From assembly GCF_900112415.1 (NCBI RefSeq), contig NZ_FOLV01000033.1, positions 1-42,351 of the forward strand: a stretch of 42,351 nt of DNA, in the 5' to 3' direction. Position 1 is the stretch's first letter; each line of letters starts with the position of its first letter. The notes under the pieces are model-generated. The model was given only the letters and a program-made list of their open reading frames with translations. It searched no databases and was not told where the DNA came from. Made by a program: the position numbers and the translations under genes. The DNA is from Bacillus sp. 491mf. GTDB taxonomy: Bacteria; Bacillota; Bacilli; Bacillales; Bacillaceae_G. Of the stretch, positions 1 to 42,351 are shown in pieces.

Positions 1-233
1 CCAGTTGATCCAGTAGCGCCAGTCGGTCCGGTAGCGCCAGTTGATCCAGTAGCGCCAGTCGGTCCGGTAGCGCCAGTTGATCCAGTAGCGCCAGTTGATC
101 CAGTAGCACCAGTTGATCCAGTAGCGCCAGTCGGTCCGGTAGCACCAGTAGCGCCAGTTGGTCCGTCCGGAACGGGAAGCGCACAAGGAAAATAATAAGG
201 ATTGCAGTTCCTTCTAGAATAAAATGACTCCAA
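1..233 (-). CDS. Collagen-like (GXT repeat) spore-surface protein, 5' part
   Basis: Read on the minus strand, bases 1-170 encode uninterrupted Gly-X-Thr triplets (GAT, GPT, GST), as in BclA-like exosporium proteins of the B. cereus group. Before the repeats lies a short leader containing [18 protein letters not shown]. No ATG is in frame; a TTG at 233-231 follows a GGGGGG ribosome site by about 6 bases, so I chose it. The gene runs off the left edge, so the C-terminal domain is unseen. A SigK-like -10 (CATATACTG, minus strand, 282-274) lies upstream, which would fit mother-cell expression. The plus strand is also open here (Pro-Val-Asp/Ala/Gly repeats ending at 195), but this is a mirror of the repeat. 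The family is fairly sure; the start is not. Confidence 0.7.
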
Positions 234-321
234 AAGAGTCCCCCCTTTTTGACGAACAGAATAAACTTATTATCAGTATATGAACAGATGTAATATTTGA
301 CTGTACGGTGGGGGTAGTTTA

Positions 322-474
322 ATTGGGTTTTTACAAGATATTTATGGGCCACCTAAATTATTTCTTATATCGGATCCGGTAGAGGTAGGGTTTGTTTTAA
401 TTGTTTTAGTTTGCTTAAAGTTGATAAAAAGTCCTATTGAGCAACAAACAATAAAGAATAGTGCAGGGATGTAA
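322..474 (+). CDS. Candidate 50-aa small membrane protein with non-standard ATT start
   Basis: An open frame starts right after a TGA at 298-300 and ends at TAA 472-474. From an ATT at 322 it encodes GFLQDIYGPP, a middle part, and a hydrophobic segment VGFVLIVLVCLKLI followed by a polar tail. A GGTGGGGG stretch lies about 8 bases before the ATT, but no ATG, GTG or TTG is in frame. It is followed directly by a terminator-like hairpin at 481-521. It is either a tiny membrane peptide using a rare start or a gene that lost its start codon. I do not recognise the family. Confidence 0.3.
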   Translation: MGFLQDIYGPPKLFLISDPVEVGFVLIVLVCLKLIKSPIEQQTIKNSAGM

Positions 475-480
475 GAAAAA

Positions 481-521
481 TAAAAAAAGCCGCCACAAAG
501 TACTAGCTTTGTGACAGCTTC
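481..521. terminator. Terminator-like hairpin
   Basis: CACAAAG (494-500) pairs with CTTTGTG (507-513) across a 6-base loop, extended by AAGC and GCTT outside. Seven A residues on the left give a U-run for leftward transcription; the right side is only moderately U-rich. It could serve the small frame ending at 474. Confidence 0.5.
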
Positions 522-730
522 TTAAAAGGATAAAGAAAGAGCGGGAGCAGCACAAGAATGTCAATGAAGTTAAAAAAGTTTTGAAAACTAAATTTTCAGA
601 AAGTTTATAAACTTAAGGGTTTTTCGCTACTCTTTCTTTATTGTTAAGAGTTTAACATGTATAGTAAAAGAAATCAACGGAAAATAGACAATTTTCTTTT
701 AAATTCGACATTTTAATATATTTAAAATGC
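522..730. other. Gene-free stretch, nothing recognised
   Basis: AT-rich sequence with no open frame carrying a plausible ribosome site and no clear hairpin. Confidence 0.5.
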
Positions 731-757
731 AAAAAGCTAGCATTTTGCTAGCTTTTA
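731..757. terminator. Terminator of the leftward 802-2080 operon
   Basis: AAAAGCTAGCA pairs perfectly with TGCTAGCTTTT across 3 bases, with A and T runs on either side. It lies downstream of the minus-strand gene that ends at 802. A perfect 12-base palindrome, TATAGCGCTATA, sits beside it at 756-767. Confidence 0.75.
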
Positions 758-801
758 TAGCGCTATAAAGAATCAACATAATGTTTAGCTTCAAGCAATG
801 A

Positions 802-1026
802 TCACCCTAAAATCTCTCGTGCCTTCTTGATTGCTTTGATTTTATCCCCATCTTTCACTAGTTGGCGAAGTTCTTCGTTAATTTCATGCTCAGGGAGTCC
901 CATATGTTTAGCGATTCGATCTAATTTTTCCTCTGTTCGCTTTAATCTTGTATGAATGTTGTTTAACTGACCGGAAATATAAAACATACCCAAAGCGATT
1001 ACTGCTGTAAGAAGTAAAGAATCCAC
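802..1026 (-). CDS. Small membrane protein with a ribosomal L7/L12-like C-terminal tail
   Basis: This 74-residue protein starts at a GTG after AAAAGGAGA. Residues 4-18 form a hydrophobic helix (LLLTAVIALGMFYI). Residues 22-42 look like a charged coiled coil (IHTRLKRTEEKLDRIAKHMG). The tail, LVKDGDKIKAIKKAREILG, resembles the helix of the ribosomal L7/L12 C-terminal domain that carries KIxVIKxVREITG. It is the last gene of a leftward operon, 2 bp after the GrpB-like gene. Its function is unknown; the L7/L12 likeness is a family impression and does not make it a ribosomal protein. Confidence 0.75.
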   Translation of the reverse strand: MDSLLLTAVIALGMFYISGQLNNIHTRLKRTEEKLDRIAKHMGLPEHEINEELRQLVKDGDKIKAIKKAREILG

Positions 1027-1028
1027 AT

Positions 1029-1541
1029 TTATCTCTCCTTTTCCGCTTTTCTTATAATATCTACGATAAATGGCGCTTTTGCATTTGTGTATGCAACTCT
1101 ATCAAAACGATGCTTAGTCGCTAATTCTCTCTTTAATTGCTCATATTGCCTACGTACATCAGGATGATTTATTAAATAGTTTCGAAATGAAAGGTTGTTT
1201 TGCCAGTCCTCACTACCATATTGATAAATATGTAAATGATGCGTACCTGCTCTCCACAATCCTTTCCGAAAGAATCTTCTATTTGGAAATTCTTGATGAA
1301 ATACATGTTCATATCCGATTGTTTTCAGTGGTTCAATGAACGTATTTATTTCGTTAAGATCATGAACGCCAACCATTATATCAAGGATAGGTTTTGCGCT
1401 TAATCCTTCGACAGATGTACTTCCGATATGTTCAATAGCAAGCACTGCATCACCTATAATATCTTTAATGATTTTTTGTTCTTTCTTAAATTGTAATGCC
1501 CACTTTGCCGTATATTCTTCAATTACAACTGGTTTGTCCAT
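1029..1541 (-). CDS. GrpB/UPF0157 family nucleotidyltransferase-like protein
   Basis: This 170-residue protein has the full length of the GrpB (UPF0157) family, related to the nucleotidyltransferase fold. The signature EHIGSTSVEGLSAKPILDIMV at residues 37-57 holds the GST motif and the conserved acidic residue after KP. RRFFRKG and HHLHIY follow, also typical. Its substrate is not known; members are sometimes fused to dephospho-CoA kinase. The start ATG follows AAAGGAG. It is the middle gene of a leftward operon with a DUF1572 protein upstream and the small membrane protein 2 bp downstream. Confidence 0.88.
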   Translation of the reverse strand: MDKPVVIEEYTAKWALQFKKEQKIIKDIIGDAVLAIEHIGSTSVEGLSAKPILDIMVGVHDLNEINTFIEPLKTIGYEHVFHQEFPNRRFFRKGLWRAGTHHLHIYQYGSEDWQNNLSFRNYLINHPDVRRQYEQLKRELATKHRFDRVAYTNAKAPFIVDIIRKAEKER

Positions 1542-1564
1542 ATATCGCTCCTTTCTTATTGATT

Positions 1565-2080
1565 TTATTTAACAAAGTTTTTAGATTGTCCTCTCGGAAT
1601 GCTTAATATTTTCCACTCTGAACCTTTAATTTGCTTACCGATATATAGAATTTGTCCTAAGTGATTGCTGCAATGGGCAATTTCAATTTGAATGGCCTCT
1701 AAAACCGTTAAGGGATTTTTTCTAATGGTCACAACCTTCAGTAGATCATCTGTTTTGAGTTCTTGAATAGTTGAAAATAGAAGGAACCATCCTTTTTCCC
1801 AAATATGGAGTAATTCTTCTTTTGATTGGATCGTATCAACGAATTCATCGTCGCGATCTCTTTCTTCTTTTTCTCCATCTGTTGTTAAAAAGCCAGTCCA
1901 TCTTGAATGCATATTTCCACTTAAATGCTTCATAATGATTGCGACGCTATTAGATTCTTCATTAGGTTGCCAATGGAGTTCTTGTTCGGTTAATTGTTCA
2001 ATTGCTTGTCCAGCACGTTCTTTTATATGTATAAATTGAGAAAGTATAGTAGACAAAAACTTGTCTTCAACTCGATTCAT
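1565..2080 (-). CDS. DUF1572 family protein (DinB-like four-helix fold)
   Basis: This 171-residue protein belongs to DUF1572, in the DinB/YfiT superfamily of four-helix-bundle, often metal-binding, proteins. Visible family traits are an N-terminal helix, WQPNEESNSVAIIMKHLSGN with a conserved His, RDDEFVDT in the middle, and HCSNHLGQILYIGK near the C-terminus with further His residues. These His residues are the likely metal ligands. The ATG at 2080 is preferred over an upstream TTG (2086) because GGGGG lies 8 bases before it. It is the first gene of the leftward operon. A mutated fragment of a close relative lies at 6558-6638. The true biochemical role is unknown. Confidence 0.85.
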   Translation of the reverse strand: MNRVEDKFLSTILSQFIHIKERAGQAIEQLTEQELHWQPNEESNSVAIIMKHLSGNMHSRWTGFLTTDGEKEERDRDDEFVDTIQSKEELLHIWEKGWFLLFSTIQELKTDDLLKVVTIRKNPLTVLEAIQIEIAHCSNHLGQILYIGKQIKGSEWKILSIPRGQSKNFVK

Positions 2081-2262
2081 CCCCAAGTCCCCCTTCTATT
2101 TCCTTAATTTACCTTGATTTTATCACAAAAAATATGTGTGATGAGAAAAGGAATACCTTACATAAATGTAATCTTGCTGTCACGTAAATCGATAACAAAT
2201 CATATATAAAAATTTTATGATACAAACAGACATAGCAAATAGACAGAAGAGGTGTGATTCAC

Positions 2263-2664
2263 TTGAAGAAATATGTAATAGGGATTACGTTATTTATGCT
2301 ATTATTCTCGGTATCTTCAATGGTAGTTCTAGCTGCAGCTGAAAAAAATGATGCGATAGATATAAAAAAATGGATAGCAAAAGAATATTATGTTCAAATC
2401 ACTGAGAATAGAAAAGAAGAGCCTGTGGAAGATCATGATGAGAAAAAACAACCCATATATTGGTATACAATGAAATCCTATGATAAAAAAGGGAATGAAG
2501 AAACAGTTAAATTTTTTGCAACGAAAAACTTAAAAGTAGGGGCAGTTCTGCGTGTGTATGTAAGTGGTAAATATCCTGACAAAACAAATGGTATTGAAAG
2601 TTACGAAGAAATAAAGGCGAATGAAGTACCTGGGAAAGCAAAGGAAAAGTTAGGTGTGAAATAA
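2263..2664 (+). CDS. YxeA family secreted protein
   Basis: This protein of about 133 residues has a signal peptide: a KK start, the hydrophobic stretch VIGITLFMLLFSVSSMVVLA, and a likely cut near the AAA. The rest matches the YxeA (DUF1093) family: YYVQI near the start, YWYTMKSYDKKGNEETVKFFA in the middle, and LRVYVSGKYP before the end. This family is predicted to form a small beta-rich, OB-like fold outside the membrane; no activity is known. A GTG at 2254 is possible, but AGAGGTG lies 8 bases before the TTG at 2263, which also gives a classic signal peptide start. It is a single gene closed by a strong terminator. Confidence 0.82.
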   Translation: MKKYVIGITLFMLLFSVSSMVVLAAAEKNDAIDIKKWIAKEYYVQITENRKEEPVEDHDEKKQPIYWYTMKSYDKKGNEETVKFFATKNLKVGAVLRVYVSGKYPDKTNGIESYEEIKANEVPGKAKEKLGVK

Positions 2665-2708
2665 ATAAGCAGCTTGTGGAAACTAGATCCACAAGCTGCT
2701 TATTTTAT
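2664..2708 (+). terminator. Terminator after the YxeA gene
   Basis: AATAAGCAGCTTGTGGA pairs perfectly over 17 bases with TCCACAAGCTGCTTATT across a 7-base loop, followed by TTATT. The U-rich flank on both sides makes it usable in both directions. Confidence 0.9.
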
Positions 2709-2872
2709 TAAAATATCAATTATGTAGTTTGTTCTATAAACAAATAATGTTTACGGTTTAGAAATCAGTAAGTAAGATTTTTTATAAAGTGAAAATTCAT
2801 TTAAATTAAATAATCCTTATGGTATCCTTAGGTTATGTCTCTCTACCATTTAATGTAAGGAGTTGAGTCGGT

Positions 2873-3064
2873 ATTACTATATTAGGAAATATAAATAAAA
2901 CTGCTGAATTATTATTAGTTTTATCTACATTTTGCTTTTACATGTATCTAAGAAGAATTAAACTAGAAAGAAAACTTACTGGTTTTGAATTTTCCATGTA
3001 TATAGTATCACAACTTGCATACATTCTTTGGGGATTTAGCTTTATTTTTAAAATATGGGGATAA
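2873..3064 (+). CDS. Candidate 63-aa two-helix membrane protein with ATT start
   Basis: A frame of 64 codons follows TAAGGAG and a TGA at 2864-2866. The only start-like codon near the ribosome site is ATT at 2873, 10 bases downstream. The product has two hydrophobic segments, AELLLVLSTFCFYMYL and MYIVSQLAYILWGFSFIF, joined by a basic loop RRIKLERK. A TTG at 2864 in another frame reads only 11 codons, so a one-base change near the start could have broken an ordinary gene. A terminator follows at 3130. I do not recognise the family. Confidence 0.35.
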   Translation: MTILGNINKTAELLLVLSTFCFYMYLRRIKLERKLTGFEFSMYIVSQLAYILWGFSFIFKIWG

Positions 3065-3129
3065 AATAAAGTTGTTCTAAATGTTGTATATAGCATTAAA
3101 AATAAAAAATATAAAACTGCATAATAAAC

Positions 3130-3172
3130 GGGCATGCTGATAGATTTTTCTAGCTAGCATGCCCTTATTTTA
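3130..3172. terminator. Terminator between converging small genes
   Basis: GGGCATGCT (3130-3138) pairs with AGCATGCCC (3156-3164), followed by TTATTTTATTT. It sits between the rightward 2873-3064 frame and the leftward gene ending at 3170. Confidence 0.75.
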
Positions 3173-3351
3173 TTTCGCACTTCTAGCACTTTTAATTAAA
3201 TAAAAAGGGATGCATAAAATAGCAATCAGCACTCCAAATAACGCGCATTCTTCGCAAAAGCATCAATAGTATTCATAATTGAATCGCCTTTGCGTTTTCT
3301 CGTCTGATCATACTCTTGTAATTCTGTATATTCTTTTTGTAGTCGCTGCAT
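3170..3351 (-). pseudogene. Small membrane protein gene broken by a one-base frameshift
   Basis: From ATG 3351 (after a GGGGAG ribosome site) the frame reads MQRLQKEYTELQEYDQTRK and on to NTIDAFAKNARYLEC, then stops at 3226. The next frame continues without stop as LFGVLIAILCIPFYLIKSAR to a TAA at 3170, a perfect membrane helix with a basic tail. The length from ATG to that stop is 182 bases, one short of whole codons, so a single-base deletion near 3243-3250 explains it. The ancestral protein would be about 60 residues: charged N-terminus plus one helix. The family is not known to me. Confidence 0.55.
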
Positions 3352-3368
3352 GAAGTATCTCCCCTATA

Positions 3369-3491
3369 TTATTTTTTCATGTACGTGATGAATCCTGATA
3401 AGGAAGCCAGCAAAGAAAAAACAAAGGGATCATAAGGAATTGAGTCCTCACACATTTCTTGAACATCTTTACTCCATTCATATAATTTCAT
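3369..3491 (-). CDS. Hypothetical 40-aa protein
   Basis: An intact 40-codon frame starts with ATG after GAGGTAAATTTACGAA and begins MKLYEWSKDVQEMCEDSIPY. Its C-terminal half is a short hydrophobic helix, FVFSLLASLSGFI, ending in YMKK. It lies 17 bp upstream of the broken small gene at 3170-3351, in the same direction, so both may have formed one small operon. Function unknown. Confidence 0.5.
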   Translation of the reverse strand: MKLYEWSKDVQEMCEDSIPYDPFVFSLLASLSGFITYMKK

Positions 3492-3632
3492 TTCGTAAAT
3501 TTACCTCATCTAATATTTGATAATTCTTAATATTAAAATTATAACACAAAAAAAGTGTTCATAATCAAAGAAGACAGGGGAAAGATAGAATCAAATAAGT
3601 CAGATTGAAAACAGTTCGGGCACTTTTTTTAA

Positions 3633-3661
3633 TTACAAAACCACTTACAAAAGTTACAAAA
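3633..3661 (+). promoter_or_regulatory. Three TTACAAAA direct repeats before maeN, putative MalR site
   Basis: TTACAAAA occurs at 3633, 3645 and 3654, start-to-start spacing 12 and 9. The same motif with the same spacing is found before the second malic enzyme (6709-6737). Direct repeats upstream of malate genes are expected for a CitB/DcuR-class regulator such as MalR. The assignment to MalR is inference. Confidence 0.55.
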
Positions 3662-3675
3662 ACTATTATTACTAT

Positions 3676-3689
3676 TGAAAGCGTTTTAA
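3676..3689 (+). promoter_or_regulatory. cre-like CcpA site before maeN
   Basis: TGAAAGCGTTTTAA matches the cre consensus TGWAANCGNTNWCA except near the last bases. It lies between the TTACAAAA repeats and the ribosome site, a place that allows carbon catabolite repression. The identical 14-mer occurs at 29944. Confidence 0.6.
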
Positions 3690-3721
3690 CATTGTAAATA
3701 ACAACATAAGGGGGTGCCTCT

Positions 3722-5068
3722 ATGGGGATTCAAAAGCAAGTGGAAACAATGCCGCCTGCAGGTGAGGTAGAAACAAAGCAGGAGACATTTGTTTCAAAAA
3801 TTATGAACATAAAAATTGGTGTTATACCGTTACCTTTATATCTTGTACTAGCAGCAGTTATTTACGGAGCATCTGTATATAATAAGTTGCCAGCGGATAT
3901 GATTGGCGGATTTGCAGTTATTATGATTATGGGTATTTTCCTCGGCGATATCGGAATGAGAATTCCAATTTTAAGGAACATTGGCGGACCAGCAATTCTT
4001 TCATTATTTATTCCTTCATTTCTTGTGTTCTTTAACTGGATGAACCCAGCATCAATGAATGCTGTAAATATGTTAATGAAAAAATCAAACTTTTTATATT
4101 TATACATTTCTTGTTTAGTAATCGGAAGTGTTTTAGGAATGAGCCGTAAAGTATTAGTACAAGGCTTTATTCGTATGTTTATTCCGTTAGTTGTAGGAAC
4201 ACTTGCTTCTATTGCAGTTGGATTATTAGTTGGATCATTATTTGGATTCGAAATGAAGAGAACGTTCTTCTTTATCATTGTACCGATTGTGAGCGGTGGT
4301 ATCGGAGAGGGGATTTTACCACTTTCTTTAGCCTACAGTGAGATTTTAAATCAATCATCAGCAACATTTGTATCTCAGCTTATTCCAGCAGCGGTTATTG
4401 GAAATATGTTTGCGATTGTAGGCGCTGGATATATGAAGCGATTAGGTGAGAAAAAACCAGAGCTTAGCGGTAATGGTGTATTAGTAAAAACAGGTAATCA
4501 AGATGACTTATTAAAAGAACAAAATACTGAAAAACCAATTGACTTCTCATTAATGGGAGCAGGTTTATTAATCGCATGTACGTTCTTTATTTTCGGTGGA
4601 TTAGCTTCTAAATTTATTGGTATTCCAGGGGCGATCATTATGATCTTCTCAGCAGCACTTGTGAAATACTTCAAGTTAATTCCAGCAAAAATGGAGCAAG
4701 GTGCATATCATTTATACAAATTTATTTCGACAAGCTTAACGTGGCCATTAATGGTTGGTTTAGGATTATTGTATATTCCGTTAAAGGATGTAGCAGCTGT
4801 TCTTTCAGTTGGATATGTTGCGGTGTGTGCATCAGTAGTAATAACAATGATTGCAACTGGTTTCCTTGTTGGGAAAGTTATGAAAATGTACCCAGTTGAG
4901 TCAGCGATTGTAACAGGATGCCATAGTGGACTTGGCGGAACGGGAGACGTTGCAATTTTATCAGCTTCAAACCGTATGGAATTAATGCCGTTTGCACAAA
5001 TTTCAACGCGTTTAGGCGGAGCAGCAATGGTTGTAACTGCATCAATTTTATTAAAAATGTTTTCGTAA
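3722..5068 (+). CDS. maeN: Na+/malate symporter, 2-hydroxycarboxylate transporter family
   Basis: This 448-residue membrane protein is a full-length 2-hydroxycarboxylate transporter (2HCT; MaeN/CitS/CimH type), which imports malate or citrate with cations. It has about eleven hydrophobic segments and the two family GGXG loops: SGGIGEGILPLS near residue 192 and CHSGLGGTGDVAIL near residue 400. B. subtilis MaeN is under MalK-MalR control; here malK-malR lie in the same island and malic enzyme starts 68 bp downstream, so malate is the likely substrate. Citrate cannot be excluded. The ATG follows AAGGGGGTG. Putative MalR repeats and a cre-like site precede it. Confidence 0.92.
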   Translation: MGIQKQVETMPPAGEVETKQETFVSKIMNIKIGVIPLPLYLVLAAVIYGASVYNKLPADMIGGFAVIMIMGIFLGDIGMRIPILRNIGGPAILSLFIPSFLVFFNWMNPASMNAVNMLMKKSNFLYLYISCLVIGSVLGMSRKVLVQGFIRMFIPLVVGTLASIAVGLLVGSLFGFEMKRTFFFIIVPIVSGGIGEGILPLSLAYSEILNQSSATFVSQLIPAAVIGNMFAIVGAGYMKRLGEKKPELSGNGVLVKTGNQDDLLKEQNTEKPIDFSLMGAGLLIACTFFIFGGLASKFIGIPGAIIMIFSAALVKYFKLIPAKMEQGAYHLYKFISTSLTWPLMVGLGLLYIPLKDVAAVLSVGYVAVCASVVITMIATGFLVGKVMKMYPVESAIVTGCHSGLGGTGDVAILSASNRMELMPFAQISTRLGGAAMVVTASILLKMFS

Positions 5069-5079
5069 TGTAACAGCAG

Positions 5080-5113
5080 ACAAGCTAGCTATGTAAAGAC
5101 GTAGCTAGCTTGT
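5080..5113 (+). other. Hairpin between maeN and malic enzyme 1
   Basis: ACAAGCTAGCTA (5080-5091) pairs perfectly over 12 bases with TAGCTAGCTTGT (5102-5113), loop 10. Only AAAATTA follows, so it is not a classic terminator; it may set the ratio of the two products by mRNA processing or partial termination. In the duplicated copy only the right arm survives (around 6856-6870). Confidence 0.6.
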
Positions 5114-5136
5114 AAAATTAGGAGGAGATTATTTTT

Positions 5137-6348
5137 ATGTTAGAGAGTCAAATTAAAGAGCGTTCGTTATTACTTCATAAAGAATTAGTAGGAAAAATTG
5201 AAATTACAAGTAAAGTAGAAGTAAACTCAGCTGATGATTTAAGTTTGACATATACACCGGGCGTAGCGGAATCTTGTAAGGCAATTGCGGCAGATGAAGA
5301 AACAGCTTATGACTATACAGCACGTGGTAATATGGTTGCGGTTGTCTCAGATGGAACGGCAGTACTTGGCTTAGGTGATATTGGACCGAAAGCGGCTATG
5401 CCTGTTATGGAAGGAAAAAGTATTTTATTTAAAAAGTTTGCGAATGTCGATGCATTCCCGCTTTGTCTTGGAACGACTGATGTAGATGAAATCGTAACCA
5501 TCGTTAAAAATTTAGAACCTACATTTGCGGGTATTAATTTAGAAGATATTGCAGCGCCGCGCTGTTTCGAAATTGAAAAGCGTTTAAAAGAAGAAACAAA
5601 TATTCCAGTATTCCATGATGATCAGCACGGAACAGCAATTGTTGTTTTAGCGGCAGTTCTTAACGCATTAAAAGTAGTAGATAAAGCGATGGATGAAGTG
5701 AAGATTGTTATTAATGGTGCTGGTTCTGCAGGGATTGCGATTGGTAAATTGTTATTAAAAGCAGGCGCACAGCATATGACATTAGTAAGTTTAGAAGGTA
5801 TCGTGTGCGAAGGAGAATCATGGATGAATCCTGCACAAATTGAGATTGCGAAAGCAACAAATCGCGAACATGTACGCGGAACATTAAAAGAAGCGATTCA
5901 AGGCGCAGACATTTTTATCGGCGTATCTGCTCCTAATGTGTTAACAAAAGAGCATGTAAAGACAATGAACGAAAATCCGATTGTATTTGCAATGGCAAAT
6001 CCAGTACCAGAAATATTCCCAGAAGAGGCATTAGAGGCTGGTGCAACTGTTGTTGGAACAGGGCGTTCTGATTATCCAAACCAAGTGAACAACGTATTAG
6101 CATTCCCGGGTATATTCCGCGGTGCATTAGATGTGCGTGCGACAGATGTTACGGAGGAAATGAAATTAGCTGCCGCATATGGGATCGCTAATATCATTAC
6201 AGATGAAGAGCGAAATGCAAATTATGTCATTCCAAATCCACTCGATAAACGAGTTGTACCAAGTGTAGCAGCTGCAGTTGCAAAAGCAGCAATTGAATCA
6301 GGTGTGGCGCAAATTAAAAAAATGCCAAACTATTCAATCGAACAGTAA
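5137..6348 (+). CDS. Malic enzyme 1 (malate to pyruvate + CO2)
   Basis: This 403-residue protein is a short-form bacterial malic enzyme like B. subtilis YtsJ, which oxidatively decarboxylates malate with NAD(P)+. It shows SLTYTPGVAESCKAIA with the catalytic Tyr, VSDGTAVLGLGDIGP, PVMEGKSILFKKFA with the catalytic Lys region, INLEDIAAPRCFEIE and FHDDQHGTA with the metal-binding acidic residues, and the Rossmann motif GAGSAGIAIG near residue 195. No large N-terminal domain as in MaeA or MalS is present. The start follows TTAGGAGGAG. It is probably co-transcribed with maeN. A duplicate lies at 6894-8105. The cofactor preference cannot be read from the sequence. Confidence 0.93.
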   Translation: MLESQIKERSLLLHKELVGKIEITSKVEVNSADDLSLTYTPGVAESCKAIAADEETAYDYTARGNMVAVVSDGTAVLGLGDIGPKAAMPVMEGKSILFKKFANVDAFPLCLGTTDVDEIVTIVKNLEPTFAGINLEDIAAPRCFEIEKRLKEETNIPVFHDDQHGTAIVVLAAVLNALKVVDKAMDEVKIVINGAGSAGIAIGKLLLKAGAQHMTLVSLEGIVCEGESWMNPAQIEIAKATNREHVRGTLKEAIQGADIFIGVSAPNVLTKEHVKTMNENPIVFAMANPVPEIFPEEALEAGATVVGTGRSDYPNQVNNVLAFPGIFRGALDVRATDVTEEMKLAAAYGIANIITDEERNANYVIPNPLDKRVVPSVAAAVAKAAIESGVAQIKKMPNYSIEQ

Positions 6349-6440
6349 AGTGAAACTTCCTCTTGGGAAAAAGAGGTTAGTAGAACCAATCGGGCTTTTA
6401 TGGGAAGCTAACTGCCCGTAAAAGCGGGATAAAATGAAAC
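6349..6440 (+). repeat. Dispersed hairpin repeat, family 1, copy A (short)
   Basis: Begins AAGTGAAACTTCCTCTTGGG, then GGTTAGTAGAACCAATCGGG, and ends ACTGCCCGTAAAAGCGGGAT. The same blocks recur at 8103, 8226, 21451 and 27981. This copy lacks most of the inner hairpins. The family resembles the bcr intergenic repeats described in the B. cereus group; which bcr class cannot be decided here. Confidence 0.75.
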
Positions 6441-6463
6441 TTTGAATAGAAGTTTCATTTTAT
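6429..6463. terminator. Strong bidirectional hairpin after malic enzyme 1
   Basis: ATAAAATGAAACTT pairs perfectly over 14 bases with AAGTTTCATTTTAT across a 7-base loop. It joins the end of repeat copy A and is the likely terminator of maeN-malic enzyme 1. Confidence 0.7.
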
Positions 6464-6490
6464 AAGAACTCGATACATTTAGAAATATAC

Positions 6491-6528
6491 AAAAGTCTCT
6501 TTAGAAAAAAACTAAAGGGGCTTTTTAT
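6491..6528 (+). terminator. Second terminator after malic enzyme 1
   Basis: AAAAGTCTCTTTAG pairs with CTAAAGGGGCTTTTT allowing G-U pairs, followed by a U-rich tail. Confidence 0.7.
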
Positions 6529-6557
6529 ATTGCAAAAAAACATAATAGTCTCGATAT

Positions 6558-6638
6558 AAAAGGAACCACCCCTTTTTACAAAATGTACATGAACTCCTCT
6601 TTCGATTGTATCGTATTAAAGAACTCATCATCTTGATC
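6558..6638 (-). pseudogene. Fragment of a second DUF1572 gene
   Basis: On the minus strand this reads DQDDEFFNTIQSKEEFMYIL, then a stop, then KGVVPF. The intact DUF1572 protein at 1565-2080 has DRDDEFVDTIQSKEELLHIW followed by EKGWFLLF at its residues 76-104, so the match is residue by residue, and the DNA aligns too. Neither end of the gene remains. It is flanked by terminator hairpins on both sides. Confidence 0.8.
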
Positions 6639-6639
6639 T

Positions 6640-6680
6640 GCTATTCTTTTTGTAGAAATCTATAAAAAGAATAGCGTTTT
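6640..6680. terminator. Hairpin with T-run between DUF1572 fragment and duplicated promoter
   Basis: GCTATTCTTTTT (6640-6651) pairs with AAAAAGAATAGC (6664-6675), followed by GTTTTTCT. It insulates the second malic promoter from upstream transcription. Confidence 0.65.
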
Positions 6681-6708
6681 TCTACGTTTGCTAATCTCCT
6701 TTTTTTAT

Positions 6709-6737
6709 TTACAAAAAGAATTACAAAACTTTCAAAA
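6709..6737 (+). promoter_or_regulatory. Putative MalR repeats before malic enzyme 2
   Basis: TTACAAAA at 6709 and 6721 and TTTCAAAA at 6730 repeat the 12/9 spacing of the maeN promoter. The third unit has one mismatch. The conserved spacing supports a functional or recently functional operator. Confidence 0.55.
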
Positions 6738-6751
6738 TCTATTTTTATTGT

Positions 6752-6765
6752 TGAAAGCGCTTTAT
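6752..6765 (+). promoter_or_regulatory. cre-like site before malic enzyme 2
   Basis: TGAAAGCGCTTTAT resembles a CcpA operator and occupies the same place relative to the repeats as the maeN site. Confidence 0.5.
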
Positions 6766-6796
6766 TATGTGAGTAAGAACATAAGGCGGTGCCTGC

Positions 6797-6847
6797 ATGT
6801 GGATTCAAAATAAAAAGGAGACTCTTTTATTAAAAATGTTTTGGTAA
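6797..6847 (+). pseudogene. Collapsed second maeN: ends joined into a 16-codon frame
   Basis: The sequence around the maeN ribosome site (AACATAAGGNGGTGCCT) recurs, followed by an ATG frame encoding MWIQNKKETLLLKMFW and a stop. The first half matches the MaeN start (MGIQKQ...QET) and the last part matches the MaeN end (ILLKMFS), and the DNA after the stop also matches. A deletion of about 1.3 kb therefore removed nearly the whole second maeN and left an in-frame junction. It may still be translated as a leader peptide. Confidence 0.85.
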
Positions 6848-6893
6848 TGTATGCAGATAAGCTAGCTTGTAAAATTCGGAGGAGGTCATTTCT

Positions 6894-8105
6894 ATGTTAG
6901 AAAGCCAAATTAAGGAACGTTCATTATTACTTCATAAAAAGTTAGTAGGGAAAATTGAAATTACAAGTAAAGTAGAAGTGAATTCAGCAGATGATTTAAG
7001 TTTGACATATACACCAGGCGTAGCGGAGTCTTGCAAGGCAATTGCTGCAGATGAAGAAACAGTTTACGATTATACCGCGCGCGGTAATATGGTTGCTGTT
7101 GTTTCAGACGGAACAGCAGTACTTGGATTAGGGAATATTGGACCAAAAGCAGCTATGCCTGTTATGGAAGGGAAAAGTATTTTATTTAAAAAGTTTGCGA
7201 ATGTCGACGCATTTCCGCTTTGCCTTGGAACGACTGATGTAGATGAAATCGTAACCATCGTTAAAAATTTAGAACCTACATTTGGGGGTATTAATTTAGA
7301 AGATATTGCAGCACCACACTGTTTTGAAATTGAAAAGCGTTTAAAAGAAGAAACGAATATTCCAGTGTTTCATGATGACCAGCATGGAACGGCAATTGTT
7401 GTTTTAGCGGCAGTTATTAATGCGTTAAAAGTAGTAGATAAAGCAATGGATGAAGTAAAGTTTGTCATTAACGGGGCTGGCTCTGCAGGGATTGCGATTG
7501 GTAAATTATTATTAAAAGCAGGCGCACAGCATATAAAATTAGTAAATTTAGAAGGTATCGTGTGCGAGGGAGAGTCATGGATGAACCCTGCACAAATCGA
7601 GATTGCGAAAGAAACGAATCGCGAACATGTACGCGGAACATTAAAAGAAGCGATTCGAGGCGCAGACATTTTTATCGGTGTATCTGCTCCTAACGTATTA
7701 ACAAAAGAACTTGTGAAGACAATGAATGAAAGTCCGATCGTGTTTGCAATGGCAAATCCAGTACCAGAAATATTCCCAGAAGAGGCATTAGAGGCCGGTG
7801 TAGCTGTTGTTGGAACAGGACGTTCTGATTATCCAAACCAAGTGAACAACGTATTAGCATTCCCAGGTATATTCCGCGGTGCATTAGATGTGCGTGCGAC
7901 AGATGTTACGGAGGAAATGAAATTAGCTGCCGCATATGGAATTGCTAATATCATTACAGATGAAGAACGAAATGCAAATTACGTCATTCCAAATCCGCTC
8001 GATAAACGAGTTGTACCAAGTGTAGCAGCTGCAGTCGCAAAAGCAGCAATTGAATCAGGAGTGGCACAAATTACAAAAGTGCCAAACTATTCAATTGAAC
8101 ACTAA
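6894..8105 (+). CDS. Malic enzyme 2 (tandem duplicate)
   Basis: This 403-residue malic enzyme is collinear with malic enzyme 1 with only about 20 changes, and its DNA is very similar. The catalytic and Rossmann motifs (TYTPGVAESC, FHDDQHGTA, GAGSAGIAIG) remain. Notable changes against copy 1 are GLGDIGP to GLGNIGP, NLEDIAAPRC to NLEDIAAPHC, and FAGIN to FGGIN, close to the active site. The ribosome site CGGAGGAGG is strong. It keeps its own promoter elements but has lost its maeN partner. It is probably active; the Arg to His change could alter substrate or cofactor handling. Confidence 0.92.
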   Translation: MLESQIKERSLLLHKKLVGKIEITSKVEVNSADDLSLTYTPGVAESCKAIAADEETVYDYTARGNMVAVVSDGTAVLGLGNIGPKAAMPVMEGKSILFKKFANVDAFPLCLGTTDVDEIVTIVKNLEPTFGGINLEDIAAPHCFEIEKRLKEETNIPVFHDDQHGTAIVVLAAVINALKVVDKAMDEVKFVINGAGSAGIAIGKLLLKAGAQHIKLVNLEGIVCEGESWMNPAQIEIAKETNREHVRGTLKEAIRGADIFIGVSAPNVLTKELVKTMNESPIVFAMANPVPEIFPEEALEAGVAVVGTGRSDYPNQVNNVLAFPGIFRGALDVRATDVTEEMKLAAAYGIANIITDEERNANYVIPNPLDKRVVPSVAAAVAKAAIESGVAQITKVPNYSIEH

Positions 8106-8225
8106 AGTGAAACTTCCTCTTGGGAAAGGCTATTCTTCCCAAGAGGTTAGTAGAACCAATCGGGTTTTTACAGGCAGTTAGCTTCCCGGTTCTTTGCTAG
8201 CCTTTACTGCCCGTTAAAGCGGGAT
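8103..8225 (+). repeat. Dispersed hairpin repeat, family 1, copy B
   Basis: Begins AAGTGAAACTTCCTCTTGGG. The segment CTTGGGAA...TTCCCAAG forms one hairpin, and a CAGGCAGT...ACTGCCCGTT pair encloses an inner GGCTAGC-containing loop. It ends AAAGCGGGATAAAG and runs directly into copy C. Confidence 0.8.
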
Positions 8226-8357
8226 AAAGCGAAACTTCGTCTTGGGAAAGGTTTTTCTTTCCAAGATGTTAGTTGAGCCAATCGGGTTTTTACGGGCAGT
8301 TTACTTCCTAGTTCTTTGCTAGCCTTTACTGCCCGTTAAAGCGGGATAAAATGAAAC
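8226..8357 (+). repeat. Dispersed hairpin repeat, family 1, copy C
   Basis: Tandem neighbour of copy B, starting AAGCGAAACTTCGTCTTGGG and ending GCGGGATAAAATGAAAC. It has the same two-hairpin layout with scattered substitutions, many of which keep base pairing (CTTGGGAAAGG with CCTTTCCAAG style pairing). Confidence 0.8.
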
Positions 8358-8452
8358 TGTGATGAAATAAATATATTGAATTTGGACATACTACGAATCC
8401 AAAAGGTGTGGATTGTGTATGTCTAAGTTGGATACATATCATCCATTTTTTT

Positions 8453-8492
8453 AACTTATCCCCACCTTAAGAGGTGGGGATAAGTTTTATTC
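8453..8492 (+). terminator. Strong terminator before the malK region
   Basis: AACTTATCCCCACCT pairs perfectly over 15 bases with AGGTGGGGATAAGTT across the 4-base loop TAAG, followed by TTATTCTTTC. Confidence 0.9.
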
Positions 8493-8520
8493 TTTCTTTA
8501 TATATCTATTTTCAACATAT

Positions 8521-8635
8521 AAGTCGCTGCTATGCAGCATAAAATTGCTGGCTCCTTTTGTTTTAAACCTTGCGTGTGGTAGGAAAAGATCTGATTGTTT
8601 CTATGCGTGGCCATATTCTCTTGTCTATCTAAAAA
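8521..8635 (-). repeat. Dispersed repeat, family 2, copy 1
   Basis: Read on the minus strand: AGAGAATATGGCCACGCATAG, then CCTACCACACGCAAGGTTTA AAACAAAAGGAGC, then GCATAGCAGCGAC. The blocks match copies at 14781 and at 37517-37947. It is one of six copies in the window. Confidence 0.75.
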
Positions 8636-8805
8636 ACGTTATATATTCCAATAATTCTGTTGAAGACTTCTCTGGATTTTTTTGGAGTTTCAATGAGTGA
8701 AATGTTCCATATAACCGTACTTAAGAAAAAAAGTTGTTTTCATTGTAAAGAATCAGTATTATAGATTTCGCATGCAATATAGAAATTACAGGGGGAACAG
8801 GCGGG
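8636..8805 (+). promoter_or_regulatory. Upstream region of malK
   Basis: AT-rich leader holding the malKR promoter and the ribosome site AGGGGGAACAGGCGGG. I see no TTACAAAA repeats here and cannot fix a -35/-10 pair. Confidence 0.3.
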
Positions 8806-10413
8806 ATGGAGAAAAGTAAGACGTTTTGGGACTTGCAGAAAACGATCGCATTTTTAGTATGTGCTGTAGTTGCATTTGCTTTACTTGTAACTGATATTTT
8901 AATTAGTCATCATGTCGAACGTACGACAGAAGAAAGTCAAATTGAAAAAGCAAAAGTGGTTGCACGTATTACAGCAAATTCACCGCTCGTAATTGATGCT
9001 TTATCGGGAAGAAAAGATGAATCTGAAATTCAGCCGAATGTAAATCGGCTTTTAAAAAATACATATGTTCAATTCATTGTCGTTATGGATATGAATGGGA
9101 TACGAAAATCTCATCCAGATCCAACGAAAATAGGCCAACATTTCGTTGGAGGCGATGAGGAAACGGCCTTGAAAGGAAAAGAGTATGTATCAACAGCAAA
9201 AGGGACATTAGGAAGGTCTATGCGAGTATTTGTACCAATCTTTTCTGAAACGAAAAAACAAATAGGGGTTGTAGCTGTTGGAATTTCAGCTAATAATGTA
9301 GAAGAGATGGTCGAAGAAAGCAGAAATATTATGTATATCGGTGTCAGCGTTGGGATTTTAGTAGGAATTATAGGGGCTATTTTATTGGCTAGACACATTA
9401 AGAAAATTTTATTCGGTCTCGAACCTAGTGAAATTTCAAAGATTTTAGAAGAACGCAATACGATGTTACAGTCTGTCAAAGAAGGAATTATCGCAATTGA
9501 TAAGGATGCGCGGATTACTTTAATTAATAACGAAGCCAGGCGGTTAATTGGGAAAAGCGGGATTAAAGAAGAGTTTATTGGTAAAGACATTAAGAAATAT
9601 ATGCCGAATTCACGGATAAAAGAAGTATTGCAAACCGGAGTAGCGCAGTTCGATGAGGAACAAAGTCTACATGGAATTACAATTGTTACGAACCGGGTTC
9701 CATTATATGTAAAGGGAGAAATTGTTGGGGCGATTGCGACATTTCGTGATAAAACAGAAATAAGAAAATTAGCAGAGCAGTTAACCGGTATTCGACTATA
9801 TGCAGAGGCTTTGCGTGCACAATCTCATGAATTTATGAACAAGATGCATGTTGTTTTGGGATTAACACATATGAAGAATTATGAACAATTAGAAACGTAT
9901 GTTAGCAGTATGGTATCAGAGCATCAATATGAAATTGGAGATGTGATGCGGAAGATAAAAAATCCTGTGTTTGCAGGTTTTTTACTTGGGAAACTTAGCT
10001 ATGCAAGAGAAAAAGGAATCGAATTAACGATCAATGAAGATGCTTATTTACCAGAGCCGGAAGATGAGGATATTATTCATGAACTCATTACAATTGTAGG
10101 GAATTTAATTGATAATGCCTTGGATGCAGTAGCGGATTGTAAAAATAAGCAGGTAAATGTTGAAATTATATATTACAATGGACTAATTGTAAAAGTTACA
10201 GATACAGGTAATGGGATTAAACAAGAAGAAATAGATAAATTATTTGTAAAAGGGTACTCTACAAAAGGAGAAAATCGCGGATATGGCTTATATCTTGTGA
10301 AAGAAAGCGTAGAGCGCATAAAAGGAACTATACATATCGATTCAGTATTAGGAAAGCGAACGACAATCTCAATTGAAACACCATATAAAAGTAGGGATGA
10401 GATAGAACTATGA
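8806..10413 (+). CDS. malK: Sensor histidine kinase MalK (CitA/DcuS family)
   Basis: This 535-residue kinase has a membrane helix at about 13-35, an extracytoplasmic sensor (sCache/PAS-like) domain to about 172 with SHPDPTKIGQ and VPIF, a second helix at about 174-196, a cytoplasmic PAS domain at about 215-325, a dimerisation/phosphoacceptor helix with QSHEFMNKMH (His 341), and an ATPase domain with NLIDNALDAV, TDTGNGI and GYGLYLV. This is the layout of DcuS/CitA kinases that sense C4-dicarboxylates or citrate. Placed beside maeN and malic enzymes, it matches B. subtilis MalK (YufL). Its stop overlaps malR by 4 bp, so both are translated together. Confidence 0.92.
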   Translation: MEKSKTFWDLQKTIAFLVCAVVAFALLVTDILISHHVERTTEESQIEKAKVVARITANSPLVIDALSGRKDESEIQPNVNRLLKNTYVQFIVVMDMNGIRKSHPDPTKIGQHFVGGDEETALKGKEYVSTAKGTLGRSMRVFVPIFSETKKQIGVVAVGISANNVEEMVEESRNIMYIGVSVGILVGIIGAILLARHIKKILFGLEPSEISKILEERNTMLQSVKEGIIAIDKDARITLINNEARRLIGKSGIKEEFIGKDIKKYMPNSRIKEVLQTGVAQFDEEQSLHGITIVTNRVPLYVKGEIVGAIATFRDKTEIRKLAEQLTGIRLYAEALRAQSHEFMNKMHVVLGLTHMKNYEQLETYVSSMVSEHQYEIGDVMRKIKNPVFAGFLLGKLSYAREKGIELTINEDAYLPEPEDEDIIHELITIVGNLIDNALDAVADCKNKQVNVEIIYYNGLIVKVTDTGNGIKQEEIDKLFVKGYSTKGENRGYGLYLVKESVERIKGTIHIDSVLGKRTTISIETPYKSRDEIEL

Positions 10414-11117
10414 TCAAAGTTTTAATTGTAGAAGATGACCCAATGGTAGCGATGTTAAATAAACATTATTTAGAACAAGTTGGCGGGTTTGAACTTGTTC
10501 ATATAGCTAACTCTGTAGATGAAGCGTTACGTGTACTAGAAGAATCCCATATAGATTTTATATTACTTGATATTTTTATGCCTGGTGATACTGGGTTTGA
10601 ATTGTTATTGCATATTCGAAATAAAGAAAAAGAAATTGATGTGATGATGATTTCTGCGGTGCATGATATGGTAAGTATTAAAAAGGCACTGCAATATGGA
10701 GTTGTAGATTATTTAATTAAGCCATTTACATTTGAACGTTTTAAGGAAGCATTATCTGCTTATCGTGAAAAATTTAAATTTATGAAGGCGCAGCCTAATA
10801 TTAATCAATCTGAACTAGATGCATTGATTTTACAAAAAGAAAAAATAGAACCTCTTGCAGGTAAAGAACTGCCAAAAGGACTAACAAAGCAAACATTGCA
10901 GCTAGTTTGGAAACAGATACAATTGCTTCATGGAAAAATATTTACAACAGAAGAAATGGCACAATTGGTTGGGATTTCTAGAGTTTCCATTCGAAAGTAT
11001 GTCATGTTTTTAATTGAAATTGGAGTTTTAGAGAATGAAATGGTGTATCAACAAGTAGGAAGACCGGTAAGTAAACTGCGTTGTATTGATGAAAGCAAAA
11101 TACATTTGTACATATGA
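10410..11117 (+). CDS. malR: Response regulator MalR (CitB/DcuR family)
   Basis: This 235-residue regulator has a receiver domain with acidic pair D9/D10, phosphoacceptor D54 in LLDIFMPGD, S82 and K104 (YLIKPF). After a linker, residues about 170-215 form a helix-turn-helix (TTEEMAQLVGISRVSIRKYV) of the CitB/DcuR class. It should activate malate uptake and malic enzyme genes when phosphorylated by MalK; the TTACAAAA repeats before both malic loci are candidate targets. It overlaps malK by 4 bp (ATGA) and ends at a terminator. Confidence 0.92.
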   Translation: MIKVLIVEDDPMVAMLNKHYLEQVGGFELVHIANSVDEALRVLEESHIDFILLDIFMPGDTGFELLLHIRNKEKEIDVMMISAVHDMVSIKKALQYGVVDYLIKPFTFERFKEALSAYREKFKFMKAQPNINQSELDALILQKEKIEPLAGKELPKGLTKQTLQLVWKQIQLLHGKIFTTEEMAQLVGISRVSIRKYVMFLIEIGVLENEMVYQQVGRPVSKLRCIDESKIHLYI

Positions 11118-11165
11118 AGCTGTTCCCAAATGGCGTTCTAAACGTTTTTTGGGGGCAGTTTTTTT
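11115..11165 (+). terminator. Terminator after malKR
   Basis: CTGTTCCCAAA pairs with TTTGGGGGCAG using G-U pairs, followed by TTTTTTTG. Confidence 0.75.
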
Positions 11166-11518
11166 GTTGGAAATAAGCGTGGATCATAAGTGTTTTTAAA
11201 ATTATGTGAACATTTTAAGATAGATTGTAGAATGATGTCGAATTAATGAGAAAATTGTCACTTTTCATCTTGTAGCCGTGTATTTTTAGTGTTAAACTTG
11301 AACTCACAAAGAGGAAGTAGCAAATTCTTTTTTTAGAAATAGAAGACTGAAAATTCTATTTCTTTTAGGTTTTCTCTGTTTTTTTGTGATTGTTATGTAT
11401 GTGTATAGGCTACTTTTTCTTTGTTTTATCTTATATCAAGCACATAGGCATGGAGGTGATGAAGAAGGGTTATCAATCATATAGTAGGAGTAGTTTTTAA
11501 AAAATTTTAAACAAATAG
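11166..11518. other. Gene-free stretch with one terminator-like hairpin
   Basis: No convincing gene. AGAAATAGAA (11335-11344) pairs perfectly with TTCTATTTCT (11354-11363) and is followed by TTT, a terminator with no gene in front of it, so a short untranslated RNA ending near 11366 is possible. A 13-codon frame at 11459-11500 follows a GGAGG only 2 bases away and is not supported. Confidence 0.35.
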
Positions 11519-11547
11519 TTGACAACTGGCTTTCTTTTTAATAATAA
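11519..11547 (+). promoter_or_regulatory. SigA promoter of katA
   Basis: TTGACA at 11519-11524 and TAATAA at 11542-11547 are separated by 17 bases. A PerR-like box follows at once, which places it over the start of transcription. Confidence 0.65.
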
Positions 11548-11552
11548 TTAAA

Positions 11553-11567
11553 TTATAATTATTTTAA
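11553..11567 (+). promoter_or_regulatory. PerR box at katA
   Basis: TTATAATTATTTTAA matches the PerR consensus TTATAATnATTATAA with one mismatch. PerR represses katA in Bacillus and is released by peroxide oxidation; the position just after the -10 fits a repressor. Confidence 0.7.
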
Positions 11568-11600
11568 ATAAATAATTATTATATAAGAGGAGGCTCCAAA

Positions 11601-13067
11601 ATGAACCAACACAATCGCTTAACAACAAACCAAGGTGCTCCTGTAGGGGATAATCAAAATTCTCGTACAGCAGGTCGTCGCGGGCCAGTATTATTAGAGG
11701 ATTATCATTTAGTAGAAAAATTAGCTCATTTTGATCGTGAACGTATTCCTGAGCGCGTTGTACATGCACGAGGTGCTGGTGCTCATGGTGTTTTCGTAAC
11801 AAAAAATAGTATGAAAGAATATACAAGAGCAGCATTCTTACAGAAAGAAGGAACAGAAACACCTGTATTTGTTCGTTTCTCAACGGTTATTCATGGGCAA
11901 GGTTCTCCAGAAACAGCTCGTGATCCAAGGGGATTTGCGGTGAAGTTTTATACAGAAGAAGGGAACTATGATCTTGTTGGTAACCACTTACCTGTATTTT
12001 TCATTCGTGATGCAATCAAATTCCCAGATATGGTGCATTCTTTAAAACCAGCGCCTAATACAAATATTCAAACACCAGATCGTTATTGGGATTTCATGAC
12101 GCTAACACCAGAATCGACTCATATGTTAACTTGGGTATTTTCTGATTACGGTACACCTGCAAATTATCGCGAAATGGAAGGCTTCGGTGTTCATTCATTT
12201 AAATGGGTAAACGACAATGGCGAGGTTGTATATGTAAAATATCACTGGAAGCCAAAGCAAGGTGTACGTAACTTTAATGTAAAAGAAGCCGAACAAATGC
12301 AAGGAAAAGATTTTAATCATGCAACTCGTGATTTATTTGATGCGATTGAGCGTGGAAATTATCCAAAATGGGATCTTCACGTACAAGTTATGAAACTAGA
12401 TGAAATGGATTCCTTAGAGTTTGATCCACTAGATCCAACAAAAATGTGGTCAGAAGATCGTTTCCCATTAACGGAAGTAGGTACAATGACGTTAAATCGT
12501 AACCCACAAAATTTCTTTGCAGAAGTTGAGCAAGCGGCATTTTCACCAAGCGCAACTGTGCCTGGTATTGAGCCATCTGAGGATAAATTATTACAAGGAC
12601 GTTTATTCTCTTATCCAGACACACAACGTTATCGCTTAGGGGCAAATTACTTACAAATCCCTGTAAACTGTCCGTACGCAGCGGTGCATAATCAACAGCG
12701 TGATGGTTTCATGCAAGTAAATCAACAGTCATCTACAATCAATTACGAACCAAGTCGTCATGCGGAAAATCCAACTGAAGATTCGGTATATCGCGATTCA
12801 ACTATGAAACTTGAAGGTTATGTATCTCGTGAGAAAATTGAGAAGCCAAATGATTTCCAACAAGCGGGTGAGCGTTATCGTTCATTCTCAAAAGAAGAAC
12901 AAGATAATTTAATTGCAAACTTGGTAAATGATTTGAAAGGTGTAAATGAACAAACAAAACTGCTTGCGATTTGTAATTTCTTCCGTGCAGATCGAAAATA
13001 TGGTATGCGTTTAGCAGAAGCGTTAAACGTTGATATTTCAGCGTATGTGGGAGGATCTGTGAGGTAG
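11601..13067 (+). CDS. katA: Catalase KatA
   Basis: This 488-residue haem catalase is the small-subunit clade type and splits hydrogen peroxide into water and oxygen in the cytoplasm. The distal His is H55 in ERVVHARGAGAHG, the partner Asn is N128 in DLVGNHLPVFF, and the proximal haem ligand is Y338 in RLFSYPDTQRYRLG. Length and all catalytic residues are normal. The ribosome site AAGAGGAGG is strong. It is a single gene with its own SigA promoter and PerR box. Vegetative and peroxide-induced expression is expected. Confidence 0.96.
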   Translation: MNQHNRLTTNQGAPVGDNQNSRTAGRRGPVLLEDYHLVEKLAHFDRERIPERVVHARGAGAHGVFVTKNSMKEYTRAAFLQKEGTETPVFVRFSTVIHGQGSPETARDPRGFAVKFYTEEGNYDLVGNHLPVFFIRDAIKFPDMVHSLKPAPNTNIQTPDRYWDFMTLTPESTHMLTWVFSDYGTPANYREMEGFGVHSFKWVNDNGEVVYVKYHWKPKQGVRNFNVKEAEQMQGKDFNHATRDLFDAIERGNYPKWDLHVQVMKLDEMDSLEFDPLDPTKMWSEDRFPLTEVGTMTLNRNPQNFFAEVEQAAFSPSATVPGIEPSEDKLLQGRLFSYPDTQRYRLGANYLQIPVNCPYAAVHNQQRDGFMQVNQQSSTINYEPSRHAENPTEDSVYRDSTMKLEGYVSREKIEKPNDFQQAGERYRSFSKEEQDNLIANLVNDLKGVNEQTKLLAICNFFRADRKYGMRLAEALNVDISAYVGGSVR

Positions 13068-13114
13068 GAGGAATGACCATTCTTTTATATGAAAGTTAAA
13101 AAACAGTATACTTC

Positions 13115-13167
13115 CAGATAGACGAGAGCACCTGGCCGTGCATAGAAACGGCCAGGACCTTTTCTAC
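13115..13167 (+). repeat. Dispersed repeat, family 2, copy 2 (left end only)
   Basis: AGATAGACGAGAGCACCTGG and the next hairpin CCTGGCCGT...ACGGCCAGG correspond to the left third of family 2. The copy stops where the adhesin remnant starts. The hairpin, followed by ACCTTTTCT, probably now terminates katA. Confidence 0.65.
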
Positions 13168-13508
13168 AATCGTACGATGCGAACGGCGTAGCGTACAAGT
13201 ATGAAGTAAAAGAACAACCAGTAGCAGGATACCAATCCGAAGTGAATGGTTATGACATTACGAATACAAAGATTAAAGTCCCAACAAATACAGATACAAA
13301 TACAGATACAGATACAAATACAGATACAAAAACAAACACAGGTACAAACACGAATATTAAGAATCCAGAAGCCTAATAAAAAGGATAATAAGGGCAGGGA
13401 TTACTTCCTGAAACAGGGGGAACATCAGAATGGATGATTTCAGTAGCAGGAGGAATGATGTCGTTTGTTTTAGGTGGAATGTTATTATTCTGTCGAAGAG
13501 TTAAATAA
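13167..13508 (+). pseudogene. Remnant of an LPXTG-anchored Cna-B-type surface protein
   Basis: One frame reads YDANGVAYKYEVKEQPVAGY and then NGYDITNTKI, the end of a Cna-B (collagen-adhesin B) repeat, next a Thr-Asn-Asp linker of TNTD units, then stops at 13374. The same frame resumes as LLPETGGTSEWMISVAGG, a hydrophobic helix and a CRRVK tail: a full sortase signal. Between them the other frame reads PNKKDNKG, so two compensating indels broke the linker. No start or N-terminal domain remains. The protein was once covalently attached to peptidoglycan by sortase A. Confidence 0.85.
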
Positions 13509-13530
13509 TTAGATTATTTTTAATAAAAAA

Positions 13531-13575
13531 CCCGAGTAGTAGACAGGTTAAAAAGTCGCTACTCGGGCTTTTTAT
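13531..13575 (+). terminator. Terminator of the adhesin remnant
   Basis: CCCGAGTAG pairs with CTACTCGGG with further GAC/GTC pairing inside, followed by CTTTTTATT. Confidence 0.85.
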
Positions 13576-13647
13576 TATTTAGAACTTGTCTTTTTAAAAC
13601 AAATAATCCTTTTTGCATATAGTGATAGGGAGAATGGAGGGATAAAA

Positions 13648-14079
13648 ATGACGAGAATTGCCTATACAGAAACTGATGTAGATTTATTAGCTCGTCTCAT
13701 GCGTGCTGAAGCAGAAGGAGAAGGGCAACAAGGGATGATGGCCGTAGGGACAGTTGGTGTGAATCGCGTCATGTGTGATTGTCTAGATTTTAAACAAATT
13801 ACAAATATTTCGCAAATGGTGTATCAGCAGCCAGGCGGCTTTGAAGCAACGACGAAAGGGTATTTTTATCAAAGAGCAAGAGAGAGCGAGAAAGAAATGG
13901 CAAGAAAGTGTTTGAATTATGCTCGTATATGGCCAGGTGTGTATTCTTTGTGGTTTTTCCGGCCAGTTGGTAATTGTCCTCCGACGTGGTGGGATCAACC
14001 TCATGCGGGACAATACAAGAATCATTGTTTTTACGAACCGACTGGAGACGAATGCCCGAAAGTATATAGCGGAAAGTAG
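13648..14079 (+). CDS. cwlJ: Spore cortex-lytic cell wall hydrolase CwlJ
   Basis: This 143-residue protein has the length of CwlJ and lacks a signal peptide, as CwlJ does. It carries the Hydrolase_2 (SleB C-terminal type) domain: RLMRAEAEGEGQQGMMAVGTV with the catalytic-type Glu, VNRV, then the Cys/Trp-rich end WFFRPVGNCPPTWWDQPHAG. CwlJ sits in the inner coat and digests muramic-delta-lactam cortex during germination, triggered by Ca-dipicolinate. The B. cereus group has two cwlJ genes; the lack of a gerQ neighbour suggests this is the second one. The ribosome site is TGGAGGGA. It is a single gene with a terminator; an 80-base gap before that terminator holds no gene. Confidence 0.92.
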   Translation: MTRIAYTETDVDLLARLMRAEAEGEGQQGMMAVGTVGVNRVMCDCLDFKQITNISQMVYQQPGGFEATTKGYFYQRARESEKEMARKCLNYARIWPGVYSLWFFRPVGNCPPTWWDQPHAGQYKNHCFYEPTGDECPKVYSGK

Positions 14080-14163
14080 CGCAGAAGAAATATATCAGCG
14101 CTTTTTACAATTTATCGGCGATTCGACACAAAATAAAGATTGTTCGATGAGAGTCGACGGATG

Positions 14164-14200
14164 AAAAAACCATCTCATTTGCAAAATGAGGTGGTTTTTG
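14164..14200 (+). terminator. Terminator after cwlJ
   Basis: AAAACCATCTCATTT pairs with AAATGAGGTGGTTTT around GCA, then TTGTTATTTT. Confidence 0.85.
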
Positions 14201-14242
14201 TTATTTTCATAGAAAATAATACTGAGAGGAAGCGATTGTTAT

Positions 14243-14683
14243 ATGATGCCTGAGATTGTAGTTAGAGGATTTTTTGAAGAAATACGTTCAGGACGTAATC
14301 TGCATCTAGTAACAGAGTTTATGGCAGAAAAAGTGTTGGCTCATCAAGTTCAAGCTGAAGATGAAGTAACAGTTGAAAGATCTCCTATGGATTATGCGGA
14401 TCATGTACAAGAGATGTTGGATGTTTATGGTACGTTTACTTTAGAAATTCAAGAGTTGTTAGCATCTCAGCAAGATCGTGTATATGTTCGCTGGAAACAA
14501 ACAGGTACTCATATTGGTGAAGTTGATGGATACCAACCAACCAGACTTCCTATCATTGAATTAGCGAGCGCGGTGTATCGTGTAGAAGACGGAAAAATTG
14601 TGGAGTACTGGATTCAAATTGACCGCACTGGTATTACGGCTCAATTAGAACGAAATAAAAAGAAAAAAATTGAAAATCATTAA
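14243..14683 (+). CDS. SnoaL-like (NTF2 fold) ester cyclase family protein
   Basis: This 146-residue protein matches the SnoaL-like polyketide cyclase/ester cyclase family of the NTF2-like fold: an N-terminal helix with FFEEIRSGRN, VYVRWKQTGTH in the central sheet, and YRVEDGKIVEYWIQID near the end, the usual closing motif. Family members bind small hydrophobic molecules, but the ligand here is unknown. GAGAGGAAG stands before the ATG. It is a single gene with a strong terminator. A second SnoaL-like protein, with a lipoprotein signal, lies at 19462-20055 but is only distantly similar. Confidence 0.82.
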   Translation: MMPEIVVRGFFEEIRSGRNLHLVTEFMAEKVLAHQVQAEDEVTVERSPMDYADHVQEMLDVYGTFTLEIQELLASQQDRVYVRWKQTGTHIGEVDGYQPTRLPIIELASAVYRVEDGKIVEYWIQIDRTGITAQLERNKKKKIENH

Positions 14684-14705
14684 AAATATGTATTATATAT
14701 CGTTA

Positions 14706-14760
14706 AAACAAAAAGCATTTCTTTCTATGATGCATATAGAAAGAAATGCTTTTTGTTTTA
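14706..14760. terminator. Terminator after the SnoaL-like gene
   Basis: AAAACAAAAAGCATTTCTTT pairs with AAAGAAATGCTTTTTGTTTT around ATGCA-containing loop; more than 20 base pairs, usable in both directions. Confidence 0.88.
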
Positions 14761-14780
14761 CTTAATAGGACTGTTATATA

Positions 14781-14895
14781 AATCGTTGCTATGGAGAATA
14801 CAACATGATCTACACTCACTCACTTTGTTTTAAACCTCGCATGTGGCAGGAAAAGGCCTTAACTAATTCCATGCATGGCTAGATGCTCTTGTCCT
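14781..14895 (-). repeat. Dispersed repeat, family 2, copy 3
   Basis: On the minus strand: AGAGCATCTAGCCATGCATG, CCTTTTCCTGCCACATGCGA, GGTTTAAAACAAAGTGAG and CCATAGCAACG, block by block like copies 1 and 4-6. Confidence 0.75.
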
Positions 14896-14971
14896 TCGCT
14901 AAAAGAAAGGTGTTTTTATTTTTTTAACTCGGATATATATAGTTCATGACTAATGAGCCAAAATGCTCATT

Positions 14972-15001
14972 AGAATATTTTCCCTTAGGAAATACATACT
15001 A
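14972..15001 (+). promoter_or_regulatory. SigG-type promoter of the ger operon
   Basis: AGAATA (14972-14977) and CATACTA (14995-15001) are 17 bases apart. CATACTA is the exact SigG -10 and AGAATA is one base from TGAATA. SigG drives ger genes in the forespore. An imperfect inverted repeat AATGAGC...GCTCATT lies just upstream (14952-14971). Confidence 0.75.
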
Positions 15002-15040
15002 AACAATAATATAAAACGTATGTAGAGAGTGGGGGAGTTC

Positions 15041-16588
15041 ATGGTTAATTTTCTGAAACGGTTAAAAAGCAGGGGCAATCCTAGGTCGTTTTCAAGACGC
15101 GACGATCGTCATTTTCAGGATGAAAATATAGAGGGCTCCCTCTTAGATGCGGATTTATCTAAAAACATTGGTGAGCTTCAGGAACTCTTTCGTCAAGCTC
15201 CTGATTTAGTGATTCGGCGGTTTTCAATGTCAGGAGATGGAATAGAAGCAGCTTTAGTATATTTGTCTGGATTAACTGATAAGCTATCGATTCAAAAACA
15301 TGTTTTAACTCCATTGATGGATAGCGTCTATGATGCGAATGCGGAGCTTCCAATTCCATTGGGTCATGTTGAAATAATTAATGCGTGGGGCCGGATTGAA
15401 AATGCTATTTTGGAAGGCGATAGTATTTTATTCCTTCATGGCCAAGCTACAGCGTATCAATTAGATACAAAAGGATGGCCGCAAAGAAATATTGAAGATA
15501 CTCGTAATGAAATATCTCTAAAAGGTTCTCATCAAGCGTTTGTAGAAACTGGAAGTCAAAATATCGCAATGATTCGAAGATACATCCCTCATCGCGAATT
15601 CAAGGTGCAAGAAATAACAGTTGGTATGCGAAGTAAAACGAGAATTTCTATTTTATATTTGAAAGATGTAGCTTCTGAAGATGTTCTGAAAGAATTGGAA
15701 ACACGGATTCAAGGTATTACGGTCGACTCTATAGCGAGTGCGGGTGAACTTATCGAATTCATTGAAGATAATCCGTATTCACCGTTTCCGCAATTTATGC
15801 TAACTGAAAGACCAGACGTGGCTATATCTCATATTCTTCAAGGAAGATTTGTAGCTGTAGTGGATCGTTCTCCCCATGTATTAATTGCTCCAACAAACTT
15901 TATCTCCTTTTTTCAAGGAGTCGACGATTACGGGACACGTTGGTTAGTTGCTTCGTTTATTCGGATACTCCGGTTTATTGCTTTTATGATAGCTCTATTT
16001 TTACCTGCGAGTTATGTTGCGTTTATTTCCTTTAATTTTGAAGTTATTCCTGTAGAACTTTTTTTATCTATCGCAGAATCAAGAACGCGTGTACCTTTTT
16101 CTCCAGTTATGGAAGCGCTACTTATGGAAATGACACTGGAAATGATGAGAGAAGGCGCCCTGCGGCTACCTGCTCCAATCGGTCAAACAGTTGGAATTGT
16201 AGGCGGGATTATTATTGGACAGGCCGCTGTTCAAGCGGGAATTGTCAGCAACATTATGATTATCGTTGTTGCTGTTACGGCTATCGCTTCTTTTATTATT
16301 CCTAATTATGATATGGGAGCGGCGATCAGACTGTTGCGCTTTCCTATGATGATATCGGCTGCTTTGTTTGGGATTGTCGGAATTGTTATCGGGTGGATGA
16401 CATTAGTTGCACATCTCATCAGTCTTGAATCGCTCGGAACTCCTTATGGGACTCCGTTAGCACCGTTTCGCTTTGCTAATATGAAGGATACTTTTATACG
16501 CTTTCCTTTATGGACAATGAAAAATCGTCCTAAGGGTACGGGAGCTACTCAATCTATTCGACAAGGAAAAAACCATAATAAAAGGTGA
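15041..16588 (+). CDS. Spore germinant receptor subunit A (GerA family)
   Basis: This protein of about 515 residues is a full-length GerAA-type subunit. The N-terminal half (about 1-240) is hydrophilic and cytoplasmic, with DLSKNIGELQELF and the later NPYSPFPQFMLTERPD. The C-terminal half has about five membrane segments with typical motifs PLGHVEI, VDDYGTRW, EMTLEMMREGALRLP and GQTVGIVGG. It acts in the spore inner membrane with B and C subunits to sense germinants. I start at ATG 15041 rather than GTG 15029 because GGGGGAG lies just before the ATG. It is the first gene of an A-B-C operon behind a SigG promoter. Which B. cereus ger locus this is cannot be told. Confidence 0.9.
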   Translation: MVNFLKRLKSRGNPRSFSRRDDRHFQDENIEGSLLDADLSKNIGELQELFRQAPDLVIRRFSMSGDGIEAALVYLSGLTDKLSIQKHVLTPLMDSVYDANAELPIPLGHVEIINAWGRIENAILEGDSILFLHGQATAYQLDTKGWPQRNIEDTRNEISLKGSHQAFVETGSQNIAMIRRYIPHREFKVQEITVGMRSKTRISILYLKDVASEDVLKELETRIQGITVDSIASAGELIEFIEDNPYSPFPQFMLTERPDVAISHILQGRFVAVVDRSPHVLIAPTNFISFFQGVDDYGTRWLVASFIRILRFIAFMIALFLPASYVAFISFNFEVIPVELFLSIAESRTRVPFSPVMEALLMEMTLEMMREGALRLPAPIGQTVGIVGGIIIGQAAVQAGIVSNIMIIVVAVTAIASFIIPNYDMGAAIRLLRFPMMISAALFGIVGIVIGWMTLVAHLISLESLGTPYGTPLAPFRFANMKDTFIRFPLWTMKNRPKGTGATQSIRQGKNHNKR

Positions 16589-16592
16589 AACT

Positions 16593-17696
16593 ATGAAAAA
16601 GTATGCCTATAATGACATTACTCTTCTGCAGTATATTTTTTTAATTAATGGAATGCAGGTAGGAACTGGAGTTTTATCTCTCCCACGAGTGCTTGCAGAA
16701 AAAGCTGGAACGGATGGATGGATAGCTATAATTATCGGTTGGATATTCTCCACGATATCCGGTATTTTTATCGTGAAAACATCTGCAAGATATCCAGAGG
16801 ACACGCTTTATGACATTCTTATACGATTGTTTGGCAAAATAGTTGGGAAAGCGCTAATTGTTATTTATATGATCTATTTTGCTTGTTATTCGTGCATCAT
16901 TCTTGTGAATACCATGCTGTATATTAAGGGGTGGCTTCTTCCGAAAACGCCTGACTATATCATTATATTTTTGTTTTCAATTCCTACATTTCTTGTTGTG
17001 CGCAATGGCATTCGGATAATAGGGCGTTACTGTGAACTCGTTTTTTATATGATGATTTGGCTTCCGCTCTTTTTTTTGATACCGCTAAAAGGAGGTTGGA
17101 GTTGGCTGCCGTTCTTTCCGCTCTTAAAAGAAGGATGGAAATCGGTATTAACAGCTGTACCAACTACTATTTTTACTTTTTTAGGGTTTGATATCGCGTT
17201 CTTTTTATATCCCTTCTTACAAAAAAAACAGTATGCAGTCCATGGAATCGTGATTGCCAATACTTTGACGATGTTATTTTATTTATTTACTACTCTTATT
17301 TGCTTTGCCTATTTTAGCCCTGACAGCATTACGGAATTTAATCAGCCTGTACTAAATTTATTGAAAGTAATTGAATTTCGGTTTTTAGAACGTTTTGACA
17401 TGTTTTTATTAGCTGTTTACTTAATTGTTGTTTCAACAGCTTGGATGCCTTGCATATACTGCGCTGTATTCTGCTCTAGTCAATTACTTGGAAAACAAGA
17501 CCATAGTTCTCACGTCATCGTTCTATTATTACTTATTATAGGTTTCATATTTTGGAACCTTCCTACTTGGAATAAAGCTGATAGTTTGCAACAGGCAGTA
17601 TCAAATGCGGGATTAGGATTGACGTATATATCACCTATAATTTTATGGATATATAGCTGGGTATATGAGAAGTATCATCGGAGGGGAATGCAGTGA
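16593..17696 (+). CDS. Spore germinant receptor subunit B (GerB family, APC fold)
   Basis: This 367-residue integral membrane protein has about ten helices and the GerAB/amino-acid-permease signature GMQVGTGVLSLPRVLAEKAG at residues 19-38, the broken-helix site where APC proteins bind ligand. In the receptor it is thought to bind the germinant. It starts 4 bp after the A subunit with AAAGGTG as ribosome site and overlaps the C subunit start by 4 bp, so all three are made together in the forespore. Confidence 0.9.
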   Translation: MKKYAYNDITLLQYIFLINGMQVGTGVLSLPRVLAEKAGTDGWIAIIIGWIFSTISGIFIVKTSARYPEDTLYDILIRLFGKIVGKALIVIYMIYFACYSCIILVNTMLYIKGWLLPKTPDYIIIFLFSIPTFLVVRNGIRIIGRYCELVFYMMIWLPLFFLIPLKGGWSWLPFFPLLKEGWKSVLTAVPTTIFTFLGFDIAFFLYPFLQKKQYAVHGIVIANTLTMLFYLFTTLICFAYFSPDSITEFNQPVLNLLKVIEFRFLERFDMFLLAVYLIVVSTAWMPCIYCAVFCSSQLLGKQDHSSHVIVLLLLIIGFIFWNLPTWNKADSLQQAVSNAGLGLTYISPIILWIYSWVYEKYHRRGMQ

Positions 17697-18796
17697 AAAG
17701 GAAGATACTATGTTGTGTCTTGTTATTGACGTTTATGATGACAGGGTGTTTTGATCAAACAAATGTTGAAGACGTTTCCCTTAGTCTTATAATTGGTGTG
17801 GATTTAGATCATAATGATAATTTATTGGTGTACATGTCAAGCCCTGTTTTTAATAAAGAAGCAAAGAGTAAAGAAGAAAATACTGGCGTGAAATCTGTTA
17901 CAGTTCGAAATGCTAGAGAGAAATTCGATGCTACAGTTATGGCGTTAACATCAGGAAGTAAAACACAAGTTTTCTTAGTTGGGAAACGGCTGCTGCAACG
18001 AAAAAATTGGACAGGTTACCTCGAACCATTTTACCGAGATCCCAAAAATACAGTGACTACAAGGGTTGTCGCTGTTGATGGACCTGTTTCGGACGTAATT
18101 TTTTATAACCCAAAAGATAAGCCACGGCTCCCTTTGTATTTAACGAAACTAGTTGAAACGGCCTCTAAACGAAATGTTGTGGTAAAAACAACTCTTCAAG
18201 AATTGCATGAACAAATGAAAGATAAAGGGATGACAGCGAGTATTACCGAGATGAAAAAAAAGAAGAAAATATGGCTGACAGGAACAGCCCTTTTGGACGA
18301 AAAAGGAAAATATAAATTAACGCTGAAACCCGATGAAAACAGATTGTTACGCATCTTACAGCATAAAAATAAAGGTGAGTTTCTATTCACAATTGCAACC
18401 AATCCGAAAGCGGATGACAGTAATAAAGATTGGATAAGCTTTGTTGCTCAAAATATTAAGGTAAAGACTAAGGTGAAATATGACAGTAAATTTATGTTTC
18501 ATATAGATGTAAAGATGAGAATCGCCATTACAGAACGACTTTTTCCATTTAATACAAAAAAGGAGGCAGCAAAGCTGGAAAAAGCTATTGAAACGAAATT
18601 GCAAGCTGATTTCAAGAATTTAATAAAGAAAATACAAGCTGCTGAAATCGATCCGATTGGACTGGGTACATATGCAAGAACTTATACATATCCAGAGTGG
18701 AAAAAAGTCCAAAATAATTGGAATAAAGCATTGGCAAAAGGGGATGTGAACGTTAAGGTACATGTGACAATTGGTGGGGTGGGAACGATTAAATAA
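17693..18796 (+). CDS. Spore germinant receptor subunit C (GerC family lipoprotein)
   Basis: This 367-residue lipoprotein starts with a GTG that overlaps the B stop, after CGGAGGGG. Its signal peptide ends in a lipobox MMTGCF with the lipidated Cys at about residue 19. Typical GerAC blocks follow: VEDVSLSLIIGVDLD near the mature N-terminus, then the long three-domain body ending in WKKVQNNWNKALAKGDVNVKV style sequence. It sits on the outer face of the spore inner membrane and completes the A-B-C receptor. Confidence 0.9.
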   Translation: MKRKILCCVLLLTFMMTGCFDQTNVEDVSLSLIIGVDLDHNDNLLVYMSSPVFNKEAKSKEENTGVKSVTVRNAREKFDATVMALTSGSKTQVFLVGKRLLQRKNWTGYLEPFYRDPKNTVTTRVVAVDGPVSDVIFYNPKDKPRLPLYLTKLVETASKRNVVVKTTLQELHEQMKDKGMTASITEMKKKKKIWLTGTALLDEKGKYKLTLKPDENRLLRILQHKNKGEFLFTIATNPKADDSNKDWISFVAQNIKVKTKVKYDSKFMFHIDVKMRIAITERLFPFNTKKEAAKLEKAIETKLQADFKNLIKKIQAAEIDPIGLGTYARTYTYPEWKKVQNNWNKALAKGDVNVKVHVTIGGVGTIK

Positions 18797-18828
18797 TAAG
18801 CGTTTAACTGGAATTCGTATAAAAACTG

Positions 18829-18860
18829 CAAGCCCCTTCAATTTTATGAAGGGGCTTTTC
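18829..18860. terminator. Terminator between ger operon and mdaB
   Basis: AAGCCCCTTCA pairs with TGAAGGGGCTT across ATTTTA-type loop, with TTTTC on the right and AAAA on the left, so it can serve both converging operons. Confidence 0.88.
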
Positions 18861-18874
18861 TCATGACAGCTGAT

Positions 18875-19426
18875 TTAAAGCGGTAATACTTGTTCTAGAT
18901 GTGTATTCAGTTCAAATATAAATTTATCAATATCTGGATTTTTTATTACATCATAGCAAGCAAAGCTCTTTAATGGTTTCATGCCGATAAAATCTTGTGT
19001 GCGGTGTAAATGACTGAGTGCTTCTTCTAAACTCTTTCCTCCAAAGAATTGTGCTGGATCGTTAAATGCTTGTTTAGGAGCATTCCATGTAGTTGAAAAC
19101 ATATAGTGTTTGTCAGTTAATAAGCCGCCTCTTCCATATTGCTCAGATCCTTTGAAAAATAATCCATAAGCATACACTTCATCCATATATGTCTTCAGTA
19201 AACCAGGCACATTGAACCAATAAATAGGTGTTTGAAAGATGATAATATCAGCCCATAAAAACTTACTTTGTTCTTCCTCGATATTGTATCCGTTTTGAAC
19301 AACTGTTGTTTGGACATCGTTATTTGCACTTAATACATTCACTATGTTATCTGTTAAGGTTTTATTTAATGTTCCTTCTGCTGATCTGTAAGTTTGATGG
19401 CCGTTTATAATAAGGATATTTTTCAT
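18875..19426 (-). CDS. mdaB: MdaB-like NAD(P)H:quinone oxidoreductase (flavodoxin fold)
   Basis: This 183-residue protein is an MdaB/KefF-type FAD-dependent quinone reductase. It shows the flavodoxin-like start MKNILIINGHQTY, the FAD/NAD loop ADIIIFQTPIYWFNVPGLLKTYMD, and TTWNAPKQAF in the C-terminal half. Such enzymes reduce quinones by two electrons and guard against electrophiles. I use the internal ATG 19426, which follows AAAGGGG; the longer frame from 19462 has no ribosome site. It is the second gene of a leftward operon after a SnoaL lipoprotein, divergent from an HxlR regulator. Confidence 0.87.
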   Translation of the reverse strand: MKNILIINGHQTYRSAEGTLNKTLTDNIVNVLSANNDVQTTVVQNGYNIEEEQSKFLWADIIIFQTPIYWFNVPGLLKTYMDEVYAYGLFFKGSEQYGRGGLLTDKHYMFSTTWNAPKQAFNDPAQFFGGKSLEEALSHLHRTQDFIGMKPLKSFACYDVIKNPDIDKFIFELNTHLEQVLPL

Positions 19427-19461
19427 TGTAGTTTTCCCCTTTATTTTATGATGTGTTTCCA

Positions 19462-20055
19462 TTAATTTTCCGGTACAACGCCGAGTTGTTGCATAAGCGT
19501 TAGATTATCTTCTAAGTGCCAATCTTCAACAATTTTTCCATCTTTCACTCGTAAAATATCGATAGCAAAGAAGTGAACAGCTTTGCCAGTTGGCTGTTTC
19601 TCTCCAAAGTTACCTTTATGTGTTCCAGTGAAGGATAGACGGGCTGTTACTTTGTCGCCAGTTACTAGTAAATCCTCGATGTTACACTGTAAGTCGGGAA
19701 CGGCTTTACGGAAATTGCTTGATGCAAATGTTAAGCCTTTTGGTCCTTGAGGACGCTCTTTTGGCAGCGTGTTATCAAAAAAGTTGTCTGTAACAGCTTG
19801 TGGGATTAGAGCATCATTACCAGTATTCCAAAATGCATAGAAGCGCTGGGCAGCATGAACCATTTCCATAGCTTTCTGTTGATTCAACGAAGGATCGATT
19901 GTCATCGATTTAGGTTGTGGAAAATCCTTCAACAATTGAATATCTTTCTTGGCTGGTGCAGCAGTCTTGTATTCTGATGTTTGTGTATGACAAGCAGCCA
20001 ACATAATCATGAACCCGAAGATACTTACGGCACTAGCTATGTTTTTTACACTCAT
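19462..20055 (-). CDS. SnoaL-like ester cyclase family lipoprotein
   Basis: This 197-residue protein has a lipoprotein signal: SIFGFMIMLAAC with the modified Cys at about residue 22. The mature part is an NTF2-fold SnoaL-like domain with FYAFWNTGNDALIPQAV, VTARLSFTGTHKGNFG and FFAIDILRVKDGKIVEDWH, the family ending motif. It would be anchored on the outer face of the membrane; its ligand is unknown. The start follows AAGGAGG. It leads the operon with mdaB; the promoter carries an element shared with the SDR gene at 22804. Confidence 0.85.
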   Translation of the reverse strand: MSVKNIASAVSIFGFMIMLAACHTQTSEYKTAAPAKKDIQLLKDFPQPKSMTIDPSLNQQKAMEMVHAAQRFYAFWNTGNDALIPQAVTDNFFDNTLPKERPQGPKGLTFASSNFRKAVPDLQCNIEDLLVTGDKVTARLSFTGTHKGNFGEKQPTGKAVHFFAIDILRVKDGKIVEDWHLEDNLTLMQQLGVVPEN

Positions 20056-20100
20056 TTTTATAACCTCCTTAATTTTATAAATAGTGTTAGGTTTAATGAT

Positions 20101-20157
20101 ATTGTATGTATAGCTAGTTTCTTTTGGGAAGTAGTGATATTTATTTCATATAGTTAC
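20101..20157 (-). promoter_or_regulatory. Promoter and shared 30-bp element before the SnoaL-mdaB operon
   Basis: Read leftward, GTAACTATATGAA, A, TAAATATCACTACTTC (20157-20128) is followed by AAAAGAAA and a -10-like TACAAT (20106-20101). The -35 region is poor. The 30-bp element occurs with one mismatch before the SDR gene (22706-22735), at the same distance from TACAAT. It contains an imperfect dyad GTAACTATA / TATCACTAC. It also overlaps the weak -35 of the divergent HxlR gene (-10 TACTAT, 20177-20182). Confidence 0.7.
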
Positions 20158-20221
20158 CGTAAGGATAGAATTGTGATACTATAAAGAAAATGAATCGAAA
20201 AAATTTTAGGAGCGTGGTTCA

Positions 20222-20560
20222 GTGAGTAACATGGAGCAAATCAAATTAACAAAAGGGACACCAGGACAGGTTTGTCCCATTGCGAAAACACTTGATGTGA
20301 TTGGGACAAAGTGGACGTTTTTAATTATTCGGGATCTTCTTATTGAAGGAACGATGCGATTTAGTGATTTGCAAAAATCAATAGACGGAATTAGCCCGAA
20401 AACGCTCTCGCTTCGTTTGAAGGAACTTGAAGCACACGGAATTGTAGAAAGAACGGTATATCCAGAAGTTCCCCCGCGGGTTGAATATACATTAACGGAG
20501 AAGGGAGAACGTTTAGAACATATTTTTATTGAATTAAAGCGCTTCGGATTAACGTTATAG
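20222..20560 (+). CDS. HxlR family transcriptional regulator
   Basis: This 112-residue protein is a typical HxlR winged-helix regulator: CPIAKTLDVIGTKWTFLIIR at residues 18-37, LRFSDLQ-like RFSDLQKSIDGISPKTLSLR as recognition helix, and PRVEYTLTEKGERL as the wing. One Cys, C18, sits where YodB and HypR carry their redox-active Cys, which senses quinones or aldehydes. The GTG start follows AGGAG by about 9 bases; an ATG 9 bases further in is too far. It is divergent from SnoaL-mdaB and probably controls that operon and the SDR gene. Confidence 0.9.
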   Translation: MSNMEQIKLTKGTPGQVCPIAKTLDVIGTKWTFLIIRDLLIEGTMRFSDLQKSIDGISPKTLSLRLKELEAHGIVERTVYPEVPPRVEYTLTEKGERLEHIFIELKRFGLTL

Positions 20561-20585
20561 AAAACACTGTAAATAATCACAAATA

Positions 20586-20620
20586 AAAGCGCTCAGAATT
20601 CTATCATTCTGAGCGCTGAT
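20586..20620 (-). terminator. Terminator for the HAD gene
   Basis: AGCGCTCAGAAT pairs perfectly with ATTCTGAGCGCT across a 6-base loop; leftward it runs into TTTTATTT. It also lies just after the HxlR gene. Confidence 0.8.
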
Positions 20621-21313
20621 TTATGATTTCGTAAAGTATTCATTTGTTTCGTAAGCGATTTTCATCTTAGGCAACAATGTCTTTAACTCCATTAAGTCAT
20701 TTATTACAAAATCAGCTTGTGCAAGTTCCTCTTCTTGTGCAAAATCAAAATTACATCCAATTGCGATCAAAGCATTATCTTTCGCTGCATTTATATCAGA
20801 TAGACGATCACCGACTACTGCTGCCTTTTTTATATCATATTTTTCGATAATTGTTTTAACTAAATCACCTTTATCGAGCGTTTGTATTTGTTGAATACTA
20901 AATGTTTCAGTAACCCAATTATTCAAATTATAATAACTTACAATTGCTTGTAAATATTCCGTTAAACCATTACTTGCTATGTAAATAGAATAATTATTTT
21001 CTTTTAAATAACTGAAAACTTCCTCAACGTTAGGATATAAAGCACCTTTCCCGCTTCTTATGTTTTCAATTAATCTTTCCAAAAAATAAGCATCCGTTTG
21101 TGCTCTTACTTCACTAGAATGATTAGGTAACAAAGCTTCCCATACTTTTGGTAAAGGTACTCCCATAATTTCACGATATGTATCAATAGGGGTTACTGTA
21201 TCCCATAAACGTAGTGATCGTAAATGATTAAAAGTATCATCAAGTGATAATTCTAGAATTTTTTCTGTTTGAAATAAAGTACCGTCCATATCAAAAATTA
21301 ATGATTGTAACAT
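20621..21313 (-). CDS. HAD superfamily phosphatase
   Basis: This 230-residue protein is a beta-phosphoglucomutase/phosphoglycolate phosphatase-like HAD hydrolase. Motif I is FDMDGTLFQTE with the nucleophile Asp, the alpha-helical cap follows at about 18-85, motif II is IYIASNG, the motif III Lys is in LDKGDL, and motif IV is VGDRLSDINAAK. The substrate is likely a small phosphorylated metabolite and cannot be named. I use the ATG at 21313 after AGGGAGA; the frame is open further upstream but without a ribosome site. It stands alone. Confidence 0.86.
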   Translation of the reverse strand: MLQSLIFDMDGTLFQTEKILELSLDDTFNHLRSLRLWDTVTPIDTYREIMGVPLPKVWEALLPNHSSEVRAQTDAYFLERLIENIRSGKGALYPNVEEVFSYLKENNYSIYIASNGLTEYLQAIVSYYNLNNWVTETFSIQQIQTLDKGDLVKTIIEKYDIKKAAVVGDRLSDINAAKDNALIAIGCNFDFAQEEELAQADFVINDLMELKTLLPKMKIAYETNEYFTKS

Positions 21314-21450
21314 TGGTTTCTCTCCCTTTTTATCATTGCTGACATAACTTAAATTCCTATTCAACGAATGCGACTTATCAGTTTACGTGCAAATTCTCGT
21401 AATCTTTAAATAAATTTTAACATAAATTTACAATGGTCATTCTCATTTTT

Positions 21451-21607
21451 TATCCCGCATTAACGGGCAGTAAGACCTCCACCTCAAGATTGAGAGAAAA
21501 GCGAAGAAGATAGGTGGAGGATAACTGCCCGTAAAAGCCCGATTGGTGAGGGCTGATAATCAGTGGGGGATGAAGAAAACCCCCACTGATTAAAGTTTCA
21601 CTTTATT
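21451..21607 (-). repeat. Dispersed hairpin repeat, family 1, copy D
   Basis: On the minus strand it starts AAAGTGAAACTTTAATCAGT and ends ACTGCCCGTTAATGCGGGAT. It forms ATCAGTGGGGG...CCCCCACTGAT, then ACGGGCAGT...ACTGCCCGT enclosing CCTCCACCT...AGGTGGAGG. The outer and inner arms differ from copies B and C but pair equally well. Confidence 0.82.
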
Positions 21608-21650
21608 AAGCATGATGAAAACAAGAATTTCATCATACAAGGAGGAAAAA

Positions 21651-22645
21651 ATGAAAAGGATTTTACTCGTGCTAGGAATTGTAATACTGGGATTGGCAGG
21701 ATGGATTGTATACCAACATTTTTATGATATGAAGCAAGAAGAAGTAACGATTCAAACGAAAGAAACTACATTACACGGTGTTGTTTCTTTTCCTAAAGAA
21801 AAAGAAAAGCCAGGATTAATTATTTTTGTTCATGGTGATGGACCTGTAAACGCAATGTATGATGATGGCTATTTACCTTTATGGGAGGAATTAGCGAAAA
21901 AAGGGTATGCGTCCTTAGCTTGGGATAAGCCTGGTATTGGAAAATCAACTGGAGATTGGCTAAATCAGTCGATGGAAGATCGCGCCAATGAAGTAATCGA
22001 AGTGATTGAATGGGCAAAGAAAAATCTTGATATTGATCCTAAAAAAATAGGTTTATGGGGAGCGAGTCAAGGAGGATGGGTTGTCCCAAAAGTAGCGAAT
22101 GCTAGTGATGATGTTTCGTTTAGTATTTTAGTGTCACCTGCGATTAATTGGATCGAACAAGGAAAGTATTATACGGAAAAAGTATGACTAGTACTGGTGC
22201 AACGAAAGAAGAAATCAATCAACGAATGAAAAATAATGAAAAAGTTCTAGAGTTACTTTTGAAAAATAGTAATTATGAAGAATACAAAGATGTAACGAAT
22301 GATAAAGGAGGTATCTCTAAAGAAAGATGGAATTTTATTAAAAAGAATGTAAATAGCGATGCAACAAAGGACCTCATAGAAACAAAAAAGCCTGTTCAGT
22401 TAATTGTTGGTGGCTGTGATGAAAATGTAGATGTTAAAAACACGATGGAAGTTTATAAAAAAGAAGTGCGGAAAGAGTTGTTATCGGTATCTTATTTACC
22501 TGAAGCAAATCACTCCATGTTGAAACCACAATATGTAAATTCGGAGTTGGGTATGTTTGTGAAATCTATTTTTGACCCTAGAGGGTTATTTGACGATGAA
22601 TATGTGAAGTCGGTTAGTGAGTTTGTCGATCAGATGAAGAGATGA
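21651..22645 (+). pseudogene. Alpha/beta hydrolase with one-base frameshift
   Basis: The first frame (21651-22187) begins MKRILLVLGIVILGLAGWIV, a signal anchor, then FVHGDGPVN (oxyanion loop) and the nucleophile elbow GLWGASQGGW, ending ...YYTEKV. The next frame continues without break as SMTSTGATKEEINQRM and onward with GGCDENVDV (acid Asp) and NHSMLKP (catalytic His), to 22645. The run GGAAAAAGTATG has five A; a sixth would join both halves as TEKSMTS. The whole is 995 bases, one short. The ancestral protein would be a membrane-anchored serine hydrolase of about 331 residues. It could be a sequencing error in the A run. Confidence 0.85.
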
Positions 22646-22705
22646 AGTGAATACAGTAAATTTTTTTAGAAGTTCCCCCTTATTAAAAAAGAAACTTTCC
22701 AAAAA

Positions 22706-22761
22706 GTAACTATATGAATTAAATATCACTACTTCAAAAAAGAAAGTTATAGAATTACAAT
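22706..22761 (+). promoter_or_regulatory. Promoter and shared 30-bp element before the SDR gene
   Basis: GTAACTATATGAA, T, TAAATATCACTACTTC (22706-22735) then AAAAAAGAAA and TACAAT (22756-22761). It is the same arrangement as before SnoaL-mdaB, with one mismatch in 30 bases. The element is centred about 48 bases before the predicted start of transcription, which fits an activator. Confidence 0.7.
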
Positions 22762-22803
22762 AACCCCAGCAAAACAAAATAAGAAAAACTGGGGGAAATG
22801 AAC

Positions 22804-23517
22804 ATGTTACACAATAAAAAAGTTGTCATTATCGGTGGTAGTTCTGGAATTGGTTTAGAAACAGCGAGACTTGCACTTATGCATGGTAGCGAGGTCATCA
22901 TTGCTAGTCGTTCTGAGGGAAAGTTGCAAAGAGCAAAGGATCAGTTAGGGGGAAACGTAACAATTCATGTGCTTGATACGATGCAAGAACAACAAGTTCA
23001 ATCTTTTTTTGAAAAAGTAGGGCCAATTGATCATTTAGTTGTTACAGCAGCAGAAACATCTGGAGGCTCTTTTATCGATACAGATACAGCCGCAGCACGT
23101 CAGTTATTTGAAAATAAATTTTGGGGACAATTTTATGCAGCGAAATATGGTGCTCCGAAAATTGCTGGTAATGGTTCCATCACTTTATTTTCCGGAGTTG
23201 TCGCTTATAAATCAATGATTGGATCGGCAACACTTGGTGCAGTCAATGCCGCTGTTTCTAACCTTGGTCAAACGTTAGCGCTAGAACTAGCCCCAATTCG
23301 CATAAATGTTGTCTCACCAGGAATTATTGATACACCGTCACGCAGCAAAATGGCAGAAGAAGCGCGTAATACATTTTATACTGACTTAGGAAATAAACTT
23401 CCTGTAGGGCGAGTAGGAAATGCTGAAGATGTAGCACAAGCTGTACTATACGCTATGCAGAATGGGTTTGTTACAGGAACAGTTCTGCATGTTGAAGGTG
23501 GGCATGTTTTAATCTAA
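22804..23517 (+). CDS. SDR family oxidoreductase lacking the usual Tyr-Lys pair
   Basis: This protein of about 237 residues is a short-chain dehydrogenase/reductase with the NAD(P) motif GGSSGIGLE and SRSEGK, suggesting NADPH. The substrate region reads LFSGVVAYKSMIGSATLGAV NAAV: the usual Ser remains, but at the place of YxxxK the sequence has LGAVN, so Tyr and Lys appear replaced by Leu and Asn. The C-terminus GTVLHVEGGHVLI is normal. The ATG at 22804 is 9 bases after GGGGG; an ATG at 22798 is too close. Its promoter carries the element shared with the SnoaL-mdaB operon. Confidence 0.87.
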   Translation: MLHNKKVVIIGGSSGIGLETARLALMHGSEVIIASRSEGKLQRAKDQLGGNVTIHVLDTMQEQQVQSFFEKVGPIDHLVVTAAETSGGSFIDTDTAAARQLFENKFWGQFYAAKYGAPKIAGNGSITLFSGVVAYKSMIGSATLGAVNAAVSNLGQTLALELAPIRINVVSPGIIDTPSRSKMAEEARNTFYTDLGNKLPVGRVGNAEDVAQAVLYAMQNGFVTGTVLHVEGGHVLI

Positions 23518-23528
23518 TAGAATGAAAG

Positions 23529-23560
23529 ACGCTATTCTTTTTGAGAGAATAGCGTTCTGC
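23529..23560. terminator. Hairpin after the SDR gene
   Basis: ACGCTATTCT pairs perfectly with AGAATAGCGT across TTTTGAG, followed by a weak U tract. It lies between converging genes. Confidence 0.65.
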
Positions 23561-23566
23561 ATGTTT

Positions 23567-24151
23567 CTATATAAAATTTAGAGGATAAAAAACCTTCACC
23601 TTACGCCATTTCTCCTCCCACTTCTTTTTCTGTACACGTTCCACATATATATTTGTATATTCCTTCATTTCCTCATAATAAGGGGTCGGCCTTAGTTCTA
23701 AGTTAATGACGTCTTGCACGCCCCAAGGAGCAGCTAGTACAATTTCATCCTGTTCATTTAATTTCAAACCTAGTGCTGTTGCTGTTTCTGGAAATTTTGA
23801 TATAGCATCTACTGAAGAAGAAAAGGGTGGCATGTTGCTAATGATGTGCATTCTTGCTTCGTTTTTTACAGACCAAGGTACATTTGGAAACATATTCAGT
23901 AGTTGTTGCTCGTATTTCTTTTCTGCGGATTCATCAATATTTTCAGCATCAAAATAAACAACATCAACATCTGGAAGAGGCGTTCTTTCTTCAAACCCGT
24001 GCAAGGTATCCCATATTTTTGAACGGACAAACCCAGCGCATACCCACCAATCGGGTAATTGTAATTGTTTAGCAGTTTGTAATAGATCCATCATCCATGG
24101 ATCTTCTTTTACTAATCGGATAATGTCTTGTTCGTTTGTTAGTTTCATCAT
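23567..24151 (-). CDS. Nucleotidyltransferase family protein (DUF925/NTP_transf_6)
   Basis: This 194-residue protein matches the NTP_transf_6 family. It shows PDWWVCAGFVRSKIWDTLHGF near residues 33-53, the metal-binding PLPDVDVVYFD motif, NEARMHIISN, and the ending DVINLELRPTPYY. The DVD acid pair is as in other nucleotidyltransferases. The substrate is unknown. AAAGGAG precedes two ATG codons in a row (24151 and 24148). It is a single leftward gene. Confidence 0.85.
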   Translation of the reverse strand: MMKLTNEQDIIRLVKEDPWMMDLLQTAKQLQLPDWWVCAGFVRSKIWDTLHGFEERTPLPDVDVVYFDAENIDESAEKKYEQQLLNMFPNVPWSVKNEARMHIISNMPPFSSSVDAISKFPETATALGLKLNEQDEIVLAAPWGVQDVINLELRPTPYYEEMKEYTNIYVERVQKKKWEEKWRKVKVFYPLNFI

Positions 24152-24248
24152 ATTTCTCCTTTTATATGCTGTAAGAGCTGCTTCTATTGGATAATTTATT
24201 ATTTTTCTGAATTATATGATAACATATAAAAAAAGGGGGATACAGAAA

Positions 24249-25112
24249 ATGGAACATTTAAAAATTGGTGATATACAAGTAACATGGCTGCGAGGAGGAA
24301 ATACACATTTAGACGGCGGAGCAATGTTTGGCGTTGTACCGAAAGTACTTTGGTCACGCAAATATAGTCATAACGATAAAAATCAAATTTATTTACGAAC
24401 AGATCCATTGCTGCTGCAAACGAAAGATGGAAACATGCTTATCGATTCAGGGATGGGCAACAACAAAATGAATGAGAAGATGAAGCGAAATCAAGGAGTG
24501 ACAGAAGAGTCATCTGTTGAGCAATCGCTTGCTCAGCTTGGATTAAAAGCGGAAGATATTCATTATGTATTAATGACGCATCTTCATTTTGATCATGCCT
24601 CTGGTTTAACGAAATGGGAAGGTGAAAAGCTTGTTCCGACGTTTCCGAATGCCAAAATATATGTATCACAAACAGAATGGGATGAAATGAGAAATCCGAA
24701 TATTCGCTCATGCAATACATATTGGAAAGAAAATTGGGAGCCAATTGTGCATCAAGTCCAAACATTTATGGAAGAAGTACACATTACAGATGAAATCCGA
24801 ATGGTTCATACAGGCGGACATAGTGATGGACATGCCGTTGTCGTTGGGCAAAGTAAAGATGAAACATTCCTTCATTTAGCAGATTTACTACCAACACATG
24901 CGCATCAAAATGTACTGTGGGTCATGGCGTATGATGATTATCCGATGACATCTATTGAAAGTAAACAAAAGTGGATGAAATATGGCATAGAGCAGAATGC
25001 GTGGTTTACGTTCTATCATGATGCCTATTACCGTGCGGTGAAGTGGGATGAAGATGGGCATATGGCAGAAAAATTAGAACGAAAAGAAATAGAAATGACG
25101 AGCAAAGTGTAA
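24249..25112 (+). CDS. ytnP: YtnP-type metallo-beta-lactamase-fold hydrolase (lactonase)
   Basis: This 287-residue protein closely follows B. subtilis YtnP, reported as a quorum-quenching lactonase: [14 protein letters not shown] at the start, the zinc motif [16 protein letters not shown]-like [36 protein letters not shown], and [19 protein letters not shown] at the end. All His/Asp zinc ligands are present. I use the ATG at 24249 after AAAGGGGGA; the ATG at 24216 has no ribosome site. Two ABC permease genes follow 51 bp downstream in the same direction. Confidence 0.9.
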
Positions 25113-25163
25113 CGAAGGGTTGTTTTATTTGATGTAATAAATCACGATGCGAGGAGAGTCAAA

Positions 25164-26018
25164 ATGAAGGGGTTTTTCATTGAGAAATGTATAGAATTTT
25201 GCATTTGCATTGTCGTTATTATGGTTATTAGTTATGTGCCATTTGTTTTCTGGGGGAACAATCCTCTTAGTTTTACTGCGTTTTTACAACAGATATTTAC
25301 CCATGGAGATGCTGGGAATCCTATGGACATGCGCCAATTTCCGTTTTGGGATAAGATTTGGGAGCCGTATATATATTCGGGTATTATTTTACTAGCATCT
25401 ACTTGTTTAACAGTTATCATTGCTACATGTCTATCTTTTGGCTATGTACTGTCGTCTTTGAAAGTGAAAAAAACAATTGAGCGATGTTTAGTGCTGATCG
25501 AATCTATTCCTGATTTGTTACTAATTTTTATGCTACAAATATTTTTTGTTTGGTTATATAAACAAACAGGAATCAATTTCGTAAATATTTACGCATTCGG
25601 CAGTAAACAAGCTTATTTCTTACCGATTGTGACGATGAGTCTTGTGCCTGCTCTTCATTTCTTCCGTATTATGGTTTTATTTTTATTGGATGAACAGAAT
25701 AAGCCGTATGTCGAATTTGCTCGTGCAAAGGGCTTGAGTAGAAAATATATTTTATTTGTTCATTTGTTTCGAAATGTAATTTATCATTTATTTAATCATT
25801 TGCAATCTACTTTTCTAGTTATGATTTCAAGTCTATTGCTAGTGGAGGCTGCTTTTAATATTAATGGATACATGTCATTTATTTTAAAGCCATTTGTTTT
25901 AAATCCTGTAACGATAGCACAATGGATCCTTTTATTATTTATTCCATTTTACATTGTGTTTACGATTGCTCATTTTCAAGTGAAGCGTACGACAGGAGGA
26001 CTTGCAAATGAAAAATAG
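25164..26018 (+). CDS. ABC transporter permease (peptide/nickel type), subunit 1
   Basis: This 284-residue protein has about six membrane helices and a binding-protein-dependent permease core, with an EAA-type loop YVEFARAKGLSRKYILFVHL at about residues 189-208 that docks to an ATPase. The layout is DppB/OppB-like. GCGAGGAGAG precedes the ATG. It overlaps the next permease by 11 bases. No ATPase and no substrate-binding protein is encoded nearby, so these must come from elsewhere. Confidence 0.8.
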   Translation: MKGFFIEKCIEFCICIVVIMVISYVPFVFWGNNPLSFTAFLQQIFTHGDAGNPMDMRQFPFWDKIWEPYIYSGIILLASTCLTVIIATCLSFGYVLSSLKVKKTIERCLVLIESIPDLLLIFMLQIFFVWLYKQTGINFVNIYAFGSKQAYFLPIVTMSLVPALHFFRIMVLFLLDEQNKPYVEFARAKGLSRKYILFVHLFRNVIYHLFNHLQSTFLVMISSLLLVEAAFNINGYMSFILKPFVLNPVTIAQWILLLFIPFYIVFTIAHFQVKRTTGGLANEK

Positions 26019-27054
26019 CATGTTCCATTCGAAACGTTTTTGGATTGGCCTTTCTTTTTTCGGCGGACTTGTGTTAGCTAGTTTTTTATTCACATGGTAC
26101 GGAAAAGATTTGTATTCTCAGACGCAAGTGTTAATCAAAGGTGCTGACGGTAATGTTTCACAAAGTGCACCGTTTAATCCTTTGGTGATGCCTCCTTTCG
26201 GATCGGATCGAAGTGGGTATAACTTATTCTTTAAACTTATTATTGGCGCAAAGTTTACGATCTTATTTGTGTTTGGAATTTGTTTTATTCAACTATTAGT
26301 AGGAACTTTATTGGGGAGTTTATTAGCATATACACCCGATTCATTACAAAAGTTTATTGAAAAAGTATGTAAGGTGTATTTCTTTGTTCCGACAGTTGTT
26401 TTAGTTAATTTGTTCATGATGCTGCTAATGATCCAAAGTGAGCATACGGGTTTTCAGGAATCTATTGTTATTAAGCAATTTCTCATTCTTTGCATCGTCA
26501 CTTTGCCAAATCTCATTCTTTACATTAGCCAAGAGATTAATCTTTTTATGAAAAAAGAATATATTACAAGCGCCATTGTGCTCGGTGCTCGAAAATTTCA
26601 TTTGTTTCGAAAGCATATTTGGCTCTCTGTGAAAGAGATTCTTGTGATTCTGTTCCTGCAACAGGCTGTTCAATTATTTACGCTACTCATATATATGGGC
26701 TTTTTTAAAGTATTAATTGGTGGAAGGAAAATGGTAAAGGATCCTTTCGGAGGTCCCCCTACTGCGTTTTCCCTTACAAATGAGTGGTCGGGATTAATTG
26801 GATTGAACAAAAATGAATTATTAACAGCACCGTGGATTATATTGGCGCCGTTAGTAGCTTTTGCAATATCGATTTTTGTTTTAAATCTTATGGTTCAAGG
26901 AATAAAGGAACGACTCAATACAAGGTTTGTGCCTATTCCACAGAAAAAACAAGACTCAGTAGTTGAAGAAAAGAAAACAACGATGTCTGTGGACAAATTT
27001 CGATTTGCGAATATGAAGCCGTTGTACAAAGGAAAAGATAGTTCGTATGAGTAA
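26008..27054 (+). CDS. ABC transporter permease (peptide/nickel type), subunit 2
   Basis: This 348-residue protein has an N-terminal helix, a large extracytoplasmic loop with PFNPLVMPPFGSDRSGYNLF, then about five helices with an EAA-like loop EYITSAIVLGARKFHLFRKH. This is the DppC/OppC layout, whose conserved loop has GTDxxGRD where this protein has GSDRSGYN. The ATG at 26008 is 8 bases after GGAGG, inside the end of subunit 1. The C-terminal 40 residues are charged. It ends at a terminator before a TrmB-type regulator. Confidence 0.8.
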   Translation: MKNSMFHSKRFWIGLSFFGGLVLASFLFTWYGKDLYSQTQVLIKGADGNVSQSAPFNPLVMPPFGSDRSGYNLFFKLIIGAKFTILFVFGICFIQLLVGTLLGSLLAYTPDSLQKFIEKVCKVYFFVPTVVLVNLFMMLLMIQSEHTGFQESIVIKQFLILCIVTLPNLILYISQEINLFMKKEYITSAIVLGARKFHLFRKHIWLSVKEILVILFLQQAVQLFTLLIYMGFFKVLIGGRKMVKDPFGGPPTAFSLTNEWSGLIGLNKNELLTAPWIILAPLVAFAISIFVLNLMVQGIKERLNTRFVPIPQKKQDSVVEEKKTTMSVDKFRFANMKPLYKGKDSSYE

Positions 27055-27087
27055 AAGTATCGGTCTATGCTGACTGATACTTTTTTG
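27053..27087 (+). terminator. Terminator after the permease pair
   Basis: AAAAGTATCGGTC pairs with GACTGATACTTTT across TATGCT, with T-run. Confidence 0.88.
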
Positions 27088-27132
27088 CGTTTGAAGGGTC
27101 TGAAAATATAGACATTTCAATTTTGATGTTTT

Positions 27133-27158
27133 ATAGTAGTTAATACAATAACTACTAT
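27133..27158 (+). promoter_or_regulatory. Perfect inverted repeat before the TrmB-type gene
   Basis: ATAGTAGTTA and TAACTACTAT are perfect 10-base arms separated by ATACAA, ending just before AGGAGGG of the TrmB gene. Such a site next to the start of its own gene suggests autoregulation. Confidence 0.65.
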
Positions 27159-27169
27159 TAGGAGGGCTT

Positions 27170-27982
27170 ATGGAAGAGAAAGCAATTGCCGAATTGCAAA
27201 AACATGGATTTTCGAAATACGAGTGTAAGGCTTACATCGGTTTATTGAAATCACCTGCTATCACCGGCTATGAATTAAGTAAGCGTTCCGGTGTTCCGCG
27301 CTCTATGATTTATGAGGTGTTAGGGAAATTGCTTGATAAGGGAGCGATTCAAACGGTTCCTTCTGATCCGATTGTCTATAAACCTGTTGAACCGAAGCTG
27401 TTGCTTGCTCGTTTGAAAGAAGAGATGGATGCGTCATTAGAAGTGCTCGAATCATCTCTTACGACGTTAGAAAGTGATCAAAAGATAGATGTTGTCACGA
27501 GAATTGTTCAGTATGAACATATTGTTCAAGAAATGCTTTCGATGATTCGAGAGGCAAACAAAGAACTTTGGTTATCCATTTGGTCTCCTCTTGTGAAAGA
27601 CATTGAAAAAGCTGTTCGAGAAAAAGAAGGATCAATCCCGATTTTTACAGTTTTATTTGGAGCAGAAGATAAGAAGTTAGGGCACACATATCATCACAAC
27701 TACATGGCGCCGGACATTGTGAGCAAACGTATGGGTGGGTATTTGACGATTCTCGTTCGAGATGAAGAAGAAGCTCTAATTGCTAAGTTTAGCGACAGAG
27801 GTTCGGAGTGGGCTGTGAAGTCAACTGATCCTGCGCTCGTTCTAATTGCTACTGAATACATTCGGCATGACATTATGGTAGAGGAAGTTACAACTGCGTT
27901 CGGTCCTGAAAAGCTAGATGAACTATGGAAGAAAAGGGAAGATTTAACTCATGTTATGACAGGAAAAAACAGCTTATTATAA
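27170..27982 (+). CDS. TrmB family transcriptional regulator
   Basis: This 270-residue regulator has the TrmB winged helix at residues 1-75 (GFSKYECKAYIGLLKSPAIT, GYELSKRSGVPRSMIYEVL), a short coiled coil (about 85-110), and a phospholipase-D-like effector domain with ANKELWLSIWSPL. TrmB proteins often sense sugars and control transporters. The ATG follows TTAGGAGGG. A perfect inverted repeat covers its leader. Its targets are probably itself and perhaps the adjacent permeases or the EamA exporter. Confidence 0.88.
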   Translation: MEEKAIAELQKHGFSKYECKAYIGLLKSPAITGYELSKRSGVPRSMIYEVLGKLLDKGAIQTVPSDPIVYKPVEPKLLLARLKEEMDASLEVLESSLTTLESDQKIDVVTRIVQYEHIVQEMLSMIREANKELWLSIWSPLVKDIEKAVREKEGSIPIFTVLFGAEDKKLGHTYHHNYMAPDIVSKRMGGYLTILVRDEEEALIAKFSDRGSEWAVKSTDPALVLIATEYIRHDIMVEEVTTAFGPEKLDELWKKREDLTHVMTGKNSLL

Positions 27983-28127
27983 AGTGAAACTTCCATCAGT
28001 GGGGTGGTATTCCCCACTGATGGTTAGTTGAACGAATCGGGCATTTACGGGCAGTTATCCCCCACCTATCTTCTTCGTATTTTTTCAATCTTGAGGTGGG
28101 GGGTACTGCCCGTTAATGCGGGATAAA
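27981..28127 (+). repeat. Dispersed hairpin repeat, family 1, copy E
   Basis: Starts AAAGTGAAACTTCCATCAGT within the TrmB stop codon and ends ACTGCCCGTTAATGCGGGAT. It folds as CCATCAGTGGGG...CCCCACTGATGG, then ACGGGCAGT...ACTGCCCGT enclosing CCCCCACCT...AGGTGGGGG. It probably acts as the 3' end of the TrmB mRNA. Confidence 0.83.
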
Positions 28128-28187
28128 GCTGTTTTTTTCGCACAAAACAATAGTCGTTATAACGATGACTACTTTAGGGGGAGTTAC

Positions 28188-29060
28188 ATGTATGCGAAAT
28201 TAAAATTTGTCGCCTCTATGGCTATCTTTGGTTCTATCGGTCTATTTTCGATTAAAACAGGCCTCCCGTCGATTGAATTGGTTTTTGTACGATGTCTTTG
28301 TGCAAGTGTTTTGTTAGGGGGAATATGGCTTTTTCGCACATTCACAGCAAAACAAGAAAACGTTATTCCGCGCCGCGAGTATGGTCTTGCCTTACTATGT
28401 GGCTTGTTTCTTATTATAAACTGGGTCTTTTTCTTTCGCTCCATTGAAGTCATGCCCATTACTGTCGCGATATCAATTTATCATTTAGCACCAGTGATTG
28501 TACTTCTATTAGGCTCTATTATCTTTAAAGAAAAAATAACAGGAACAGGATTGTTCTTTTTCTTTGTTTGCTTCGTCGGTACATTGTTAGTTGGCGGGAT
28601 TCATCAACATACAAGCGTTTCCGAATTTTTATCCACAGGTGTCTTATGGGCATTTGCTGCAGCCCTTTTCTATGCACTTACTTCCATCACAGGAAAGGGA
28701 ATTCAACTACTGAGTCCGTTGTTAACGACCGTGATTCAAACGGGTCTTGGTGTTATCTTGTTGATTCCATTTGTGGATTGGTCAAAATTTACGCATCTTA
28801 CTGCTGAAAATTGGTTTTATATCCTTGTGACAGGATTTATTCATACAGGATTTGTGTTCTATTTGTTCTTTAGTAGTTTACGAGAATTAAAGGCGCAAAC
28901 AATTGCGATTTTAGTCTTTGTGGATCCAATTGTCGCAATTTTACTAGATGTTACGATTTTACATTACCGTCCTGATCTGTATCAGCTTCTCGGCATTTTT
29001 CTCGTGTTTGCGGGAATGAGTTATTCTCCAAAAAAAGAACGACAATTAGCAAAGGCTTAA
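28188..29060 (+). CDS. EamA (DMT superfamily) transporter
   Basis: This 290-residue protein has ten membrane helices in two EamA halves, with FVRCLCASVLLGG, the SIEVMPITVAISIYHLAPVI motif of the first half, and QTIAILVFVDPIVAILLD of the second. DMT carriers export amino acids or other small metabolites; no substrate can be named. I use ATG 28188 after AGGGGGAG; the longer frame from 28116 covers repeat sequence. It is followed by a terminator. Confidence 0.88.
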   Translation: MYAKLKFVASMAIFGSIGLFSIKTGLPSIELVFVRCLCASVLLGGIWLFRTFTAKQENVIPRREYGLALLCGLFLIINWVFFFRSIEVMPITVAISIYHLAPVIVLLLGSIIFKEKITGTGLFFFFVCFVGTLLVGGIHQHTSVSEFLSTGVLWAFAAALFYALTSITGKGIQLLSPLLTTVIQTGLGVILLIPFVDWSKFTHLTAENWFYILVTGFIHTGFVFYLFFSSLRELKAQTIAILVFVDPIVAILLDVTILHYRPDLYQLLGIFLVFAGMSYSPKKERQLAKA

Positions 29061-29084
29061 GTTGTATATATGTAAAATATGTTC

Positions 29085-29127
29085 AGAGTTTGTTTTAATG
29101 GATTTTGGTTAAAATAAACTCTTTTTT
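29085..29127 (+). terminator. Terminator after the EamA gene
   Basis: GAGTTTGTTTTAA pairs with TTAAAATAAACTC (one G-T pair), then CTTTTTTCG. Confidence 0.85.
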
Positions 29128-29193
29128 CGTTATGATGAATTGTAATTTACGAACATACATTCTAGAATAAAAGTACATGTGGAGGTGTGAATA

Positions 29194-29769
29194 GTGAGAC
29201 CTAATCTGACAAAAGATATTTCGATTCAAGATTTTAAAGATTTTTACTGGTTAAAAGAAGAGCTGCAATCATTTTGCAGGGAACATGGAATGAGTGCATC
29301 TGGTTCTAAGATAGAGATTACAGATAGAATTGAAACGTTTCTTCAAACCGGGGAGATCAAAAAAGCGTTGAGAAAGCCAAAAGATAAGACAAAGTCCCAA
29401 ACACAAGGTAATTTAAGTCTTGATACAGTCATTACAGAAAATCATCGTTGTAGCCAGGATGTAAGAGTCTTTTTTAAGACAGTGATTAGTCCTAAGTTTC
29501 ACTTTTCTACTTATATACAAAACTATATTAAAAATAATGTAGGAAAAACGTATCGTGATGTTGTAGCTGCTTGGTATGAAGAAGAAGAGCGCAAGAAAGA
29601 TCCGGCATATAAGAAACAAATTGCTCCTCAATTTGAATACAATCAATTTACTCGTGACTTTTTCGCAGATCCAAACAATAAAGGAAAAGGTCGTAAAGAA
29701 GCGATGGAAGCATGGAATAACATTAAGAAACTCCCTGGAAGTAACAAATATGTCTCTAATCATTCTTAA
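29194..29769 (+). CDS. SAP-domain protein with DUF6434-type C-terminus
   Basis: This 191-residue basic protein has a SAP-like helix-extended loop-helix at about 15-52 (LKEELQSFCREHGMSASGSKIEITDRI), a Lys-rich linker, and a C-terminal domain with RVFFKTVISPKFHFSTYIQNYIKNN and KGKGRKEAMEAWN, as in DUF6434. SAP domains often bind nucleic acid, so a DNA-related role is possible. The GTG start follows GGAGGTG by about 7 bases. It is a single gene with a hairpin at its end. Confidence 0.8.
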   Translation: MRPNLTKDISIQDFKDFYWLKEELQSFCREHGMSASGSKIEITDRIETFLQTGEIKKALRKPKDKTKSQTQGNLSLDTVITENHRCSQDVRVFFKTVISPKFHFSTYIQNYIKNNVGKTYRDVVAAWYEEEERKKDPAYKKQIAPQFEYNQFTRDFFADPNNKGKGRKEAMEAWNNIKKLPGSNKYVSNHS

Positions 29770-29778
29770 GCGAAACGA

Positions 29779-29815
29779 AGCATTTGATGAACAAGTCAAA
29801 TGCTATTTGTTTGGC
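29779..29815 (+). terminator. Terminator after the SAP-domain gene
   Basis: AGCATTTGA pairs with TCAAATGCT across 8 bases, followed by ATTTGTTT. Confidence 0.7.
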
Positions 29816-29943
29816 CTTTTTAACTATCAAAGCGAATTGGAGTTGTCTCTATTTGTCGAAAGATTCACCCGTAAAGTGTTCTGAAAATTGTTATAATAAT
29901 TCCCAAGCTATCTTGTTTTTTTATAGGAAGATAGCGAAAAAAA

Positions 29944-29957
29944 TGAAAGCGTTTTAA
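29944..29957 (+). promoter_or_regulatory. cre-like site before the acyl-CoA operon
   Basis: TGAAAGCGTTTTAA, identical to the site at maeN, lies 22 bases before the ligase start. A TATAAT (29891-29896) upstream makes this a downstream road-block site for CcpA. A hairpin GCTATCTT...AAGATAGC lies between them. Confidence 0.6.
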
Positions 29958-29978
29958 TGAATGGAGGGAAAAGATAAC

Positions 29979-31541
29979 GTGTATATGACCATTGGGAAAC
30001 TACTGGAAGTAACAACTGGGAATTATCCGAATAAGGAAGCGATTGTTGAGCCTGAAAAACAGATTCGCTGGACGTATGCAGAGTGGAATGAACAGGTAAA
30101 TAAACTTGCTCATGCGTTTCAACAAAGCGGGATTCGAAAGGGTGACTGCGTTTCGGCGTTCCTTTTTAATAGTAGCCGACTTGCGACGACGTGTTTTGCT
30201 TGTGCAAAAATAGGAGCTATATTTAATCCCATCAACTTTCGATTAAAACCACAAGAACTTGCCTATATATTAGAAGATGCTTCTCCTAAAATTGTACTTT
30301 TTGAACAGCAAATAACCTCTCAAGTAGAAAGCATTCATACACAATTTCCTCACATTCAATTTTGGTACATTGACCAAAATAAACCATCATTTTCTGTTTC
30401 ATATGAAGAAAAAGTAGCAAATGCTACGCCGCATTTTGAAAAAGTAGAAGTAAAGGAAGATGACATTTGTTCCATTATGTATACGAGTGGAACGACAGGT
30501 CAGCCAAAAGGTGTGCTTCATCGCCACCGGGAAATTATTGATCAAAGTATGATGGGTGTTGCGTATTTACATTACACGGAAAATAGCCGCGGCCTTGTGA
30601 CGGCGCCAATGTTTCATTGTGCGGAGCTTCATTGTTGTTTCATTCCGAGAGTACATAGCGGTGCGACAAATATCATTCTTCATCATTTTGATGCAAAGCT
30701 TGTCTTGGAGACGATTCAAAACGAAAAGGTGACGGTGATGTTTGCGGCACCGACAATGTGGAATATGATGCTGCAGGAAGATTTAGCGCAGTATGATTTG
30801 TCATCGCTGCAATACGGCTTATACGGAGCGGCTTCGATGGCACCTGCGCTCGTTAAAGCTTGCGATGAAAAGTTGAATGTTTCGCTCATACAAGCTTACG
30901 GCATGACAGAGATGGGACCGGCCGTTACATTTTTACGGGAGCATGAGCAACTTTCCAAAGTTGGTTCGGCAGGAAAGGCTGGATATAATCACGAAATCCG
31001 TGTTGTCCGTCCGAACGATGATGGACCGTCTGAACCTGATGATGTGTTACCTCCCTATGAAATTGGAGAAATTATTATGAGAGGTCCATGCGTGATGGCG
31101 GGGTATCACAACAAGCCAGAAGTGACGGAAAAAGCTTTATATAAAGGATGGTACCATTCAGGAGATTTAGGTTATGTCGATCGAGATGGGTATTTATATG
31201 TAGCTGATCGCGTTGACGATATGGTCGTGAGCGGCGGAGAGAATATTTATCCGCGCGAGGTAGAAGACTTTTTATACACGCATGAAGGTGTGTTAGATGT
31301 TGCGGTATTAGGGGAGAAAGATGATTTGTGGGGGCAGCGCGTCGTTGCATACGTTGTTTCAAAGGACGGGTCGCTTACAGAAGAAAAGTTAGATGAATAT
31401 TGCAGGCAAAGTGATAAGCTCGCTGATTATAAACGCCCGCGTAGGTATGTATTTACGGAGCAGCTACCGAGAAATGCGAGCGGGAAAATTCAAAAGTTTA
31501 TTTTGCGTAATCAAGGGACAGAGGTGAAAAAAATACGATGA
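29979..31541 (+). CDS. Acyl-CoA synthetase (AMP-forming fatty acid-CoA ligase)
   Basis: This protein of about 520 residues is an ANL-family ligase that activates a carboxylic acid, probably a fatty acid, to its CoA ester. It has the P-loop-like SIMYTSGTTGQPKGVLH, the acyl-site region GLYGAASMAP, QAYGMTEMGP, YHSGDLGYVDRDGYLYVADR, and the late Lys in RNASGKIQKFILR. The GTG at 29979 is 10 bases after GGAGGG; an ATG at 29961 would include that ribosome site in the gene. It opens a four-gene operon and overlaps the next gene by 4 bp. A cre-like site suggests glucose repression. Confidence 0.9.
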   Translation: MYMTIGKLLEVTTGNYPNKEAIVEPEKQIRWTYAEWNEQVNKLAHAFQQSGIRKGDCVSAFLFNSSRLATTCFACAKIGAIFNPINFRLKPQELAYILEDASPKIVLFEQQITSQVESIHTQFPHIQFWYIDQNKPSFSVSYEEKVANATPHFEKVEVKEDDICSIMYTSGTTGQPKGVLHRHREIIDQSMMGVAYLHYTENSRGLVTAPMFHCAELHCCFIPRVHSGATNIILHHFDAKLVLETIQNEKVTVMFAAPTMWNMMLQEDLAQYDLSSLQYGLYGAASMAPALVKACDEKLNVSLIQAYGMTEMGPAVTFLREHEQLSKVGSAGKAGYNHEIRVVRPNDDGPSEPDDVLPPYEIGEIIMRGPCVMAGYHNKPEVTEKALYKGWYHSGDLGYVDRDGYLYVADRVDDMVVSGGENIYPREVEDFLYTHEGVLDVAVLGEKDDLWGQRVVAYVVSKDGSLTEEKLDEYCRQSDKLADYKRPRRYVFTEQLPRNASGKIQKFILRNQGTEVKKIR

Positions 31542-32683
31542 AGCATGCCTATTTAGAGGAGGAGCATCACATTTTCCGTGATGCTTTCCGTAAATTTTTA
31601 GAAAAGGAAGCGTATCCGCATTATAACCAATGGGAGAAAGACGGAATGATTCCACGGTCTCTCTGGAGAAAGATGGGGGAAAATGGTTTTCTTTGTCCGA
31701 TGATAGAAGAGAAGTACGGCGGAGCTGAAGCTGATTTTGGATACTCAGTTGTCATAAATGAAGAGTTAGAAAAGGTTGGTTCAAGTTTAGTAGGAATTGG
31801 TTTACATAATGACATTGTCGTTCCGTATTTGACGGCATATGGAACAGAAGAACAAAAGAAGCGCTGGCTTCCAAAGTGTGTGAGCGGTGAATATATTACT
31901 GCTATTGCGATGACAGAGCCGGGAGCTGGTTCTGATTTAGCTGGTATTCGTACAACGGCGCGAAAAGAAGGCGATCATTATGTTGTAAACGGTGAAAAAA
32001 CATTCATTACAAACGGGATTCATGCGGATGTAGTCGTTGTTGTTTGTAAGACAGATACAACTGTAAAGCCGGCGCATAAAGGAATTAGTTTACTCGTTTT
32101 AGAAAGAGGAATGGAAGGATTCAAGAGAGGAAGAAAACTAGAAAAGGTTGGATTGCATAGTCAAGATACAGCGGAACTTATTTTTGAAGATGTAAAAGTT
32201 CCTGCTTCTAATTTGTTAGGGGAAGAGGGAAAAGGTTTCTATTATTTAATGGATAAATTACAGCAAGAGCGCCTCATTGTCGCAATTGCGGCGATAACAG
32301 CGGCAGAAGTGATGCTGCGCTTAACGAAGGACTATGTAAAAGAACGAAAAGCATTTGGGAAAAGTATTAGTGATTTTCAAACGGTGCAGTTTAGGCTTGC
32401 TGAAATGTATACAGAAATTGAAATTGGTCGCACGTTTGTGAATGAATGTATTGCAGCACATATGCAAGGTGAAAACATTGTAACGAAAGTATCGATGGCC
32501 AAGTGGTGGGTAACAGACCTTGCAAAGAAAGTAGCGGCAAAATGCATGCAGCTCCACGGTGGGTATGGGTATATGGAAGAATACGAGATTGCTAGAAGGT
32601 ACCGGGACATTCCCGTAAGCGCCATTTATGCGGGGACAAATGAAATTATGAAAAATATTATTGCGAAAAGTATGGGTTTGTAA
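31538..32683 (+). CDS. Acyl-CoA dehydrogenase (LCAD/IVD-type active site)
   Basis: This 381-residue flavoenzyme oxidises acyl-CoA to enoyl-CoA. AMTEPGAGSDLAGIRTTA and GEKTFITNG are the FAD-site signatures, and LHGGYGYMEEYEIARRYRD is near the end. In the usual YEGT position it has YAGTNEIM, so the classic catalytic Glu is missing; instead E257 in AITAAEVML aligns with the base used by long-chain and isovaleryl-CoA dehydrogenases. It overlaps the ligase by 4 bp. The chain length or branching of its substrate is open. Confidence 0.9.
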   Translation: MKHAYLEEEHHIFRDAFRKFLEKEAYPHYNQWEKDGMIPRSLWRKMGENGFLCPMIEEKYGGAEADFGYSVVINEELEKVGSSLVGIGLHNDIVVPYLTAYGTEEQKKRWLPKCVSGEYITAIAMTEPGAGSDLAGIRTTARKEGDHYVVNGEKTFITNGIHADVVVVVCKTDTTVKPAHKGISLLVLERGMEGFKRGRKLEKVGLHSQDTAELIFEDVKVPASNLLGEEGKGFYYLMDKLQQERLIVAIAAITAAEVMLRLTKDYVKERKAFGKSISDFQTVQFRLAEMYTEIEIGRTFVNECIAAHMQGENIVTKVSMAKWWVTDLAKKVAAKCMQLHGGYGYMEEYEIARRYRDIPVSAIYAGTNEIMKNIIAKSMGL

Positions 32684-32700
32684 TGAAAGGGAGGAAGATG

Positions 32701-33573
32701 ATGATTCGGAATATTGCGGTAATTGGTGCTGGGATTATGGGAAGTGGTATTGTTCAGGCATTAGCGATGGGTGGAAAGAGCGTAAAAATGTATGATGTGT
32801 CAGAAGAAAGTATACAAAAAGCATACAAAGGGATTACAACAAGTCTAGAGCGTTTTGTGAAAGCTGGGCGGATGAGTGAAGAAGAGAAAGAGCAAGTTCT
32901 TGTGAATATCGTGTCTACTATAACGATAGAAGAAGCATGTAAAGATGTAGAGCTTATTATTGAAGCTGCTCCAGAGAATTTGCAGTTGAAAAAAGAGATA
33001 TTTAAACAACTAGATAGCTACGCTTCCTCGTCTACCATTCTGGCAACAAATACATCTGAATTAAGTGTAACGGCGATTGCAAGTGCGACAAATCGCCCGG
33101 AAAAGGTGTTAGGGATGCATTGGTTTAATCCAGCACCTGTTATGAAACTGATTGAAATTGTGAGAGGAGTTGATACAGCGGAACATACAATACAAGCGGT
33201 GAAAGAGTTAGCAGAAGAGATTGGCAAAGAAACCGTTGTTGTGAAAGATATGCAAGGGTTTGTCACTTCAAGAGCGATTGCCGTGCATTTGTTAGAGTGC
33301 ATGCGTATGTATGAGGAAGGCGTAGGAAGTAAAGAAGAAATTGATAAAGCGATTAAACTTGGCTTGAACTATCCGATGGGGCCGTTTGAGTTAGCGGATT
33401 ATGTTGGATTAGACACGATGTTATTTGCAAGTCAAGGTTTAAGCGAAGCATTTGGTGATAGATTCCGCGCTCCGCAAACGCTTGTGAAACTTGTAGAGGC
33501 AGGGCATCTCGGAAGGAAAACTGGAAAAGGGTTCTATAACTATGAAAAAGGGAAAGTGGGAGAGAGAATATGA
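32701..33573 (+). CDS. 3-hydroxyacyl-CoA (3-hydroxybutyryl-CoA) dehydrogenase
   Basis: This 290-residue enzyme oxidises 3-hydroxyacyl-CoA with NAD+. It has the Rossmann motif IGAGIMGSGI at the start, ILATNTSELSVTAIA, the catalytic His in GMHWFNPAPVMKLIEIV, and the C-terminal substrate domain with NYPMGPFELADYVGLD. Length is normal for the single-domain type (Hbd/MmgB). Of several ATG codons I chose 32701, 5-6 bases after GGGAGG. It overlaps the thiolase by 4 bp. Confidence 0.92.
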   Translation: MIRNIAVIGAGIMGSGIVQALAMGGKSVKMYDVSEESIQKAYKGITTSLERFVKAGRMSEEEKEQVLVNIVSTITIEEACKDVELIIEAAPENLQLKKEIFKQLDSYASSSTILATNTSELSVTAIASATNRPEKVLGMHWFNPAPVMKLIEIVRGVDTAEHTIQAVKELAEEIGKETVVVKDMQGFVTSRAIAVHLLECMRMYEEGVGSKEEIDKAIKLGLNYPMGPFELADYVGLDTMLFASQGLSEAFGDRFRAPQTLVKLVEAGHLGRKTGKGFYNYEKGKVGERI

Positions 33574-34721
33574 ACAGAGAAGTTGTCATTGTTGAAGCGG
33601 TACGTACGCCAGTTGGAAAAAGAAACGGTGCGTTTCGTGAACTTCATCCCGTGCAACTGGCGGCAGTTGCATTGGATGAGGTGATGAAGCGTGCCAATAT
33701 AGAAAAAGGTATGGTAGAAGATATTGTCATGGGCTGTGTGACGCCGATTGCAGAGCAAGGTTTTAATATTGGGAGACTTGCTGCTTTAGAAGCGGATTTT
33801 CCGATCACTGTTCCAGCTGTAACGATTAATCGTCTTTGCGGTTCGGGGCAACAAGCAATTCATTTTGCAGCGCAAGAAATTAAGTCTGGTGATATGGATA
33901 TTACCATTGCTGCTGGTGTTGAGCATATGACGAAAGTACCAATTTTAAGCGATGGTAATGCAAATACAATTCCAAGTAGTCTTCATGAAAAATATGAAAT
34001 TGTCCATCAAGGTGTGTCGGCAGAAATGATTGCTGAAAAATATGGAATTACAAGAGAGCAGCTAGATAACTATGCCTATGAAAGTCATCAACGTGCGTTG
34101 CAAGCAATAGAAGTAGGTAACTTTAAACGTGAAATTGTCCCAGTAAATGGGATAGATAAAGAAGGCAATACAATGCTCGTTACAAACGATGAGGGACCAA
34201 GAGCAGACACTTCTCTTGAAGCATTAGCAAATTTAAAGACTGTATTTAAAGAGAACGGATCGATTACAGCAGGGAATGCGAGTCAAATTAGTGACGGAGC
34301 AGCGGCCATTTTGTTAATGGATAGTGAAAAAGCGAAAGAGTTAGGATTGAAAGCACGGGCGCGGATTGTCAATCAAGTTGTAGTTGGTTCAGATCCTACA
34401 ACGATGTTAGACGGTGTCATTCCCGCGACGAAAAAGGTACTGCAAAAAGCAAACTTAACAATTCATGATATGGACGTAGTCGAAATTAACGAAGCATTTG
34501 CTTCTATTGTTCTTGCATGGCAAAAAGAACTAGAAGCAGATTTACATAAAGTAAATGTGAACGGCGGTGCGATTGCATTAGGGCATCCACTCGGAGCAAC
34601 AGGTGTGAAATTGATGACGTCTCTTCTTCATGAACTAGAAAGAAGAAACGGGAAATATGGTTTGCTTACAATTTGTATCGGACATGGGATGTCAACGGCA
34701 ACAATTATTGAAAGAATATAA
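33570..34721 (+). CDS. Acetyl-CoA acyltransferase (thiolase)
   Basis: This 383-residue thiolase cleaves 3-ketoacyl-CoA, or runs the reverse condensation. The nucleophile is C90 in NRLCGSGQQA, with VEHMTK, GNASQISDGAAA, the catalytic His in ALGHPLGATG and the second Cys in CIGHGMSTA. In many thiolases this last block is CxGxGxG; here it is CIGHGMS. It is the last gene of the operon. The operon has no enoyl-CoA hydratase. Confidence 0.92.
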   Translation: MNREVVIVEAVRTPVGKRNGAFRELHPVQLAAVALDEVMKRANIEKGMVEDIVMGCVTPIAEQGFNIGRLAALEADFPITVPAVTINRLCGSGQQAIHFAAQEIKSGDMDITIAAGVEHMTKVPILSDGNANTIPSSLHEKYEIVHQGVSAEMIAEKYGITREQLDNYAYESHQRALQAIEVGNFKREIVPVNGIDKEGNTMLVTNDEGPRADTSLEALANLKTVFKENGSITAGNASQISDGAAAILLMDSEKAKELGLKARARIVNQVVVGSDPTTMLDGVIPATKKVLQKANLTIHDMDVVEINEAFASIVLAWQKELEADLHKVNVNGGAIALGHPLGATGVKLMTSLLHELERRNGKYGLLTICIGHGMSTATIIERI

Positions 34722-34798
34722 CAAGAGGTGCAGAAACGATGTAAACATACAAAGTCGACAAGAAGACTATGGAAATATTCTTTTGAAGGAGCATTATA

Positions 34799-35245
34799 TT
34801 GAAACATATATCATTAAAAGCAATCGATAAGAATAATTGGGAAGATGCGATTCAATTATCAGTGAATCGAGAGCAACAGCCATTTATCGCTTCCAATTTG
34901 TATTCCATTGCAGAAGTGCAGTTTCTAGACAATTTCTATGCAAAAGGAATATATCTTGATAACGAAATCGTAGGTTTTACTATGTATGGAATAGACGGTG
35001 ACGATAATAATTATTGGATTTACAGACTGATGGTTGATAAAGGATTCCAAGGAAGAGGAATAGGAGTACATGCGATAAAATTGGTTATTGAAGAAATAAA
35101 GAGAAGGAATGATATTAATATTCCACTTATTATGATTGGATATCATCCTGAAAATCTTGCCGCAAAATTCGCTTATCAAAAGGCAGGTTTTATAGAGACG
35201 GAATTATCATCTTGGGGTGAGCAATTAGCGAAGTTCTGTTTATGA
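34799..35245 (+). CDS. GNAT acetyltransferase (BltD/spermidine-type)
   Basis: This 148-residue GNAT protein has the acetyl-CoA loop KGFQGRGIGVHAI at about residues 80-92 and a late motif HPENLAAKFAYQKAGFIETE. Its start KHISLKAIDKNNWEDAIQLSV and later WIYRLMVD resemble spermine/spermidine acetyltransferases such as BltD. The substrate is not proven. The TTG start at 34799 follows AAGGAG by 9 bases. Confidence 0.83.
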   Translation: MKHISLKAIDKNNWEDAIQLSVNREQQPFIASNLYSIAEVQFLDNFYAKGIYLDNEIVGFTMYGIDGDDNNYWIYRLMVDKGFQGRGIGVHAIKLVIEEIKRRNDINIPLIMIGYHPENLAAKFAYQKAGFIETELSSWGEQLAKFCL

Positions 35246-35276
35246 AAAGTAGGCTTATTTAAAGAAATAGAAATAA

Positions 35277-35311
35277 AAAAAGCTTGGATTTACACGTAAT
35301 CCAAGCTTTTG
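35277..35311. terminator. Bidirectional terminator
   Basis: AAAAGCTTGGATT pairs with AATCCAAGCTTTT across TACACGT-type loop, with A-run left and T-run right, between converging genes. Confidence 0.88.
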
Positions 35312-35348
35312 GGTGCTAGAACTACTTAAAACCAATTTGCACCTCGCA

Positions 35349-35660
35349 TTAAGCAACTTTCACTTCTAAAATTGTACCTGTTTTTGCATCTACTAAAAAT
35401 TCAAATCGTTCTTGCACATCGTGTAATAACGTTGTAATACCACCGCGGTATACATCGTAAGTAACATCATATTTTTCAAACGTCTCAGGAACCATATGTA
35501 CCCAAGAACCTGTAATTTCACCTTTATGACTTAATGCTTGCTTGACCATTGTTAATGCTTTTTCAGAAGAAATGTGGGATTGCTCTTGAACTTTATTTGC
35601 AACAACATATCCAGCTGCAAAACCTAAACCAACACCCGCTAATAAGCTTTTCCAGTTCAT
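35349..35660 (-). CDS. PepSY domain protein, membrane-anchored
   Basis: This 103-residue protein has a short N-terminal helix SLLAGVGLGFAAGYVVA and a single PepSY domain: ISSEKALTMVKQALSH, then YDVYRGG and FLVDAKTGTILEVKVA. PepSY domains are thought to inhibit or regulate proteases or bind peptidoglycan. The ATG follows an AGAGGTG ribosome site. It is divergent from the ytoP gene, and no partner is evident. Confidence 0.85.
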   Translation of the reverse strand: MNWKSLLAGVGLGFAAGYVVANKVQEQSHISSEKALTMVKQALSHKGEITGSWVHMVPETFEKYDVTYDVYRGGITTLLHDVQERFEFLVDAKTGTILEVKVA

Positions 35661-35801
35661 ACATTCACCTCTATCCTGTTAAAGTTTTCCCCATAAGTAT
35701 AAATCAAATTACATAAAAAAAGAAGAAACTAGAAAGATTTCGAAAATTTCGTTACAATGAAAATAGTGATTCTATTACTGGATTGAAGGAAGGGTACCGT
35801 G

Positions 35802-36875
35802 ATGAATAAAGAGACAATGGAACTATTTCGTACGTTAACAGAACTGCAAGGTGCTTCAGGATTTGAGCATGATGTACGCCGTTTTATGAAGCAAGAACTA
35901 AGCAAATACTCAGATGAAATCGTACAAGATCGTTTAGGCAGTATCTTCGGTTTGAAAAAGGGTGACGAAAATGGCCCGCGCGTTCTTGTAGCTGGTCATA
36001 TGGATGAAGTTGGCTTTATGGTAACGCAAATTACGCCAAACGGAATGGTTCGTTTTCAAACATTAGGCGGTTGGTGGAGCCAAGTATTACTAGCGCAGCG
36101 TGTACAAATTATGACAGATAACGGCCCGGTTATTGGTGTAGTAGGTTCTGTTCCTCCGCACTTATTAAGCGACGAACAACGTAACAGACCGATGGATATA
36201 AAAAACATGTTAATTGATATCGGTGCAGATAGCCGTGAGGAAGCACATGAAATTGGTGTGAAACCTGGCCAACAAATTGTACCAATTTGTCCGTTTACAC
36301 CGATGAAAAATCCAAAGAAAATTATGGCGAAAGCTTGGGATAATCGTTATGGCTGTGGCCTTGCGATTGAGCTATTGAAAGAGTTAAAAGATGAAAAATT
36401 GCCAAACACATTATATTCCGGTGCAACAGTACAAGAAGAGGTCGGCCTTCGCGGTGCACAAACAGCTGCGAATATGATTCAGCCTGATATTTTCTATGCG
36501 TTAGATGCAGGCCCAGCAAACGATGCATCAGGAGATAAAACGCAGTTTGGTCAAATTGGAAAAGGTGCTGTACTTCGCTTGTATGATCGCTCAATGGTAA
36601 CACACCACGGCATTCGTGAATTTATTTTAGATACAGCGGAAACGCATAACATTCCGTATCAATATTTCGTATCACAGGGCGGTACAGATGCAGGTCGCGT
36701 ACATACAAGTAACTCTGGTGTACCATCTGCAGTTATCGGTGTATGTGCTCGTTACATTCATACACACGCTTCGATTTTACATATCGATGACTATGCAGCA
36801 GCAAAAGAATTGCTGATTCAATTAGTAAAAGCGACAGATAAAACAACGTTTGAAACAATTAAAGAAAATGTTTAA
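35802..36875 (+). CDS. ytoP: M42 family metallopeptidase YtoP
   Basis: This 357-residue protein is an M42 (glutamyl aminopeptidase/endoglucanase-type) dinuclear metallopeptidase. Metal ligands and base are visible in [29 protein letters not shown] and DAGPA, and the late His in [13 protein letters not shown]. It trims peptides in the cytoplasm. The order ytoP-ytpP-ytpQ-ytpR-sftA matches B. subtilis. I use ATG 35802 (ribosome site AAGGAAGGG); GTG 35799 is slightly too close. Confidence 0.92.
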
Positions 36876-36880
36876 TAGGG

Positions 36881-36907
36881 AAAGGCCAAATGAGGCCTTT
36901 TCTTTTT
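36881..36907 (+). terminator. Short terminator after ytoP
   Basis: AAAGGCC pairs with GGCCTTT across AAATGA, followed by TCTTTTTG. Confidence 0.7.
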
Positions 36908-36924
36908 GAATTCGAGGTGAAAAT

Positions 36925-37434
36925 ATGAAAGTAGCAGTTGGATCCAAAAACAAAGTGAAAGTAAATGCAGTTCAGCAAGTGCTTACAGAAGCAGAAATGA
37001 TTTCACTGTCTGTCCCGTCTCATGTGTCCGCGCAACCATTTTCTGATGAAGAAACGCTCCAAGGAGCAAGCAACCGGGCAAAATTAGCATTAGCAGAAGG
37101 AAAAGCCGATATCGGAATTGGTTTAGAAGGCGGCGTGATGCATACAAAGCACGGCTTGTTTATGTGTAACTGGGGGGCTTTAGCAACGAAAGAAGGCAAG
37201 CTATTTACCGCAGGCGGAGCACGTATGAAACTGCCAGATGAGTTTATTCACCCTCTTGAAGAAGGAAAAGAATTAAGCGAAGTGATGGAAGACTATACGA
37301 AGCAACGTGACATTCGTAGCAACGAAGGAGCAATCGGTATTTTTACAAATAATTATGTAGATCGGACGGAGTTATTTGTGCATGTTGTGAAGCTATTAGT
37401 TGGACAGTACATGTATGACAGAAGTAAAGCATAA
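36925..37434 (+). CDS. DUF84 (inosine/xanthosine triphosphatase-like) protein
   Basis: This 169-residue protein matches DUF84/YjjX, an ITPase-fold family that hydrolyses non-canonical nucleotides. It shows VGSKNKVKVNAV at the start, SDEETLQGASNRAK, IGLEGGV with the catalytic Glu and LFMCNWGA. It would cleanse the nucleotide pool of ITP/XTP. The ATG follows GAGGTG. It stands between ytoP and the repeat cluster. Confidence 0.88.
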   Translation: MKVAVGSKNKVKVNAVQQVLTEAEMISLSVPSHVSAQPFSDEETLQGASNRAKLALAEGKADIGIGLEGGVMHTKHGLFMCNWGALATKEGKLFTAGGARMKLPDEFIHPLEEGKELSEVMEDYTKQRDIRSNEGAIGIFTNNYVDRTELFVHVVKLLVGQYMYDRSKA

Positions 37435-37516
37435 ACCTTGCACTGGAAGTAATGTATGGTAGTATAGAAATACAATTTAAAAAACTTTAAAAAAACCTTT
37501 AAAATCCTCTTTTTTT

Positions 37517-37647
37517 TAGATGGGCGAGAGCGTCTGGTCATGTGTAGGGCGGTCAGGGCCTATTTCTGCCACGTGCAAGGTTTAAAACAAAAGTAGAAAG
37601 CAAGTAGCGGACATGTTTTACTTTGCATGGCAGTACTTTGTGTAAAG
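37517..37647 (+). repeat. Dispersed repeat, family 2, copy 4 (tandem unit 1)
   Basis: TAGATGGGCGAGAGCGTCTG, CTGCCACGTGCAAGG, TTTAAAACAAAAG and GCATGGCAG. CTGCCA...TGGCAG with TGCA next to it can pair across the central block. First of three tandem units that fill the gap before ytpP. Confidence 0.82.
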
Positions 37648-37677
37648 AAAGATTAAATTAGTAAATATGCTTCTTTT

Positions 37678-37808
37678 TAGATGACGAGAGCGTCTGGCTA
37701 TGTGTAGAGCGGTCAGGGTCTATTTTTGCCACGTGCGAGGGTTAAAACAAAGGGAGCAAGCGAGTAGCGGGCATGTTTTAATGTGCATGGCAGTGCTTTC
37801 TGTAAAGG
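37678..37808 (+). repeat. Dispersed repeat, family 2, copy 5 (tandem unit 2)
   Basis: TAGATGACGAGAGCGTCTGG, TTGCCACGTGCGAGG, GTTAAAACAAAGGGAGC and GCATGGCAGTGC. It starts 161 bases after unit 1. Confidence 0.82.
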
Positions 37809-37828
37809 AAGATAAACATGCTTCTTTT

Positions 37829-37947
37829 TAGATGGCGAGAGCGTCTGGCTATGTGTAGAGCGGTCGGGGCTTTTTTCTGCCACGTGCAAGGGTTAAAACA
37901 AAAGTAGAAAGCAAGTAGCGGACATGCTTTACTCGGCATGGCAGCGA
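37829..37947 (+). repeat. Dispersed repeat, family 2, copy 6 (tandem unit 3)
   Basis: TAGATGGCGAGAGCGTCTGG, CTGCCACGTGCAAGG, GTTAAAACAAAAGTAGAAAG and GCATGGCAGCG. It starts 151 bases after unit 2; units share the spacer GTAAAGRAAGAT plus a CTTCTTTTTAG lead. Confidence 0.82.
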
Positions 37948-37989
37948 TTTAATTAGTAAGTACATACCTTTTTTAGGGAGGAATTATAG

Positions 37990-38304
37990 ATGAAAGCATT
38001 AGAAAGTATGGAGCAGTTTCAAGAATTGAAAAATGAGGAGAAAGTGATCTTTTTATTTTCGGCAGATTGGTGCCCGGATTGCCGTTTTATTGATCCATTT
38101 ATGCCAGAGGTAGAAGAAAAATATAGCGATTTCTCTTTCTATTATGTAGATCGCGATGAATATATCGATTTATGCATCAAGTTAGACGTATTTGGTATTC
38201 CAAGCTTTGTCGCTTACAATAAGGGAGAAGAAATTGGCCGCTACGTAAACAAAGATCGTAAAACGCAAGAGCAAATTGAAGAATTCATTGAAGGTTTAAA
38301 ATAA
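37990..38304 (+). CDS. ytpP: Thioredoxin-like protein YtpP
   Basis: This 104-residue cytoplasmic protein has a thioredoxin fold with the active site ADWCPDCRFID and the cis-Pro in VFGIPSF. WCPDC instead of WCGPC marks a separate thioredoxin-like branch; it is probably a disulfide reductase of unknown client. GGGAGG precedes the ATG. It is the first gene of the ytpPQR group, as in B. subtilis. Confidence 0.92.
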   Translation: MKALESMEQFQELKNEEKVIFLFSADWCPDCRFIDPFMPEVEEKYSDFSFYYVDRDEYIDLCIKLDVFGIPSFVAYNKGEEIGRYVNKDRKTQEQIEEFIEGLK

Positions 38305-38314
38305 AGTGAAACTG

Positions 38315-38353
38315 AAAACAACCTCTATCTTCATATGTGGAGGTTGTTTTTTT
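38315..38353 (+). terminator. Terminator between ytpP and ytpQ
   Basis: AAAACAACCTC pairs with GAGGTTGTTTT across about 14 bases, then TTTT. Read-through is likely because ytpQ follows at once. Confidence 0.7.
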
Positions 38354-38372
38354 CGGAAGGGAGGTAAATTGT

Positions 38373-39185
38373 ATGAAAATGACGAGTAAAAAGATGAAAG
38401 ACGAATTGATGAAGCGCCTTGCACGAGCAGACTGGGGTTTTCAGTACGATAGTGAAAAGGAAACACTTCGCATTGAGCAAACAAATACGAAAAAGGGAAT
38501 TACGATTTCTCTTCCAGGTATTGTAGCGAAGTGGGAGGTACAAAAAGAGAAGGCAATTGAAGAGGTTGTCTATTACGTAGAAGAAGCCCTCGTTGCGATG
38601 CATAAAGAAGTAACGAGTACGGCGAAAATTTTGCCTGTAATCCGTTCCACTTCGTTTCCGAAAGAAGCAGACAAAGGAAATCCGTTTGTCATGATGGAAC
38701 ATACAGCAGAAACGCGTGTTTACTATGCATTAGATTCAGATAAAACGTATCGTCTGATTGATCAGCGTTTGCTAAAGCAAATTGGGATGACAGAAGAACA
38801 AGTGCGTGAAATGGCATTGTTTAACGTACGCTCTTTACGCACTGAATTTAAGCAAGATGAAGTTGCTGGAAATACATTTTATTTCTTAAATACAAATGAC
38901 GGATATGACGCAAGCCGAATTTTAAATGATTCATTATTACGAGACATGCGTAAACAAATTTCCGGTGATATGGTTGTTGCAGTTCCGCACCAAGATGTAT
39001 TAATTGTTGCTGATATCGTGAACAAAATGGGTTATGATATTATTGCACAAATGACAATGAAGTTTTTTGCAGAAGGTCATGTTCCGATTACATCACTTTC
39101 ATTCGTATATGAAGATGGTAATTTTGAACCAATCTTTATTTTGGCGAAAAATCGGAAGGAACGAAGTGAAAAAGAGAAAGGATGA
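38373..39185 (+). CDS. ytpQ: DUF1444 family protein YtpQ
   Basis: This 270-residue protein is the DUF1444 family, conserved in Firmicutes next to ytpP and ytpR. It shows [20 protein letters not shown] near the start, [24 protein letters not shown] in the middle and [15 protein letters not shown] in the last third. No enzyme signature is visible; its role is unknown. The ATG at 38373 is 8 bases after GGGAGG, whereas the longer frame begins inside the terminator. It overlaps the longest form of ytpR. Confidence 0.88.
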
Positions 39186-39190
39186 ACAAA

Positions 39191-39796
39191 GTGAACGTTT
39201 TTTATAACCTTGAAGGTATTGGGGATACATTAATTGTTGCCCTGCAAGATATTACATTAGAAAACCGCACATTTGAACGCAAAGGAGATGTAGCGCGCGT
39301 TTTCGATCGTGAAAGCAATGTAACAGCAGGATTCAATATTTTTAATGCTTCTTCTTATATGGAAATAACAGAAACAGGCAATCTTACATTAACGAAAGAG
39401 CTTGTTGAAAAAATCAATGAAATTTTAGCGAAGAACGATTTTACAGAAACAGTAGAAGCAGATCTTTCACCAAAATTTGTTGTTGGTTACGTAGCAGAAA
39501 AAGAAAAGCATCCGAATGCAGATAAATTAAACGTATGTAAAGTAGAAGTTGGTACAGAAACATTACAAATCGTATGCGGTGCACCAAATGTTGACGCAGG
39601 TCAAAAAGTAGTAGTTGCGAAAATAGGTGCAGTAATGCCAAGCGGTATGTTAATTAAACCAGCAGAGCTTCGCGGCATTCCATCTTCCGGTATGATTTGT
39701 TCAGCGCGTGAATTAGAGCTTCCAGATGCGCCGCAAGAAAAAGGAATCCTTGTACTTGAAGACAACTATGAAGTTGGACAAGAGTTTAAATTCTAA
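39191..39796 (+). CDS. ytpR: tRNA-binding-domain protein YtpR
   Basis: This 201-residue protein has a short N-terminal DUF4479-type domain (VFYNLEGIGDTLIVALQD, TAGFNIFNASSYM) and a C-terminal tRNA-binding OB fold at about 90-200: FVVGYVAEKEKHPNADKLNV, QIVCGAPNVDAGQKVVVA, PSGMICSARELEL. It resembles the N-terminal part of PheT. I prefer GTG 39191, 8 bases after AAAGGA, since it gives a start like other YtpR proteins (MN-FYN); ATG 39182 is the alternative. It is the last gene of the ytpPQR group. Confidence 0.9.
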   Translation: MNVFYNLEGIGDTLIVALQDITLENRTFERKGDVARVFDRESNVTAGFNIFNASSYMEITETGNLTLTKELVEKINEILAKNDFTETVEADLSPKFVVGYVAEKEKHPNADKLNVCKVEVGTETLQIVCGAPNVDAGQKVVVAKIGAVMPSGMLIKPAELRGIPSSGMICSARELELPDAPQEKGILVLEDNYEVGQEFKF

Positions 39797-39803
39797 ATAA
39801 AAA

Positions 39804-39844
39804 ATAGAGCTGACCCCATACTTATGGAGTCAGCTCTTATTTTT
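39804..39844 (+). terminator. Terminator after ytpR
   Basis: AGAGCTGACCCCAT pairs with ATGGAGTCAGCTCT (one mismatch), then TATTTTTG. Confidence 0.85.
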
Positions 39845-39855
39845 GTTTGTCCACC

Positions 39856-39890
39856 GATATATCGGCGCTTTTCGGAATATATCAGCGCTT
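39856..39890 (+). repeat. Two 20-bp direct repeats (TATATCRGCGCTT)
   Basis: GATATATCGGCGCTT at 39856 and AATATATCAGCGCTT at 39876 are exactly 20 bases apart, then a weaker relic CTCTTCGAC. It is an intergenic short tandem of unknown role between terminator and next gene. Confidence 0.6.
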
Positions 39891-40035
39891 CGACATGGAA
39901 TAAAGGCTCTTCGACAAAGTTTGACACTCCGATCACAACTACGATACACAAACATTCTATTTTCTCCCGGAAAAGAATTGTATTTTGAAATCAAATTAGG
40001 TAAAATCTAGAAAAATATGAAAAGAGGTATATCAC

Positions 40036-40395
40036 ATGATGCATCATCCAAAAGTTTACGAACTGTTTCAACTCGTGCAAACTTCTCGTATTCATGACAT
40101 TGAATTGCAATCGTTAGAAATCTACCTATTTCATAAACAAGAATTTAAAGATGGCCAAGTTGGTTATCGGTATGATAAGAAAGGAAATTTATTAATAGGA
40201 GAACAAGAAGGAAATTGGCAAGAGAGTTGGTTTGTGATTGGATATGATACGGATCTTGGCAATCCTATTTTTGTAGATATACAAAATTTACATGTGTATA
40301 CGGCGGAGCGGGGAATGAGTACTTGGAATCCTGATTGTATTGCGGATCATGTAGATGAAATCATAGAGCACATAAGAAATTCTTTTTATAGATAG
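40036..40395 (+). CDS. SMI1/KNR4 family protein
   Basis: This 119-residue protein resembles the SUKH (SMI1/KNR4) superfamily: LQSLEIYLFHKQE at the start, GNWQESWFVIGYDTDLGNPIFVDI in the middle, and an end with WNPDCIADHVDEII. Such proteins are often immunity proteins against contact-dependent toxins, but no toxin gene is adjacent, so a housekeeping role is as likely. Two ATG codons start it after AAAGAGG. It is 9 bp from the amidase gene and probably co-transcribed. Confidence 0.75.
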   Translation: MMHHPKVYELFQLVQTSRIHDIELQSLEIYLFHKQEFKDGQVGYRYDKKGNLLIGEQEGNWQESWFVIGYDTDLGNPIFVDIQNLHVYTAERGMSTWNPDCIADHVDEIIEHIRNSFYR

Positions 40396-40404
40396 GGAGA
40401 TAAT

Positions 40405-41235
40405 ATGAAGCACATAAAAAATGTTTCTGTAATGATGATAGCAGCACTTTGTATGATAGGATGCACGAAGGAAACTGTAAAAACAGAACCGAAGCAAGAG
40501 GAAAAGAAACCTCCTCATGTCGAAAGTCCTGTACAAAACAATGAACCGAAAGCTGAGCAAGTGAAAGAAGAGCCAGCACCTGCTCCTGCCGGGGAAAAAC
40601 CGAAGTTCGTCGTATGTATTGATCCAGGTCACCAACGAAAAGCGAATTTAGAGCTAGAGCCAATCGGCCCAGGGGCAACGAAACAAAAATATAAAGTAAC
40701 AGATGGAACAACAGGAGTTGTCACGAAAAAGCGAGAGTATGAACTAAATTTAGAAGCTGCTGTTCTATTAAAAGAGATGTTAGAGGCAAAAGGCGTTGAA
40801 GTGGTCATGACAAGAACGACGCATGATGTAAATATAAGTAATAAAGAACGGGCGACAGTTGCTAATGAGCATCATGCGAATTTGTTTTTACGAATTCATG
40901 CAGATGGTTCGGAAAGTGCAACAGAAAAGGGTTTTGCGGTGTTGACGACGTCAAAAGAGAATGCTTTTACAAAAAATATTTATCAGGAGAGTTTAACCGC
41001 TTCTGAGTTCATTGTGAATAAAGTAAAGGAAAATAGTAATGTACAAGTAAACGGAATTAAGTTTCGTGATGATTTGTCTGGATTTAACTGGGCTGAGGTA
41101 CCAGGGGTTTTATTAGAACTAGGATTTATGTCAAATCCAGAAGAAGACAAAAAATTATCAGACGTAAATTATTTACGTTCTTTACTGCAAAGTGTAGCAG
41201 ATAGTGTTGAGAGTTATCGAGTTAATAAAGGGTAA
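40405..41235 (+). CDS. N-acetylmuramoyl-L-alanine amidase, lipoprotein
   Basis: This 276-residue protein has a lipoprotein signal ending MIAALCMIGC with lipidated Cys near residue 20, a Pro/Lys/Glu-rich linker to about 65, then an Amidase_3 domain. Zinc ligands and base are visible: DPGH near residue 74, the Glu in REYELNLEAA, His in FLRIHADGS, and the Glu in LLELGFMSNPEED. It cuts the bond between muramic acid and the stem peptide on the outer side of the membrane. TAGGGAG precedes the ATG. It follows the SMI1-like gene by 9 bp. Confidence 0.92.
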   Translation: MKHIKNVSVMMIAALCMIGCTKETVKTEPKQEEKKPPHVESPVQNNEPKAEQVKEEPAPAPAGEKPKFVVCIDPGHQRKANLELEPIGPGATKQKYKVTDGTTGVVTKKREYELNLEAAVLLKEMLEAKGVEVVMTRTTHDVNISNKERATVANEHHANLFLRIHADGSESATEKGFAVLTTSKENAFTKNIYQESLTASEFIVNKVKENSNVQVNGIKFRDDLSGFNWAEVPGVLLELGFMSNPEEDKKLSDVNYLRSLLQSVADSVESYRVNKG

Positions 41236-41243
41236 TTTTTTCT

Positions 41244-41273
41244 TAGCTCCATTGTATATGGAGCCGTTTTTAT
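41244..41273 (+). terminator. Terminator after the amidase gene
   Basis: GCTCCAT pairs with ATGGAGC across TGTAT, followed by CGTTTTTAT. Confidence 0.75.
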
Positions 41274-41386
41274 GTAATGATATTTTTTATTTTTCTGTAA
41301 ATGAAATGAAAGCAATTTCATCTGCACTTTTTGTTGAATGCTGATACAATAAAGGGTGTTACTATTTAGTAGAAAGAGTGGTAAGC

Positions 41387-42351
41387 ATGTTAGATTGGAT
41401 GAAAAAGCTTTTTAAAAAAGAGGAAGAAAATGAAGCGACAGCATTAAGTGCAATAGAAACACCTGCAGAGAAAAAAGTTACTTCTCAGATCCCTCGTGTA
41501 AAATACTACTCTGATAAACGAGAAGATGAGCTGAAAGCGTCTAAATCAAATTCGGGTGCTAATTTCCGGTTCCCGTTAATTCCTGATGATGGATTTGACG
41601 AGATTACGCAGGGGTCATCTCGTCTAGAAAAGCACGCTATACAAGAAAGACCGATTAGAGAGCGGCGCCAATCAAGACGAGTAGAAGAAGTGCAAGAAAT
41701 GACATATATGGAACCAAGTACTGAGAAGGTAAGACATACTCCTAAAGTTGAAAGTAATCGAAGACCGTTCCGCCCTTCAGAAATGGTTTCGCCTATTTTT
41801 GGATACAATCGTCCAGAAACCAAGAAAAAGGAAAATGAGGAAAGTAAACAACAGCAACAACGAGAAGATATTGAAATATCAATGGAAGGAAAATCAGTTG
41901 TTGATGCGTGGTTAGAAAAGAATGGCTATATAAGTTCTGATGTATCACAAGATGAATTAACAGAAGTTGAACCTACCATTGTTAAAGCAGATGCAGAGCA
42001 CACAGTAGATATAGACAAAAATGAAGCAACGTTACATACCCAGGAAGAAGAACAGTTGGGTATGCCTGAAGATGTTATCGTACGAAGTGAAGATTTTGCT
42101 AAGCAAATTCATACATCTGAAAATGAAGTACAAGAACCTACTGTTGTAGGGACAAGCTTTGAAATGACTGAAGAACCAGTTACGGAAGAAGTGACAGAGG
42201 AATCAGCAAAGCAAGAAGAACTTGTAGAAGAAGAAATAAACGAAGTAGCAGAAGAACCAGTCATGGAAGAAGAGACAGAGGACCCTGCGGAGCAAGAAGA
42301 ATCAGCAGAAGAAGAACTTGCGGAAGAAGAAATAAGCGAAGTAGCAGAAGA
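41387..42351 (+). CDS. sftA: DNA translocase SftA (FtsK/SpoIIIE family), N-terminal part
   Basis: The frame is open from ATG 41387 to the right edge (321 codons). It starts MLDWMKKLFKKEEENE and has no membrane helix, as SftA, the soluble FtsK-type translocase, does. Next come a basic part with VKYYSDKRED, RRQSRRVEE and FGYNRPETKKK, SVVDAWLEKNGY, and then an acidic Glu-rich region with imperfect repeats from about 42170. The motor domain lies outside the window. SftA helps clear chromosome DNA from the division septum. Synteny with ytpPQR supports the call (ytpT in B. subtilis). AGAGTGG is the likely ribosome site. Confidence 0.88.
   Translation, partial: MLDWMKKLFKKEEENEATALSAIETPAEKKVTSQIPRVKYYSDKREDELKASKSNSGANFRFPLIPDDGFDEITQGSSRLEKHAIQERPIRERRQSRRVEEVQEMTYMEPSTEKVRHTPKVESNRRPFRPSEMVSPIFGYNRPETKKKENEESKQQQQREDIEISMEGKSVVDAWLEKNGYISSDVSQDELTEVEPTIVKADAEHTVDIDKNEATLHTQEEEQLGMPEDVIVRSEDFAKQIHTSENEVQEPTVVGTSFEMTEEPVTEEVTEESAKQEELVEEEINEVAEEPVMEEETEDPAEQEESAEEELAEEEISEVAE

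What the first reader, a model, noticed from the sequence alone, without database searches (positions are those of the whole stretch)
20101..22761. A 30-bp element shared by two distant promoters defines an HxlR regulon
The sequence upstream of the SnoaL lipoprotein-mdaB operon (20157-20128, minus) and of the SDR gene (22706-22735, plus) agrees at 29 of 30 positions, though the genes are unrelated and 2.6 kb apart with a HAD gene and a broken hydrolase between. Both elements are followed by AAAAGAAA and TACAAT at about the same distance, with poor -35 boxes, and are centred near -48. HxlR proteins such as HypR and HxlR activate from such positions and sense electrophiles by an N-terminal Cys; the divergent HxlR gene here has C18. 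Inference: one redox-sensing activator drives a quinone reductase, a SnoaL lipoprotein and an unusual SDR, and the overlap with its own -35 gives autocontrol.
Basis: partly seen in the sequence, partly recalled or inferred. Interest (0 to 1): 0.8.

Follow-up and report, generated by a model that had tools for sequence, protein, structure and literature searches.

The report
Conserved HxlR operator and detoxification regulon
Two promoters in this window carry the same DNA control element, and comparison with related bacteria indicates it is the docking site of the neighbouring regulator HxlR, which probably controls a small set of detoxification enzymes; systems of this kind are familiar, but this particular control set was not found described.

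Summary
In detail: 29/30 bases are shared, within a 51-nt inverted repeat, far above chance, and the window holds only these two copies. The element tracks this HxlR regulator: it lies in 44 of 48 hxlR-ortholog loci (71-88% identity) and in 0 of 32 loci with more distant HxlR genes. The SDR is not unrelated: in 27 of 48 loci it lies on the strand opposite hxlR, in 23 of these with mdaB; in 13 it follows hxlR, and the element then stands before the SDR, not before hxlR. Genome scans find unlinked copies before SnoaL, mdaB, SDR or Old Yellow Enzyme genes. In 296 genomes element and hxlR co-occur (48 both, 4 element only, 5 hxlR only, 239 neither). Conservation exceeds 30 bp: an upstream CACAA block, a block in the -35/-10 spacer, and 19-20 nt to the -10. 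Cys18 is invariant (52/52). An HxlR operator and regulon are well supported; activation and thiol sensing are inferred; autocontrol is possible only at divergent loci. No Bacillus cereus-group genome could be recognised for comparison. New member of a known kind.

The parts
20127..20158 (-). HxlR operator, copy 1 (SnoaL-mdaB promoter; also next to the hxlR promoter)
   Evidence: weight-matrix score 55.9; site of the same kind in 44 of 48 ortholog loci
20170..20175 (-). CACAAT, upstream conserved block of the control region; on the plus strand it lies in the hxlR promoter
   Evidence: a CACAA-like block is found in 13 of 14 tandem loci that have no hxlR promoter there
20101..20106 (-). -10 TACAAT of the SnoaL-mdaB promoter, 20 nt from the element
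20177..20182 (+). probable -10 (TACTAT) of hxlR, 18 nt from the element on the other side
   Evidence: read directly from the sequence
22705..22736 (+). HxlR operator, copy 2 (SDR promoter)
   Evidence: score 48.2
22756..22761 (+). -10 TACAAT of the SDR promoter, 19 nt from the element
20222..20560 (+). hxlR: HxlR/DUF24 regulator, 112 aa, single Cys18
   Evidence: PF01638 100.5 bits, cut-off 20.8; best match among solved structures is YybR (HypR) 4a5m
19462..20055 (-). SnoaL-domain lipoprotein
   Evidence: PF07366 143.5 bits; lipobox-like LAAC in the translation
18875..19462 (-). MdaB-type flavodoxin-fold NAD(P)H oxidoreductase
   Evidence: PF02525 130 bits
22798..23517 (+). SDR oxidoreductase (PRK07041 type)
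   Evidence: NF005449 280.8 bits, cut-off 257; on the same strand beside mdaB in 23 of 48 relatives' loci

Best explanation
The 30-bp element is the core of the operator of the HxlR/DUF24 protein encoded at 20222-20560. One regulator controls SnoaL-mdaB and, 2.6 kb away, the SDR. Steps shown by comparison: element, regulator and target genes travel together; the element follows the target genes rather than hxlR; unlinked copies sit before the same few gene families; spacing to the -10 is nearly fixed. Steps inferred: HxlR binds as one or two dimers to a control region of about 75 bp, contacts RNA polymerase from about -48 and activates a promoter with a good -10 and a weak to moderate -35, after modification of Cys18 by an electrophile (quinone, enal or other reactive carbonyl). 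The products (MFS efflux pump in some genomes, quinone reductase, Old Yellow Enzyme, SDR, SnoaL lipoprotein) would remove that electrophile. In the window the SDR seems to descend from the tandem hxlR-SDR layout, now parted by a HAD gene and a damaged hydrolase.
For: 29/30 match. Element in 44 of 48 ortholog loci and 0 of 32 distant-HxlR loci. mdaB with SDR in 23 of 48 loci, hxlR-SDR tandem in 13 of 48. Element followed by MFS, SnoaL, mdaB, SDR in L016 and by MFS, mdaB, SDR in L003; SnoaL-mdaB-SDR on a Priestia plasmid. Unlinked copies before SnoaL, SnoaL-mdaB, mdaB-SDR, SDR or OYE; in the genomes of L033 (Brevibacillus fluminis) and L041 (P. ferrarius) hxlR and the only element found lie on different contigs. 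Co-occurrence 48/4/5/239, Fisher 1.2e-44; 10 both, 2 element only, 0 hxlR only of 250; 3, 1, 0 of 249. Gap to the -10 is 20 nt in 36 of 41 divergent and 19 nt in 13 of 15 tandem sites. Three of the four element-only genomes carry it between a paralogous HxlR gene (50-55% identity) and an epimerase-like gene. Cys18 52/52.
Against: No binding or expression data. Activation rests on geometry alone; the conserved block inside the -35/-10 spacer would also suit repression, and the window's two -35 boxes match TTGACA at 4 of 6. Over all sites the -35 scores somewhat above random (mean best match 3.2 against 2.6). The element model was trained on sites found beside hxlR, so part of the co-occurrence is built in; of 35 element-bearing genomes outside the genomes, 31 have hxlR (hand count). 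One ortholog genome (L030/G045) shows no element. SnoaL is next to hxlR in only 3 of 48 ortholog loci. The upstream CACAA block is not clear at the window's SDR site.
Confidence: 0.85

Rival explanations
1. HxlR is a YodB/CatR-type repressor of the same regulon: bound without stress across element and spacer block, it blocks RNA polymerase and leaves when Cys18 is modified.
For: Conserved block at +1 to +14 after the element lies in the -35/-10 spacer; 31 of 41 divergent promoters have a perfect TATAAT and the window's -35 boxes match at 4 of 6, which could give basal transcription without an activator; YodB and CatR, of the same family, are repressors inactivated by thiol modification (passages of PMC6943732).
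Against: The main conserved element lies upstream of the -35 at about -48 with nearly fixed spacing, which fits an activator better. The best match among solved structures is HypR/YybR, which PMC6943732 (passages) lists as activated, though the same paper elsewhere calls it a repressor.
Confidence: 0.3
2. The two copies are a recent duplication or conversion of promoter DNA without shared regulation.
For: 29/30 identity inside one window.
Against: Both sites fit old, separate classes: the SDR site has the 19-nt gap usual at tandem loci and its gene groups with tandem-type SDRs (97/91); the SnoaL site has the 20-nt gap usual at divergent loci. Element conserved over several genera.
Confidence: 0.02
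3. The element is bound by another, widely held regulator (a global redox factor) and lies beside hxlR for historical reasons.
For: No binding data; unlinked sites exist without hxlR at hand.
Against: No element in 239 of 243 genomes without this hxlR; of the four exceptions three have it beside an HxlR paralog.
Confidence: 0.05

Closest known systems
HypR (YybR) of Bacillus subtilis, regulator of hypO
   Same: Same DUF24 family and best match among solved structures (4a5m, E 4.7e-22); thiol sensing through Cys14; its regulon includes the flavin reductase gene hypO (PMC6943732, passages).
   Different: Different targets; the window protein has a single Cys, so a disulfide between two different cysteines, which I recall for HypR, is not open to it.
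HxlR of Bacillus subtilis (hxlAB)
   Same: Same family; activates targets after a reactive carbonyl modifies the N-terminal Cys (PMC7835342, passages).
   Different: HxlR joins Cys11 to Lys13 (C-x-K); here it is Cys18-P-I-A-Lys22, so that exact bridge cannot form; the target families found here are other ones than hxlAB.
YodB / CatR of Bacillus subtilis
   Same: DUF24 thiol sensors; [quoted passage not shown]
   Different: They are repressors; their operators were not compared here.

Membership tests
HxlR/DUF24 (PF01638) regulators | HxlR winged-helix domain above curated cut-off | tested here: met
   100.5 bits, cut-off 20.8
HxlR/DUF24 (PF01638) regulators | conserved N-terminal Cys of the thiol-sensing branch | tested here: met
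   Cys18 in 52 of 52 rows covering the position, of 53 rows at 65% identity or more
HxlR of B. subtilis (formaldehyde sensor) | Cys-x-Lys for the methylene bridge | tested here: not met
   motif is C-P-I-A-K; K22 in 49 of 52; C11/K13 from PMC7835342 (passages)
RrpB (NF047364) | NCBIfam curated cut-off | tested here: not met
   93.1 bits, cut-off 175
HypR-type activator | target transcription falls when the regulator is removed | not testable with these tools
   only promoter geometry is available
YodB/CatR-type repressor | targets derepressed in a mutant | not testable with these tools
   no expression data

The most novel reading that the evidence does not exclude
The control region is a composite operator of about 75 bp with four half-site-like blocks (CACAA/ACT, GTAACTATAT, ATATCACTAC, GGAAGTTA) for two cooperating DUF24 dimers that at divergent loci serve target promoter and hxlR promoter at once, and the sensor uses an invariant Cys18 with a nearly invariant Lys22 four residues on to trap reactive carbonyls; the regulon (efflux pump, quinone reductase, Old Yellow Enzyme, SDR, SnoaL) would be a dedicated pathway for unsaturated carbonyls or quinones.
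Probability: 0.2. Interest if true: 0.6.

Novelty: new member of a known kind. Interest (0 to 1): 0.45.

Why it matters
It gives a defined operator, a likely sensor protein and a short target list for an HxlR-type regulon found in scattered genomes of several genera of Bacilli and in one Pelosinus MAG. Ten searches of an open-licence paper library showed no description of it in their listings. It ties a SnoaL lipoprotein and an SDR of unknown substrate to quinone reductase and Old Yellow Enzyme, so the substrate question becomes testable by finding the inducer.

Tried and rejected
First palindrome pattern with a 6-nt spacer missed the window's own sites; replaced by a weight matrix built from aligned sites. 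A dyad scan gave no single dominant symmetry centre, so the half-site reading is only proposed; the two site classes were not cleanly sorted and were redone. Search of the family of Gottfriedia for closer relatives gave 19 genomes and one hit, Gottfriedia itself. Weak element matches: L148, L149 and L150 (E 3e-4 to 1e-3) have no match to the query proteins, HxlR included, within the 4 kb fetched; L125 (E 0.018) likewise; G037:C3, G052:C91 and G001:C14 (E 0.02-0.04) were not fetched. The L126 OYE site is itself weak by the model (E 0.019) and is kept on its gene and layout. L140/L151 (E 9.9e-4) precedes an epimerase gene without an HxlR match nearby; undecided. The SDR of L011, which matches in two pieces, and other rows under the length or identity cut are not in the tree. 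Rfam: no match in 18800-24300. No structure prediction was run. Papers: passages of PMC7835342 and PMC6943732 were seen; all others only as search listings with the start of the abstract.

Full report
Observation. The two elements match at 29 of 30 positions and sit in a 51-nt, 84% inverted repeat. About 1e-6 such pairs are expected by chance in the window, or 7e-5 with promoter base composition. A weight matrix finds no third copy in the window. The -35 boxes match TTGACA at 4 of 6 at best, so 'poor' is too strong.

Gene context in relatives. A scan of genome contigs with HxlR returned the best 80 of 122 loci; 48 (L001-L048) have 71-88% identity and are taken as orthologs, the other 32 have at most 59% and none of these 32 shows the element. 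In the 48 loci the SDR lies on the strand opposite hxlR in 27, of which 23 also have mdaB, and follows hxlR in tandem in 13; 8 have no SDR close by. Of those 8, four have a gene like the Old Yellow Enzyme of L126 (73-81% identity; L024, L037, L046, L047; Pfam Oxidored_FMN for L124 and L126), two have their targets elsewhere in the genome (L033 with L123, L041 with L120), one (L030) shows no element, and L048 is a partial match. SnoaL is beside hxlR in only 3 of 48 (L011, L012, L016). Some operons begin with an MFS-like transporter gene, judged from the translation only (L003, L004, L005, L016; cut short in L010). A Priestia megaterium plasmid carries SnoaL-mdaB-SDR divergent from hxlR with the element.

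The element follows the targets. A site is present in 44 of 48 ortholog loci. In the window, L001-L048 and L118-L147, 71 sites were classed: 42 divergent from an HxlR gene (mdaB 18, OYE 7, SDR 5, SnoaL 4, and 8 that resolves into 5 MFS-led operons and 3 epimerase-like genes beside an HxlR paralog), 15 tandem before the SDR, and 14 unlinked (SnoaL 7, SDR 4 including the window's, mdaB 1, OYE 1, one weak and undecided). Most divergent and tandem sites were found because hxlR is there; the unlinked ones, apart from the window's, come from whole-genome scans. Several unlinked SnoaL sites are near-copies, among them that of P. elgii, and are not independent. One locus (L037/L124) is counted twice; 70 distinct sequences entered.

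Whole-genome scans. A sequence-only model of 37 sites found a site at E 0.05 or better in 38 of 39 ortholog genomes, exactly one in 30. In 296 genomes of the order of P. elgii 52 have the element and 53 the hxlR gene, 48 both (Fisher 1.2e-44). Of the 52, 35 were outside the genomes and so outside training; 31 of those have hxlR (hand count). Of 59 sites, 13 are not beside the ortholog (hand comparison): 9 precede SnoaL, SnoaL-mdaB or SDR genes, 3 lie between an HxlR paralog and an epimerase-like gene, 1 is weak. Of 5 genomes with hxlR but no model match, 3 have a degraded site on inspection (L141, L142, L143). In two further samples the counts are 10 both, 2 element only, 0 hxlR only of 250 and 3, 1, 0 of 249; those three element-only matches cover 23 of 34 positions, with no HxlR or target match nearby.

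Anatomy. Distance to the -10: 20 nt in 36 of 41 divergent and 12 of 14 unlinked sites, 19 nt in 13 of 15 tandem sites. Perfect TATAAT in 31 of 41 divergent, 12 of 14 unlinked and 0 of 15 tandem sites. The best -35 matches TTGACA at 3.2 positions on average, random 2.6. Conservation goes beyond 30 bp: a CACAA block (one mismatch allowed) starting 15-21 nt upstream in 13 of 14 tandem, 8 of 13 unlinked and 29 of 31 divergent loci after removal of near-copies (control position 3, 4 and 7), and a block inside the spacer. In tandem loci no hxlR promoter lies there, so the upstream block is probably part of the control region. At divergent loci it overlaps hxlR's own promoter, which allows autocontrol there only. 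In the window the CACAAT block is present at the SnoaL site but not clearly at the SDR site.

History. In an SDR tree of 52 rows the window's SDR joins three tandem-type SDRs (97/91; bootstrap not settled, two of the three on long branches). With the 19-nt gap this suggests that the window's layout is the tandem one, parted by the HAD and hydrolase genes, with SnoaL-mdaB on the divergent side.

Mechanism. Shown by comparison: operator-regulator-target linkage. Inferred: HxlR binding, activation (about 0.6 against 0.3 for repression; set a little lower than in my draft because the window's -35 boxes match at 4 of 6), and sensing by Cys18 (52 of 52; Lys22 49 of 52). HxlR of B. subtilis uses Cys11-Lys13 (PMC7835342, passages); HypR, YodB and CatR sense through N-terminal Cys (PMC6943732, passages). 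The target set points to quinones or unsaturated carbonyls as inducer; this is inference.

Novelty. The kind is known (DUF24 thiol regulon); the operator and target set did not appear in the listings of ten paper searches of an open-licence library.

Noticed in passing
21651-22645: An alpha/beta-hydrolase gene appears split into two overlapping reading frames (21651-22187 and 22148-22645); only the first matches Pfam or NCBIfam families.
   Followed up: no
21452-21600: Intergenic stretch with an inverted repeat (21452-21471 / 21524-21543); from memory it resembles the bcr-type repeats of the B. cereus group; no Rfam match.
   Followed up: no
L130 (CP031730, labelled Stenotrophomonas rhizophila plasmid): Holds an hxlR (81%), SDR (77%) and an element identical to that of Lysinibacillus fusiformis L040; perhaps a Firmicute contig filed under a wrong organism, or a recent transfer.
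   Followed up: partly
L137, L138, L139: A different HxlR paralog (50-55% identity) stands divergent from an epimerase-like gene with a variant of the same operator, so the operator type seems to span two HxlR branches.
   Followed up: partly
L122 and L027: Lysinibacillus sphaericus carries two copies of the module, each with its own hxlR, element and SDR.
   Followed up: no
L129: A Priestia megaterium plasmid holds only pieces of the SDR gene, with no gene annotated there.
   Followed up: no
L011 4451-5163: The SDR of Paenibacillus caseinilyticus matches in two pieces, so it may be frameshifted.
   Followed up: no
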